A stretch of DNA of 64,000 nucleotides. Origin: Acholoe squamosa (taxonomy: Eukaryota > Annelida > Polychaeta > Phyllodocida > Polynoidae). Positions 1 to 64,000 of this stretch are shown piece by piece. The translations under genes were made by a program, and so were the position numbers. Positions within the stretch are counted from its first letter, which is position 1, and every line of letters begins with the position of its first letter. The DNA lies in NCBI GenBank assembly GCA_949317995.1, contig OX439038.1, positions 37,887,113 through 37,951,112 of the forward strand, read 5' to 3'. The notes beneath the pieces were generated by a model, which made no database searches, was not told where the DNA came from, and worked only from the letters and a program-made list of their open reading frames with translations.

Positions 1-2442
1 AAACCTAAGAAATGCCACATGTTTAGAAAGTCCATAAACTATTTGGGCCGCATCATTAGTGATGAAGGAATAAAAGCTGATCCGGAGAAAATCGAATCAG
101 TTACGAATTGGAATAGACCTAAAACACCCAAAGAAGTGAGGTCCTTTTTAGGATTCCGTTCCTATTATAGGGAATTTATTCCGAATTATTCTAGAGTCAG
201 TTATCCATTGCAAGCAATAGCTAACTGGACTCCAGGAAGTACCAAGAAAAAATTTCCTTGGGGGCATGAACAGGAATCTGCTTTTCAAAAGCTAAAGGAT
301 CTGTTCACAAGTACTCCAGTATTACAATATCCAAATGAAACGGATCATTTCATACTGGATACGGACGCTAGTAATGACAGCATTGGTGCAGCTCTCTCGC
401 AAGTCCAAAATGGGAGAGAAGTACCAATTGCCTTTGCCAGCAATACACTGAGCAAGACTCAGCGCAATTACTGCACAACCAAAAGAGAGCTGTTAGCAGT
501 AGTTGTATACACCAAGAAGTTTAAACATTTCCTATGGGGAACGAACTTTACATTGCGTACGGATCATTCCTCTTTGAGATGGCTACTGAACTTCCGAGAT
601 GCTGAAGGAATGTTAGGCCGATGGTTAGCCCATCTATCAGAATATGGGCTTGAACATCACCAGATTCAGCATAGACCTGGAGTGAAGCATTTGAATGCTG
701 ATGCCTTGTCTCGAATACCAATCCGGAAATGTGATAATCCGGATTGTACTGATTGTGGAGCTCATAGGGCAGTGCTAGCAGGGATTCGAAGACCATTCGA
801 ACCCCTAGTTGCCAGTGTACTGGATTGGTCTATGGATCACATACGACGTTTCCAGGAAGCTGACTCGATAACTGCGCAGCTATTGCAATTAGTACCAAAG
901 GGCATACGTCCAGTTAGGCCTGAGGTCTCTCTGGAAAACCGAGAAATGAGAAGGTTTCTTGCTCAATGGACTGAGCTTGAAGTCCGGAAAGGCGTGTTAT
1001 ACCGTTGGAAGCCATGTAATAATGGTGAGAAAATCATGCAAGTGGTAATACCACATGCCATGAGACATGACATTATGTATTTTTGTCATGGACATCGGAC
1101 CAGTGGTCATTTGGGAAGGAAACGTTCGTTATCACGACTTTCCAAGAGATACTATTGGCCTGGCATGACACGGGACTTGCAAAGATGGGTAATCACCTGT
1201 CCGGATTGTTGTAAAAATAAACCCGGACCCGGGATGGGAAAACTTCCCCTATCCCAAGAACTTTTCGGAGTTAGATTCGCAAGAATCGGGGTAGATATTA
1301 TTAGTGGATTTAATACAACCGCTAATGATAATACCTGTATGATGGTAGTGTGTGATTATTATACGAAATACACTAAAGTATTTCCACTACCGGACCACAA
1401 AGCAGTTACTTGTGCCGAAGCCTTTGTAAAAGGTTGGGTACTAAGTTTCGGTGTACCATTAATGTTACACAGTGACCAAGGCAGAGAATTCGAATCAAAT
1501 CTCTGGCAGGGTATGTGCGAATACTTAGCTATTTGCAAGACTAGAACCAACCCGTATAGGCCACAAAGCGACGGATTGGTAGAAAGGTTCAATAGAACCC
1601 TCATCCAAGTTCTAAAGTCACTCGTTAATGAACATATGGATGACTGGGATGAGCAATGCCATTTCGTGGCACATGCTTATAACAGTACGGTACATTCAAG
1701 TACAAATTGTACTCCGAACCTTTTAGTATTCGGAGAGGATTTGATAATGCCTGCTGACCTAGTTTTTGGAGTCGTAGGGATGGACCCGGAATTACCTTGC
1801 CATGTAGTTTTTGTGGAATGTTTAAGAGACAGATTTAAAAAAGCATATGAGTCTGTCCGGATCGATTTGGAGAAAAGTGCCAAATGGCAGAAAGTTGGAT
1901 ATGATACTGATCTAAAACATCGGAAATTCCAATCCGGAGACAGAGTTCTCAGACTACATGAACCACTTAGACACATAAAATTAGCGTCTAATTGGGATGG
2001 TCCCTTTACTATAACACAAGTTATCAGTGATTGTACCGTAATTATCAAATCTGACCTTGGTCGACTTTATAAGTCAAATGTGGCTAGATTAAGGAAATGG
2101 TCTGGGAGGGAGACCTCCACAGAAATGTATGGTGAAGGTTCCGGAAAGATCCTGAACCAGAATCGCATAATAGACCAGGTAAAGAACACTACAGTGAAGC
2201 GAGGTCGTGGTAGGCCTAAAAAGTGTTCCGAATCAGTGACACCCACGCCAACACCGATTAAGCGTGGGGGAGTTAAAAAAGTCTCGGCAGGTGAAGACAA
2301 AAAGAAGAGGAAAGGTGTTTCTAAGGCTAAGAAGCACCTAGAAAAGGCTCTTCAGACTGTCAGGTCCGATAAAGAACTATCCGAAAAGGGGAGATACGTT
2401 CGTCGCAGCCCTCGAATTGCCCAGAGGACTGCAGTGACCTAA
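1..2442 (+). CDS. pol: Pol polyprotein, C-terminal part (RT end, RNase H, integrase)
   Basis: Element B pol copies RNA to DNA and integrates it. The frame is open from base 1 and has no internal stop. It begins at the end of the RT thumb/connection, continues into RNase H (DTDAS near 360, DHSSLRW near 560, ADALSR near 700), then the integrase HHCC zinc domain (HGH near 1088, CPDCC near 1198). The catalytic core has D at 1294, D at 1474 and E at 1582, that is D-x59-D-x35-E. A GPF-type module (NWDGPF) follows near 1993. The last 110 residues are very basic, with an AT-hook-like RGRGRPKK near 2206 and the ending RRSPRIAQRTAVT, also found in the other copies. No chromodomain is visible. Compared with its siblings this copy is intact over the visible part. 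Lysine-rich tails of this kind may target chromatin, which is inference. Confidence 0.95.
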   Translation, partial: KPKKCHMFRKSINYLGRIISDEGIKADPEKIESVTNWNRPKTPKEVRSFLGFRSYYREFIPNYSRVSYPLQAIANWTPGSTKKKFPWGHEQESAFQKLKDLFTSTPVLQYPNETDHFILDTDASNDSIGAALSQVQNGREVPIAFASNTLSKTQRNYCTTKRELLAVVVYTKKFKHFLWGTNFTLRTDHSSLRWLLNFRDAEGMLGRWLAHLSEYGLEHHQIQHRPGVKHLNADALSRIPIRKCDNPDCTDCGAHRAVLAGIRRPFEPLVASVLDWSMDHIRRFQEADSITAQLLQLVPKGIRPVRPEVSLENREMRRFLAQWTELEVRKGVLYRWKPCNNGEKIMQVVIPHAMRHDIMYFCHGHRTSGHLGRKRSLSRLSKRYYWPGMTRDLQRWVITCPDCCKNKPGPGMGKLPLSQELFGVRFARIGVDIISGFNTTANDNTCMMVVCDYYTKYTKVFPLPDHKAVTCAEAFVKGWVLSFGVPLMLHSDQGREFESNLWQGMCEYLAICKTRTNPYRPQSDGLVERFNRTLIQVLKSLVNEHMDDWDEQCHFVAHAYNSTVHSSTNCTPNLLVFGEDLIMPADLVFGVVGMDPELPCHVVFVECLRDRFKKAYESVRIDLEKSAKWQKVGYDTDLKHRKFQSGDRVLRLHEPLRHIKLASNWDGPFTITQVISDCTVIIKSDLGRLYKSNVARLRKWSGRETSTEMYGEGSGKILNQNRIIDQVKNTTVKRGRGRPKKCSESVTPTPTPIKRGGVKKVSAGEDKKKRKGVSKAKKHLEKALQTVRSDKELSEKGRYVRRSPRIAQRTAVT

Positions 2443-2951
2443 CCTGTATACACAACGGGTGTAATGTTTACATTTAGAGGAACGGATGACAACTGACCTG
2501 AAAGGCTTATTTGTCGCCGCCGCATGATGTACCAATGGGTAGTGGACGGATAATCCGGTGGATTTGCTTAAGCTTTCCATAAACTCCACTTAAATCCCCA
2601 GACGAGTCATCGGCGTGAGCGATAATTACCTAAAAACAATCAGTTTGTTGATGTTCCGCTCGTAGCACGTGCGTTTCTGCATGACGTCACAGTGTCCAGT
2701 CTCGGCTGACCTCTCGTGACCCCGCGCGCAACGGGGAAATGACGTCACGAATGCTGGCCTGTCGCCATATTGTTTTTCAGTAACGTCCAAGACGGTCAAG
2801 CTCGCTCCCTTCTTGGATTTTACCGGCTAGCAAACCTCCTCGCTGCTCCTCCAGAGTCTGTCTCCTGGTAGACAGACTCCGTTTGTGTCGGCCCCGGCAC
2901 CGTAAAAGCCGGAAAAAGGAGTAGTTTACTCCCGTGGGCGATTCCCCAGTC
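2443..2951 (+). promoter_or_regulatory. Pol-ORF3 spacer with promoter-like cassette
   Basis: This 509-nt untranslated spacer is GC-rich in its second half and holds an E-box CACGTG (2666-2671), two perfect CRE palindromes TGACGTCA (2682-2689 and 2740-2747) and a YY1-like CGCCATATTG (2763-2772). The same order recurs before ORF3 in elements C and E, and partly in D. I infer a Pol II promoter for a separate ORF3 transcript; a spliced or readthrough origin is the alternative. Confidence 0.6.
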
Positions 2952-5821
2952 ATGGCTGAGGAATCCGTAGCTGCAGCCAAGCTATCCGGTGACCCGGATA
3001 AGCTGACTCCGTCCGCAGAAGCTTTTCCGGAAGCTTTGTCGCCTGTTACACAGGAAGAGAGCGAGATGATGGACGTGGAGGAATCCACGGATCGCTCGTT
3101 CGAGGAGAAGCTGGCTTCATTTTCACTAAATGAGCCAGAGAAACTGTTATCTCCACTCCCACCCGAGGGATCCAGAGCGGCTGCGAGTGCTGAACCCGCA
3201 GCGACAGAGTCCGAGACCACCCAAGTCGACGGACCGAAGGATCAGTGGAAGCCAGCAGTGGCTAACCCGTTCCCAGTAGAGTATGATGGTCGCTACCTGT
3301 ATGTCCACCCGGAACTGCAGGCGCAAGTGACCTACGCGGACGGGACACCAGTCAGGTTGGACCCGAAAGTTCGGATAGCTGTCGAGGGCGTTATGGTTCC
3401 CGATCAGCTGACCAGGACGCCTCCCGAGTGGCTTCGAGACTGGCCGTGGTTCCAACGGGGACTTATGGTAGACGCTGACTTCCGTGAGACAGTGTATGAA
3501 GCCAACCGAGTCTTCGAGCTCGGAGCGTACCCGAAGCCTGACAAGTCCCTGTGGAACGTCAAGGCTACGAATATTGATTGGGTAGGCTGCGTCTCGGATT
3601 CCGAGGGGCAGACTTACCCACGCCCTTGTGCTACCCGGCCCCAGTACCGGACCACAAAGGAGTACCGGGAAGCCGCTGCTAACTTGGTGCAGCCCTTCGG
3701 ACGGTTCTCGTCCGCCGAATGACTGCCGAACAGGAGGCTCAGGAAGAGGCTAAGAGGGCCGCGGAAGTACCCGCACCTCCTATCCCCGACCTGAAACTTG
3801 CCACCAGGAGTTCAGCCAGTGCTACACCAGCCACCGGCAGTACTACCACTCAGGTAGAAGCCTCGACCTCCAGCGCATCCGGAACCCAGGAACTGGAGGA
3901 AGACTGGAAGGTCAGCAAGAACCGAAGGTCCGCTGCTCGGAAGCTCAAGAATCTCCCGGATTCTGCTAGAGCCGAGCCGAAACCCAGCACCTCAACCACT
4001 GGTAGTACTGCCATGGAGGTTGAATCGTCTGACGAGGAGTCTGTGCACGAGTCCTCGGTTGAGTATGATGAGAAGGCCACTCCATCAACTCAAACCGAGG
4101 CCGAACGCTGGGCTAACGCCAAGTCCGGATTCAAAACCCGGATTCCGACGTGCTTCTCCGACTGTGCGTACGGAGTAAAGAAGGACGGCTCTACCCTCTA
4201 TGCCTGCCCGGACTCAGTCAACAAAAATAATGAGTCAGATGATGAAGATTGCATGCGTCTTTCGGACGAGGACCCCAATCCGAGTAAAGCCTATCGAAAG
4301 ATGTGGCTTATGCTAAACCACACCGAAGGGTATTACACTTATACCCAGAGGAGGAAGCTGCGTTGGGCTTTAGAGAAGTGGTACGGTGACGACCAAAAGT
4401 CCTGTCCCTTCTCTATCTGCCAGGATGCGAGTGATGTCACGATCCGGACCTGGAGTACTCCAGCCCGGTTTCAACGGCATCTGGTAGAGGCCCACTTCCA
4501 CCATCACCCGGTTTACATTTGTGATCCGAGTTATGGTAAGAAGGGCAAGAAGTGTACTACGAAGGTGCAATACAACCGACGTAGTGATCTGGCTAGACAC
4601 CAGAAGAAATGCCACGCAGAAGGTTTGGACGGGGCACGGAAGCGCATCATGGAGCTTCATCAGGAACTCATGAAGGAGTTCGATAGTCTGAGCGAGGATG
4701 CTTGGTCTAAGATCCGACCAGGGGACCAAGTCCTCTGCGAGGTTCCGAAGACTAAGGATTCGAAACTCCGCGCTAAGATAGTCCTGACTCCTGGAAAGGG
4801 TAAGCTGGACATGCACGAGTCTCTCTGGCAGAAATGCGAGGAATCCGGAAAGGATGCAAAGAGAGCTCGTGAAAGGAGCAGAAGAGACCAGAACCGTGGT
4901 GGCAACGGTAATGGTCAGAGCACCACTGCTAAACCGAAAGTCAGAGCGGAGGACCGTTCCAGGTCCCCTCTGGCTAGGCACTCCGCAGAGCAGGCTCAGG
5001 GCACTCCGGTGTTCAAGAAGCCCGAACCTGCCGGATACGCTGGAGCCGTATCTAAGCCTGGGAAAGTTAATCCTCGTAACTTTCCGTCCTTAAACCAGGG
5101 ACCTGGACCTGAGAGCCAGACCTTGGTGGTAGGAAAGGATGGTCGTCTTATGCCAAAGAAGACCACAGCACCTGCTGCCGCCGGATCTGCATCCGCTCCA
5201 GCCGCCCTGCCAGTTACCTTCACCCAGGAGCAGTTGAACATGTACCTGCAAATGGGATTGAAGCAGAACGCACCCCCTGCCTATTGTGTACCAACGGCAG
5301 GCGTGTCCGGAAGCCCCAAACCCGGAAGTGGTCCACAGGCCGCATCGACTCCTCCCAAGGCTGTCGCTGCACCTGCAAAACCAAAGGACGCTATTACCAT
5401 TAAAACCGGTAATGCGGAAGTTTTGGTTTGAGAAGTCTCGCCAAGGGGAGGCAGATGTCCAGAAGGCCATCTACACCCACTGGGAGAAGTGTGTTCGCGA
5501 AAAAGCGACCGAGTTTCATCAGGGTCTCCTAAACGACACCCTGTTGTGTATGAAACAGGTGGGCGACGCTGAAAAGCAGCGCCTCGAGACCCTCATCCGG
5601 GACGATGTGAAGTCCAGGAGGAGGCTGCCGCAGCTGCCCAAGAAAAGGCAGCTATGGATGTGCACGTGCTGGAGAAACGTGTAAAAGAGGAGATTACTCG
5701 GAATACCAACTTGAACACTAAGTTCATGAGGGTATTCGGAGTCGACTTGGACGAGTGGGACGGCACTCCCGAGTCGGCTCTAGCTCTTCTTAAGAAGAAG
5801 CATGCTAAGAAATCCACTTAA
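2952..5821 (+). pseudogene. ORF3 of element B: zinc-finger protein in env position, three frameshifts
   Basis: Function unknown. I chose the ATG at 2952 because the following MAEES is shared with copies C and D and MAE with E; an ATG 18 nt upstream is not conserved. The N-terminal domain runs from YDGRYLYVHPEL (near 3285) through EWLRDWPWFQRGLMV. A deletion near 3677 breaks the frame, and the body resumes with an ATG at 3719 overlapping the first stop. A TERWANAKSGF-like block, then two C2H2-like fingers follow: CPFSIC...HLVEAH (near 4410-4495) and YICDP...KC...HQKKCH (near 4515-4615). The C-terminus holds an alanine/proline-rich linker, a helical segment and the motif MRVFGVDLDEWDGTPES near 5730. 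A one-base gain near 5422 and a one-base loss near 5612 shift the frame again. No signal peptide or membrane span is seen, so it is not an ordinary Env. Confidence 0.85.
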
Positions 5822-7346
5822 GCATGCTAGGGTTATTTCTCCCATAATTTTTTTCTCCATCACCAAATAACCAGATATAGTCTTTGCGGAACCCTATAGG
5901 TCTGCGAATGTTTTCTTCACTAGTGTATGAACACCTATAGTATGTGTTCCGGGTTCCTCTTATGACCAGCTTATTGTATAATTCAGGCTGTATAACCCTT
6001 ATTGCACCCTGAATAGTCTATTCGGATTTATAACTTCACCTATGAACAATCCGATAGTAGACTTGCTGCTGTGAGACGTATCCGGATGCCAGTTCCAGAC
6101 TCCTGCTGTTACCCGTGCTAACCACTTACTAGGATGGACTTTACGATTTACCTCTACAACTCATCTATACTCCCGAATGGACTTATATCAAATACTACTA
6201 TTACTTCCGGATCAACCTATATTGGACTATGTTCTACTTATGTCAACTAAACTTAAAAAGGATTACGTTTTCTACACTGTTGACACATCCGGACTATTAT
6301 TCTACATTCTACACCATTCGGATATACCATAAACTTTAGCACTACTAGAGGATTGTGGGTAGCTGCCCCAAATTCATCTACCGTGTTCACTCTATATAAG
6401 GAAACCATAAACTCTAGCACGTCCATCCCGTGGTTAGCTGACCACACCTACCCACTAGTACCCGGAGGATTACAGCAGAGGACTCCAGCAGCATCTATAA
6501 TTTCTGCATATTGTATATAATGTCATATTTCTATTTTTCTATAATATTATATGTATGTGCATATCCACTATATACATATTATGATACGGGTACATAGATA
6601 TTTATTGATACGGATCTTTGATTATTGTTGGTATTCATATTATAAGATCCGCTAAACTTCACCAGAAAACACACATTATTGTCCTGCGAGACAAATTGTA
6701 TAATAAGTATATTGATCTGGTGCTATAAAGGTTATTAGGTACACGGTGATAATATATTATTATTATATTCATTACCACACCGTGATTTTTTTCTTTTCAA
6801 GTGTATGGTATAAATGGTCCTATTCGTACTACTCACGGAATCCTTAACGGATTCATATGTTAATAATATACGACATGTCATTATATAGTGAAGTTACTAT
6901 AACAGTCTTCTTTAAGACTATATATTCAAATGTGGTATTAATAACTACAAACACATACGGATGTTATTATGTGATTTATTTATTGTCGACAGTTCCGTTA
7001 CACATAACTGTCATCATCACATGTATACGATTCATATTACTTGTCTTATTAATTATACCGTAAATATAATATGATATTATATGGTATAGTAATCTAACTA
7101 ACAGTTCCGTTTCACACAACTGTCACTTATTCAAGTAATTCGTATAATATTTCAACATCCTAATTGTTATTTGTAACTACATTCACTATCGAATATATAT
7201 ATATATGACATTCGATTCATACTTAACCTGGTGTTAATGTTATACCTATGGTTGTACCTCTATTACTAAAGGTTTAGACATATAGAAATGTTATCCTGGT
7301 AATATTATTATAACTATAACACCCTCCTAAATGTCTGGGGGAGTGG
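5822..7346 (+). other. AT-rich 3' untranslated region of element B
   Basis: No coding frame is supported here. The stretch is homologous to 34436-35987 of element C (reversed). It carries two copies of a stem-loop ACAGTT...AACTGT (6989-7011 and 7101-7123) and an inverted repeat built on ACACGGTG...CACCGTG near 6741-6785. It ends in the polypurine tract TGGGGGAGTGG at 7336-7346, directly before the LTR. Confidence 0.75.
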
Positions 7347-7723
7347 TGTAGAGGTACACGTTATTAAACCATAGGAGTTGGGTACCGTCTGACGTGGCGG
7401 GTGAGTCGAGTCGTCGGACGTTCCTCAGGTTCCGGATAGGTGGCAGCACCGATCCGGGTCTGTGGGGACATCTGACGACGAACACCTAGGTCCATATATA
7501 AAGCCCAGGGCTCAGCCGCTACGTCAGAGGCCCTTCTGGCCTCCACACCATGTAAACCATTATTCTTTAATATTAGCTGCCTCTTTGATATCATCCGGCA
7601 GCCGTGAGTGTACACTAAGAAATAAAACTAACCGTTGGCATACACTTGGAATACTGTCTTACTCTTTCTTTCCGAACCGTAAGACCCGAACCCCCCAGGT
7701 CCGTAAGGCCACAAACCCTTACA
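7347..7723 (+). repeat. 3' LTR of element B (377 bp)
   Basis: It starts TGTAGAGG and ends CCTTACA. A TATA box (TATATAAAG, about 7494) and a poly(A) signal AATAAA (7620-7625) mark U3 and R. Length equals both LTRs of element C (377 bp). The block CTACGTCAGAGGCCC just downstream of the TATA box recurs in the LTRs of C, D and F and may mark the start-site region. Confidence 0.92.
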
Positions 7724-9290
7724 ATAACCTTTTTACCATCCTTAAGCAGACATACAAAACTACCCAGACACTATAGGCATACTTACTTCGCGTTATAGAT
7801 GTATTTTCTCCATTTCTCATAAATTATTAAAATGGAGAGCATTCATTTAAAAACCCAAATTCACCTTTTTTTTAATTTTTATTTCTTTCATAAATTCCAA
7901 TTATCATACCAACACATCACTGCAAGTGATCCAACTTTTACAACCACAACTTAGTGGGTGACATTGCCAAAATTTTTATTTAATTTCATAAAGGCTCAGG
8001 CAGCCATAAACTGGATGAAACTGGTTGGCACGCCACATAAATTACCCACAGTCACAGCGTATTCTCGGTTTGTGATTCCACCCCCTTGGGACACGCATGT
8101 GCCGGTTTTTTACAAGCTCAGGGCTCCTCAATACCCTAAGGTATTACCAAATGACGGCCTACTGTAGGAGAGCAGCTCTCTTGCATCCTGATCCGTGTTT
8201 ATACCTCTGTTTATCATTTGGTACTGGAATGTTTGGTGAGACACATAATTACATCAACATCCTTAATTCCTGCACCACAGGTGGCCAGGAAAGAGATCCA
8301 ATATTATCTGATTTCATCATCAGTATTTCATATCCCACCCACCCATAGACACAACAATATTGTGTCATAACTGACCACTCCATCCTGTCAGCTACAGGAT
8401 CATAATTTGCATAGAAACCAACGGGTCCTCTAGCATCCATCCAATAGAAAGGCTCTATGCCATTTTAGGGAAGAGACATACCCCTGAGGGATGCCTGTGA
8501 TTGAGAAAAAGCCACCTCATGATCAGCATATAAGCCTCCTCCCACTCCAATCTTATCCTCTTTTCAAACAATACACCAAACTTACCAAACCCAGTCACCA
8601 CAAGGAGCAAGTATCCGGAGACCACAGGGCCAAAATGCTGAGGCTGCCATGCAACCAGCCCAGGTAGGACTTGTCTTATGTGTCCATTTAGTAGTGTCAT
8701 CAATCGTTCTAGCATGACAATGATGGATTATGCCATCATGTTACCCAGATACCCATTACATGCCAGTGGTAGTGTGTGCCCAGAGTGCTTTGTAAAATGC
8801 AATAGTTGAATTTGCAGTCCACTTCATGCCTTTATATGACGGCCTGACCACTTTAAGTCTTACTTATCAACCTTTTGGCAACACCCCACCCACCCCACAC
8901 AAGCCACCTTACCTTAGACCAACTATTCATTTAATATTATTTAATAGCTTTGAGGCACCAAAGTTATATGGACTCAACTCAGGGTGGACCATCCATAGCC
9001 TTCTAGGCCCAAATGGCAATAGGAGCAAGGCCATGGATCTGTTTGGGCACAGCAATCAATCTTCTAAGTGTTTGAATTTGCTCCAAATATCTGGCCAACC
9101 GCCCTCACCACTGAATTGAACCATCTCAGTTCACTAGGCACTAATCTTCTTACAAAAAATCATGGTAAAACACATCAATTACTAGTCATAGATTAGCCTA
9201 GCAAACTAGTCTGTTTGAGAACTATGCCTACAAATGTCCTATTGACAAACACACCACCCCAAGACAAGCGCAACCCCCCCCCAAATTCGT
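7724..9290. other. Unassigned sequence after element B
   Basis: Several short open frames exist on both strands (for example 7958-8167 + and 8455-8715 -), but none shows a motif I can name and they interrupt each other. From about 8800 the + strand becomes strongly C-rich and G-poor, as in the Env-like ORFs that follow, so part of this stretch may be the decayed upstream portion of that element. Confidence 0.4.
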
Positions 9291-9917
9291 ATGGATTTTC
9301 CCCCAACCCAAACTCACCAAACAACTGCGCCTTACATACCTTTCCCTCACACCAAGCCAAGCAAACCCCCCCCCGCACTCACCCTCCAAGCACATGACAT
9401 GGGTTACTATTACAACAGAAATACACATGCACTAGCAGAATCAAAACAAACTCCATGTCACTATACCCGTAGCCATAACACTCGGGGGAACACCTACTCT
9501 ATTTATAGAACAGAGGCATTCCCTGTCCCCTTTGACACAACAAACACAGATTCCACTAGGTACACACTTATACAGGAGCTATCCACATACATAGCCATGT
9601 CCAAAGCCCACTCACATTACATTGAGATGGACCACACAGACATGGATATGAGTGACAACAGCGCCTTTATTAGCTGCGACCTACCCCTACCTTTGCTATC
9701 ACCCCGCCACCCCACGTGTGCTTTATCCCTATTTTTAGACATACCCGATGCTGTCCACCACACTTGTGATTTTCAGGCACACATGACAGCCAAAATTCCC
9801 AACATTATAAAACCCATATCACACAGCTCTTACATATTAATTAAAAATAAATCACCCTCAGCTCTACAGGCTCTAACTCAGGTCAATTGGAAATTAAAAA
9901 TGCCGCCTACTCTATAG
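9291..9917 (+). pseudogene. Possible decayed surface-protein fragment upstream of Env-like ORF
   Basis: This 208-codon open frame is rich in His, Thr, Pro and Ser, and the DNA is C-rich with little G. Its C-terminal third (from CDLPLP to the end) shows a cysteine and beta-strand-like pattern resembling invertebrate retroelement envelope ectodomains. The frame stops 35 nt before the next ORF, which continues similar composition. I infer that both once belonged to one membrane glycoprotein gene. No family can be named, and chance openness due to low G content is a real alternative. Confidence 0.3.
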
Positions 9918-9951
9918 TGTCAGATGCCTATGCTCACTAAAGAATCATGGC

Positions 9952-11181
9952 ATGATAATGCCCAACACAGATTCCTGCGCCCAAAACGTCACATTAGACC
10001 CCATTGCTCAGGTACCCATTAACCTATCACTATGGCGGCACTTTGGAAACCCACCAGCCAATGTTTCTGGGGTAACCATAGCAACTAACCCACCCGCATT
10101 AAGGCTACCCCACTACCGCCGCCTTAAGACGCTCCACACCCAAAAATTGTTTCCCCTTTTCAAAGATGTAATTAATTTAAAGGAGGCTGCAGGATCAATC
10201 CATGATAAATCCTCAATACTGTCCATAAGCACCATAGCACACCTTGGATATCATCTAGAGTATTCACCATGGTTACACCTGTTGTCACCAATCATAGCAC
10301 TGCTCTGCTGCATCCTTACGTGCCATGTGCACATGAGAGTAACACATCTGGTGCACTTAATCAGTATCCACAGCACTCCAGCAATGGCAGACGTCGCTTC
10401 TTGGACCAAACTCAAGGAAATGATCAAGAAGACCAACTCAGAGTGGCCATCGCCCACCACACCTACAGAGGAGACAGACACCAACATATGGGTACAACTA
10501 CCAGGTAGATATGACACCATGGTATCAGTCGCTGTCCTTTTGATAGCGCTGCTCATACTCAGAGCTGTCTGCAGGAGGTGCCTCCGGCACTGGCCATACT
10601 GGAGACAGGAGCCATCGGATAACACAGCTAAATTTGTGCTCAGGATACACTCGGAGGGGAGAACCTTCAGTTTCCCCCTTGCAAACATGGTGTACGGCAG
10701 AAATCTGTGGCCAGCATCCATCATTGCACCAAAACTGACCCCACTCCGGCTAACCAAGCCCCTGGGACACTACCTGGATGCTATATGGAGGAACGAGGTC
10801 ACCATGATCATTGCCGGCCGCCTGAGGACCATCCGCCTGGAGCGGTACCCTAGGTGCCCTCTGTTCTGGAGAATTCCTCTGGCGTTGATTTTCAAATCCA
10901 AGCCACACACTCTACCACTGGTCATTGAAGAAAACGGACAGCCGGACTACCAGCTAACACCCTGTGATGGCGAGTCCTCGGCGAGTTTCGCCCCGATTTC
11001 GCCCCTTCGACCCAGGAGGACATATCAGAAGAGAAATCGCGAGCCCCAGCCATCTTCAAGCAAGAACGACCCGATCGAGCTGGCTCTGCTGAACCCCAAG
11101 GAGGCCCAGCCTCCCAAGGACCTGTTTATGTTTAATCCAAACCTGGCTGAGAGGGCCACAGACATAGTTGATGGTAGGTAA
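9952..11181 (+). CDS. Env-like membrane protein, 409 aa
   Basis: This is the longest ORF outside the gypsy-type elements. The first 100 residues contain three N-glycosylation sequons (NVT, NLS, NVS) and a helical stretch with heptad character. Two hydrophobic segments follow: one near residues 104-122 (LHLLSPIIALLCCIL) and one near 192-208 (VSVAVLLIALLILRAVC), the second followed by a basic cluster. The 200-residue tail is soluble and ends in a basic, Ser/Pro-rich region. Order and sequons fit the transmembrane subunit of a retroelement envelope, but two membrane segments and the long tail are unusual. No RT or integrase of the same composition is adjacent. I consider an Env remnant the best reading; another retroelement or viral membrane protein is possible. 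Confidence 0.4.
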   Translation: MIMPNTDSCAQNVTLDPIAQVPINLSLWRHFGNPPANVSGVTIATNPPALRLPHYRRLKTLHTQKLFPLFKDVINLKEAAGSIHDKSSILSISTIAHLGYHLEYSPWLHLLSPIIALLCCILTCHVHMRVTHLVHLISIHSTPAMADVASWTKLKEMIKKTNSEWPSPTTPTEETDTNIWVQLPGRYDTMVSVAVLLIALLILRAVCRRCLRHWPYWRQEPSDNTAKFVLRIHSEGRTFSFPLANMVYGRNLWPASIIAPKLTPLRLTKPLGHYLDAIWRNEVTMIIAGRLRTIRLERYPRCPLFWRIPLALIFKSKPHTLPLVIEENGQPDYQLTPCDGESSASFAPISPLRPRRTYQKRNREPQPSSSKNDPIELALLNPKEAQPPKDLFMFNPNLAERATDIVDGR

Positions 11182-12108
11182 AATTTCGACTCACATATCC
11201 AACATGGCCGATCTTTGTACATGTAGAAATAATCCAAGGCCCGTCCGCCTCACCCTTATTAATTACCGGCCGCCCCCACCATCATATAACTTAGGACAGT
11301 CCCAAGGTTATACCCAAATGTCAGTAATGCTTGGAAGATACCATCACACTTATGTGGGGATGACAGGTAGCCCTCACACACAACGTCAGATAAGATGGCG
11401 ATAACGCCATGAAGACGCTGAGGTGGGGATTACCCCCTAACCCAACCACCTCATCAGACCCCCGCCCACCCCTACAGTGAACCCCAACCTCAGGACATTG
11501 TCCAAAGCAAACCCCACACCGCTAAAAACAACAAGCCTTATAGGCTACATAACATCATAACAATAGATAAGCCTAACCAACACAACAAATCGGTTTACAC
11601 TGATTCTTATCAACGTCAACACAGACTGCGGCGTCTGGCCCGATAACTTTCGCGCCACACGCGGCAGCCTGGCCCCATTTTGGTTTCGTATCAAAAACCG
11701 AAAGTGCCGGATGTCACGGACGTCACCATGACTACCATCGGCCATGTGACACCTGCACATGGCGTTTCTGTCACAACAACAACATTAGCACATGTTCACA
11801 CCTTAACTTGCTCAGATTGAACTTACCCTGTCGTTTGCTCAGCAGGCCCACCACCGGACACAGCTACAATCCCCTCAGGACCAGAGGCCAAGCCCAAGAC
11901 AGAGGGACCAGCACCACCAGGTCCAGAGGCACCTTCATCTCTGCATCCTGTAGGCCTCGGACCCCAATGCCCCCAGCATACAGGATGCACAACAACAACT
12001 TCTGCACACATATGAGAGGGCAAACATCATCTGCAGCCCTCTGCACACCATGCAACCACAGACCTGATAGCTTCACCTGCCCCTGTTCCTACAGCAAAAC
12101 GGTCCCCA
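11182..12108. other. Unassigned sequence between the Env-like ORF and a downstream small ORF
   Basis: A 126-codon open frame on the + strand (11808-12188) is Pro/Thr/Ser-rich without motifs and overlaps the next ORF; I do not call it a gene. The segment remains C-rich on the + strand, continuous with the Env-like region. Confidence 0.35.
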
Positions 12109-12411
12109 TTGACTGGAGGAACAGAGCGGCATATTCCCCCCAGGACAGCATGGAGGCCCATGCCAACTCACCGACCTTCTCCAGCTGAGCCCCCAACACC
12201 CACAGACAGTGAGGACTCAACCATTTCCGAGGCTGGAAACCTAGTCTCAGTGACGGAGGACTTTGCAGACCTCGCCCTCTCCTACAGGCCCATTAGGCAA
12301 AGGACCAAAAGGAGGGGTGAGGGCCGCTTCATGAAAACAAACTTCAAACAGCATGGCAACCTACTACCCAACAGCTTCCATGCAGGAAAGCATTTCAGGA
12401 AAAACAAGTGA
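12109..12411 (+). CDS. Small acidic/basic ORF of unknown function
   Basis: The 100-codon frame has a proline-rich start, an acidic centre (PTDSEDSTISEAGN) and a basic end (RQRTKRRGEGR...FRKNK). It lies on the same strand as the Env-like ORF and keeps its base composition. It may be a tail fragment of the same protein or a separate small ORF; I cannot tell which. Confidence 0.25.
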   Translation: MTGGTERHIPPRTAWRPMPTHRPSPAEPPTPTDSEDSTISEAGNLVSVTEDFADLALSYRPIRQRTKRRGEGRFMKTNFKQHGNLLPNSFHAGKHFRKNK

Positions 12412-13382
12412 CAGTATCTCAATAGCGACAATGAAGTTTGGACCTTTGTAATATGTTGTGGAAACACAACCTTCCCCCGACCCCCCATACAACCACCCAA
12501 GATAATTATTTTTGGACAAAAGACTGACTCTTTATTTTGTAAACAAGGTCAACCTTTTTCTTATGCCTGCAAAGGATTGGCAAACTCTTATGATCTTATA
12601 GGTGATTTTTATAACATGACCTTTTATAATGTCACCTTAGGTGCTACAAGATCATCCCTTTTCGTACACCTTTTTCAAGCTCAACTATGTTTTGTATTTA
12701 TGAGCTTTAGTCAGTAGTATAAATAAGATCATAGTTATCCTTAAGTTCTTAAGTTTGGCACAAACTATATAGAGCAGGGCCAACAGTCACATCGAATACT
12801 ACCTTGACCCTGCTCTACATACAATTTTCAAAATTTTTCCCAACAGGATCGACAGCCAGATCGAACACCACCTTGGTCAACTTTTTTTTACAAAAAAATA
12901 CCTGGCTAGATATGTGTGGATCAACACGGTAAAAGGTATGCCCACATACCCCCTCACTGGCTTACCTTTTACCATGTTGATCCACATGTGCCCTTGGCAG
13001 CTTGAAGCCAAATTTATCTTGGGAAACTCCCAACCTTGATTTGACCTCCTGGTGCCAACTCCACAAACCGTGTAAATTTTTGTTTTCTCTGTACATTATA
13101 CTTGTAAATACTCAAGATACCTCAGCTTAGAAAGAATGTATTTTTATACTCCAATGTATCACTATATAGCTCACGACAAGCTCAAGTACAAAACAGTATT
13201 CACGACATGCCAAAAATATTTTTACCTATTCATTCTCGTAATAATATGTATTATAAGCCTTCTTTGATCCAACAAGGTATTAGCATGCTACCTGTATCTC
13301 TTGTTTTTCAGTTCCATAAAGGAACCTCTATGTATACTTTTTTTATATGATATTTTCATACCGAACACCTCTTTATACCATG
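12412..13382. other. Noncoding stretch with strong inverted repeats
   Basis: No gene is seen. It holds inverted repeats at 12771-12779/12808-12816 and 12915-12938/12963-12986. A TATA-like GTATAAATAAG lies near 12718. The composition is AT-rich compared with the preceding ORFs. It may be the 3' end or LTR of the Env-bearing element, but no LTR pair was found. Confidence 0.4.
12915..12986. repeat. 24-bp inverted repeat (stem-loop)
   Basis: Arms 12915-12938 and 12963-12986 (TGTGGATCAACACGGTAAAA and its complement plus four more bases) pair with one mismatch around a 24-nt loop. A shorter hairpin with AGAGCAGGG arms precedes it at 12771-12816. Confidence 0.7.
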
Positions 13383-13646
13383 TACCTTATATGCATAATA
13401 CCCAAAATTGTCAATGGACTTGGCAGAGCCCTTATTATTAATGATTTTCCTCCCTTAAACCTCAGGAACACCAGGCGACAGGTCTCACCCACCACACCAG
13501 ACGGCACCAGTTATTATTATACCTCTACACTACCATACAATAGAGGTTAATTTATAGTTAAACATACCTTATATGCATAATACCCAAAATTGTCAATGGA
13601 CTTGGCAGAGCCCTTATTATTAATGATTTTCCTCCCTTAAACCTCA
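13383..13646. repeat. 82-bp direct duplication flanking an LTR/UTR scrap
   Basis: 13383-13464 and 13565-13646 are identical by eye. Between and overlapping them, 13459-13564 is a reversed copy of the 3' UTR/LTR junction of fragment F (27067-27170), including the first 70 bp or so of the LTR. The start of the LTR scrap shares CCTCA with the repeat end, which suggests microhomology-mediated repair. Confidence 0.8.
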
Positions 13647-14534
13647 CACAGAGACGAGTAGGAATGTGGGGATTTGTCAATGGACTATTCTGGGTATTAT
13701 TCATTATTTTACATAATTTTACATAATAATAGGAGTCGACCATATATAAATGTTTTAAGACAAAGTAACATACATATACACTATGATATAAGATTAAAGA
13801 GAGTTATAGGTCGAAACAAGTTCGAAAGAACTTGTTCGAAACCGTACATAGAGTATTAATTTGTATGTTAAATAACGATATACCATATGATTTTAAGTTG
13901 CGTGACCCGAAAAGAAAAATTTTTGTTGTTCACGTATGAACACTATATATTACTTTTTTTAACACAGTTTACAATAACTGTGGGTTTTTATAACTATAAT
14001 AATATACATATACACCTCTATACCACTACTATCCCCGAGATATGAACACAATGGGTGTGTACCTGAGAAATATTAAATAGCTTTAAGGTAACAGATCATG
14101 TAGGTATATAGCACCAATTATTATGTTTTATGAGTTCGATCATAGTGGACGACGTTATGATCGAAATTATTACAACAGGAATAATATTTTTATGCGTAGG
14201 GTAAGAGGACTAGTGGTTAATTAAATTATATATAATATGTTTCTATAGCAGCCCACCAGCGTAGTGGGTCTGCCGTACAGTAAAAATTAACTTCGGGGTA
14301 TCTTCAGGGTCGTTCACTGCTTGTCTGCAGATCCATTCGGCGGGTGACGGACTTGGCGGTGGCAAGCCGCGTCGCTGTGTGGTGTGCCCTGATCAAGATG
14401 GGAAGATGTAGATTCGTCCATTTGGCTCCGTGGGTCTGCATCCGTCCGGGCATCCGTCAGGTTCGGGGCACAGTATCAGTAGTCGGGGGTCCCGTAGGGT
14501 AGGGTCATCGGCTGTATTCGGATTACATCGGTCA
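13647..14534. other. AT-rich stretch, probable 3' UTR of element A
   Basis: No coding frame is supported. A stem-loop with a GAAA loop lies at 13811-13839, an ACAGTT...AACTGT stem-loop at 13963-13982 resembles those in the 3' UTRs of elements B and C, and an imperfect CGTGA...TCACG hairpin precedes it. At about 14290 the sequence switches to GC-rich ORF3-like composition. No LTR matching the element A 5' LTR is found, so the 3' boundary of A is unresolved. Confidence 0.5.
13811..13839. repeat. Hairpin with GAAA loop
   Basis: ACAAGTTC and GAACTTGT pair perfectly around GAAA, extended by TCGA/TCGA with one bulged A. Its role is unknown. Confidence 0.6.
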
Positions 14535-17500
14535 TTACAAGTCTGTCTCCATCACCGTTTTCCCAGAATGGGTTTCCGGATCGGAGTCCAGACTGATCAG
14601 GTTGTCGACCACGGGTGTTCGGGCAGGGTCTGTAACAACCGTGGTTGTTTCTGGGGTAGGGGCTGCCGCGTCAGCCTGTCTGGTCGGGGTGGCAGTTGCA
14701 GCAGCAGTGGCGCCTTCGAGCTCCCTCTTGGGTCCTGTTGGAGGTGCGCCAGCACTGGCGGAGGCTCTCGGGGTAGGCATACTAGTGAATCCGAAGGATT
14801 CAATGTCTGCCTCGAGTTGTCTGTTCTCCTGCAACTTGGCCTGGAGCTTTTCGAAGGCACTTTCAGCTGTGCCATCCCAGTCTTTCATGAAGCAGCCGAA
14901 CACTGCCATGAATCGAACGTCCTGATGGTCATATTGGCTTCTCAGCTCCTGAAGCTGTGACTCGTACTTCAGCTTCATGGCCTTGGCCTCGTTTTCACGT
15001 TGGAGCGAGGCTCGAAGCTGATCCCTCGCTTGTCCCTGCATGTCCTGTGAGATTCGGGCGATTTCTCGTCGTTGGATCTCGTGCAGACATTCAAACACGC
15101 CTTCGGTAACGCCCCGGAGGTACCCGGTGGCCTGGCTGATATGTCTTTCTTGCCACGCCTGGAAGACGTCGGCCTGAATATCACAGGTTTCCTGTGTCCG
15201 GTTCTTGATATAGTCATCGGGATCTTCCAACTCGAGGTTAGATTTCACCAAGTGTAACACGTTGGTGGTCCTCATGTTTCGTGTTGGAGGAGTCGGCACA
15301 GGGGGCGTGTGGGTATCGGAGCCGCTCTCATAAGCAGAGCTCGATGTGGCTGTGGCACTCGGGGATGGGGTAGCTGTGTTGGTTCGTCGAGACGACCCAA
15401 CTACAGCTCCACTCTCATCTATGGTCAGACCTCGGCCCCTGCCGACATCGGGGAGGGGTTGGCTGGGGTCTTTCAGAGCGACTTCGCGTCCGGGTCGTTT
15501 CGGGTCCACCGGTCGGACCCGTCCTCGTGAAGAGGTGTTAGCAGGGTTGGCCGGGGGACCCATTGGCTTCGGTTTCCCCGAAGGCAATAGGGTTTGGGAC
15601 TCGGGACCGGGTGTCTGGGTTTCAGACAGAGTGGGGAACTCGTCTGCTTCGGCATCTGGCTTGCCTCGGTGCCGAATGGCGGATTCGGTGTGACCTGCAA
15701 ACCAGTCGGAGTGTGATAGGGTGTTCCGTCCCTCAAACCAGGTCTGGTGGTTACCTGTCGAGGTCCCTGCTGCGGGTCGATAGGAGCTCGAGTTCAGGGG
15801 CGAGACGTGCTACAGGCTCGAGGGGTCACGGGATGTGGCCCCCGCGATTGTGCTCGGATCGGGGGACCTCTTCTTGTGTTCCGGAGCTGGGGCTGGGGAC
15901 TGAGACTCCGACCTCGGTCGTTTAACGTCCCGTCGGGGATCGCTACCCGGATGTGGTCGGGGTCTCCCATTGCGGTCGACCGCGTCGGGATCCCTCCTCT
16001 GGACTTTGACACGCCAGTGCATTTCAGCAGACATGTCAAATCGGTGGGAGCGCACGTTCTTGAGGAAGTAGGCGTCCTGCTTCCCCTCGACTGTGTGGCA
16101 CAGGTGGTCAGTTCTCATAGTGATCTTTAGTCTCTCCTCGGAGGTCATTTGATCCCACTTCGACATAAGTCGCTCGTGGAGTTTCAGGGCCTTCAAACGA
16201 GCGTCGCTGGCTTTTAGACCATGGACCTGAGCTAAATGCTCGGCCATGCGTCCCCGCCTCGTGGTTCTCAGCCCTTGGCACTTCTTGTTTTCGTTCTTTT
16301 CATTAGAACATCGGTACACGGGCCCGTGGTGCATGTGATACTCCACGAGGTGTCTAAAGAACGAGTCTTTTGAAGGCCAGACTCTCTCAGTCTCTGCAGC
16401 GTTGACGCAGATCTCGAAGGGACAGGTGGGGTTCGAGGATGTCCATGTTGAAGCCGCGTATTGCAGCTTCGTTCGATGCTCGAAGCCATAGTAAGACTTA
16501 GGTGTCTTACTGGTGTCTCCGAGAGAAGCCACCCACACGCGATAGAACTTCGCGGGGCCAGAGTCCTTCTTCAGGATTTTCATCCATTCCTCGTCGTCAC
16601 TATCGCCGTCGCGGTTAGTGGCGGGAGGAATCGAGTAGCTGTCAGTGTGACGCTGACAGTCCATAAAGCACTTCGGGGTGTAGTCCGGGAATCCGGTTCG
16701 GGCATTGACCCACTTGTTCAAGCAGGACTCGTCAGGGGCGTCCCCCAGGGGCTCCTCTAATGAGTCAATGTTTTCCAGCAGGTGCCGGCTCATTTCGGCG
16801 ACCTGCTTGTCGCGGTCTCCATTTCCCTCGTCCTGAATTTCCTCCTCCTCGGCTGCGGTGCTGGTGACCGGCTCCGGGGCCAGAGGGGTCGTTCTCCGTG
16901 AGGGTCTCGTTCGGGTAGACCTCGAGGGGGGTGAGGTATCATCCTCCCTTGTGGTCTTTCCACTTCGGGTTCGACTCCGCGAGCTTCGAGACGAAGTCGA
17001 GGCTGCGGAGTCGTCGCTTTCGTCCGCCTTCTCTTCTACCACCTTTTTCTTGCGGCGGCTCGATTTGGACTTAGCCTCGGGTTTGTCTGTGGATTCCTTC
17101 TGGGCTTTTTCCACGTCTTTCTTGAGCTTCGATTTCCGCTTCATGAGGTCTTTGCGCTCGCGCTCAATGGCCTCTTGGCGGGCATCAAGCTCCTCGAGGC
17201 TCATTTCTCGGGCGGTATTTACCTTGGTGGAGTAGCAAGCTCCACCCTCTAGGCTCGAGGCAGCTTCGGGAATCCTGCTGGCCACGTCTCCGTCGCGAGC
17301 GGTCTCATTCGTCATTCTCTGCTCTTCACGTTCGAGCTCGGGGTCCGCCAAAAGAGCGTCCTCTTCCTCACGGACAGGGGAGTTCTTCTGTGAACTAGAC
17401 ATGAACGCGTAGGTGCGTTCTCGGGGTGGTCCTTGTGGTAGAAGGACTTCGCGGGAGTGGATGCTGGGAAGGCGTTCCTCGAACCCGATCAGGCCATACA

Positions 17501-18074
17501 GCAGGGGGTACGCTGTCTGTGACCTAATTCGGTCGTCTTCGCAGATGGCGTCAACAACGGCAACTAGGCCGTCGCTGATGCACATCGCTTCGGCGAGTCC
17601 GAAGTAGTTCTCGAACCAAATGTCCGAGACGTCAGTGACCCCGGTGTCGATGCATCCTCGGCAAATTCTCTGCTGCAGATCGTAGGGTATCATCTGTGGA
17701 GGTTCGCCTTTGAGGCCCAGGTGTTTCGGTGGACAATACCGATTCTTGCCCGTGGCCGTTCGGATAAATCCTTTCGTCACGTTCACGTACCCGACAGCTG
17801 GTGGTCGGTCGGTGAAAGTCACGGGGACTTCGATGATGACTGAAGGTGTGGTTCCTTCAGTCGTACTCGGACGGGGAGTTCCCGGGGCGACTAGTTCTGC
17901 ACCTCTTGGGATGCTCAGGGTATCGGGAGTCGTTTCAGGGATAGATGACTCCATTTCGGTGGTGTCCATTAGTTCCACTATTGGACTTCGGGGTGCCTCA
18001 TCATGGGCTCGAAGTGGAGTCGGGTGTCCGTCGGGGTTGGCCGTTACGGTCGCCATCACCTCCGACTGAGCCAT
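14535..18074 (-). CDS. ORF3 of element A, about 1180 codons with one in-frame TAG
   Basis: Function unknown; this is the longest and cleanest copy. One frame runs from ATG at 18074 to the stop at 14535 and is interrupted only by a TAG at 15810-15812; both halves are in the same phase. Order: disordered N-terminus; a folded block from about residue 95 to 220 (YCPPKHLGL...FEERLPS); a charged coiled coil (LDARQEAIERERKDL region); an Arg/Ser-rich part; an acidic WVNARTGF block; paired C2H2-like fingers (CPFEIC...HLVEYH and YRCSN...KKC...HLAQVH); a basic linker; then after the TAG a GPESQTL element, a helical segment and MAVFGCFMKDWDGTAES, which matches the C-terminus of the other copies. It extends further C-terminally than B or C. 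The TAG may be a nonsense mutation or a readthrough codon. No membrane span is seen. Confidence 0.85.
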
Positions 18075-18614
18075 ATTTCGGGCTCAGACGGCTCAGGGAG
18101 TTGTTCTCCTTCGTTCAGGGAACAAAAGGAGTCGGTGGCAGTCGGAATGAAGGAAGCTCTGGCACTAAAAGTGGCAGGAAGAACAGCGGCACGTCTTACC
18201 TCGGTAAGACGGTTCGCGTGCTGTGAGCGATGTTAGGGGCACAACAAGCGAAGCGGGACCATTGCGCATGCGCCACCGCACTGCGCCGCTCCGGCATTCC
18301 GCTCCCCAGCGCCCCCCTTCCCGCTCGTGGCAGGCGTCCGTACTACCCCGGATAACCAGGGATCGGGGTTGGTGTTCTCGGTAGGCCGTTGGTGGACTTA
18401 CCCCCTCCACTACTCATATCGGCAGGAGTTCGGCAGAATAACGGGTAGCATCTTGCGTACACGTCAGCTAAGCTGTCTGCCACCCACAGGAACCATGAGT
18501 AGGGTGGTAATGTCCGGTGTGGTCGTACTTCGAATCGTATTCGAGGTATCTCAACCTCCAAACATATAACAAGACACATAAACAGGACGATACACTCGTT
18601 GTGATTTCGGAACA
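18075..18614 (-). promoter_or_regulatory. Pol-ORF3 spacer with NRF1-like palindrome
   Basis: This untranslated spacer lies at the same position as the CRE-bearing spacers of B, C and E but has a different core: a TGCGCATGCGCC palindrome (18263-18274, NRF1-type) inside a CpG-rich block. This supports a promoter role by position and composition rather than by sequence identity. Confidence 0.5.
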
Positions 18615-18947
18615 TTAAGTAACAGCAGTCCGTCCGGCAATTCTGGGACTGCGTCTCACCTCTCTTTCCGTGTTCTTCAACTGAGATTCTCGAGAAGGTT
18701 TAGTAGAACGTGCCAACAGTTTCCCCCTACCTCGAATTCTCCGTTCCGCCGAGACAATTTTCTCACGATTGGGTTTTAAATTCGTGTCGTTTTCGACCCT
18801 AGAGGGTCGTCCTCCCATCGTCTTTTTGTTATTTGCCATTTTAGCAGGTCGACCTCTTCTCCTCTTAGGGGCCGTAACCTTCATTTTACCCGACAATTTG
18901 TTGGTCTTCATCAGGATCTCGTCCTTCTCCTCAGTCATTTGCGGCAT
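18615..18947 (-). CDS. pol: Basic Pol tail of element A, out of frame with pol
   Basis: The 110-codon frame encodes the lysine/arginine-rich tail seen fused to integrase in element B: an AT-hook-like RRRGRPAK, a second RGRGK, and the ending RRSPRIAGRTAVT. It overlaps the end of pol by 17 nt in another frame. A single-base indel that detached the tail is the simplest explanation; translation as a separate small protein cannot be excluded. Confidence 0.7.
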   Translation of the reverse strand: MPQMTEEKDEILMKTNKLSGKMKVTAPKRRRGRPAKMANNKKTMGGRPSRVENDTNLKPNREKIVSAERRIRGRGKLLARSTKPSRESQLKNTEREVRRSPRIAGRTAVT

Positions 18948-21900
18948 CTTGTCCCCTCCATCTCCTCAACCTACACACGTTAGACTTATGCATGCGGCCC
19001 GTAGCCAGACTCATAAGCATAACGGTGCTCTCGGATATAACTCGAGTGACCACGTGGGGTCCGTCCCAGCTCGAAATCAATTTCTTGCACCTTAAAGGTT
19101 CATGTAACCTGAACACTCGGTCGCCCACGCTGAATTGTCGTGGCTTTAGGTGGGTGTCATACCCAGTTTTCTGCCAATTCGCGTTCTTTAGTAGCTCGTT
19201 TCGAACTACTTCATAGGCTCTTTTAAATTGGTCTCGCAGAGATTCCACAAACATCACAGTACAGGGGGCTTCGGGGCTTACTCCCATAACACCATATACG
19301 AGATCAGCAGGCATTATAATGTCCTCCCCAAATACTAGTAAGTTAGGGGAGCAGTTCGTAGCGGCATGCACAGTGCTATTGTAAGCATGTACTACAAAGT
19401 CACATTGCTCGTCCCAGTCGTCCTGGCGAGAGTTTACCAGGGGTTTAAGGACTTGTATCAATGTTCGATTGAATCTTTCTACCTGGCCATCAGATTGGGG
19501 CCTGTATGGATTGGTTCGAGTTTTGCAAATGGCCAAACAATGACACATTTCTTGCCACAAGTTGGACTCGAATTCTCGTCCCTGATCGCTGTGCATCATT
19601 AATGGTGCGCCGAGATGTAACACCCATCCCTTCACAAAGGCAATAGCGCAAGTGGCTGCCTTGTGGTCGGGTAGAGGGTATACTCGAGTGTACTTGGTAT
19701 AGTAGTCGGTTACTACCATCATGCAGGTATTGCCTCGGGGTGTTGGCTCGATTCCGCTAATGATATCGACAGCTACTCTGGCGAATCGAACTCCAAACAG
19801 TTCCTGTGCCAGGGGCATCTTTCCCATTCCGGGGCCAGGTTTGTTCCTGCCGCATTCGGGACAAGTCATAACCCATCTTATGATGTCATTATGCATTCCT
19901 GGCCAGTAGTACCTCCTGGCTAGGCGTTCTAGGGTCCTCTTCTTCCCGAAGTGTCCACTTGTTTTATGCCCATGGCAATAAAACATGATGTCTCGTCTTA
20001 GTGACATAGGAATCACTATCTGTAAAACCTTGTCCTTGGTGGGACAGGTTTTCCATCGACACAGGAGGCCGTCTCGAATTTCTAGCTCGGTCCATTGGGC
20101 TAGAAATTTGCGGGTCTCCCTATCCTCGAGGGACAATGCCGGCCGTTCGGGCTTGGCATTCTTGTTCAGGTAGCAAATCACTCTCTTGATAGCGGGATCA
20201 TTTTGTTGGAAATGTAGGATGGTCTCTTCTGGCCAATCTATAACATTCTCCATGCTGACGCTGGGCAACGGCGACGACTGTCTAGTTCGAACCGTTGCGA
20301 CCACTGCGTTATGAGCCCCGCAATCATCACAATCGATTTTCTGGCACTTTCTGATGGGCCTCCGGGAAAGGGCGTCCGCATTGATATGCTTCGAACCCGG
20401 TCTATGTTGGATCTGGCTATGCTCCAACCCAAACTCTGACAAATGTGCCAGCCAACGGCCAATCATACCCTCGGCGTCCTTAAAATTGAGGAGCCACCTC
20501 AGGGATGAGTGGTCGGTTCGGAGGGTGAAATCAGTGCCCCATAGGAAGTGTCGAAACTTTTTAGTGTACACCACCACAGCCAGCAACTCACGTTTGGTGG
20601 TGCAATAGTTTCGTTGTGCCCTATTCAGAGTGTTACTAGCAAAGGCGATTGGTACTTCGACCCCGTCCTGGACCTGTGACAGGGCTGCACCGATACTATC
20701 ATTGCTAGCGTCAGTGTCCAGAATGAAATGATCGTCCGCAGTTGGGTATTTCAGTACTGGCGTGTTAGCAAATAAGTGTTTTATTTGCTCGAAGGCTACA
20801 TCTTGTTCGTCTCCCCATGGGAAGTGTTCCTTTGCACGACCTGGGGTCCAATGTGCCAATATCTGTAAGGGGTAGCTTACTTTGGAGTAATTTGGCAGGA
20901 AGTCTCGATAGTATGAACAGAAGCCCAGGAAGGACCTTACTTCCTTCGCACATATGGGTTTCTGCCATTCGGACACTGTCTGGAGCTTTTCGGGGTCGGC
21001 TTTTACGCTGTCCGGAGTTATTATTCGACCGAGATATGTAATAGAAGATTTAAATAGATTACATTTCTTTGTTTTTAATTTTAGCCCATTTGCTAGAATT
21101 CTCTTCAAGACTAGTTCGAGGTTGTTCTTACAATCTTCGAAAGTCTTTCCAAATACTATGACATCGTCGAGGTACACCAAACAATTCTTCCAAAGAAGAT
21201 CGCTTAGCATTTCCTCCATCATAGTTTCGAAAGTGGCCGGTGCATTGCACAGCCCAAAAGGTAGAACGTTGTACTGAAATAGGCCCATGTGGCTCGAGAA
21301 GGCTGTCTTCTCCATGTCCTTAGGGGCCATCCCAATCTGCCAGTACCCCGATTGGAGGTCGAGGGTACAAAAGTATTTGTTCCCCCCCAATGAGTCTAAG
21401 GTCTCGTCTATCCTTGGTAAGGGATAGGAGTTTTTCTTTGTCAAGCCGTTCAGCTTTCTATAATCGATACAAAATCGAATAGACCCATCCTTCTTTGTGG
21501 TCATGCACACAGGGCTAGACCAAGGGCTTGTGCTCGGTACTATGACCCCTTTTTCTAGCTGTTCGAGAATTTGCTTCTCAGCCTCCACCTTCTTTTTCAG
21601 TGGTAACCTCCTATAAGGTATTTTGAAAGGCTTTGAGTCGCCCGTGTCAATCGTATGTAGTACCCTGCTGGTGCGACCTACCGCGCCCCCCGGTTTCCCG
21701 AAGGCATCTTTGTAAGTGGCAAGCAGGGTTCGAAGTCCTTCCTTTTCTGATTTCTTTCTCAAGGAGGAGTCGTTTACTAACTTCATTAGGTCATCTGATA
21801 ACCTCCGTTCCGTCCCCGCAGGTAACTCGTTTCGAAATCTAGATTCCGAAATGTGTTCTATTAGGGACATGTCACCGATTTTCTCGTTTTTTTTAAGGTA

Positions 21901-22863
21901 CACAGGTTTCAGACCCCTGTTCATGATTGGGACTACTGTCCACGATCCACTTCCCACCAGAGTGTCGACCGAATCTAGGTGTAAGCTAGATAGTGCTTCG
22001 GAGTTGGGTTCGAAGATAGCATTCGAACCTCGAAATGCATGGTTCGAAGAACACAAAACATCACAAGCCGTTCCTGGTGGAATTTTCACTGTCTGTACTA
22101 CGGTGGCTACCGTGGATACATGTCTCAATAAGCACGGGATCTCGCAGTTGTATGGTTGCCTTATCTTCAACATCCCGAATCGGGGATCCAATACAGCACC
22201 ATACAAGCTTGCGAAGTCCAGGCCAATTATCCCGTCGTCACTTATCTCGGCTATAGTAGGGCTCATCACATATTCATAGCCCCCCATCCCGATCCGTATG
22301 AAAGTCTTGCCAAAAGTCTGCATCTGGCTACCGTCGGCCGTGCAAGCATTAACACCAACTGGTAGCGTTTCATGGTTGCCGGACACCAGATTGAAGAATT
22401 TTCTCGAGACACACGAATGGCTGGCACCTGTGTCAATCAAAAATTCCCCAGTCCGCCCCTTCACCGATACAGCAATGTATCATCGTTTTCCCCCCAAAGG
22501 TGAGGAGTTCTGGGCGAATCGGAGTTGTTCCTTGGAATCACCGATCTCCCATCCGAAGCCCTTCAAGAAGGTTACACACGGATGGTTCGGGGGGAGGTGT
22601 GCCGCACTCACTCGCGTCAACTCTTCAACCCAACCTCCCTCATCTTCGACGTGGGATTGCTCCCTCTGGTCCTGGCATATGACTGCCCCTTCCCCGTCGA
22701 AGCCCCCGGCCCGGGCTGGGGTGAGAGGATCCTTCTCACGTACCAGTCCCCCGGAGGGTATTGATTCCTGTACTAGCTCAGATTCGCCAGCGGTGGCTTT
22801 TTGGCAGATTCTCGAATCACGGACCACATCCTTTGCCATGGATGCGATCCTCTTTAGTTTTCC
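18931..22863 (-). CDS. pol: Pol polyprotein of element A (protease, RT, RNase H, integrase), one nonsense codon
   Basis: The frame opens at 22863, one base behind gag, so Pol would be made by -1 frameshifting. A linker (HLPPNHPC near 22600) leads to a TGA at 22480-22482 where the other copies have Trp; after that the frame is open to 18931. Domains: aspartic protease (LIDTGASHSC near 22440, IIGLDF near 22210), RT with CIDYRKLNG, LPFGLCNAPATF and YLDDVIVFG (near 21170), RNase H (DTDAS near 20720), integrase HHCC and DDE (VDIIS near 19760, HSDQGREF near 19590, VERFNR near 19480), and a GPH-type module near 19060. The canonical RT and integrase residues are present. Only the stop before the protease and the detached basic tail spoil it. 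Confidence 0.93.
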
Positions 22864-25441
22864 TCATCTTTCGTCTCCTCTACGTAATTGACTCGGGATA
22901 GTACAGGTTTTGGTGCTGTACATTCGTGAGCATAGTGCCCCATTTCTTGGCAACGGTAGCATCGTAGTTTACTACGGTCAACTCTCCGACGCGTGGGTCT
23001 GGTAAGCATTGTCTCAGAGAAGGTTTTCATGAAATCCTCCATCATTTTCTTCATGTCCAGAGGTTCGGGTGTAACAGTAGTTCTTGGTGGAGGCATTACT
23101 GGTGTTCGAACTACAGCCATTTCTCGTACATGGCTGTCCGAATTGGGTTTCTGCTCCACCCGGGGTTCATTGGCACGTAGGTTATACATCCGCCGAGGGA
23201 TATATTTTCTTTTAACGTCTTTTTTTACCTGTACTGCAGAGATACTGCCATCCTCCTCCTCGATCTCTATGATCTCGAAGTCATTGTCAGTCAATTCAGT
23301 GTATGTCGGTTGGTGTATCCCCGACACAGAAGCTGTACTTGTGTTAGTACTCGCACAAACCTTGGTATTAGAGGATTTCAGTTCTACTTTCCCCGTCATG
23401 AGGGTCTTCTTTACTGTCCAGCATTCAATTCCCTCGAACAGGTCAGTCAATGTTGGATTTCGTCCTTTCCAAGCATCCAAAGCTGCTTGTTGCTGTTCCT
23501 CGTCTCGAAGTCCGCTCACGAATTGTGGTAGCAAATCGTTCAGGAAAAACTTATCAGAAGGATTGGTTCCTGGCCGTGCCCTCTGCAGCAGGGATACCCG
23601 TAGGCTCGAAATGATTCTTGCGGCTTCTGTGTCCGTTTCTTGAAGAGCATGAAAGGGTCTTCACTTACCAGGTTGTACAGTAAAATACTGGCAATCTCGA
23701 CTAGCTCTTGAAAAGTGCCTCGTTCGAAGTACACTTCGTTCCACTTTTCGACAGCTATTCGGCCGGGGCCATATTTCAGGCATCTGATTAGATGAGGCAG
23801 AGCCTCTTCAGGGGTCCATGCGTTACACCTCATGTCATCAGTGAAGTTCGAGAACCATTCTTTCCAAGTCTTTACACCTTCGTATAGCTTGGGCAAAATG
23901 GCCTGACGCCTAGCCGCATTGTTCGAGCGTACCAATTTTTGGCATTGGTTGACACTCCATTCTCGGATGGTCTCCTCACTATGTGCTGTGTTCGAGGTAT
24001 TAGCTGATTGATTCAGCATGTCTTCTAACACGCTACTTCGGGACCGGCGCCTCAGAGGTCCACCTGTAGCGCCCCCAGCCCCGGGGGGTGGGGCAGTCGG
24101 TCCTTGGGTAGTACCCGAAGCACTACCCCCTGACGCACCTTGGTTCCCGGTGCCTAAAGGTTCTGACTCATCCACAGAGTTGTCATCATAAGACAACTCG
24201 AAGTGGCCTTCTTGTTCATCATTATTCCTGTATTCAGTTTCGTCGTTTCTGCCAGTCGTGACACTGAATCGTATTCTACGTTTTTCGGGTTCCGTTGTCC
24301 TTGATTCATGACTAGGGTCATAGACACTGTCCTTACGGACATGAAGATCCGCATTATTGTTTACGAACGGGTCGTATCGATCTGGTTTTTTTAAAGCCTC
24401 GGCTGGTGTTGATGTTGCCACAGGTGAAGGTCCTTTCACGAATGTGGCATCGCTTTTAGAGGGTCTCTGCTGGTAGAGCGTATCTAACTGGGTTACAGAA
24501 GCACTCGTGTCTGTCTCGAAAGATGAGTCTTTCCCCGTCTCTGGGTCTGCTTCATTAATCTGGCCATCACTCTCTATTCCCGACACATATGTGTTGAGGG
24601 TCATTTTTTTCTTCGTCAGGTTGGCTATTTCGAGGCAAAGCTCTTGTTGCTTCAGGAATAAATCTTGGTTGCTATCTTTGATGGATTCCATCACATCCTC
24701 ATTATTCAATATACATTGATCTCGAATCTCTAGCAACTTGTTTGCTTCATACTTGTATTGTTCCATTTCGGCCTTTAATTGTTCGGCCTCTTTCTTTAGT
24801 TCGAGATTCCTGATGGTGGAGCTAGCTTCCTGTTCCTCCAGGTCAACTTCTCTTCTAAGTTTCTCGTTTTCCCACTCTGCCTTGGCGAGTTCTATATTCC
24901 TTTCCATGACATATGCCTGGTATTCGAGGTCACGTTTCACTTTCTCCTTCAGTTCGGTTTTTTCCTCGAGTTCCTTCATGTCATTCAACATTCGTTCTTT
25001 CTCGGTTTGATACTGGGAGCATTGTTTCTCCCGGTTTCTAAGCCTCAGAACTTTCTGTTCGGAGTCTTCCAGCTTTGGTAAACCTTGATGTAGGCGAACT
25101 TTGTTCATGGCGTCGAAACTCAGCTTGGCCTGCTCGCGCAAGTATTCTGCTGCCGACTCAGTAACTCTCTTCGAGCCTCCTATGTCGAATACTAAGACGT
25201 CTACATCGTCTAGGGATCGGCAAGGACTTGTTGTTTTCGTTTCCGCTCGAGCTGAGGCTGTTCGTTGAGCATCGAGGGTCATCATCATAATTGGCGGTGG
25301 TGTCTCTGTGGACTCAGTGTTTAATCTGTAGGTATAGTTCGCGGCTGGGGTGGGCATTTCTCCTGATCCGGGGTTTCGAACTACCCTCTCCACGTTGGGT
25401 CCAGTTATGGAGGTATATCCTCTCATCTGTATTCTATCCAA
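22854..25441 (-). pseudogene. gag: Gag of element A, one frameshift
   Basis: Gag forms the particle and binds RNA. From the ATG at 25441 the first 130 residues are Thr/Pro-rich, then a long charged coiled coil spans roughly residues 95-260, then a low-complexity Gly/Pro linker, then the capsid core (TWKEWFSNF, ALPHLIRCL, EDPFMLFKKRTQKP). A single-base insertion near 23590 inside the capsid shifts the frame; the second part (DEEQQQAALDAWKG onward) ends in a zinc knuckle CYRCQEMGHYAHEC near 22935. Total coding length is about 860 codons, long for a Ty3/gypsy Gag because of the coiled-coil region. The last codons GAA AAC lie before the stop at the presumed frameshift site. Confidence 0.85.
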
Positions 25442-25471
25442 GTCATTAGCATGAGCAGTGTCATTCGGTGT

Positions 25472-25507
25472 GGATCCCGAGATGTTTGATGTTTCATCTC
25501 GAGATCC
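25472..25507 (-). promoter_or_regulatory. Leader hairpin before gag of element A
   Basis: GGATCCCGAGATG (25472-25484) pairs with CATCTCGAGATCC (25495-25507) with one mismatch and a 10-nt loop, between PBS and gag start. It may be a packaging or dimerisation structure, by analogy with retroviral leaders. Confidence 0.5.
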
Positions 25508-25555
25508 TTCGTGCTCGTGTTCGGCCTCCAGGGCCGCGCACTAACACCAAGTACT

Positions 25556-25568
25556 GGTCACGGCACCA
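25556..25568 (-). other. Primer-binding site, tRNA-His
   Basis: On the minus strand TGGTGCCGTGACC follows the LTR after a single base. TGGTGCCGTGAC is complementary to the CCA-tailed 3' end of animal tRNA-His (from memory of its acceptor stem). Confidence 0.8.
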
Positions 25569-25569
25569 G

Positions 25570-25926
25570 TGTAATGGTTCGAATTATGGTTTCGACTAGT
25601 TCGAAGTGAAAACCAGACAAGGTATCTCGGGTTAGTGCAACTGGCACGTGTTTATTTCGGTATAGGTATTACATCCACCTCGAAGAGTACTGCTTAGCTA
25701 GGCATAAGCTCAGGTAAGGGTGGTCCGACTCCGTTGGCAGGCAGAGCCAGACTAACGCCTCCCTCGGCCCCAGGTAGGGGCTGGAGCGAGGCGAACAGTG
25801 CTGCCACCACCCCGCAGGGACCAGTGGTCGAAGAGACCTCTGGTGACTACCGGTGATGGGCGCACCGCTCGAAACGCCCTCTCGGGGGAGACGCTCACAC
25901 TATATCACGATCTACGAGCCCCTACA
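25570..25926 (-). repeat. 5' LTR of element A (357 bp)
   Basis: Displayed as TGTAATGG...CCCCTACA on the + strand, so it reads TGTAGGGG...CATTACA in element orientation. It sits directly next to the PBS. No second copy is found in the window; LTR-H at 30039 is a diverged relative. Confidence 0.85.
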
Positions 25927-26034
25927 CATTTATTAAATTCTTCGCCACACACGCTCAGGCCCTGCTCACAGGCTTACAGCTCACCCCCCCCCCAGTGTGT
26001 ACAGTGAGCTACTCTTACATCATCCATACCAGGA
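25927..26034. other. Short unassigned spacer
   Basis: It lies between LTR-A and a probable foreign LTR and contains a C-run near 25986. Nothing else is seen. Confidence 0.4.
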
Positions 26035-26458
26035 TGTTGTGAGAGCCGCCCCCATTCCATTTCTGGGCACTGACTCACTGGGAGTATCACAACATACCGA
26101 CATACCTGTGGACGCATTTCTGGGATGCAGGGAAATTCCACAATCTCCCTTCACCCTGATTGGTCCACATAGAAATAGAATCATTACCAGGTATGATGAC
26201 CGGTATATTTCATCACCCTGTGAGCTGCTCAGCTAGGTATATAAGACCCCATGAGCAGCTCCCAGGCATCTATTCTACTTACCTTTTATTCTACACACAA
26301 CCTCCCTAGTATCTGGAACCTACGACAGGTTGAGCTACAAGCTTAGGGGCAGAGCCTGCACGCTGGCGAGTGTATCATTGTTACCACCTATATGTACACT
26401 CTGTCATCATGCAATAAACAAGGATCAAAGAAGTTCTCTGGATTCAGTGTTCATTACA
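26035..26458 (+). repeat. Probable LTR of another family (BEL/Pao-like?)
   Basis: It starts TGTTGTGAG and ends CATTACA, has a TATA box TATATAAG (26238-26245) and a poly(A) signal AATAAA (26413-26418) in the right order and spacing. The TGTTG start and the ACATCGACTTGTAACGG that follows recall BEL/Pao LTR-PBS junctions, but this is from memory. No partner LTR or coding region is seen; it may be solo or truncated. Confidence 0.4.
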
Positions 26459-26484
26459 ACATCGACTTGTAACGGTTCATTGAC

Positions 26485-27446
26485 AACTATGTATTTTAAT
26501 TGCATGTTGAATAATATATACGGGTTCAGATCTACTATCATTGTATAATATTATAAAAAAAAAACACCGACTGTGTTCATCTACTAGATCTGTAAAGACC
26601 TATATAATTAATACACCAGAACATATCACACATCATATCATTATTCGAAAGTGTTACCTGGTGATAGAACGTTATATTTTAAATACAGTGGTACATAAAA
26701 ATGTGTATATTTTTCTAAAATAACATTGTCTATACTAATGTATAAGACAATTGGGATAATTTTTTTTCCGAGTGTACTGTAATAACCTAATAACTATAAT
26801 AGTTCTTATCAGAATTAAGGTTTCAAATATATAATGAAAGTAATAACTTTAGGTTAGAGTCTTTTTCAAGACTAATAATGGTTCAAACGTTGATAATTTA
26901 ATTACGAGGTTTCATATCTTGTTTTACGTTCAGATACGTCACATATATCTGACTAGGTACTTTCATATTGTACTTAACTTAATTTTATCTAACTATCCGT
27001 AACTCTACTGTTACTTTCGAATTGATGTTGATGTGTAAACTTAATTACTTTCCTATGGTACGGATGTTTAACTATAAATTAACCTCTATTGTATGGTAGT
27101 GTAGAGGTATAATAATAACTGGTGCCGTCTGGTGTGGTGGGTGAGACCTGTCGCCTGGTGTTCCTGAGGTTCCGGGTAGGTGGCAGCACCTATCCGGGTC
27201 TGTGGGACACCTGGCGACGAACCGGGAGCATCCACATAAAAGGGTCTGCGCTCACCTACCACGTCAGAGGCCATGTAGGCATCCGTACACGTTATATGTA
27301 GCAACATGTTTCCCTATCCATAAACCTACAGGGTAACCGGAAAGTGTAACAAATAAACTGTTGGCATACACTCGGAATACTGTCTTTGTCTTTCCTTTCG
27401 AATCACGAGACCCGAACCTAACTGGTTAGAAACACAAACCATTACA
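26485..27446 (+). mobile_element. Fragment F: 3' UTR plus 3' LTR of a D-type element
   Basis: 26485-27099 is AT-rich and alignable (reversed) with the 3' UTR of element D (about 46692-47350 and 33100-33356). 27100-27446 is the LTR. No coding part remains; the 5' side ends at the foreign LTR and the 3' side abuts reversed gag of fragment H. Confidence 0.8.
27100..27446 (+). repeat. LTR of fragment F (347 bp)
   Basis: TGTAGAGGTATAATAA...ACACAAACCATTACA, with AATAAA near 27351 and CACGTCAGAGGCC at about 27260. It is closest to the element D 3' LTR. Confidence 0.88.
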
Positions 27447-29997
27447 CCAGGTTCGCCATTGCTGTACAGCCATGCGACCCGGGCCAGCCTTTAAACATCT
27501 AACGAGATGTTGCTTCGCCTTATATGGAGTCCACCCATTGCAATTCATCACATTGATGAAATCTTCAAACCATTCCTTCCATGGTCGAGTACCATCATAC
27601 TCCTTCAGAATGACGGCTACCCTCCTGGCTAAGTTGTGAGCATACATCAGTCTACTACACTGTTGTTTGCTCCATTCAATCACCTTGGTTTCATTCAAGG
27701 TTCGATTGCCTCCTAAACCACCAAAACTACTATTATTTGGTTGTAACTCCACTGTGACTGACCAGCCCCAGTGTTTCCTCCACCACCACCATTGGGGGTA
27801 GTACCCGAGGTACTACTCACCCCCTGACTGCTCGTATTGGCATTCCCATTCTGTCCACTAGCATTTGGCATGCTACCTGCTTGGCTCTGCTGGCCACCAC
27901 CCAGCGCATTCTGCGAGTTGCCCGGGTTGCCAGCATCCAATCCGACATTATCCATCTGATCCACGGTTATGTGGAATCTGCCAGTTTCGGCACTAGTGTT
28001 GGAACTGTCTCTTTGAACGAAGTCCGGGTCTAAATTATGGACAATCAGGACTTCACTAATGCGAACTCTGTTAGTCCTACCATTTGGACCTTGGGTCCTG
28101 ACCCCTTCTTGGTCAACATTCCGAGATGCATTATCATTTACAAACGGATTGTATGTACTTGTCGGCTGTTTTGGTGTTGAACAGGTAACGAAGTTGCCCT
28201 GTTTAACAAAGGTAAGGTCTGGATTTGGGTCCGCGCTCGTTGGAGGGGGATTGGTCTTTTCCTTATCCTGCAAGTAACTTTCCATAGCAGACTTGTTTAG
28301 AGTCAGATTCGCGACAGAGTCCTCTCTTAACTGAGCATTTTCGGACAAGATTTCTGATTGAATCTTCTCATTGTCCTCAACTGCGTGGTTACGTTCTAAT
28401 TGAGCAGCTTGCGCCTCTCTTTTTAAAGTATCCTTCAGTAGCCGATACTTCTCACTCTTTTCTTTCTGAGACTGCTGGTACTTAGTCATTTCCCTACGGA
28501 TGTCATCTTGTTCTGAGACAAGTTTGGATTCCTCTTTCTCTAGTTCAGCCAACTTACTCTCCCTTCCTTTCTCTTCAGTCGTCTTCAACTCTACCCGGTG
28601 GGCTAGAGACGACAACCGATACTTGAGGTCAGATTCCCTCAGAATCGCCTCTTGCTCTATAGAACGAAGTTTGTTAATTCTTTCTTGGGTCTCATTCTCT
28701 ATCTTCTTTGTGCAGCCATGAAAATTTCATGTTGCTTCTTAGCTTGTTGCTCTACCTGGTCTCTGGCTTTTAAATAAGCCGAGGTCGACTTATATCCGGG
28801 GGCTATCCGAAGACAATGTCTTGATTTACGGCTTCCTCCTGGATTAAAGCTGGTATAAAACCTGATATAGCTTTGTCTGATATGTGTTTCAAAGTATTGT
28901 ATACCCCTTCCCCAGTCATAGGGTGTCATTTATTCTGGTAAGATGTAGTTCATTATGTGCACATCATTGGACTCTAGTTTCAGCTGGTCTCTCCTCTTTG
29001 GTGGGAAGGGAAACCACTTGGTTAATTAGTTCTGGTCACAGCCACCTAGGGGCAGCACTGAGTGGTCTGCTCTGCTGTCAGGCTTCCAAATCAAAGGTAC
29101 CACCAATATAGAGAATTCTGCTTTGTGGCTCCATCTGGATCCACTGTGCTGGTGTAATCAAGAGTGCTTGTTGACATAAATAAAATGCTGGAAGCATTTT
29201 ATTTTGACACATATATATGCTTGAGTTTAGAATGGTTAGAATGCACTGAATAGATTGGGATTTAGCCAGGACACTTTCTCAAATGAGGTGATGATAGATA
29301 TGCAGAAAGTGGAAAATCTTTGTATTTGAACTCTTGTGCCAGCTTAAAAAACTGAATCCGACAAGGCTTCATCTAAGGATAGCCCCAGGGTATACATTTC
29401 CGTGGATCTCGGTAATGTATCCTGGTTGGTATCCTGTTGGGATGGGACAGACCCGATGGGGACATCGTCTGCCTTCCCACCATGGTGTTTACCATCCCCT
29501 CCATCATCTCGATCACTTTCGTGATACGATGATGTCATTAAAGGCCTTTCCTGTCTTATTCGGGTAATATTTTGTACCCCCTGCTCACTAGGCGTTTCTG
29601 TCCTAGGGATAGGACTTTGGGCCTTCGGAGTCTTTAAAGTACCAGTAGCGCCTACCTATATACCGGCTTCCAATCCGCGCCTACTAGTTATTACTTGAAA
29701 CCAATCGCTCAAGTCCAACCAGGCGGGTTTAATTAACCCACTCAGCAAACCGGTATCTGAGGCCACGTGGCTAGGGGTACTCGGATACAGTTTGACAACC
29801 CCATCTCCTATAATGGTGGGATCGTTCGACATGCTGGGTGTAGAGAAAACTCTCTGTACACCAGCCGGGTTATACAAGTATTGTTGACCCGGTTTCCAGT
29901 CTAACAAGAAATGCTGAGAGGCTATGCCATCCTCTTCGAATTCTTCAAGCCCTAGGCTTGAGGAACTCGCATTGTGCAATCCGTGGCTTTCGGCCAT
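27447..29997 (-). pseudogene. gag: Gag fragment of element H, disrupted
   Basis: Gag starts with ATG at 29997 just after the PBS. An N-terminal segment runs to about 29656; a coiled-coil region rich in Glu/Lys/Gln lies at 28120-28930; a Gly/Asn/Gln-rich linker follows (27770-27950); the capsid start (PWKEWFEDF, near 27570, and HLVRCLKAGPGRMAV, near 27490) is cut at 27447 exactly where LTR-F ends. Several frameshifts and an insertion at about 28930-29340 break it. Organisation matches Gag of element A, to which its LTR is also related. Zinc knuckle and pol are missing. Confidence 0.8.
28930..29340. other. Insertion within gag-H with internal palindrome
   Basis: This 400-bp stretch has no Gag similarity and interrupts the coiled-coil part. 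A palindrome TAAAATGCT-GGA-AGCATTTTA lies at 29181-29201, with imperfect extension on both sides. Its class is unknown; a small nonautonomous transposon is possible. Confidence 0.35.
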
Positions 29998-30024
29998 TTG
30001 GCTGTGCTCCACCCCGAACCGACT

Positions 30025-30037
30025 GGTCACGGCACCA
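30025..30037 (-). other. Primer-binding site of fragment H, tRNA-His
   Basis: Same 13-mer TGGTGCCGTGACC on the minus strand, one base from LTR-H. Confidence 0.8.
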
Positions 30038-30038
30038 G

Positions 30039-30393
30039 TGTAATGGTTCGTTTTATGAGTTTATGTCGGGTGGCTCTTAGGCTCACTTATATACTATAAG
30101 TAGCACACACGCGAATGGTTCGGGTTGGGCAAAGCCCTTTAACTTCCCATCTGTTCGGATGGGGTTTATTAGAGAAGGATAGCACATTGTCTGGACTGGA
30201 CTAGGTCCAGTCCCCTTCTGCGGATCGCCATGCTCCTTAGTAGGAGCTGGATGCGAGGAGTGGTGCTGCCCCCTCTTGTACCAAACAGGTATCGCGCAGT
30301 GACACCTGGTTGGCACAGAAGGAACGAGCACCACACGAGCACATCTCTCGGATGAACCGCACTAATATATACACGACGATGCCGGCCCCTACA
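30039..30393 (-). repeat. 5' LTR of fragment H (355 bp)
   Basis: In element orientation TGTAGGGGCCGGCATCG...AACCATTACA. Adjacent to PBS and gag. Related to LTR-A by its TGTAGGGG start and similar length. Confidence 0.83.
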
Positions 30394-32130
30394 ATAGTAA
30401 CATATCTGTTTTTCTTCACAAAATGTTTTTCTTCAAGTTAATTTAGTAACACTGTGAATTCCAGTAGTGGAACAAGTCACCCTCATCCATCCCACACCCC
30501 CAACCCCCACTTGGTATCCCACATGTCAAAAACTGATGCATGCACATATAGCATATATGTATGACTGTATACTTATAATATTGGTATATTGATCTACAAA
30601 ATGTATCATCTTTAACTGCTTTGCCAAATTGTCGATAATAAGATTGCTGCCTACTACCTTTTTCACATCCTATGAGTCCACAAGTGGGCCCAGTTGGCAG
30701 AACGGCAAGACTGATTCTGGTTTATTGACCCAATAAAAACCTTTAAAAAAAATAGTACTTCCTAACACCTCCAGTCCCACCTTCGCCTAGTACATAATTT
30801 GTATTGTTCTCACTACCCATTACATAGACCACCACCACTGGTTATTACCACCACACACAGCTCTGTTGGTACTGGCCAGCAGCACACCCCATAGTGTGGG
30901 GTTTCACAGAAGTGACACAGTTATCAATTATGGTACAGTTAAACAAATATTGAGGGCCTACATATTTTCACACATTTTTTTATCATTCTATCACCAACTA
31001 AAACTAGACACAAGATAACAAGTCACCACGCCATGTCTCAGGACTATTCTCGACTATTCTATCAAAATCTACAACTCTTCGGTTTTATTATATCCTTTTG
31101 GTCACTTGAGATAAAAAAAAGTTAGGAAATGAATAATCCATCCATATTCATGCTCTGTACTAACTCTATACACTAAGACACACATCTCCCACGGTGGCCT
31201 GATCAGTAGGAGCGCCTGACTACACAGAAAACAGAGTGCAAAAACTAATCAATACTGATCACTTTAGGGTGCTCAAAATGATGCAGACTGGGGAGAGTAC
31301 CCTTTCAGAGTTATCATAAGTGATAACTGAATTTAATCATATTGATTAATTTTTTTGTCACCATATTTAGAAAAGAAAAACCGGGTTCATACGTATGATC
31401 AGAATGGGTAATCATTTTGATGACTTTTCATATTTTGAGTTTTATGACTGTTATAATTTGAGATTGATATTGACCCCCCCACACACACACCTTCATCATT
31501 CGGGCTTTGATTAGAGCTGGTCTACTCCATTCAGGAATATATAGGCCATGTGTATCTATGCTACTTCTTATCTTATTTCACAACATACCCTCTAATCAAA
31601 TTTAAATTTCACATTACATTCTTAGTTGTATATGTGTGTGATAATGCCTTCATAATTATTATCAGTGCAGCTATAAATCAATACATGTACATGGAGTATA
31701 TATATGACATCACTTTATTGTATAGTAGGTCCCCCTGTTGGCAGAAATAGAGTCATCACAATGATGACCTTTGTCCATCATTAGGGAAAAATTACCTAAA
31801 CTCAGCTGCTATGATCACCTTTTCACTGGCTTAGGTTTTCAATGTAGAACACAGAAGGTCCCTGGATCGCTCCCCATCCATGCCACCTATCTACGATTTT
31901 ATAGAGTACGTGAAAAACAATTGAAGGCCACGCAGTGCGTGTAGAGCTGTGCAATAGACAAGTTTGGCATGGGAGTAACTTACCTTAGTTACTTGGGTGC
32001 CCTAAAAGGTAGAGCAGACGGAGTAGTACTTCCTTCGGCAATGCACTTGGTATGGTTTTGGCACGGTGGCTGAGTAGGCCAGATAAGGGTGTCTCGGGTG
32101 TTATGATAATGAGGCAGTCATGCTTGGATT

Positions 32131-32175
32131 CACACACACTCAGAGTGTGTGTGTGTGTGTGTGGGGGGGGGGGGG
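32131..32175. repeat. Simple repeat (AC)n-(GT)n-(G)n
   Basis: CACACACACT and CAGAGTGTGTGTGTGTGTGTG are followed by 13 G. The AC and GT parts can pair as a hairpin. Confidence 0.9.
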
Positions 32176-32185
32176 TTCAAGATTG

Positions 32186-32690
32186 ATAACATTTCTAGAT
32201 TATGTTTGCATGTAAAACTTGAACAAAAAACAGTTACTTCATATGCTCCGAATGAAGGACGTTCTAATAATAATAGCATATAGTATGTGCACAGACCTAT
32301 AATAAGTACGGACTAGTCATTTTGCCACAGTTAATTGTCAAATGTGGACCTAAAGGTTAGGCCGAAAGATATGGTATCAGGATCCCAAGGACAATTATTC
32401 TATATTATATATGTTCCAAATCAAGGGCTTTCTAATAGTACATAGCATTAGTATGCGGGATTAGTAGTTTTGCCAGAATTAATTGTCAAACTTGGATCAT
32501 AATCCAAATCTTTGGAGTTGGCCGACTGGTCAGACAGAGAGATGTGGTATCAAGATCCCATCCCTAGATTTTGTTTCAATGTAAAACTTGGATAAAGGAA
32601 AATTATTCCATATACTACTAATCAAGGGCATTCATATGGTATATAGCATTAGTAGTTTCGTCAGAATTGTCAAATCTCAATCATTATGAT
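32186..32690. repeat. Degenerate tandem repeat, about three units of 150-180 bp
   Basis: Recurring blocks in the same order: TGTAAAACTTG, ATATGCT/ATACTA, AGGGC/ACGTTCTAATA, ATAGCATTAGTA, TTTGCCAGAATTAATTGTCAAA, and GATATGGTATCAGGATCC. Units begin near 32186, 32366 and 32546. Confidence 0.6.
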
Positions 32691-32757
32691 GAAAAAGTAG
32701 GGACAGACTGAGCCCTGCAGGGGTGTGTGTGCAGCCAAGAATAACACCTGAGACACT

Positions 32758-33099
32758 TGTAGAGGTTTGTGTTTCTAACCAGCTAGGTTCAGGTCTCATG
32801 ATTCGAAATAAAAGATGAAGACAGTATTCCGAGTGCCAACGGTTTATTTAGTACACTTTCCGGTTATCCTGGAGTCTATGAATAGGGAAACATGTCACTA
32901 AATGTAGCATGTACGGAGGCCTACATGGCCTCTGACGTGGTAGGTGAGCACAGAGCCTTTTATAGGAATGCTCCCGGTTGTCGCCAGGCATCCCACGGAC
33001 CCGGACAGGTGCTGCCACCTATCCGAAACCTCAGGAACGCAAGGCGACAGGTCTCACCCGCCACGCCAGAAGGCACCAATATTATTATATACCTCTACA
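32758..33099 (-). repeat. 3' LTR of element D (342 bp)
   Basis: In element orientation TGTAGAGGTATATAATAATA...ending in CCTCTACA; followed on the + strand by the complement of a polypurine tract (33100-33110). It matches LTR-F and the scrap at 13.46 kb. Confidence 0.85.
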
Positions 33100-33356
33100 C
33101 TACTCCCCCAGAAAATAGGTAGGAGTTATAACTATTAAATTATTATATAGGATTAACATATACAAAATGTTTATCCATACAATAGAGGTTAAATTATAGT
33201 TAAACAACTGTACCATAGGAAAGTATTTACGTTTATATGTCAACATGGATTCGAAAGTAATATTATAGTTACGGATAGTTAAATGATAGTAAGGTAAGTA
33301 CAATAGTGGAGTACTTGATTTGTAATGAATCTGAACATATGAACAAGGATTAATAT
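33100..33356 (-). other. Element D 3' UTR, distal part
   Basis: AT-rich noncoding DNA alignable with F (26.9-27.1 kb, reversed). It stops at 33356 with AATAT, and the same UTR resumes at 46692 with ATATG. Confidence 0.75.
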
Positions 33357-33605
33357 TGTAGTGGTTAGTGAAAACGTCTCTGGAGACACCGGGATTCAAA
33401 CCCGGGTCTCTCGCTTGCAAGTCGAGTGCTCTACCGCTGAGCTACATCCCCTGGCCTGACATACCCTGTCACCAACACGGCCCCACTGACATTTCCACCT
33501 TCCAACTACCCTGGATCGGTATGGTATACATAGGGGGAGTGACACAACCAAGTGAACAGTCCCTCTGAAGGCTCTGCGCACCCGACGGGGGAACGAACCC
33601 CTACA
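33357..33605 (-). repeat. 3' LTR of the miniature element (249 bp)
   Basis: In element orientation TGTAGGGG...AACCACTACA. It contains the tRNA-like sequence 33381-33451 and a T4 terminator (complement of 33371-33374). Confidence 0.88.
33381..33451 (-). tRNA. tRNA-Ala(UGC)-like, in LTR, weakened B box
   Basis: Cloverleaf folds: acceptor GGGGATG with TGTCTCC including the G3:U70 alanine identity pair, D stem GCTC/GAGC, anticodon TGC in loop CTTGCAA, T stem CCGGG/CCCGG. The T loop reads TTTGAAT instead of TTCGAAT, which spoils the B box and the G19-C56 contact. The anticodon stem has a 31-39 A:G mismatch, as in the partner copy. Confidence 0.75.
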
Positions 33606-33623
33606 CTCCTCCCAACCAGCTTC
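33606..33623 (-). other. Polypurine tract of the miniature element
   Basis: The minus-strand GAAGCTGGTTGGGAGGAG directly precedes the 3' LTR. Confidence 0.6.
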
Positions 33624-33799
33624 AACCGTATCCCGCCAGAACCGGTCCTCCAGTCCAGTCTGAACGGTACCAGTACTGAGTCACACACAGCCCATCTGTT
33701 TCCAAGTCGCTCAGCACTAGCAAGTTGAAGCGCTTGTCTATACCATACCGGCCCAGGTACCGAGCTCTCTAAAGGTCCCCCTTGCGAGGCAGGACCACT

Positions 33800-33813
33800 C
33801 GGTGTCTCCACCA
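33800..33813 (-). other. Primer-binding site, tRNA-Ala (self-encoded)
   Basis: Minus-strand TGGTGGAGACACCG is the exact complement of CGGTGTCTCCA plus CCA, the 3' end of the tRNA carried in this element's own LTR. One base separates it from the LTR, the same spacing as in the large elements. Confidence 0.88.
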
Positions 33814-33814
33814 C

Positions 33815-34058
33815 TGTAGTGGTCAGTGAAAACATCTCTGGAGACACCGGGATTCGAACCCGGGTCTCTCGCTTGCAAGTCGAGTGCTCTACCGCTGAGC
33901 TACATCCCCTGGCCTGACATACCCTGTCACCAACACGGCCCCACTGACATTTCCACCTTCCAACTACCCTAGATCGGTATGGTATACATAGGGGGAGTGA
34001 CACAACCAAGTGAACAGTCCCTCTGAAGGCTCTGCGCACCCGACGGGGGAATGAACCC
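33815..34058 (-). repeat. 5' LTR of the miniature element (244 bp, end trimmed)
   Basis: Same as the left LTR except five substitutions and absence of the last CTACA (+ strand) where element C starts. Confidence 0.87.
33839..33909 (-). tRNA. tRNA-Ala(UGC)-like, in LTR, intact A and B boxes
   Basis: Same cloverleaf as the partner copy, with G3:U70, anticodon TGC, A box TAGCTCAGCGG and a consensus B box GGTTCGAATCC. A TTTT terminator follows 6 nt after the 3' end (complement of 33829-33832). It should be transcribable by Pol III. The 31-39 A:G mismatch and a four-base variable loop are unusual, so it may not be a working decoder of Ala codons. Confidence 0.82.
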
Positions 34059-34435
34059 TGTAATGGTTCGTGGTCTTACGGACCTGGGGGCTTCGGGTCT
34101 TACGATTCGGGAAAGAAAGAGTAAGACGGTGTTTCAAGTGTATGCCAACGGATAGTCTTTATTAAAATACACACTCACGGCTACCCGATAGTTATTAAGA
34201 GGGCAGCTAACAGATACTAAGGATGGTCTTACATACTTGGAGGCCAGAAGGGCCTCTGACGTAGCGGCTGAGCCCTGGGCTTTATATAAGGACCCAGGTG
34301 TTCGTCGTCAGATGTCCCCACAGACCCGGATCAGTGCTGCCACCTATCCGGAACCTGAGGAATGTCCGACGACTCGACTCACCCGCCACGTCAGACGGTA
34401 CCCAACACTATGGTTATACAATAAGTACCTCTACA
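34059..34435 (-). repeat. 3' LTR of element C (377 bp)
   Basis: TG...CA ends, TATA box (complement of TTTATATAAGG near 34281) and CTACGTCAGAGG block as in B. Confidence 0.94.
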
Positions 34436-35987
34436 CCACTCCCCCAGACATTTTAGGAAGGAGTTATAGTTATTGTATTATTACAGGGATAACATTACTA
34501 TACGTCTAAACCCTTAATAATAGAGGTACAACCATAGATATAACGTTAACACCATGTTCAGTATGATTCGAATGTCAATTTCACATATTTGATAGTGTAT
34601 GTAGTTACAGAATAACAAACCGGATGTTGTAATACAATACGAATTAGTTGAATGAATAACAGTTGTGTGTAACGGAACTGTTAATTAACCTTTTATACCA
34701 TATAATAACAATCTATGTTTACGGTATAAGTATTAGGATAAGTATCGTAATTCACATATATGTGATAATAACAGTTATATGTAACGGAACTGTTAATATT
34801 GAATAAATCACATAATAACATCCATATGTGTTTGTAATTATTAATATCATAAATGATTATATAGTCTTGAAAAAGACTTTTAAAGTAACCACACTATCTA
34901 ATGACATTTTATATGTTATGACCAAATGAATCCGTTAAGGATTTCGTGAGTTATTAGGAATAGGACCGTTATAAATTATACACTTGAAAAAGAAAAATAA
35001 ATCACGGTGGAGTAATGTATATGACACTATGTGTGATACCACCGTGTACCAAATAACCATTATAGCACCAGATGAATATATTTATAATACAATATGCCTC
35101 GCAGGACAATAATATGAATAATCTGGTGAGGTTTACCGGATCTTGTTAAATAGCATGAATACTAACCAGAGATCCGTATTAATAGATATGTATATACCCG
35201 TATCAAAATATACAATAATTTATCACCACAGTGTGATTATACACATACAAATGATATTAGAAAGAAAATAGGTATATGACATTATATACATGATAAATGA
35301 TAAATGCTGCTGGAGTCTTGTGCTGCAGTCTGCCGGATGCTAGACGGTTGGTATGGTGGTCAGCTAACCACGGGATGGACGTGCTAAAGTCTTTTTCATG
35401 ATCCAGGTTAATAAATGTGAACACGGTAGATGAATTTGGGGCAGCTACCCACAATCCTCTAGAAGTGCTTTTGTTCATAGGTATATGCGAATGGTGTAGA
35501 ATAATAGTAGAATAATAGTCCGGTTTTGTCAACAAGTAGAAACGTAATCCATTTAAGTATAGTTGACATAAGTATGAGTCCAAAGTAGGTTGGTCCGGAA
35601 GTAGTAGTATGTAATAGTATGTAGTTTTAATCCATTCGGGAGTAGAGGTAGCATAGAATCGTATAGTCCATCCTTATATAGTGGTCAGCAACAGGTAACA
35701 GCAGGAATCAGGAACCAGCATCCGGATACGTATGACAGCAGCAAGTCTACTATTGGATTTTTCATAAGTGTAGTTTCGAATCCGAATAGACTATTCAGGG
35801 TATAATCAAGGGTTATACGTCCTGAATCATACAATTAGCTGGTTATAAATGGAACCCGGAACACAAAGAGCAGGTGTTCATCATTCTAATAAAAGACATT
35901 CGCAGAAGTGTAGTGTTCCGCAAAGACTAAATCTGGTTATTAGTGGAGAAGAAAATAATATATATAGAGAAATAATCCGTAGCATGC
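34436..35987 (-). other. AT-rich 3' UTR of element C
   Basis: Reversed homologue of 5822-7346. Stem-loops ACAGTT...AACTGT at 34659-34681 and 34771-34793 match the pair in B; the CACGGTGG...CCACCGTG inverted repeat lies near 35003-35046. There is no gene. Confidence 0.8.
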
Positions 35988-38729
35988 TTAGGTGGACTTC
36001 TTAGCATGCTTCTTCTTAAGAAGATCTAGAGCCGATTCGGGAGTGCCGTCCCACTCGTCGATATCGACTCCGAATACCCTCATATACTTAGTGTTTAAGT
36101 TGGTATTCCGGGTAATCTCCTCCTTAACACGCTTCTCCAGAACGTGTACGTCCATAGCTGCCTGTTCTTTGGCAGCTAAGGCTTCATCCTCCTGGGCCTT
36201 TACATCGTCCCGAATGAGGGTCTCGAGGCACTGTTTTTCGGCATCTGCCACCTCCTTCATGCATAACAGGGTATCGTTAAGGAGACCCTGATGGAAGTCA
36301 GTCGCTCTGTCGCGGACACATTTCTCCCAGTGGGTGTAGATGGCCTTCTGGACATCCGCTTCCCCCTGGCGAGACTTCTCGAACCAGATTTCTGCATTAC
36401 CTGTTTTAATGGTAATTGCATCCTTTGGTTTCTCAGGTGGTGCGACAACCTTGGGGGGAGTCGACACTGCCTGAGGACCACTTCTGGATGTAGGGCTTCC
36501 GGATACTCCTGCTGTTGGTACACAGTAGGTGGGAGGCGCTGGATTCTGCTTCAGCCCCATCTGCATATACAGTTGTACCTGCTCTGGGGTGAAGTTTACT
36601 GGTAGAGCGGCTGCAGCAGCTGCGGATCCAGCGGCAGCAGGTGCTGAAGTCTTCTTGGGGACAAGTCGACCACCCTTTCCAACGACCAAGGTCTGGCTCT
36701 CGGGTCCAGGTCCCTGGTTCATGGACGGAAAGTTACGGGTGTTAACTTTCCCCGGCTTAGATACAGCACCTGCGTATCCTGCAGATTCGTACCCGGGAGT
36801 CAGGACAATCTTGGCGCGGAGTTTCGAATCCTTGGTCTTCGGAACTTCGCAGAGGACTAGGTCCCCTGGTCGGATCTTCGACCAAGCATCTTCACTCAAG
36901 CTATCGAACTCCTTCATGAGTTCCTGATGAAGCTCCATGATTCGTTTGCGAGCCCCATCTTCCGCATGGCACTTTTTCTGGTGTCTAGCCAGATCGCTAC
37001 GTTGGTTATACTGAACCTTCGTAGTGCATTTCTTGCCCTTCTTACCATAACTCGGATCACAAATGTAAACCGGGTGATGGTGAAAATGGGCCTCCACTAG
37101 ATGTCTCTGGAACCGGGCTGAAGTGCTCCAGGTCCGGATCGAGACGTCACTGGCATCCTGGCAGATGGAGAAGGGACAGGACTTTTGGTCGTCACCGTAC
37201 CACTTCTCAAGTGCCCACTGCAACTTGTGCCTCTGGGTATAGGTGTAATACCCTTCGGTATGATTAAGCATAAGCCACATCTTTCGATAGGCTTTGCTCG
37301 GATTGGGGTCTTCGTCTGAGAGACGCATCCAATCTTCATCATCCGACTCGTTGTTCTTGTTTACAGAGTCCGGGCAGGCGTACAGGGTAGAGCCGTCCTT
37401 CTTTACTCCGTAAGCACAGTCGGAGAAGCACGTCGGGATCCGGGTTTTGAATCCGGATTTGGCGTTAGCCCAGCGTTCTGCCTCGGTTTGAGTAGATGGG
37501 GTGGCTTTCTCATCATACTCCACCGAGGACTCGTGCACTGATTCCTCGTTTGAGGAAACAACCTCCATGGCAGTACTACCAGTGGCTGAGGTGCTGGCTT
37601 TCGGTTCGGCTCTAGCAGAATCCGGAAGATTCTTGAGCTTCCATGCAACGGACCTCCTGTTCTTACTGACCTTCCAGTCTTCTTCCGGGTCCTTGGTTCC
37701 GGACGCGCTGGAGGTCGAGGCTTCTACCGGGCTTGGTTCGGTAGTACTGCCGGTGGCTGTAGCAGAACCGGCTGTGCTTCGGGTGGCAAGCTTCAGGTCG
37801 GGGATAGGAGGTGCGGGTACTTCTACTTCCCTCTTAGCCTCCTGTTCTGCTTCCCTCTAGGGCCTCCTGTTCAGCAGTCATACGATGGACAAGGACCGTC
37901 CGAAGGGCTGCACTCCTGTCCAAACCCGTTAGCGACTTGTTTTGTACGTTGACTAACTCCGCTTCGGTTATATAATAACCGTCGTCCCACTGCTCGAAGT
38001 TGCTAGCAGCTTCACGGTACTCCTTCATGGTCCGGTACTGGGGCCGGGTGGCACAAGGACGGGGGTAGGTTTGCCCCTCGGGTTCCGAGACGCAGCCTAC
38101 CCAATCGATGTTGGTCTGTTTGACGTTCCACAGAGACCTATCCGGCTTCGGATACGCTCCGAGCAGGAAGGCTCTGTTTGTCGCATACACTACTTGGCGA
38201 AATGCAGTGTCCACCATGAGTCCTCGTTGGAACCACGGCCAGTCTCGGAGCCATTCGGGAGGCGTCCTGTCCAGCTGTTCGGGAGCCATGACGCCCTCGA
38301 TAGCCATTCTCACCTTCGGGTCCAGCCTAACCGGTGTACCGTCAGCGTAGGTCACCTGTGCCTGTAGCTCCGGATGGACGTACAGGTACCGACCGTCATA
38401 CTCTGCTGGAAACGGGTCAGCCACTGCTGGCTTCCACTGATCCTTCGGGCCGTCGACTTGTGTAGTCTCGGACCCAGTTGCTGCTGGTTCAGGGTTTGCA
38501 GCGTCTCCAGATCCCTCGGTCGGAAGTGGTGACAACATCTTTTCGGCTCATTCAGTGAGAATGAGGCCAACTTCTCCTCGAACGAGCGATCCGTGGGTTC
38601 CTCCACTTCCATCAGCTCGCTCGCTGCCTGTGTTACAGGTGACAAAGCTTCCGGAAAAGCTTCTGCGGACGGAGTCAGCTTATCCGGGTCGCCGGATAGC
38701 TTGGCTGCTACAACGGATTCCTCAGCCAT
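35988..38729 (-). pseudogene. ORF3 of element C, frameshifted and internally deleted
   Basis: Same protein family as ORF3-B. Start at ATG 38729 (MAEES). Frame breaks near 38540 (one base lost after the FSLNEP block) and near 37845 (small duplication around EQEA). Between them the N-terminal domain is complete, including FEQWDDGYY, which is missing in B. The last 526 codons from 37568 are open: acidic block, TERWANAKSGF-like block, fingers CPFSIC...HLVEAH and YICDP...HQKKCH, and the terminal motif MRVFGVDIDEWDGTPES near 36075. An in-frame deletion removes about 60 residues after ILTPG (near 36795). The C-terminus WFEKSRQGEADV...KKHAKKST is intact and shows what B would encode without its indels. 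Confidence 0.87.
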
Positions 38730-39235
38730 GACTGGGGAATCGACACGGGAGTCAAAATACTCCTTTTTCCGGCTTTTACGGCGCCGGGGCCGACACAGAC
38801 GGAGCCTGCCTGCTGAGAGACAGACTCTGAGGGCGCACAAGGGAGTTGCTAGACGGTAGAATTTAAGGTGAAAGGGGTGACCCGACCGACCTAAACACTA
38901 CCGAAAAACAATATGGCGACAAGCCAGCTTTCGTGACGTCATTTCCCCGCGAGTCCGCGGGGTCACGAGAGGTCAGTTGAGACTGGACGCGGTGACGTCA
39001 TGCGGAAACGCACGTGCTACAAGTGGAACATCAACTGATTGTTTTTAGGTAATTATCGCTCACGCCGATGACTCGTCTGGGGATTTAAGTGGAGATTATG
39101 GAAAGCTTAAGCAAATCCACCGGATTATCCGTCCACTACCCATTGGTACATCATACGGCGGCGACAAATAAGCCTTTCAGGTCAGTTGTCATCCGTTCCT
39201 CTAAATGTAAACATTACACTCGTTGTGTATACAGG
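38730..39235 (-). promoter_or_regulatory. Pol-ORF3 spacer with CRE, E-box and YY1-like sites
   Basis: Reading toward ORF3: CACGTG (39011-39016), TGACGTCA (38993-39000), TGACGTCA (38934-38941), and the complement of CAATATGGCG (38909-38918). Same order and near-same spacing as B and E. Confidence 0.62.
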
Positions 39236-42200
39236 TTAGGTCACTGCAGTCCTCTGGGCAATTCGAGGGCTGCGGCGAACGTATATCCCCTTCTTGGATA
39301 GTACTTTATCAGACCTGACAGTCTGAAGAGCCTTTTCTGGGTGTTTCTTGGCCTTCAAAACACCTTTCCTCTTCTTTTTGTCTTCACCTGCCGAGACTTT
39401 TTTAACTCCCCCACGCTTAATCGGTGTTGGCGTGGGTGGTACTGATTCGGAACACTTCTTAGGCCTACCCCGGCCTCGATTCACTGTAGTGTTCTTTACC
39501 TGGTCTATTATACGATTCCGGTTCAGGATCTTTCCGGAACCTTCACCATACATTTCTGTGGAGGTCTCCCTCCCAGACCATTTCCTTAGTCTAGCCACAT
39601 TTGACCAAGGTCTGATTTGATAATTACGGTACAATCACTGATAACTTGTGTTACAGTAAAGGGACCATCCCAATTAGACGCTAATTTTATGTGTCTAAGT
39701 GGTTCATGTAATCTCAGAACTCTGTCTCCGGATTGGAATTTCCGATGTTTTAGATCGGTATCATATCCAACCTTCTGCCATTTGGCACTTTTCTCTAAAT
39801 CAATTCGGACAGACTCATATGCCTTTTTGAATCTGTCTCATAAGCATTCGACAAAAACTACATGACAAGGTAGTTCCGGGTCCATTCCTACGACTCCAAA
39901 TACTAAGTCTGCAGGCATTATCAGATCTTCTCCGAATACTAAAAGGAGTGAGTTAGTACTTGAATGTACCGTGCTGTTATAAGCATGTGTCACGAAATGA
40001 CATTGCTCATCCCAGTCGTCCATGTGTTCATTGACGAGTTCTATTGAACCTTTCTACCAATCCGTCACTTTGTGGCCTATACGGGTTGGTTCTAGTCTTG
40101 CAGATAGCTAAGTATTCGCACATACCTTGCCAGAGATTTGATTCGAATTCCCTGCCTTGGTCACTGTGTAGCATTAATGGTACACCAAAAGTCAGTACCC
40201 AACCTTTTACAAAGGCTTCGGCACAAGTGACTGATTTGTGATCCGGTAGTGGGAATACTTTGGTGTATTTCGTATAATAATCACACACTACCATCATACA
40301 GGTATTATCATTAGCGGTTGTATTCAGTCCACTAATGATACCCACCCCGATTCTTGTGAATCTAACTACGAAAAGTTCTTGGGATAGTGGAAGTTTGCCT
40401 ATCCCAGGTCCGGGTTTGTTTTTACAACAGTCCGGACAGGTGGTTACCCATCTTTGCAAATCCCGTGTCATGCCAGGCCAATAGTACTTCTTGGAAAGTC
40501 GTGCTAATGAGCGTTTCCTTCCGAAATGACCACTGGTCCGATGTCCATGACAGAAGTACATAATGTCATGTCTCATGGCATGTGGTATCACCACTTGCAT
40601 GACTTTCTCACCATTTTTACATGGCTTCCAACGGTATAACACGCCTTTCCGGACTTCAAGCTCTGTCCATTGAGCAAGAAACCTTCTCATTTCTCGATTT
40701 TCCAGAGAGACCTCCGGTCTAACTGGACGTATACCCTTTACTAATTGTAGTAGCTGTGCAGTTATCGAGTCAGTTTCCTGGAAACGTCGTATGTGATCAT
40801 ATAGACCAATCCAATATACTGGCAACTAGGGGTTCGAATGGTCTTCGAATCCCTGCTAGCACTGCTCTATGAGCTCCACAATCAGTACAATCCGGATTAT
40901 CACATTTCCGAATTGGTATTCGAGATAAAAGCATCAGCATTTAAATGCTTAACTCCGGGTCTATGCTGAATCTGGTGATGTTCAAGCCCATATTCGGATA
41001 AATGGGCTAGCCATCGGCCCAACATCCCTTCAGCATCTCGGAAGTTCAATAGCCATCTTAAAGAGGACTGATCCGTACGTAAAGTAAAGTTCGTTCCCCA
41101 TAAAAAATGTTTGAACTTCTTTGTATATACGACCACTGCTAACAACTCTCTTTTGGTTGTGCAGGAATTGCACTGAGTTTTACTCAGTGTGTTGCTGGCG
41201 AAGGCAATAGGTACCTCTCTCCCATTTTGGACTTGCGAGAGAGCTGCACCAATGCTATCATTACTAGCATCAGTGTCCAGTATGAAATGATCCGTTTCAT
41301 TCGGATATTGTAATACTGGAGTACTCGTGAACAGGTCTTTTAGATTTTGAAAAGCAGATTCCTGCTCATGCGTCCAAGGAAATTTTTCCTTGGTACTTCC
41401 TGGAGTCCAGTTAGCAATTGTTTGTAATGGGTAACTGACTCTAGAATAATTCGGAATAAATTCCCTATAATAGGAACAGAATCCTAAAAAGGACCTCACT
41501 TCTTTGGGTGTTTTAGGTCTATTCCAATTTGTAACTGATTCGATTTTATCTGGATCAGCTTTTATTCCTTCATCACTAATGATGTGGCCCAAATAATTTA
41601 TGGACTTTCTAAACATGTGGCATTTCTTGGGTTTCAATTTGAGACCATTAGAAATAATACGTTCTAATACCAATTTGAGATTGTTAGAACACTCTTCGAA
41701 TGTTTTTCCGAAGACTATAACATCGTCAAGGCATCTTTTCACAATAAGTCACTTAGAATTGTTTCCATCATTGCTTCAAATGTTGCTGGTGCATTGCACA
41801 AACCAAACGGCATTACGTTATATTGGAATAATCCAATATGACTCGAAAATGCAGTCTTTTCCATATCAGATGGATTCATTCCCACTTGCCAATATCCTAA
41901 TTGCAAGTCTAAGGTACAAAACCAACTGTTTCCTCCTAAGGAGTCAATGGTTTCGTCTATTCTCGGTAATGGATACGAATTCTTTTTCGTTATTCCATTT
42001 AACTTCCTGTAGTCTATGCAAAAGCGGATAGTACCGTCTTTTTTTGTTACCATACACACAGGACTACTCCAAGGACTATTGGAAGGGACTATTACATCCT
42101 GTTCCAACATCTTGTTTATTTCCTCTTCAGCTACTCTCTTCTTCGCTAAAGGTAACCGTCTATATGGTATTTTAAAAGGTTCCGCATCTCCAGTATCTAT

Positions 42201-43388
42201 TTTATGTACTACCTTATTCGTCGTGCCTAGTTTTTCACCAGGTTTGGCAAAGGCAGTCTTATACTGACAGAGCATATCATAGAACTCTTTCCGGTGTTCC
42301 GGATCTTCTAATGAAGTTTCTTCATATAACTTGAGTAAGTCATCCGAAATTTCATCATTTCCTGTTACCTTCTGTAAGTTTAACTTACTATCCGTTACAG
42401 TTTCCGAAAGGGTCACGTTACCAAAAACTTGTCCCTTTTTTAGGTAGATAGTAGTGTTTCCAGTGTTGGAGACAGGTACTACCGACCAGGATGCATTTGC
42501 TACTATAGTGTCTACAGATATTAATCCGATGCTTGACAGAGTGGCTACATCCGGTTCTATCACTGCAGCCTTATTGCGCATTGCAGGATCACTTCTTACA
42601 AGCACGTCACAGGCTACCCCCGGAGGGATCCGCACAGTGTGTGCTACACTAGCCATACTGCTCACTTGTCTCAGTACACACCTAACCTTTACAGGATACG
42701 GGTATTTCACACTCAACACTCCTGATTGGGGCTCCAACACCACCCCATACAGGGATGCGAAATCCAACCCGAGTATCCCCTCATCTGCTATGTCCGCAAC
42801 GGTGGCGCTCATGACATAGTCATGTATTCCATCCAATTGCAGCTTCACACAAGTTCTCCCATACGTTTGCAAGGTACTGTCATCGGCCGTTTGAGCATTT
42901 CCTCCCGATTTGAGAGTATCGTGTTCATCTGGGATAAGATCGTAGAACCTCTTGGAGATACAGGAGTGGCTAGCACCCGTATCCATAAGAAATTCGGCAG
43001 ATCTTCCGTTAACAGTGAGGCAAACATACCACCGCCTTCCGTTCAGAACAGAGGGCGTGTCCGTGACGATCGGAACGTCATTGTTCACACCTGGAGTCGA
43101 TCCACATCCTTTCAGGTATTCCAGACAAGGATGACCCGGGGGCAGGTGGGCACTACCAACCCTGGCTAATTCATAGCCGCCTACCTCGTTACTGATATCG
43201 GGTTTCCCCTGTGCTCCCTGGGCACCTGTTATATCAGCTTCCCTAACCTTCCAGGTGTCTACAACCACCTCGGTGTTAGGCGAGTTTGTTACTATATGCG
43301 AACTGTCGTCACGGATGGTGATATCATGGCAAGATTTGTCACTGGGATCCCCTTCTTTGCCCCTCGGGGGACCCCTCCTCAGTTTTCC
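39236..43388 (-). pseudogene. pol: Pol of element C, several lesions
   Basis: The frame opens at 43388 in -1 phase to gag. Protease (LMDTGASHSC near 42975, ILGLDFA near 42760) and the N-terminal RT (CIDYRKLNG, MPFGLCNAPATF) are open to 41739. There a base loss plus a short deletion changes the RT catalytic YLDD to CLDD and shifts frame. RNase H (DTDAS near 41270) and the CDNPDC region follow, then breaks near 40900, 40826 and 40025, and within the integrase C-terminus near 39840 and 39630. The integrase HHCC (near 40555) and D and D of DDE are readable (HSDQGREF near 40155). The basic tail with RGRGRPKK closes the gene at 39236. Confidence 0.88.
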
Positions 43389-46260
43389 TCTGTACTTATT
43401 CCAGAGACACCTTAGTGTCTACGAGGGACAGGTTTCTCGGCCATACATTCAGGAGCATAATGTCCTAACTTTTGGCATCTGAAGCATCTCCTTTGAGATT
43501 TATCAACTCTCGGTCTTTTCAGAGCTTCTGTTAATCCGGCTATTAATGTCTCCATCATGTTAGTCGGAGTAGCAGTGGCTGCTACGGTAGGAGTGACCGT
43601 AGTGGTCGCACTACCAGATTTAATAGGTCCGGAAGCTATATTACTAGCTACGGCCCCTCCCCTTCCTTTCGGAAGTACTTTCCTATACCGTTTTTGTCTG
43701 TAATACTTTCCAGCAACCTGGACTGATCCAATATATTCTCCATTTTCATCAGAGACATATTCGTCTTCCTGATCAGCCTCCTGTAGGTCAACAGGGGCTA
43801 ATTGTGAAGTTTCAAATGCCTGAGCAGAGGTACCTCCGTATTGCAATGGAGCTGCTCGGACTGGATTCGGTCCTAGACCTACCAATCTCTTCTTCATATC
43901 ATGCCCATCAATTGATATGAATAAGTCACTGAAGGATGTGTCATCCTTCCAAGAATCCCAAACTACTTGTTTGTGATCCGGATCCCACAATCCATTGTAG
44001 AATTGTGTAAACAATTCCTGCAGATAGCAGTCATCGTCATGAGCCCAATTAGGACGTGCTTTCGATAGCAAGTCCTGCAGCTCCAAACCAAAGACTTTAT
44101 GAGATTCTTTAGGTTTTTGTGTCCTTTTCTTAAAGCTTACCCATGGATCTTCTCTAACGATCGAACCAAACAGGTACGCGGCACACTCGACCAATTGGTC
44201 ATATGTGCCGCATATTTCGTATGCGGCTCTCCATTGATTGAGGGCTACTTTTCCGCCTTTATTCAACCAGCAGATCAAATAAGGTAGAGCTTCCTCTTTT
44301 GTCCAGCCACTACAGTTGACCTCGTCGACAAAAGCTTGATACCTATCCTTCCACGGATCATTTGAATCATAAGGAGGGGGTATCCGTGCCTGTCTACGAG
44401 CTGGATTATTACATCCGCGTAGTCTGTCAGCTTCTCGCATGCTCCAGTTCATGACTTCCATGCCGTCTGCTCCCTTTCGGTAGCAGTCAATGCCCAAATT
44501 TTGGATGCATTGGCTTTTCTCAAAGATGGTTTGCATCCCTGCAGGCATGGAAGTTCTTCTATTAGGCTTCCTGCCATCTCCTCCCGATCCTGATCCACCG
44601 GATCCAGATCCACCAGGGCCACCCGGGGGATTACCTCCAGGGGGACCACCACTAGGGTAGTTCCCAGAAGCATTACCAGGGTATCCACCTCCATAGTTTA
44701 CATTTCCAGTTGTTCCGGAAGATGCATACTTCGGGTAGGAATTATTTTGATTCCATCCCTGATTATAGTTATTACCATTTTGGTAATTACTACTTCCTGC
44801 CAGATTATAATTATGCCTATATCCATAGGAAGGTGTTCTTGGTTGGTACGTACCACCATTAGGACCATTGCTTTGACCTGAAGGCGGGTTCGGCAATCTT
44901 GGGCCTGCTGGTGTACTATGGCCGGGTTGAGAGAAATATGACGGTGGGGTTAGCATATGTCTCGGTGGTCCCGGTACATTCGTTTGTGCTACTGGTGTAT
45001 TATTATTGGCACTAATAGTATTAACGTGAGTCGCTCTAATTTTATGACTCAAATCTGGTATAGGGGGTGCCGGACCTACTGCATAGGAGCTGCAGGTGTA
45101 GGTACAATATTCATTGATCCTTTATTAGTAGTTCCCTGTGGGCATTTACCATTTTGGATACTCATTCCGTTAGCTGCGGTGTTATCCGGTTTCTTATAGA
45201 TTCCGGATACTACATTTTTATCAGCCCAATTGACGACGAATGGGTTATATCTGGTTGGAGTTGCATCTTGGGATGATTTCGCCAACATTGTAGAGACCAC
45301 AGTTGGATCTATAGTGCCTATAGTCAATTGTGCAGCTTCTACATATTTGTCTAGGGTTATTGCAGTAGCCTGCAATTCCTGAAGCTCATTCGTGAGTTTC
45401 TGTCTATCTTCCTCCAGTTGTTTATTGTAAGCTATAATACCTACCCGGATTGTTTCATTGTCTTCAGTTGTTTACTGCACTGAAGTTTCAATTTTTCTAA
45501 TTCGCTTTGATAATGGCATATTTCTGATTCGTAATTTGCCTTATCAAGACTTAGCTGATCGTTCGTATCTATGTATGTCTGGATACGAATGTGTCTGTTG
45601 TCATATTCTTTATTGAATGACTTTCTCATTTCTTGAAGTTTTATTTCTTCACTTTCTAATTCTTTCATGTATTCACTTTTTCTGGCTTCGAATTCGTTTC
45701 GCATGCTGATCAAGTCCTCTTCTAACTGAAGTTTTTCATTAAATACTTCATCTTTTGCTTTGACCAAGGTATTCAGATTCTCGTTCAAAGTTACATAGGT
45801 TTCATTTAACAACAGGACATCCGGTTGTTTAAATTCTTCGCCTTCCGGTACCGCATAGGTTACGTCGCCGTCTATAGTGCTGTAATCTAATATTGGTAGC
45901 CCGGGTCTGGGTATACTGTAAGGTAGTTCTCCAAACGTAACCCTTTTTGGTATAGGTGCCGGATGTTCTGGGTTAGTACTACCACCAACCTCGAATATCG
46001 AGTTACTTAATTCGTCAACAAGTGATTGTTGACTTATCACGTTACTCTGCCTCTGTATGGATTGTTCCCTTCGTACAGAGTCTGGTAAATTTTCCTCACT
46101 ATCGTTATAGTGAGGTTCGGGATCTCTCCAAGATGCAGATTCCGCATCTCGGGAGTTCGAATGTGTTTAGATCACTAATGATCCATTGCCATTCTCCTGG
46201 GCAACTAGTTGCCCTGCTGGGTTAGCTTCCGCGAGGCTATCTAACCCATGTACTAGCCAT
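43379..46260 (-). pseudogene. gag: Gag of element C, several lesions
   Basis: The likely start is the ATG at 46260, next to the leader palindrome. Frame breaks occur in the first 120 nt, near 45400 and near 45065, and an in-frame TAA lies near 43412, 30 nt before the original stop at 43379-43381. Visible parts: VTFGELPYS block, coiled coil (45440-45800), Asn/Gly/Tyr-rich linker (44600-44900), capsid core (PWKDRYQAFVDEVNC near 44350, EDPWVSFKKRTQKP near 44130), zinc knuckle CFRCQKLGHYAPEC near 43470. It matches Gag of E closely. Confidence 0.85.
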
Positions 46261-46262
46261 TC

Positions 46263-46278
46263 GGACGTTATAACGTCC
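46263..46278. promoter_or_regulatory. Leader palindrome GGACGTTATAACGTCC
   Basis: A perfect 16-bp palindrome between PBS and gag start. Element E has a different but still self-complementary sequence, GGACACATAGTGTCC, at the same place. Confidence 0.55.
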
Positions 46279-46300
46279 GGGCTATACACCAGAACTAACT

Positions 46301-46313
46301 GGTCACGGCACCA
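46301..46313 (-). other. Primer-binding site of element C, tRNA-His
   Basis: Same minus-strand TGGTGCCGTGACC, one base from the LTR. Confidence 0.82.
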
Positions 46314-46314
46314 G

Positions 46315-46691
46315 TTTAATGGTTCGTGGTCTTACGGACCTGGGGGGTTCGGGTCTTACGATTCGGGAAAGAAAGAGTAAGACGGTGTTTCAAGTGTATG
46401 CCAACGGATAGTCTTTATTAAAATACACACTCACGGCTACCCGATAGTTATTAAGAGGGCAGCTAACAGATACTAAGGATGGTCTTACATACTTGGAGGC
46501 CAGAAGGGCCTCTGACGTAGCGGCTGAGCCCTGGGCTTTATATAAGGACCCAGGTGTTCATCGTCAGATGTCCCCACAGACCCGGATTGGTGCTGCCACC
46601 TATCCGGAACCTGAGGAACGTCCGACGACTCGACTCACCCGCCACGTCAGACGGTAGCCAACACTATGGTTATACAATAAGTACCTCTACA
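46315..46691 (-). repeat. 5' LTR of element C (377 bp)
   Basis: Matches the 3' LTR. Its PBS-side end reads TTTAAT on the + strand instead of TGTAAT, so the terminal CA is mutated. Confidence 0.94.
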
Positions 46692-46912
46692 ATATGAAAC
46701 CTCGTAATTAAATTATTAACATATGAACCTTATTAGTCTTGTAAAAGACTCTAACCGTAACATTATTACTTTTATACACATTAAACCTTAGTTCTGATAA
46801 GAACTATTACAATGTTATTAAGTTATTACAGTACACTCGGGAAAAAAACCCCAATTGTCTTATACATTAGTATAGACAAAGTTGTTTGTTTTTTTTTAGA
46901 AAAATATACACA

Positions 46913-47160
46913 TGTAGGGGCCAGCTCTGGCTGTAAGTCCATGGCGGTAGGCCATCTGCCCCGTTCCGGTTGCACCAGCCATCAGGGGCTGGTCAGCCAG
47001 TATAAGCTGCCCCCTTGTGTATTATACCGATCCAGATGTTGGTGGAAGGTAGAGAATGTCAGACGGGGAAGTAGCTCAGCGGTAGAGCTTCCGCCTGCAG
47101 GTTGGAGGGTCCTGGGTTAGACTCCCGGTTTCTCCAGGATGTTTTCCGCCAACCTCTACA
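46913..47160 (+). mobile_element. Solo LTR of the miniature tRNA-bearing family (248 bp)
   Basis: It reads TGTAGGGG...AACCTCTACA and aligns with the miniature LTRs in opposite orientation over ACCGATCCAG, TTGGTGGAAGGT and the tRNA core. CACA occurs directly on both sides (46909-46912 and 47161-47164), a 4-bp target duplication, and the flanking D UTR is continuous across it when compared with fragment F. Confidence 0.82.
47065..47136 (+). tRNA. tRNA-like sequence in solo LTR, anticodon position GCA
   Basis: Acceptor GGGGAAG/TTTCTCC keeps G3:U70; D stem GCTC/GAGC; loop CTGCAGG would give anticodon GCA (Cys) if U33 is respected; T stem CTGGG/CCCGG with an aberrant TTAGACT loop, so the B box is degraded. 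A TTTT run follows at 47142-47145. By homology it is a diverged copy of the tRNA-Ala in the miniature LTRs rather than a true tRNA-Cys gene. Confidence 0.6.
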
Positions 47161-48021
47161 CACATCTCTATGTATCACTGTATTTACAATCTAACCTTTT
47201 ATCACCAGGTAACACATTCGAATAATAATATGAAATGTAATATGTTCTGGTGTATTAACTATATGGGGTTTTACAGATCTAATATATGAACACATTCGGT
47301 GTTTTATAAGATTATACAATAATAACAATTCTGAACCTGTGTATTATTAAGCATGAAATTAGAATACACAATTATGACTTAGATGCGGTTTTACTATAAA
47401 CCTTTTAATAATATAAATATAGTTAATATCGAGCATAGAAAACAGTGATACATACAATTGTGTTAAACAATTAACTATCCCGATGTTGCTTTGGTGATGG
47501 AGTGGGTGTGGAAGGTGTGCAGTAATCCGGAAGTGGTCAGCTAACCAAGGGATGGAAGTGCTAAAGTCTTTAAGATATCACGGAAGTTGATAGGGCAGCT
47601 ACCCTAGTACTCTAGAAGTGCTAAAGTTAATAGTAATATTTCCAGATGGGTGAATCCTAAAGTTAAGGCACTCGGGCCAACTAATCCTGTAGTAAGTGTT
47701 CATAATTTCCATGTAGTAGTGGTAGATAAGAAGGTCCCGGAATGTATATCCAGAGTCTATTGTAGTAGTGTATAGTTTCAAACAGTAAAAAGAAAGATAT
47801 ACATCAGGGTGTAGATAGAACATCATAAATAGTAGTACAGGTAGTAGTAACAGGTAATCCAGATCTCACAGCATCTGTCGGCAGTATCAATAACTATTCC
47901 GATAAGAAGAAAGTATCCGAGGCTAGGTCGCTAGAATGTATGGAGTTTCAAATAATACACTGCATACTCTGTATACATTCCGGGTTAACGAGCTGGTTAT
48001 AATATGGAACCCGGAAGCATA

Positions 48022-51000
48022 CTAAGCAGAGTGCTTGATATGCTTCTTTTTTAGAAGTGCTAGAGCGGATTTGGGTGTGCCGTCCCATTCATCCAAATCC
48101 ACTCCGAACACTCTCATGAATTTAGTATTCAGTCAAGTGTTCCTTTGAACCTCCTCGTTAACTCTCATTTCGAGGACATGAACATCCATGGCTGACTGTT
48201 CTTTGGCAGTTACGGCTTCCTCCTGGAGTGATTTAACATCAGCTTGAATCTTTGTTTCCAGGCGTTGCTTTTCAGCATTGCTCACTTCCTGGAAACACAA
48301 CAGAGTGTCATTCAGAAGACCCTGGTGGTAATCTGTGGCTCTCTGCTTCACACATTTCTCCCAGTGGGTGTAGATGGCCTTTTGGACATCCGCTTCCCCC
48401 TGGTGAGACTTTTCAAACCAGACTTCTGCCGGAATAGCTTTGATAGTGATGGCATCGGCTGGTTTCGGGATAACAGCAACAGGTGGTGTAGCACTCGGAA
48501 GGAGTGCTTGTGTACCTGCTGAAGTGTTGCTGACGGTTCCGGATGGGTTAGCCGGTACCGAAGGCGCACCCGGAGTCTGGACTGTGAGAATACAGTATCC
48601 GGGTGGTAAATTCTGCTTCATGCCGAGGGCCATGTATTGTTGTATCTGGTCCTGTGTCATCTGTGCTGCAGATCCAGCGGCAGCAGCAGGGGTGGGCTTT
48701 TTTGTTACCAAACGCCCACCTTTGCCAACAGTTAGAGATTGACTCTCTGGTCCGGGTCTCTGAGACATAGTAGTATATGCCTTCTTTGCGCGGCTGATGC
48801 ATAAGATCCGACAGGCGCAGGCTGTTTGAAGACAACAGGTAGCTGCGACTGTTCATGTGGGTGGCGTGCCAGCGGGGATCTGGAGCAATCCTTACTAGCA
48901 TGACTCTGACCTTCTGAGCTACTAGCGGGTTGTCCCCGGTTTTGATCTCTCCGGTTTCTCTCTCTTGCATGTTTACCCTCCCGGCCAGATTCCTCGCACA
49001 ATTTCCAGATGCTATCTTGCATATCCAGTTTACCTCGCCTAGTGGTGAGAACCATCTTAGCTCTAAGCTCTGATTCTTTTGCCTTGCTGACTTCACAGAG
49101 GACCTGGTCACCTGGTTTGATTTTAGACCAGGCTTCCGTATCCAGCTTATCTACTTCTCGCATAAGCTCCCGATGAAGTTCCATTACCTTCTCACGGCTC
49201 AGATCCAGACATGGGCTGATTTCTGGTGTCTCGCTAAGTCACCACCACAGTTGTAAGTTACCATCGTAGTGCACTTTTTCCCTTTCTTGCCGATCGTCGG
49301 GTCACAAATGTAAACTGGATGATGGTGAAAGTGTGTCTCAACGAGATGCCTTTGGAACTGAACGGAAGTGCTCCAGGTTTTGACAGTCTCGTCGCTTGCA
49401 TCCTGGCAAATGGAGAATGGGCAGGTTTTCTGACAATCCCCATACCATTTCTCCAGCGCCCAATGGAGCTTACGCTTTTAAGTGTTGGTATAATATTTGT
49501 CAGAAGCGTTCAGCATAAGCCATAGTTTCCTATAGGCTTTGCTTGGATTCGGATCTTCATCGGATAACCACATTCAATCCTCATTGTCTGACTCACCATT
49601 TTTATTGATGGGTCGGGGAAGGCATACAACGGAGCACCATCCTACTTTCGGTATCCGTAAACACAGTCCTTGAAACAGGTAGGTACCCATTCCTTGAATC
49701 CTGACTTTGCGTTTTTCCGGCGTTCTGCTTCGGTTTGTTCCGATGGAGCTGCATCATCATCAAACTGAAACGAAGATTCTCCTAAAGAGTCATCGTTGGA
49801 AGAATCCACTTGCATGGAGTCTTTGGTGTTCTCGCTAGTATTTAAGTTACCAGCGTATTCCTCTGCTTTTACAGAATCCGGGAGATGCTTCTTCTTCTGA
49901 TTGGAAGATCTCCGGTTCTTGGACAATTCCCATTTGTCCTCGTCCGCTGTGTCCTTTGCTTTAGCTTCAGGTTTTGGATCCCTGGGGGAATCCTTATCCT
50001 TTAGCTTGGGGCTGGGGGCTTGGGGCGGAAGCACCACTGGTTGAAGCCTTGGGAGTATCCGGACTTCTACCAGCCATTTTCATCGTCGGGATGGGAGGAG
50101 CTTTGGTTTCCCTCAGCTTCCTTTCCGTCTCGATTCTGTCTAACTCTTGCTGGGCTTTGTTTCCTTCCGTCACTCTATGAGTGATGATCATCTTCAGAGC
50201 ACCATGTCTGTCTACAGGAATTGTAGACGCATTCCGAGTGTGTTCGATTTCAGCTTCTACAAAGTAGTAGCCGTCATCCCACTTCTCGAACTCAGTAGCG
50301 GCAGTACAAAACTCCCTAAGTGTATGGAGATCGCACAGGAGGGTTTCCAGATGCGGGTAGACTTGCCCAACCTTGTCGGCTATGCAGCCCACCACGTCTA
50401 CATCTGTTCGTACCATATTCCATGTGGTCTTGTCAGGCTTCTGATAGACTCCCATGGCGATAGCTTTATTGGTCTGGTATACCACGTCGGGGAACTCTGG
50501 GTCTACCATCAGTCGGTGTTGGTACCAAGTCCAATCTGTAAGCCACTCCAGTGGCGTCCTCTCGAGTTGATGCTCTGTCATCACATCCTTGATGGCTTTC
50601 CGGATCAGGGGGTCTATGCGAATAGGTTCCCCATCACTGGTCACTTGGTTCTGTAATTCCGGATGGATATACAGATACCTCCTGTCATATATAGCGGGTA
50701 GTCTGGAGTTCTCCATATCTATAGGGTTATCCTTGATTTTAGAGTTGCGGGTCTCGCCTTGGGTATCGGTTTGACCATCAACTTGTTCGGCTGACTCAGT
50801 CGGGGTAGTATCCGAAGGACGACTATCCGGCTGTTCTGCTGTCGTTTCGGCTGTTCCCGTTGGAGATGCCAGCGGGGAAATAGTGGCTCCTGGGCTGTTC
50901 AGATTGAACTCCTCCAGTCTCTTTTCGAATGACTGATCCGCATGGGGTGTATCCACTTCCATCAGCTCATCCTCCTTCGGGGTAACAGGAGACAATTCCT

Positions 51001-51082
51001 CACGAGTGAGGGATTCAGAAGCGGGCGTGAGCTTATCCAGGTCACCGGATAGCTTCGCCGCAGTCACAGATTCCTCAGCCAT
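48022..51082 (-). pseudogene. ORF3 of element D, multiply frameshifted
   Basis: Start at ATG 51082 (MAEES). The first 363 codons to 49994 are open: acidic N-terminus, YDRRYLYIHPELQ (near 50690), LEWLTDWTWYQHRLMV, EKWDDGYYFVEAEI. Then frame changes near 50030, 49640, 49480, 49220, 48760 and 48150. Readable pieces are the KNRRSSNQKKKHLPDS block, CPFSIC near 49410, HLVETH near 49340, a GPESQSL block near 48745, WFEKSHQGEADV near 48415, and the terminal MRVFGVDLDEWDGTPKS near 48100. Divergence from B and C is substantial, so the protein has been kept over a long element lineage. Confidence 0.82.
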
Positions 51083-51614
51083 TGCCTTGGAGGAATCTGA
51101 TCCGGGAGTATAAGCACTCCTACCCTGACTTAAAGGCATCAGGAGTCTCCTCCCTAGGGCCTTGACTCTGTCAGGGTGAACGCATTCAGCAGTATATCAA
51201 AGACAGACGAAAAACTCATCCGCCTCTTCCTACTACTAAATTCAATATGGCGTTAGGCCAGGTTCCGTGATGTAATTTTCACGCTCGAAAGTGGGGACAA
51301 GAGAGGTCAGCCGAGACATCACACGTTTAACACGTGCGGACTGCGAAAATATAAACAAATGAATGTTTTGATGTTATTATCGCTCATACTGTCGACTCGT
51401 CTGGGGATTTGTGTGGAGTTTATGGAAAGCTTATGCAAATCCACCGGATTATCCATCCACTACCCACTTGTACATCATACAGCGATGACAAATACACCTT
51501 TCAGGTCAGTTGTTAGGCTCTCGCATAACACATAACAGTAAACAGGTTTAGAGGACATCACACTCGTTGTGTATACAGGTTAGGTCACTGCATTACACTC
51601 GTTGTGTATACGGG
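51083..51614 (-). promoter_or_regulatory. Pol-ORF3 spacer of element D, decayed cassette
   Basis: CACGTG (51331-51336) and CAATATGGCG (51243-51252) are kept; the CRE positions read TGATGTAA and similar, so they have decayed. A tandem duplication of 31-35 bp (51561-51595, 51596-51626) spans the pol stop. Confidence 0.5.
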
Positions 51615-53634
51615 TTAGGTCACTGCAGTCCTCTGGGCAAATCTAGGACTGCGACGGACTACTACCCCCTCATCGGGTAATTCCTTTCTGAACCTGACAG
51701 TTCGAAAAGCCTGCTCTAGGAATCCTGTAGCCTTCAGAACCCCTTTCCTCTTCTTGCTGTCTACACCCACCGACTTTTTTTTACACCACCACGCCTATTC
51801 TTTGATAACGCTGGTGGCTTCCCCATAGATACTTTCTTTGGCCTGCCCTGTTTCCTTTTGGATCTCGGGTCAGGTTCCTGGTCTGGGATTCGATTCACAT
51901 TCATAACCTTATCAAATTCTTTACCATATATTTCTGTGGAGGTCTCCCTCCCAGACCATATTCTTAACCTAGCGACATTCGATTTATAGAATCGTCCAAT
52001 GTTGGATCTGATAATTACCGTACAATCACTGATGACCTGAGTTACAGTGAATGGTCCATCCCAATTGGATGCCAGTTTAACATTACGCAGAGGTTCATGT
52101 AATCTCAGCACTTTATCTCCAGGTTTAAACTTTCTCATTTTTAAGTCCACGTCGTAACCCACTTTTTGCCAATGAGCACTCTTTTCTAAATCAATTCGGA
52201 CAGATTCGTAAGCTTTTCAGAACCTGTCCCTCAAACATTTGACAAAGACTACATGACAAGGTAGTTAAGGGTCCATGCCTACGACTCTGAATACTAGGTC
52301 GGCGGGCATTATTAATACTAGCAGGTTGGGAGATTAATTAGTACTCGAATGTACGGTACTGTTATAAGCATGCGTACAAAGTGGCATTGCTCATCCCAGT
52401 CATCCATATTCGAATTGGGTTCTATTGAATCTTTCTACTAAACTGTTGCTTTGAGAGCTATACGGATTAGTCCTGGTCTTACAAATAGCTAAGTATTCGC
52501 ACATACCCTGCCATAAGTTAGATTCAAATTCTCGGCCTTGATCGCTATGCAGCATCAAGGGCACACCAAAAGTCAGCACCCAACCTTTGACAAAGGATTC
52601 AGCACATGTCACGGCTTTGTGATCCGGTAGTGGGAAGACTTTCATATACTTAGTATAATAGTCACACACTACCATCATGCAGGTGTTCTCATTAGCAGTT
52701 TTATTTAACCCACTAATGATGTTTACACCAACTCGAGCAAATCGTACCCCAAACAGTTCTTGAGCGAGAGGTAATTTACCCATTCTGGGTCCTGGTTTAT
52801 TTTTACAACAATTAGGACAGGTAAGGATCCATCTTAATAAGTCTTGCGACATTCCAGGCCAGTAATATTTTTGGGATAGGTGTGCTAGTGAATGACCACT
52901 GGTCTTATTCCCGTGACAATAATACATTATTTCACGTCTCATTACATGTGGGATAACCACTTGCATGTTTCTCTCACCATTTCTACATGGTTTTCAACGG
53001 TATAAAATACCCTTTCGGACTTCTTACTCGGTCCATTGAGCAAGAAATCTTCTCATTTCTCGGTTTTCCAATGGACCTATTGGCCTGGCTGGACGTATAC
53101 CCTTTGGTACTAATTGCAAAAGCTTAGCAGTTATCGAGTCAGCCTCTTGGTATTGATTTATGGTATCCATTGACCAATCCAAGATGCTGTCTATCCGGGT
53201 TTCGAAAGGTATCCGAATCCCAGCTAATACCGCTCTATGTGCTCCACAGTCAGTACAATCCGGATTATCACATTTCCGAATTGGTATCCGAGACAAGGCA
53301 TCTGCATTAATATGCTTCACTCCGGGTCTATGCTGAATTTGGCCATGTTCTAAGCCATACTCAGACAGATGAGCTAACCACCTGCCTAGCATTCCTTCAG
53401 AATCTCGGAAGTTCAATAACCATCTTAACGAGGAGTGATCTGTCCGTAAGGTAAAATCAGTTCCCCATAAGAAATGTTTAAACTTCTTAGTATATACTAG
53501 TACTGCTAACAGCTCGCGTTTAGTTGTGCAGTAGTTACGTTGAGTCCTACTCAAGGTATTACTAGAAAATGCTATTGGTACTTCTACTCCATTTTGGACC
53601 TGTGACAGAGCAGCACCAATGCTTTCATTGCTAG
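51615..53634 (-). pseudogene. pol: Pol of element D, RNase H to C-terminus, truncated
   Basis: From the right: RNase H from the ALSQV block (broken at 53634 by element E), DHSSLRW near 53430, ADALSR near 53300; then integrase HHCC with a small deletion near 52890, VNIISG near 52710 (the first catalytic D reads N), HSDQGREF near 52540, then frame breaks near 52400 and 52200, a GPF module near 52050 and the basic tail. It is not functional. Confidence 0.83.
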
Positions 53635-54019
53635 TGTAGAGGTATACATATATATATTATGTTATGGTCCTTTGGCGCGGTGGGTGAGTCAGCCACCCGG
53701 GCTTCGCCCTCCACTTCCCGGATAGGTGGCAGCATCTGTTCGGGTGGTGTGAGAGAGGCACGGGGGGGGGCCCACTGTCCCTAGCTATAAGAGGAGGACA
53801 GGGCTCGGTCGCCGCGTCAGAGTAGTGAGACCATCGCCGTACGAAGTTCTCCAACTTAGTACAAAGAATCCGGTATCTCATACAATCTCTCCGAGCTACC
53901 TCCGGGTAGCCGTGCCTGTGTTATTCGAACCGAAATAAAACCCTGTTCGCATACACCCGAATCCTCCTCTTGTTGACTTGTCTGTCCAATCGAATAAGAG
54001 GAGAAAGGAACCCATTACA
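53635..54019 (+). repeat. 5' LTR of element E (385 bp)
   Basis: TGTAGAGG...CCCATTACA, TATA-like CTATAAG (53785-53791), poly(A) signal AATAAA (53934-53939). Related to LTR-B/D at both ends. Confidence 0.9.
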
Positions 54020-54020
54020 C

Positions 54021-54033
54021 TGGTGCCGTGACC
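54021..54033 (+). other. Primer-binding site of element E, tRNA-His
   Basis: TGGTGCCGTGACC one base after the LTR. Confidence 0.85.
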
Positions 54034-54060
54034 AGTGGGTTCGGCAAAAATGTATAGCCC

Positions 54061-54075
54061 GGACACATAGTGTCC
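54061..54075. promoter_or_regulatory. Leader hairpin GGACACATAGTGTCC
   Basis: GGACAC/GTGTCC arms at the gag start, in the place of the element C palindrome; arm bases differ between C and E but pairing is kept. Confidence 0.55.
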
Positions 54076-57000
54076 GAACAGGCGGGTACAAGATTGGCGT
54101 ATAACGCCAATCCGGATGAGACCCGGGAGGAACCAGCGCATTTTAATGCGCCCTCCAGGGACCAGCAATGGAGGGACACGATACCTCACTACGTGGATAG
54201 TGAGGAAAATGTCCCGGAATCAATCCTGGTGAAACACCGGGTTGAACGTGTCAACCAACATTACTCTGTCAATTTAGAATTGGCAGATTCTTTGTTCGAA
54301 ACTGGAGGAAGCCATGACCCAAATCATCCGGCTCCTATGACAAGGAAGGTAACCTTTGGTCAGCTTCCTTACGATATCCCAGGGCAATTACCACCACTTG
54401 ATTGTAGTGCGATTACCACTGGGAATGTTACTTTCACCGTTCCGGATCATGATAAATACAATCGGGAAATGGATGAAATGAACCAGCAATATCTGGCTAT
54501 GAATGAGACGCTTAACCTGATAGCGAGAGCTAAGGATGAAGCATTCGAAGAGAAAGAGGATATTTTGGAAAATCTCCGAGATATGAGAGCTGAGTTTGAA
54601 AATGAAAAACAAACTCTGAAGCAGCAACTGCATGAAGAAGAAACCCAATTTCTGAGTGCAAAAGAATCGCTGTAGGCAGAATACGAACGCCTGAAAGAAT
54701 GTTGTGTTAAACAGGCCGAAGATAACGAAACTGTCCGGATAGGTATCCTCCGATACAATGAACAATTGATGAATGATCGGGATGAATATCTACTCGAACT
54801 GCAGGATTTACTAAATACTGCAGCCGCATTGGGTGACTATGTAGAACAAACCCAACAAGCAATTGGCCCATTAGACGATACAATAATCGTACAATTAGCT
54901 AGTCGTTTACAGGCGGGAACTACAGTAGATAATAATGATGCTGTAGGATCGCAAAGTGCGACACCTGTTGCCGGCCCCACTCGGTATAATCCTTTCATAA
55001 CCGATGGGGCTGATAAACATGTAGCAGGCGGTATTTATAATCCCAATAAACCACCGAATGGAGTAGATTCCACAACTAAAATAACAGGAGCACCCACTAA
55101 AGGTGATTCCCATCCTACTCCACCCGGAAACAATGTGAGAGCCCCACCAGTACCTCAATTACCTTTCTTGACAAATACAGCTGCTGGTGGAGCAGGTGAT
55201 CCTTCTGATTCAAAGAACAGTGGTTTGGGTAAACAAGACGGGAATCGGAATAATAACCCGAAACAACCTGACCCCCCGAAACCCACCCCTGGTCCCGGAG
55301 CAAGTACACCACGTCCTCCGCCAAGAAATACAATGCCTGATGGTCATTATCGGAGTGCTCCATCTCGTCCAACTTATGTAGGTGTGCAAAATGCACAAAG
55401 CCCACATACAGGAACGTATGCCGATGGTGGTCAACCTCCGGCCGGTGACTCCCATGGTTTCAGGAGACACCACGCGAATAGCTACGGCTATGACGGTAAT
55501 AATACCGGTTATACCAACACCCAAAATTTAAATTATTTTGGGCAAGGCCGCAGCCAAGGCTATGACGGAGGTGGAAGATATCCATCGGGAGGATCCGGAG
55601 GTGGAAGATATCCATCAGGAGGATCCGGAGGTGGAGGATATCCATCGGGAGGATCCGGAGGAGGAAGATATCCACCGGGAGGATCCGGAGGTGGAGGATA
55701 TCCATCGGGAGGATCCGGAGGTGGAAGATATCCACCGGGAGGATCCGGAGGTGGAAGATATCCATCAGGAGGACCCCAGTGGTGGAGGATATCCACCGGG
55801 AGGATCCGGTGGTGGAGGATATCCACCGGGAGGATCCGGTGGTGGAGGATATCCACCGCGAGGATCCGGAGGTGGAGGATATCCACCGGGAGGACCAGGA
55901 GGAGGAGGTAATACCCCTTATGGTGCTAATCAAGGAGACGGAGGAAAGCCTAAGAGAATGAATAGGCGTTCTTCTATGTCTCCCGGAAGGCAAGAAATTT
56001 TTGATAATAGTAAATGCATTCAGGGATTAGGAATTGACTGCTATCGTAAAGGAGCCGATGTTGTCGAAGTAATGGATTGGAGCCTGAAGGAAGCCAATCG
56101 GCTCAGGGGTTGTTCTAATCCTGCGCGTCGTATGGGATGGATACCTCTGCCATACGATCCGAATGAACCTTGGAAAGATCGTTACCAAATCTTTGTAGAC
56201 GAGGTTAATTGTAGCGGATGGACTAAAGACAAAGCATTACCGTATTTAGTCTGCTGGCTTAGTAAGGGAGGTAAAGTGGCCCTGAACAGATGGAGAAAAG
56301 AATATGGGATAGAAGGTACCTACGACGAATTGTTGGAGTGTGCCTGCTACCTATTCGGTTCTATTGTCCGAGAAGATCCTTGGATCACATTTAAGAGACG
56401 GACACAGAAACCCAGGGAGTCACATAAAGTCTTTGGGCTGGAACTACAGGACCTGCTCAGTAAAGCTAGGCCTAATTGGGAATATGACGATGAATGTTGG
56501 CTACAAGAGTTATTCACTCAATTCATTGCCGGACTCCGGGATCCGGAACATAAGACTGTGGCCTGGGATGAATGGAAGGACGATACCTCCTTCAATGATC
56601 TGTTCCTGGCTATCGAAAATTATGACAGAAAGAAGCGGTTGCTAGGCGCCAATGCACCCCCTGCAAGAGCTTCAGCAGTTAAAAGTGATCCACCCATACC
56701 GGAACACACGGCTGCAGTTGAGTCCGGTTCGATGGACTCCGATTACGAATATATCTCTGATGATGATGGAGAATATATCGGATCTGTACAAATTGCCGGT
56801 AAATATCATCGGCAGAAAAGGTACCGAAAATGAGGTTTCAAGAAGAAATCAAACTTTCAGAAATCCCTAGGGGATGCATCACCGGTAGCACCCAAACTAG
56901 AGGTGCCGCAGAAACCGGTAGCGCAATTACCGGTACCACAGTTACCCACTTTCTCTACTCCTCAGATGGCAGTGTCAACTGCTCAGGGGGATTTTATGGA

Positions 57001-57172
57001 GAATTTGGTTACCCGATTGACGAATGCTCTGCGACGCCCAAGGGTAGATAAGTCCCAGAGAAGGTGCTATAGGTGCCAAGAATTAGGCCATTTCGCTGCC
57101 GAATGTGTGGCAGAGAAACCGGTGTATAGAGCACGAATGAGTTTCTCCAGAGTAGAGGATAAGGAAAACTGA
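54070..57172 (+). pseudogene. gag: Gag of element E, two in-frame stops and a frameshift
   Basis: The frame opens at a GTG (54070); the ATG used in C at this place is altered here. Order: VTFGQLPYD block (54350), coiled coil (54460-54800) containing an in-frame TAG at 54673-54675, linker, Gly-rich 30-bp minisatellite (55567-55904) with a one-base shift near 55778, capsid core (PWKDRYQIFVDEVNC near 56180, EDPWITFKRRTQKP near 56380), an in-frame TGA at 56831-56833, and zinc knuckle CYRCQELGHFAAEC near 57070. It ends GAA AAC TGA at 57172, where pol is open in the -1 frame. Confidence 0.87.
55567..55904 (+). repeat. 30-bp coding minisatellite in gag-E, about 11 units
   Basis: Units of GGAGGTGGAAGATATCCATC plus GGGAGGATCC encode a GGSGGGRYPS-like decapeptide. 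Sibling Gags have a Gly-rich linker here but no regular array. One unit lost or gained a base, which shifts frame. Confidence 0.9.
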
Positions 57173-60100
57173 GGGGGGATTCTGTTACGGGCAAGCAACA
57201 GGATCCCAGAATAGTCACTTGCCATGATACCACCAGCAGTGGTGCAGATCCGAATGGAGTAACACATTCGCCCAATACTGAGGTGGTAGAGCAGACCACT
57301 CAGGAGATTGGGGAATCCGGTATAACAAGTGCCCAGGGAGCACAGGGGAAACCCAGTACCGGATTGGAGGTAGGAGGCCAATTTTTGGCCAGAGTTGGTA
57401 GTGCTCACCTACCCCCGGGCCATCCTTGTCTGGAATACTTAAAAGGATGTGGACGGGACCCGGGTGTGAATAATGAGGATTCTGCAATAACTGATATACC
57501 TTCCATGTTGCATGGAAGGCGGTGGTATGTTTCGCTTAATATCAATGGAAGACCCGCTGAATTCCTAGTTGATACGGGAGCTAGCCACTCCTGTGTCTCT
57601 CGGAAAATAGCGGATCTTATACCGGATGTGCGCGATACTCTCCTATTGGGAGGAAACGCCCAAACGGCCGACGGTAGTAAGATGCAAACATATGGTAGGA
57701 TGTGTGTGAAATTGCAATTCGAGGGTATTCACGAATATGTGATAACTACTACGATTGCCGGAATAGCGGATGAAGGGATATTAGGATTAGACTTTGCGGC
57801 CATGTATGGAGCAGTCTTGGACCCGAGAACTGGGGAACTGAGTGTAGAGCATCCTTATCCTGTGAAAGTACAATGTGTATTGAGACAAGTTAGCAGTGTG
57901 GCGTCTGTCGCTCAGACTGTAAAGATTCCTCCGGGAGTGGCCTGTGATGTTCTGGTTCGGAGTAATTCCGAGTTGAGGAACCAGGATGCAGTAATTGAGC
58001 CGGACATGATTATGCTGGCTGGTCTAGGATTGGAGTCGGTTGACACGATATGGGGCTTGGTCAGTCATACCGGTTTCCAATACCGGTAACAGGACCTTAT
58101 ATTTGAAAAAAGGAGCCAATTTTGGTACCGTTACACTGGCTGAGATAGTGACTAGTTGTTCCCTGAACCTTCCGGTTAAGATGGTTGAACAAGAATGGAC
58201 CGAACATCTGAAGACAATGTATGAGGATACGAGTCTAGAAGATCCTTCGCAGAAAGATACACTCAAAGAGTTGTTGATTAAGTATCAGAGGGCGTTTGCC
58301 GCTTCGGGTGAACCACTCGGGAAGATTACGAAGGTATTACATACCATTGATACGGGGGAAGCGAAGCCCTTCAAGATCCCGTATCGGAGGCTACCCCTGC
58401 CTAAGAAGAGGGTAGTGGAAGCAGAAATAGCTAAGATGCTAGAACAGAATGTAATAGTTCCATCTAGCAGTCCTTGGAGTAGTCCAGTATGTATGGTGAC
58501 GAAAAAGGATGGGTCTATCCGGTTCTGTATAGACTATAGGAAACTAAATGGTTTAACGAAGAAAAATTCGTATCCATTGCCAAGAATTGATGAGACAATC
58601 GATTCTTTGGGAGGTAATAAATGGTTTTGTACCCTGGACTTGCAATCCGGATACTGGCAAGTAGGAATGAACCCGGATGATATGGAAAAGACAGCTTTTT
58701 CAAGTCATATAGGTTTGTTCCAGTATAATGTTATGCCTTTTGGCTTATGTAATGCTCCAGCAACCTTTGAAGCCATGATGGAGACACTTTTAAGTGAACT
58801 GTTATGGAAAAGGTGCCTCGTTTACCTTGACGACGTTATAGTATTCGGTAAAACATTTGACGAATGCTTGCACAACCTCAAGTTAGTATTAGAAAGAATA
58901 ATATCTAACGGTTTAAAACTTAAACCTAAGAAATGTAATTTGTTTAAAAAGTCCATAAATTATTTGGGCCGGATAATATCTGAAGAAGGAATAAAAGCTG
59001 ATCCTGAAAAAATCCAGGCAGTAACGGACTGGGGAGTACCGAATAGTCCAAAGGAAGTAAGGTCATTTTTAGGATTCTGCTCCTATTATAGAGACTTTAT
59101 ACCGAATTATTCTCGGGTAAGTTATCCCTTACAAATCCTAACAACATGGACCCCCGGTAGTAGGAAGGAGAAGTTCCCATGGGGAACCGAACAGGAACAA
59201 GCTTTCCAACAATTGAAAGCCTTGTTCACGAGTACTCCAGTACTACAATAGCCATCCAAGGATGGGCATTTCATACTGGATACGGATGCTAGCAATGAAA
59301 GTATCGGAGCAGCCCTCTCCCAAGTCCAAGGTGGAGTGGAGGTCCCGATTGCATTTGCTAGCAATACACTGAGTAAAACACAGCAAAATTATTGCACAAC
59401 TAAACGTGAATTATTAGCTGTCGTGGTGTATAGCAAAAAGTTTAAACACTTCTTGTGGGGAACTAACTTTACATTATGTACGGATCATTCCTCACTAAGA
59501 TGGTTATTGAACTTCCGGGATGCCGAAGGAATGATAGGGAGATGGCTAGCCCATCTGTCTGAATTCGGACTAGAAAATAGTCAGATACAGCATCGTGCCG
59601 GAAATAAGCACGTGAATGCTGATGCCTTATCCCGAATACCAATTCAGAAATGTGACAATCCGAATTGTACTGATTGTGGGATCCATAAAGCAGTAGCAGC
59701 CTCGATTCGAATTCCTTTCGAAACACGTATAGGCAGTGTCCTGGATTGGTCCTTAGAAACCATAAGGAACTTCCAGGAGGCTGACTCGGTTACTGCTAGG
59801 CTTCTACAATTGGTACCAAAGGGTATATGTCCAGCTAGGCCTATAGCCTCGCTGGAGAATAGGGAAATGAGAAGGTTTCTAGCTCAATGGACGGAGCTAG
59901 AAGTCAAGAGAGGAATACTGTACCGCTGGAAACCATGTAGCAATGGTGGAAAGCAGATACAAGTTGTCATTCCATCTGCCATGCGTAGAGACATCATGTA
60001 TTATTGTCATGGACACAGAACAAGTGGTCATTTCGGAAAGAAACGATCCTTAGCTCGTCTCTCGAAAAGATACTACTGGCCGGGTATGTCGCAAGACTTA

Positions 60101-61041
60101 CTCCGATGGGTGGCTAGTTGCCCGGATTGTTGTAAAAACAAACCCGGACAAGGACCCGGTAAGTTGCCCTTATCCCAAGAATTATTCGGGGTAAGGTTCG
60201 ACCAAATAGGTATTGATATTATTAGCTGACTAAATAAAACGCCGAATGACAATACGTGCATGATGGTAGTGTGGGACTATTATACCAAGTATACTAAAGT
60301 CTTCCCACTACCGGATCATAAGGCTGTTACTTGTGCGGAAGCTTTTGTGAAGGGTTGGGTACTAACTTTTGGAGTGCCCTTAATGCTTCACAGTGACCAG
60401 GGAAGGGAATTCGAATCCAATCTCTGGCAAAGTATGTGTGAATATCTCGCCATCTGTAAAACTAGGACCAATCCGTATCTTCCACAAAGTGACGGGCTGG
60501 TAGAAAGGTTCAATAGAACCCTTATACAAGTCCTAAAATCACTTGTAAATGACAATATGGATGATTGGGATGAACAATGCGACTTTGTAACACACGCTTA
60601 CAATGGCACTGTTCATTCGAGTACTAACTGCTCTCCAAATTTGTTAGTATTTGGAGAAGATTTAATAATGCCAGCGGATTTGGTATTTGGTGTCGTCGGA
60701 ATGAATCCGGAATTACCTTGTCAGGTAGTTCTGACGAGAAGTATGGAGAAGATTCCAAATCCATATCTAATATGGATGGGGTACCCCGGTTAAAGAAATT
60801 ACCAAGTAGAGGTCCTGGGAGACCTAGAAAGGTACCGGGTAAAACCGTAATGCCAGCGCCAACACCATCTCGGCGCGGTGTAGTAAAAAAAGTCTCGACG
60901 GGTGCAGGCGGACTGAAGAGGAAAGGGAAATTGTTGGCTACGAAATCCCTAGAGAAGGCTCGGAAGTCTGCCAGGTTGAATAAGGGAGCTGGAGATGGTG
61001 TAGTGCTCCGTCGCAGTCCACGACTTGCCAGGCTGCAGTGA
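57163..61041 (+). pseudogene. pol: Pol of element E, lesions and integrase deletion
   Basis: Open from 57163 in -1 phase to gag. Protease (LVDTGASHSC near 57570, ILGLDFA near 57780); frameshift near 58050; RT complete (CIDYRKLNG, MPFGLCNAPATF, YLDDVIVFG near 58830); TAG at 59249 replacing Tyr; RNase H (DTDAS near 59280); integrase HHCC (near 60010); TGA at 60227 replacing Gly two residues after the first catalytic D; HSDQGREF near 60390; VERFNR near 60500. About 350 bp between the LPCQVV block (60715) and the basic tail are missing, including the GPF module. The tail (RGPGRPRK, RRSPRLARLQ) ends at 61041. Confidence 0.88.
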
Positions 61042-61548
61042 CCTAACCCGTTACACAACGAGTGTATCATCCTGTAATCCGTTATATGTTGTCCTTTCGT
61101 TTAACGGTTCGCTACAGGTTGCTGTTATAACTCCCGGGGGACGTACCAGTTGGTATTGGATGAAAATTTCGATGGATACGTAAAGACTATCCATAAAGGC
61201 TCCATATGAATCCCTCGAGAGTCTCCCGAAGACGAGCGATAATGGCAGAACTGTACGGATTGTTATTTGTTTATATGTATCGCACGTGTTGTGTGACGTC
61301 ACATTGGCTACTCGCGTATGACGTCTCGTGACCCCGCGGGGAAGTGACGTCAACCGCGAGAATTCGGCCATATTGAATTGAACGAGCAGAGGAGGCAGAC
61401 CGTACAACAGGTGTGTCTCCATAAATTGTTCAGTTGGTGCCTTCCATAAAAGCGAAACCCTCTGGAGCGGGAGGAGGATGAACACCGAGTAGGTGAGTGT
61501 TCGGCGGGGAAAGAAATAATCTACCCCTGAAGTTGTCTTCTAAGCGTA
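61042..61548 (+). promoter_or_regulatory. Pol-ORF3 spacer of element E with CRE, E-box and YY1-like sites
   Basis: CACGTG (61283-61288), TGACGTCA (61294-61301), a TGACGTCT (61319-61326), TGACGTCA (61345-61352) and GGCCATATTG (61366-61375), followed by 170 nt of leader to the ORF3 ATG. Same grammar as in B and C although surrounding bases differ. Confidence 0.65.
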
Positions 61549-64000
61549 ATGGCTGAGAAAACCGTGGTGGAGTCAAAGCGGTCCGGCGAGCCGGGTCACT
61601 TGACTCCCGATAGCGTCCTTCCGGATGCCGACACTGAACAAGGCTCACAGCCTTTGTCCCCGGTTACCCCGCGGGAGGAAGAAATGATGGAGTTTGACGA
61701 TGATCTCGAGAACTTCAACTTGGGGAAGAACAGTAGACCGGTTTCACCGCTACCGTCTTCTCCAGGCGACAACAGTGCAGGGGGGATCGCCCTCCTGTAC
61801 CGGATTCGTCACCCGAGACGATGGGGGAATCCGGTGAAGCCACCGGTAACCCGACAACCAGCAGTTGGGCGGACGACTGCAGTGGAAACCCGGATGACGG
61901 ATTTCAAACCCTTGGGCGCCACAAAGTGAGCGAAAACTACTACCCATCTTATGATGGTAGGTACCTGTTCGTTCACCCGACCTTGATGAAGACGGATGAA
62001 GATGGTCGTCATATTTTGATTGACCCGGAAGTCCGACGGAGTATTCTGGAGGTTATACCTAACCACGTATACTCGGAAATCCCTCAGGAATGGCTGACGG
62101 ATTACGGATGGTTTCAACGGGGACTTATGGTCCACCAAGAATTCCGTAGGGCAGTATATGATGCTGCTATGACCCTGGAGCTCGACCTCATGCCACGACC
62201 TGATCATAGTACATGGGGTATCGAAGACTTCAAACAGGTAGACTGGATCGGGCTTTTTGTACGACATTAAAGCCACCGCTACCCGAACCCGGATTCTCAC
62301 GAGACGTCTTTATTGAACGTCAGTGAGTACCGGAGAGCTGCTGAAGCGTTTGATTCCTGGTCTACGGGTTATACCCTCCGGGAATCCGACATTGAAAAGT
62401 GTCGGAAGTCAAGCCTATTAACATGGACTCGACCCGAAGTTATCCGTCGTCTCATCCGGGAACAAATGGAGGATGAGCGAGCCGCAGCAAAAACGAGACA
62501 TGAGGAGAGTGAGAGGAAGCGTCTGGACGACGAAGCCGCCACTGCTCCTCCGATTAAAAAGATTGTCGTTACCGGCAAACGGGAGGACGCCTCACCTAAG
62601 GGTCCTCGTGCGGGAAAATCGACTCCTAAGCCAAAAGCCAAGGAGTCGGAAACACCCGCAGACTCTGACGACGGGAGCTGGACTAAGACCCAGTCGGAAC
62701 GTCAGCGGAAGGCTGAACTCCGGAAACTTAAAAACCTTCCGGATTCAGCCATCATTGAACGATGGAACAGAGCCCCCGAACCCGTAGAATCTATGGAAGT
62801 AGAGGAATCTGTTTCCGAATCGAATGTTTCGGATGAGTCGGACGACAACATAGTCCCGCCAACTCTATCCGATGCGGACCGATGGGCCAATGCTAAAGGG
62901 GGTTTTAAAGACCGTATCCCTACTAGCATGGAGGACTGCGTCACTGGTGTCACCAAAAAGGGTACAGTAAAATACGCCTGCCCGAAACGGTACAACAAGG
63001 ACGGCAATTCCGACGATGAGGACTGGATGCGTCTAACCGACAGCGATCCCGTCCCGAATAAGATGTACCAGAGTATCTGGCTCTTACTGAACAATTGTGC
63101 CGACACATATTACAGTCAGGTACAGAAAAAGAAACTGCGTTGGGCCTTGGATAAATGGTATTCCAAGACCCGGAAGACATGCCCCTTCTCCATCTGTATG
63201 GATAAGAGTGACATGGAACAGGAACGCGTCTGGGATACCCAGATCCGGTTCCAGCATCATCTGGTGGAGGAGCACATGCACCACCACCCCGAGTACTCGT
63301 GTAACCCAGACGAGGGCAAGAAGAGTGCTAAATGCACTAAACGCGTGAGCTATAAACGCCGGGGTGACTTATGTCGTCACGGTAAGTCAGCCCACGCTGA
63401 CGGACTTAATAAAGCCCGTGACCAAGTTATGGCCCTGCACAAAGAACTCATGGCCGAGTTCCGGAAGATGGACAACGAGCGTTGGGCGAACGTGAAGCCG
63501 AGTGATCAATCATTCGGCACCACGGACACCACGCACGGGAAAAAGCTCGTGGCGAGGTTTGTGCTCACTGAAGGTCGGTGTAAGCTGGACCTCCACGACG
63601 AAGAGTGGAACGAGTGCTGCAACTCCGGGAGGAAGCCAGTTCCAACCGGACGCAGCAGAAAAGATGTCAGGCGGGAGGGATCCCCGAGACTTCCGGATGG
63701 TACCCACAGCCGGATGGACCGATCAAGGTCACCGCTGGACCACCATGATGTGGAGAAGTCTCCGGAAGAAGTGACCTTCAAACACCCATCACAGGTGTTA
63801 AGGGGCGCTTCCGGCAGGCCTAGCTCTTATAAAGCCGCTGCTGAAGCCACACCCGGCAGGCTTGACTCGAGCCAATATCCCGACTTGGGAGCACATGGCC
63901 CGGAGAGTCAAGTTTTGACACCTGGTAACAAGGGTAAACTGCGCCGGAAGCCGTCTGCGGCGGCAGGCAGTCCTATCGCTGGAGGTACGTATAAACCCCT
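61549..64000 (+). pseudogene. ORF3 of element E, one frameshift and one stop, runs off window
   Basis: Start at ATG 61549 (MAEK). A single-base indel in a G-run near 61783 shifts to the frame read from 61821, which contains YYPSYDGRYLFVHP (near 61938), EIPQEWLTDYGWFQRGLMV (near 62075) and an in-frame TAA at 62268-62270. The same frame is then open for 577 codons to the window end: EYRRAAEAF block, a Lys/Glu-rich linker, RKLKNLPDS (62725), an acidic patch, ADRWANAKGGF (62876), CPFSIC (63181) with HLVEEH, a second finger YSCNP...KC...HGKSAH (63295-63390), and a GPESQ block (63900). It has diverged widely from B, but every domain is recognisable in order. Confidence 0.85.

Follow-up and report, generated by a model that had tools for sequence, protein, structure and literature searches.

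LTR retroelements and retroviruses use host tRNAs as primers, and how an LTR lineage switches from one primer to another is an open question. The locus described here raises that question in a particular form: can a retroelement carry, within its own LTRs, the gene of the tRNA that primes it? The element concerned is a TRIM, a short non-autonomous LTR element, lying in a window of 64 kb (the whole stretch of DNA that was analysed, 64,000 nucleotides). As the best explanation of the locus as a whole we favor, with a probability of about one half, a reading in which an LTR bearing a tRNA gene would yield both template and primer, with reverse transcriptase (RT) and integrase supplied by a gypsy element.

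The sense strand of the TRIM is the minus strand, so that its right-hand repeat (34058..33815) is the 5′ LTR (Table 1). The LTR pair aligns over 244 nt (33357-33600 and 33815-34058) with 98% identity and 5 mismatches. With two LTRs, 702 bp, a 209-nt interior and no protein coding, the element falls within the size class of Helenus (TRIMp3), the tRNA-bearing TRIMs that are known from six animal phyla (Kojima, 2024; PMC10886601, cited throughout for the portions consulted), and it is almost certainly a Helenus-type TRIM. An ORF of 189 aa that runs across it is a chance ORF, and a protein search with it scored 238 candidates with none at E≤0.01. The motifs AATAAA, ATTAAA and TATAWA are absent from the sense strand of the TRIM, which is in keeping with transcription by Pol III. 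Each LTR also contains a 19-nt stretch (33510-33528 and 33968-33986) that forms an imperfect inverted repeat with the interior (33739-33757; 84-89% complementary), and these stretches may pair in RNA.

Table 1. The TRIM, the gypsy element joined to it and related sites; positions are those of the 64-kb window.
Feature	Position	Strand	Remarks
Helenus-type TRIM	33357..34058	-	702 bp; 5′ LTR lacks its first 5 nt
5′ LTR	33815..34058	-	244 nt; TGTAG absent from its start
tRNA-Ala(UGC) gene in 5′ LTR	33839..33909	-	ARAGORN; Rfam RF00005 67.2 bits; A box, intact B box, G3-U70
T4 run, possible Pol III terminator	33829..33832	-	behind the 5′ LTR tRNA
PBS TGGTGGAGACACCG	33800..33813	-	one base (G) past the LTR
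Interior	33606..33814	-	209 nt including spacer base and PBS; no recognised coding content
PPT GGTTGGGAGGAG	33606..33617	-	immediately 5′ of the 3′ LTR
3′ LTR	33357..33605	-	249 nt; TGTAGGGG...CCACTACA; complete copy
tRNA-Ala(UGC) gene in 3′ LTR	33381..33451	-	ARAGORN; Rfam RF00005 64.5 bits; one B box change
T4 run	33371..33374	-	behind the 3′ LTR tRNA; would terminate a full-length transcript
Gypsy A	34059..46691	-	12.6 kb; LTRs 34059-34435 and 46317-46691, 98.4%; joined to the TRIM
ATAT outer target duplication, TRIM side	33353..33356		
ATAT outer target duplication, gypsy side	46692..46695		
Solo LTR, related Helenus-type element	46913..47160	+	TGTAGGGG...CTACA; TSD CACA on both sides
tRNA-Cys(GCA)-like gene in solo LTR	47065..47136	+	ARAGORN; Rfam 47.5 bits
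Paralogous empty site	26490..27446	-	without TRIM, gypsy A and solo LTR

The tRNA genes of both LTRs stand in sense orientation relative to the TRIM and score above the RF00005 gathering score of 29. RF00005 is alone among Rfam families in reaching its gathering score in the TRIM, and 5S rRNA gives no Rfam match there up to E 1. The A and B boxes are in place, the latter altered at a single position (33398) in the 3′ LTR, and in both LTRs a T4 run (GTTTTC) begins six bases past the tRNA. In the cloverleaf one position of the anticodon stem fails to pair and three pairs of the acceptor stem are G-U; G3-U70 is the alanine identity pair of tRNA. Two further ideas about these genes were discarded. 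The absence of another T4 run between the two terminators is not significant as a sign of selection for Pol III transcription, since 53% of dinucleotide shuffles and 37% of plain shuffles also lack one; and a tRNA acquired through read-through copying of a primer would be expected, by reasoning, to sit antisense behind the PBS, whereas the actual genes are sense and upstream.

On the minus strand the PBS (33813..33800) is the reverse complement of the CCA-tailed LTR tRNA end over 14 of 14 nt, after which the two diverge. Eleven of these bases are complementary to the LTR DNA as well, while the first three (TGG) pair solely with the added CCA. The LTR DNA does not encode CCA behind the tRNA, and these three PBS bases therefore fit only the matured tRNA. 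A TGG start is nevertheless common to tRNA PBSs generally, and the self-match is therefore carried by 11 bases. In retroviruses the usual PBS-tRNA match is 18 nt, and the match of the TRIM stops short of this, at 14 nt. The preliminary description of this locus had claimed an LTR element with paired repeats at 33357..34058, a tRNA-Ala(UGC)-like gene in both LTRs, a B box intact in the right copy, T4 terminators and an exact 14-nt complement between PBS and tRNA. All of this was recovered independently, including the outer limits of the element; the extent of the LTRs had to be amended, the left one being complete at 249 bp and the right one lacking its first 5 nt.

How much weight the match can bear depends on the null. 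By simple arithmetic, chance would supply about 0.0005 exact occurrences of a 14-mer in 64 kb when both strands are counted, and the 13-mer core of the PBS has a single exact match in the window. With up to 2 mismatches the count is 2 against a chance mean of 1.96, and what counts is thus that the PBS match is exact and lies beside the LTR. A fairer null grants that a PBS fits some tRNA in any case, and agreement in tRNA type would then arise at an estimated rate of about 1 in 20 to 40. The profile of the TRIM LTR finds in the window the two LTRs and one solo LTR, and that of the interior finds itself only; with one full-length copy, the self-match is compatible both with coevolution and with coincidental agreement with a host tRNA-Ala.

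That the TRIM's own LTR tRNA serves as its primer we hold tentatively, at slightly less than even odds, and several other accounts of the match have to be weighed against it. The element may be an ordinary Helenus primed by host tRNA-Ala, its LTR tRNA acting as promoter only and both features tracing to the same host tRNA, an account that we regard as possible though doubtful. Animal tRNA-Ala genes commonly end in CATCTCCA or CACCTCCA rather than TGTCTCCA, and at the bases that set these ends apart the PBS would agree with the LTR tRNA; moreover, the gypsy elements located in the window carry a different PBS. The presence of G3-U70 in the LTR tRNA is what a host-derived tRNA-Ala would lead one to expect, LTR tRNAs are read as promoters rather than primers in the consulted portions of the Helenus survey, and with more than 200 Helenus families described it would be no great surprise for one of them to show an agreement in tRNA type, even though those portions report no such agreement between tRNA and PBS (PMC10886601). 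If no tRNA gene outside Helenus LTRs were to end in CGGTGTCTCCA, the LTR tRNA would be the sole fitting primer.

The complementarity could also act within the RNA itself, as a cis hairpin between U5 and PBS that is structural or primes the element in the manner of Tf1. The predicted hairpin is a perfect 11 bp, with modelled pair probabilities of 0.93-0.98 for 10 of the 11 pairs and 0.52 for the other, and when the 5′ RNA is folded alone the structure containing the tRNA 3′ end/PBS hairpin has a minimum free energy of -53.4 kcal/mol, against -46.5 kcal/mol for a forced cloverleaf. So favored in folding, the hairpin would hide the PBS as well as the 3′ end of the tRNA, and the preference could reflect either a rivalry between cloverleaf and hairpin or a structural role for the complementarity; U5-PBS stem-loops matter in HIV-1, going by the title of a reference in PMC13191261. 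We nonetheless consider the hairpin improbable as the explanation of the match, because it does not need the TGG at the PBS start, the complement of a CCA added post-transcriptionally, and because this TGG lies exactly one base past the LTR, as in four gypsies of the window. Still less probable is tRNA mimicry, in which a tRNA-like fold in the full-length RNA would bind alanyl-tRNA synthetase and free host tRNA-Ala beside the PBS. For HIV-1 and LysRS such a role has been proposed for an element that resembles a tRNA anticodon and lies upstream of the PBS (PMC4810235, in part), and the TRIM has a whole tRNA-Ala 25 nt upstream of its PBS, but a full gene with a T4 run behind it exceeds what mimicry would need. 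Mere duplication in tandem of a region holding a tRNA gene would account for two repeat copies of a tRNA close together and for nothing more; given the PBS, the PPT, the TGTAG...CTACA ends and a solo LTR relative with a TSD, and contradicted as it is by the empty site described below, it is scarcely credible.

The solo LTR aligns with the LTR of the TRIM (77-79% over the tRNA region) and has its tRNA-like gene at the equivalent position. The preliminary description had named copies without the tRNA as evidence for chance insertion into one LTR ancestor; the relative at 46913-47160 has a tRNA in the same place, and the LTR tRNA is thus no isolated late arrival in one copy. As the tRNA of the solo LTR ends in CCCGGTTTCTCCA, self-priming predicts a PBS starting TGGTGGAGAAACC in its full-length relatives. 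Pattern scans of viral_contigs gave 0 for tRNA end plus PBS, 0 for the tRNA core and 0 for gypsy LTR end plus PBS; the scan for the LTR core returned one contig (L001), which lacks a tRNA and has only weak BLAST matches, 26-32 nt long, and that for LTR end plus PBS returned another (L002), in which no internal repeat or tRNA was found and the match is a chance one within a 205-aa ORF. The scan of genome_contigs for TRIM relatives gave 0, and a search for gypsy RT in viral_contigs gave 5 stretches with 0 confirmed. The scanned collections being viral or prokaryotic, these zeros say little about animals.

The window also contains candidate helpers. Four gypsy PBSs, located by the word TGGTGCCGTGA of gypsy A and hence selected for that word, read TGGTGCCGTGACCAG (minus strand at 46313, gypsy A, and at 30037 and 25568; plus strand at 54021), a word that we take to be of tRNA-His type. 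An oyster gypsy with a PBS of tRNA-His type is listed by Kojima (PMC10886601). Each of the four lies one base (C) past an LTR end, which reads AACCATTACA or ACCCATTACA and, in gypsy A, AACCATTAAA. A scan free of that word, for TACA followed by 0-3 bases and TGG, gave 43 strings; the LTR ends that could be recognised in this set belong to three of the four gypsies and to the TRIM, gypsy A escaping the scan through the AAA at the end of its LTR. The PBS of the TRIM differs from those of the four located gypsies and is thus not simply theirs, and the TRIM interior has no similarity to the gypsies in the window beyond a few bases. The termini, however, resemble each other: LTRs of the TRIM and of the gypsies share the terminal sequence TGTAGRGG, an opposite end that reads nearly AACCATTACA and a single spacer base before TGG, and purine-rich PPTs occur in TRIM and gypsies alike. 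The TRIM further shares AGTGG behind its PBS with the gypsy at 54021, which hints weakly at common descent.

The pol region of gypsy A is spread over several separate ORFs, so that this copy is itself probably dead. A search with the gypsy RT found 345 proteins at E≤1e-20 among 8000 candidates scored; among the best 120 of the 345, relatives named by organism (oyster, spiders, insects) appear from rank 32, at 35% identity. Between pol and the 3′ LTR gypsy A has two large ORFs on the minus strand (35988-37856 and 37834-38547), neither with a Pfam match, and the former (ORF3) has 2 relatives among 7999 candidates scored. Another large ORF (3683-5431, plus strand) lies in a gypsy copy at the left end of the window, and a C2H2-like stretch was noted by eye in these large ORFs. 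The gypsy that spans 54-61 kb has tandem repeats in steps of 30 bp at 55566-55908, within its gag-side ORFs.

The evidence that ties the TRIM to gypsy A comes from their junction. The 3′ LTR of gypsy A, complete to CCATTACA, continues directly into base 6 of the TRIM 5′ LTR, at the point where the first 5 nt of the latter are missing. This inner junction has no target duplication, and the TRIM has no TSD of its own; a single pair of ATAT instead brackets TRIM and gypsy A together (33357-46691), the chance of such a 4-mer agreement in the flanks being 0.0086. The joined outer flanks match a paralogous sequence (26520-27080, minus strand) that has one ATAT and neither element, the match being good rightward and weaker over the last 50 bases leftward, with a 5-nt gap beside ATAT. 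The same paralog has a single CACA at the site of the solo LTR. More widely, 26490-27446 (minus strand) is paralogous to two segments, 32758-33305 and 46692-47368; the duplication behind this is an older one, and the empty sites of two insertions are preserved in it.

We consider it likely that TRIM and gypsy A integrated as a single joined cDNA; on the simplest reading, gypsy and TRIM cDNAs made in one particle became linked at their ends with a loss of 5 nt, and integration took place through the outer ends. The TRIM could instead have entered the ATAT duplication of the gypsy later, followed by deletion of 9 bp (ATAT and TGTAG) at the inner junction, which would leave an identical outer ATAT. 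This course of events is less likely than joined integration and, in our judgment, unlikely, as it requires both exact targeting of a 4-bp site and an exact deletion. The LTR divergences of the TRIM (5/244) and gypsy A (6/375), too, are not different (Fisher P 0.76), although with so few differences the test is weak. Joined integration would tie the TRIM to the family of gypsy A, which is probably its helper: similar termini and the joined insertion speak for mobilisation by gypsy, yet the PBS differs and the interior is shared for a few bases only.

From these observations a mechanism can be proposed for the favored reading. Transcription by Pol III would begin at the tRNA of the 5′ LTR of the TRIM. 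Termination at the first T4 would release a pre-tRNA of about 80 nt, which, once trimmed and supplied with CCA, could become the primer, while transcription through to the T4 of the 3′ LTR would produce a full-length RNA of about 535 nt that carries the tRNA region at each end; one promoter could thereby yield both template and primer. The LTR tRNA would pair with the PBS, gypsy RT would copy the TRIM RNA, and gypsy integrase would insert the TRIM cDNA with 4-bp duplications. That a retroelement should thus encode its own primer tRNA, with primer choice evolving with the element and apart from a helper that uses another tRNA, is a possibility that we put forward with some reserve. Were it true, a PBS tracking the tRNA gene of its own LTR would show the capture of a primer followed by coevolution.

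Several known systems resemble the TRIM in part. Helenus comprises 113 rust, 40 wasp and 51 bivalve families and others, and the survey credits only seven families from bivalves (Thr) and 15 from fungi (His or Thr) with the ability to encode a tRNA (PMC10886601). The TRIM shares with Helenus the short non-autonomous LTR format, tRNA-derived LTR sequence with A and B boxes, a PBS at the 5′ and a PPT at the 3′ interior end, a likely gypsy helper, tRNA-Ala-type LTRs as in rust fungi (Ala-TGC and Ala-AGC in Table 2 of PMC10886601) and the 4-bp TSD of animal Helenus elements, here CACA at the solo LTR and ATAT around TRIM and gypsy. It differs in that, as far as the consulted portions of the survey go, the LTR tRNA and the PBS were not found to be complementary in Helenus and the tRNA was concluded not to join in priming (PMC10886601), whereas 14 of 14 bases match in the TRIM. 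Its PBS is also unlike those of the gypsies located nearby, while gypsy dependence in animal Helenus was argued from PBS and sequence similarity (PMC10886601); its tRNA was called as Ala by ARAGORN, and tRNAscan-SE was used in the survey. The preliminary description had held that an animal element with a tRNA gene in its LTR matching its own PBS was undescribed. Helenus makes the tRNA in an animal LTR already known, but the PBS match to the LTR tRNA is new relative to the consulted portions of PMC10886601, and no report of a self-matched element appeared in the literature searched, mainly open literature judged largely by listing. A search by the letters of the PBS returned unrelated work only, judged by title, and one for co-packaged, end-joined LTR cDNAs returned none, which proves nothing.

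Cassandra, a plant TRIM, likewise has a Pol III gene in its LTR and transcripts running from 5′ LTR to 3′ LTR (PMC10886601), but the gene is 5S rRNA and the hosts are plants, whereas the TRIM described here has a tRNA and no 5S. Ajax, a nemertean TRIM, also carries a small-RNA promoter in its LTR and differs in having a 5S fragment, a PBS for tRNA-Leu and a 5-bp TSD (PMC10886601). In self-priming of the Tf1 type the RNA of the element supplies its own primer (PMC6934838, in part), as the TRIM RNA might; Tf1 lacks a conventional tRNA PBS, whereas the TRIM, for which a cis hairpin is possible in folding, has a PBS with a tRNA-type TGG that fits a CCA-tailed tRNA. A self-matched TRIM, if true, would be an exception to the statement of the Helenus survey (PMC10886601, in part). 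New here beside the match is a TRIM lying end to end with a 12.6-kb gypsy within one ATAT duplication, with an empty paralog and similar LTR divergence, and such a joined insertion supplies evidence from the genome as to the autonomous family that mobilises the TRIM.
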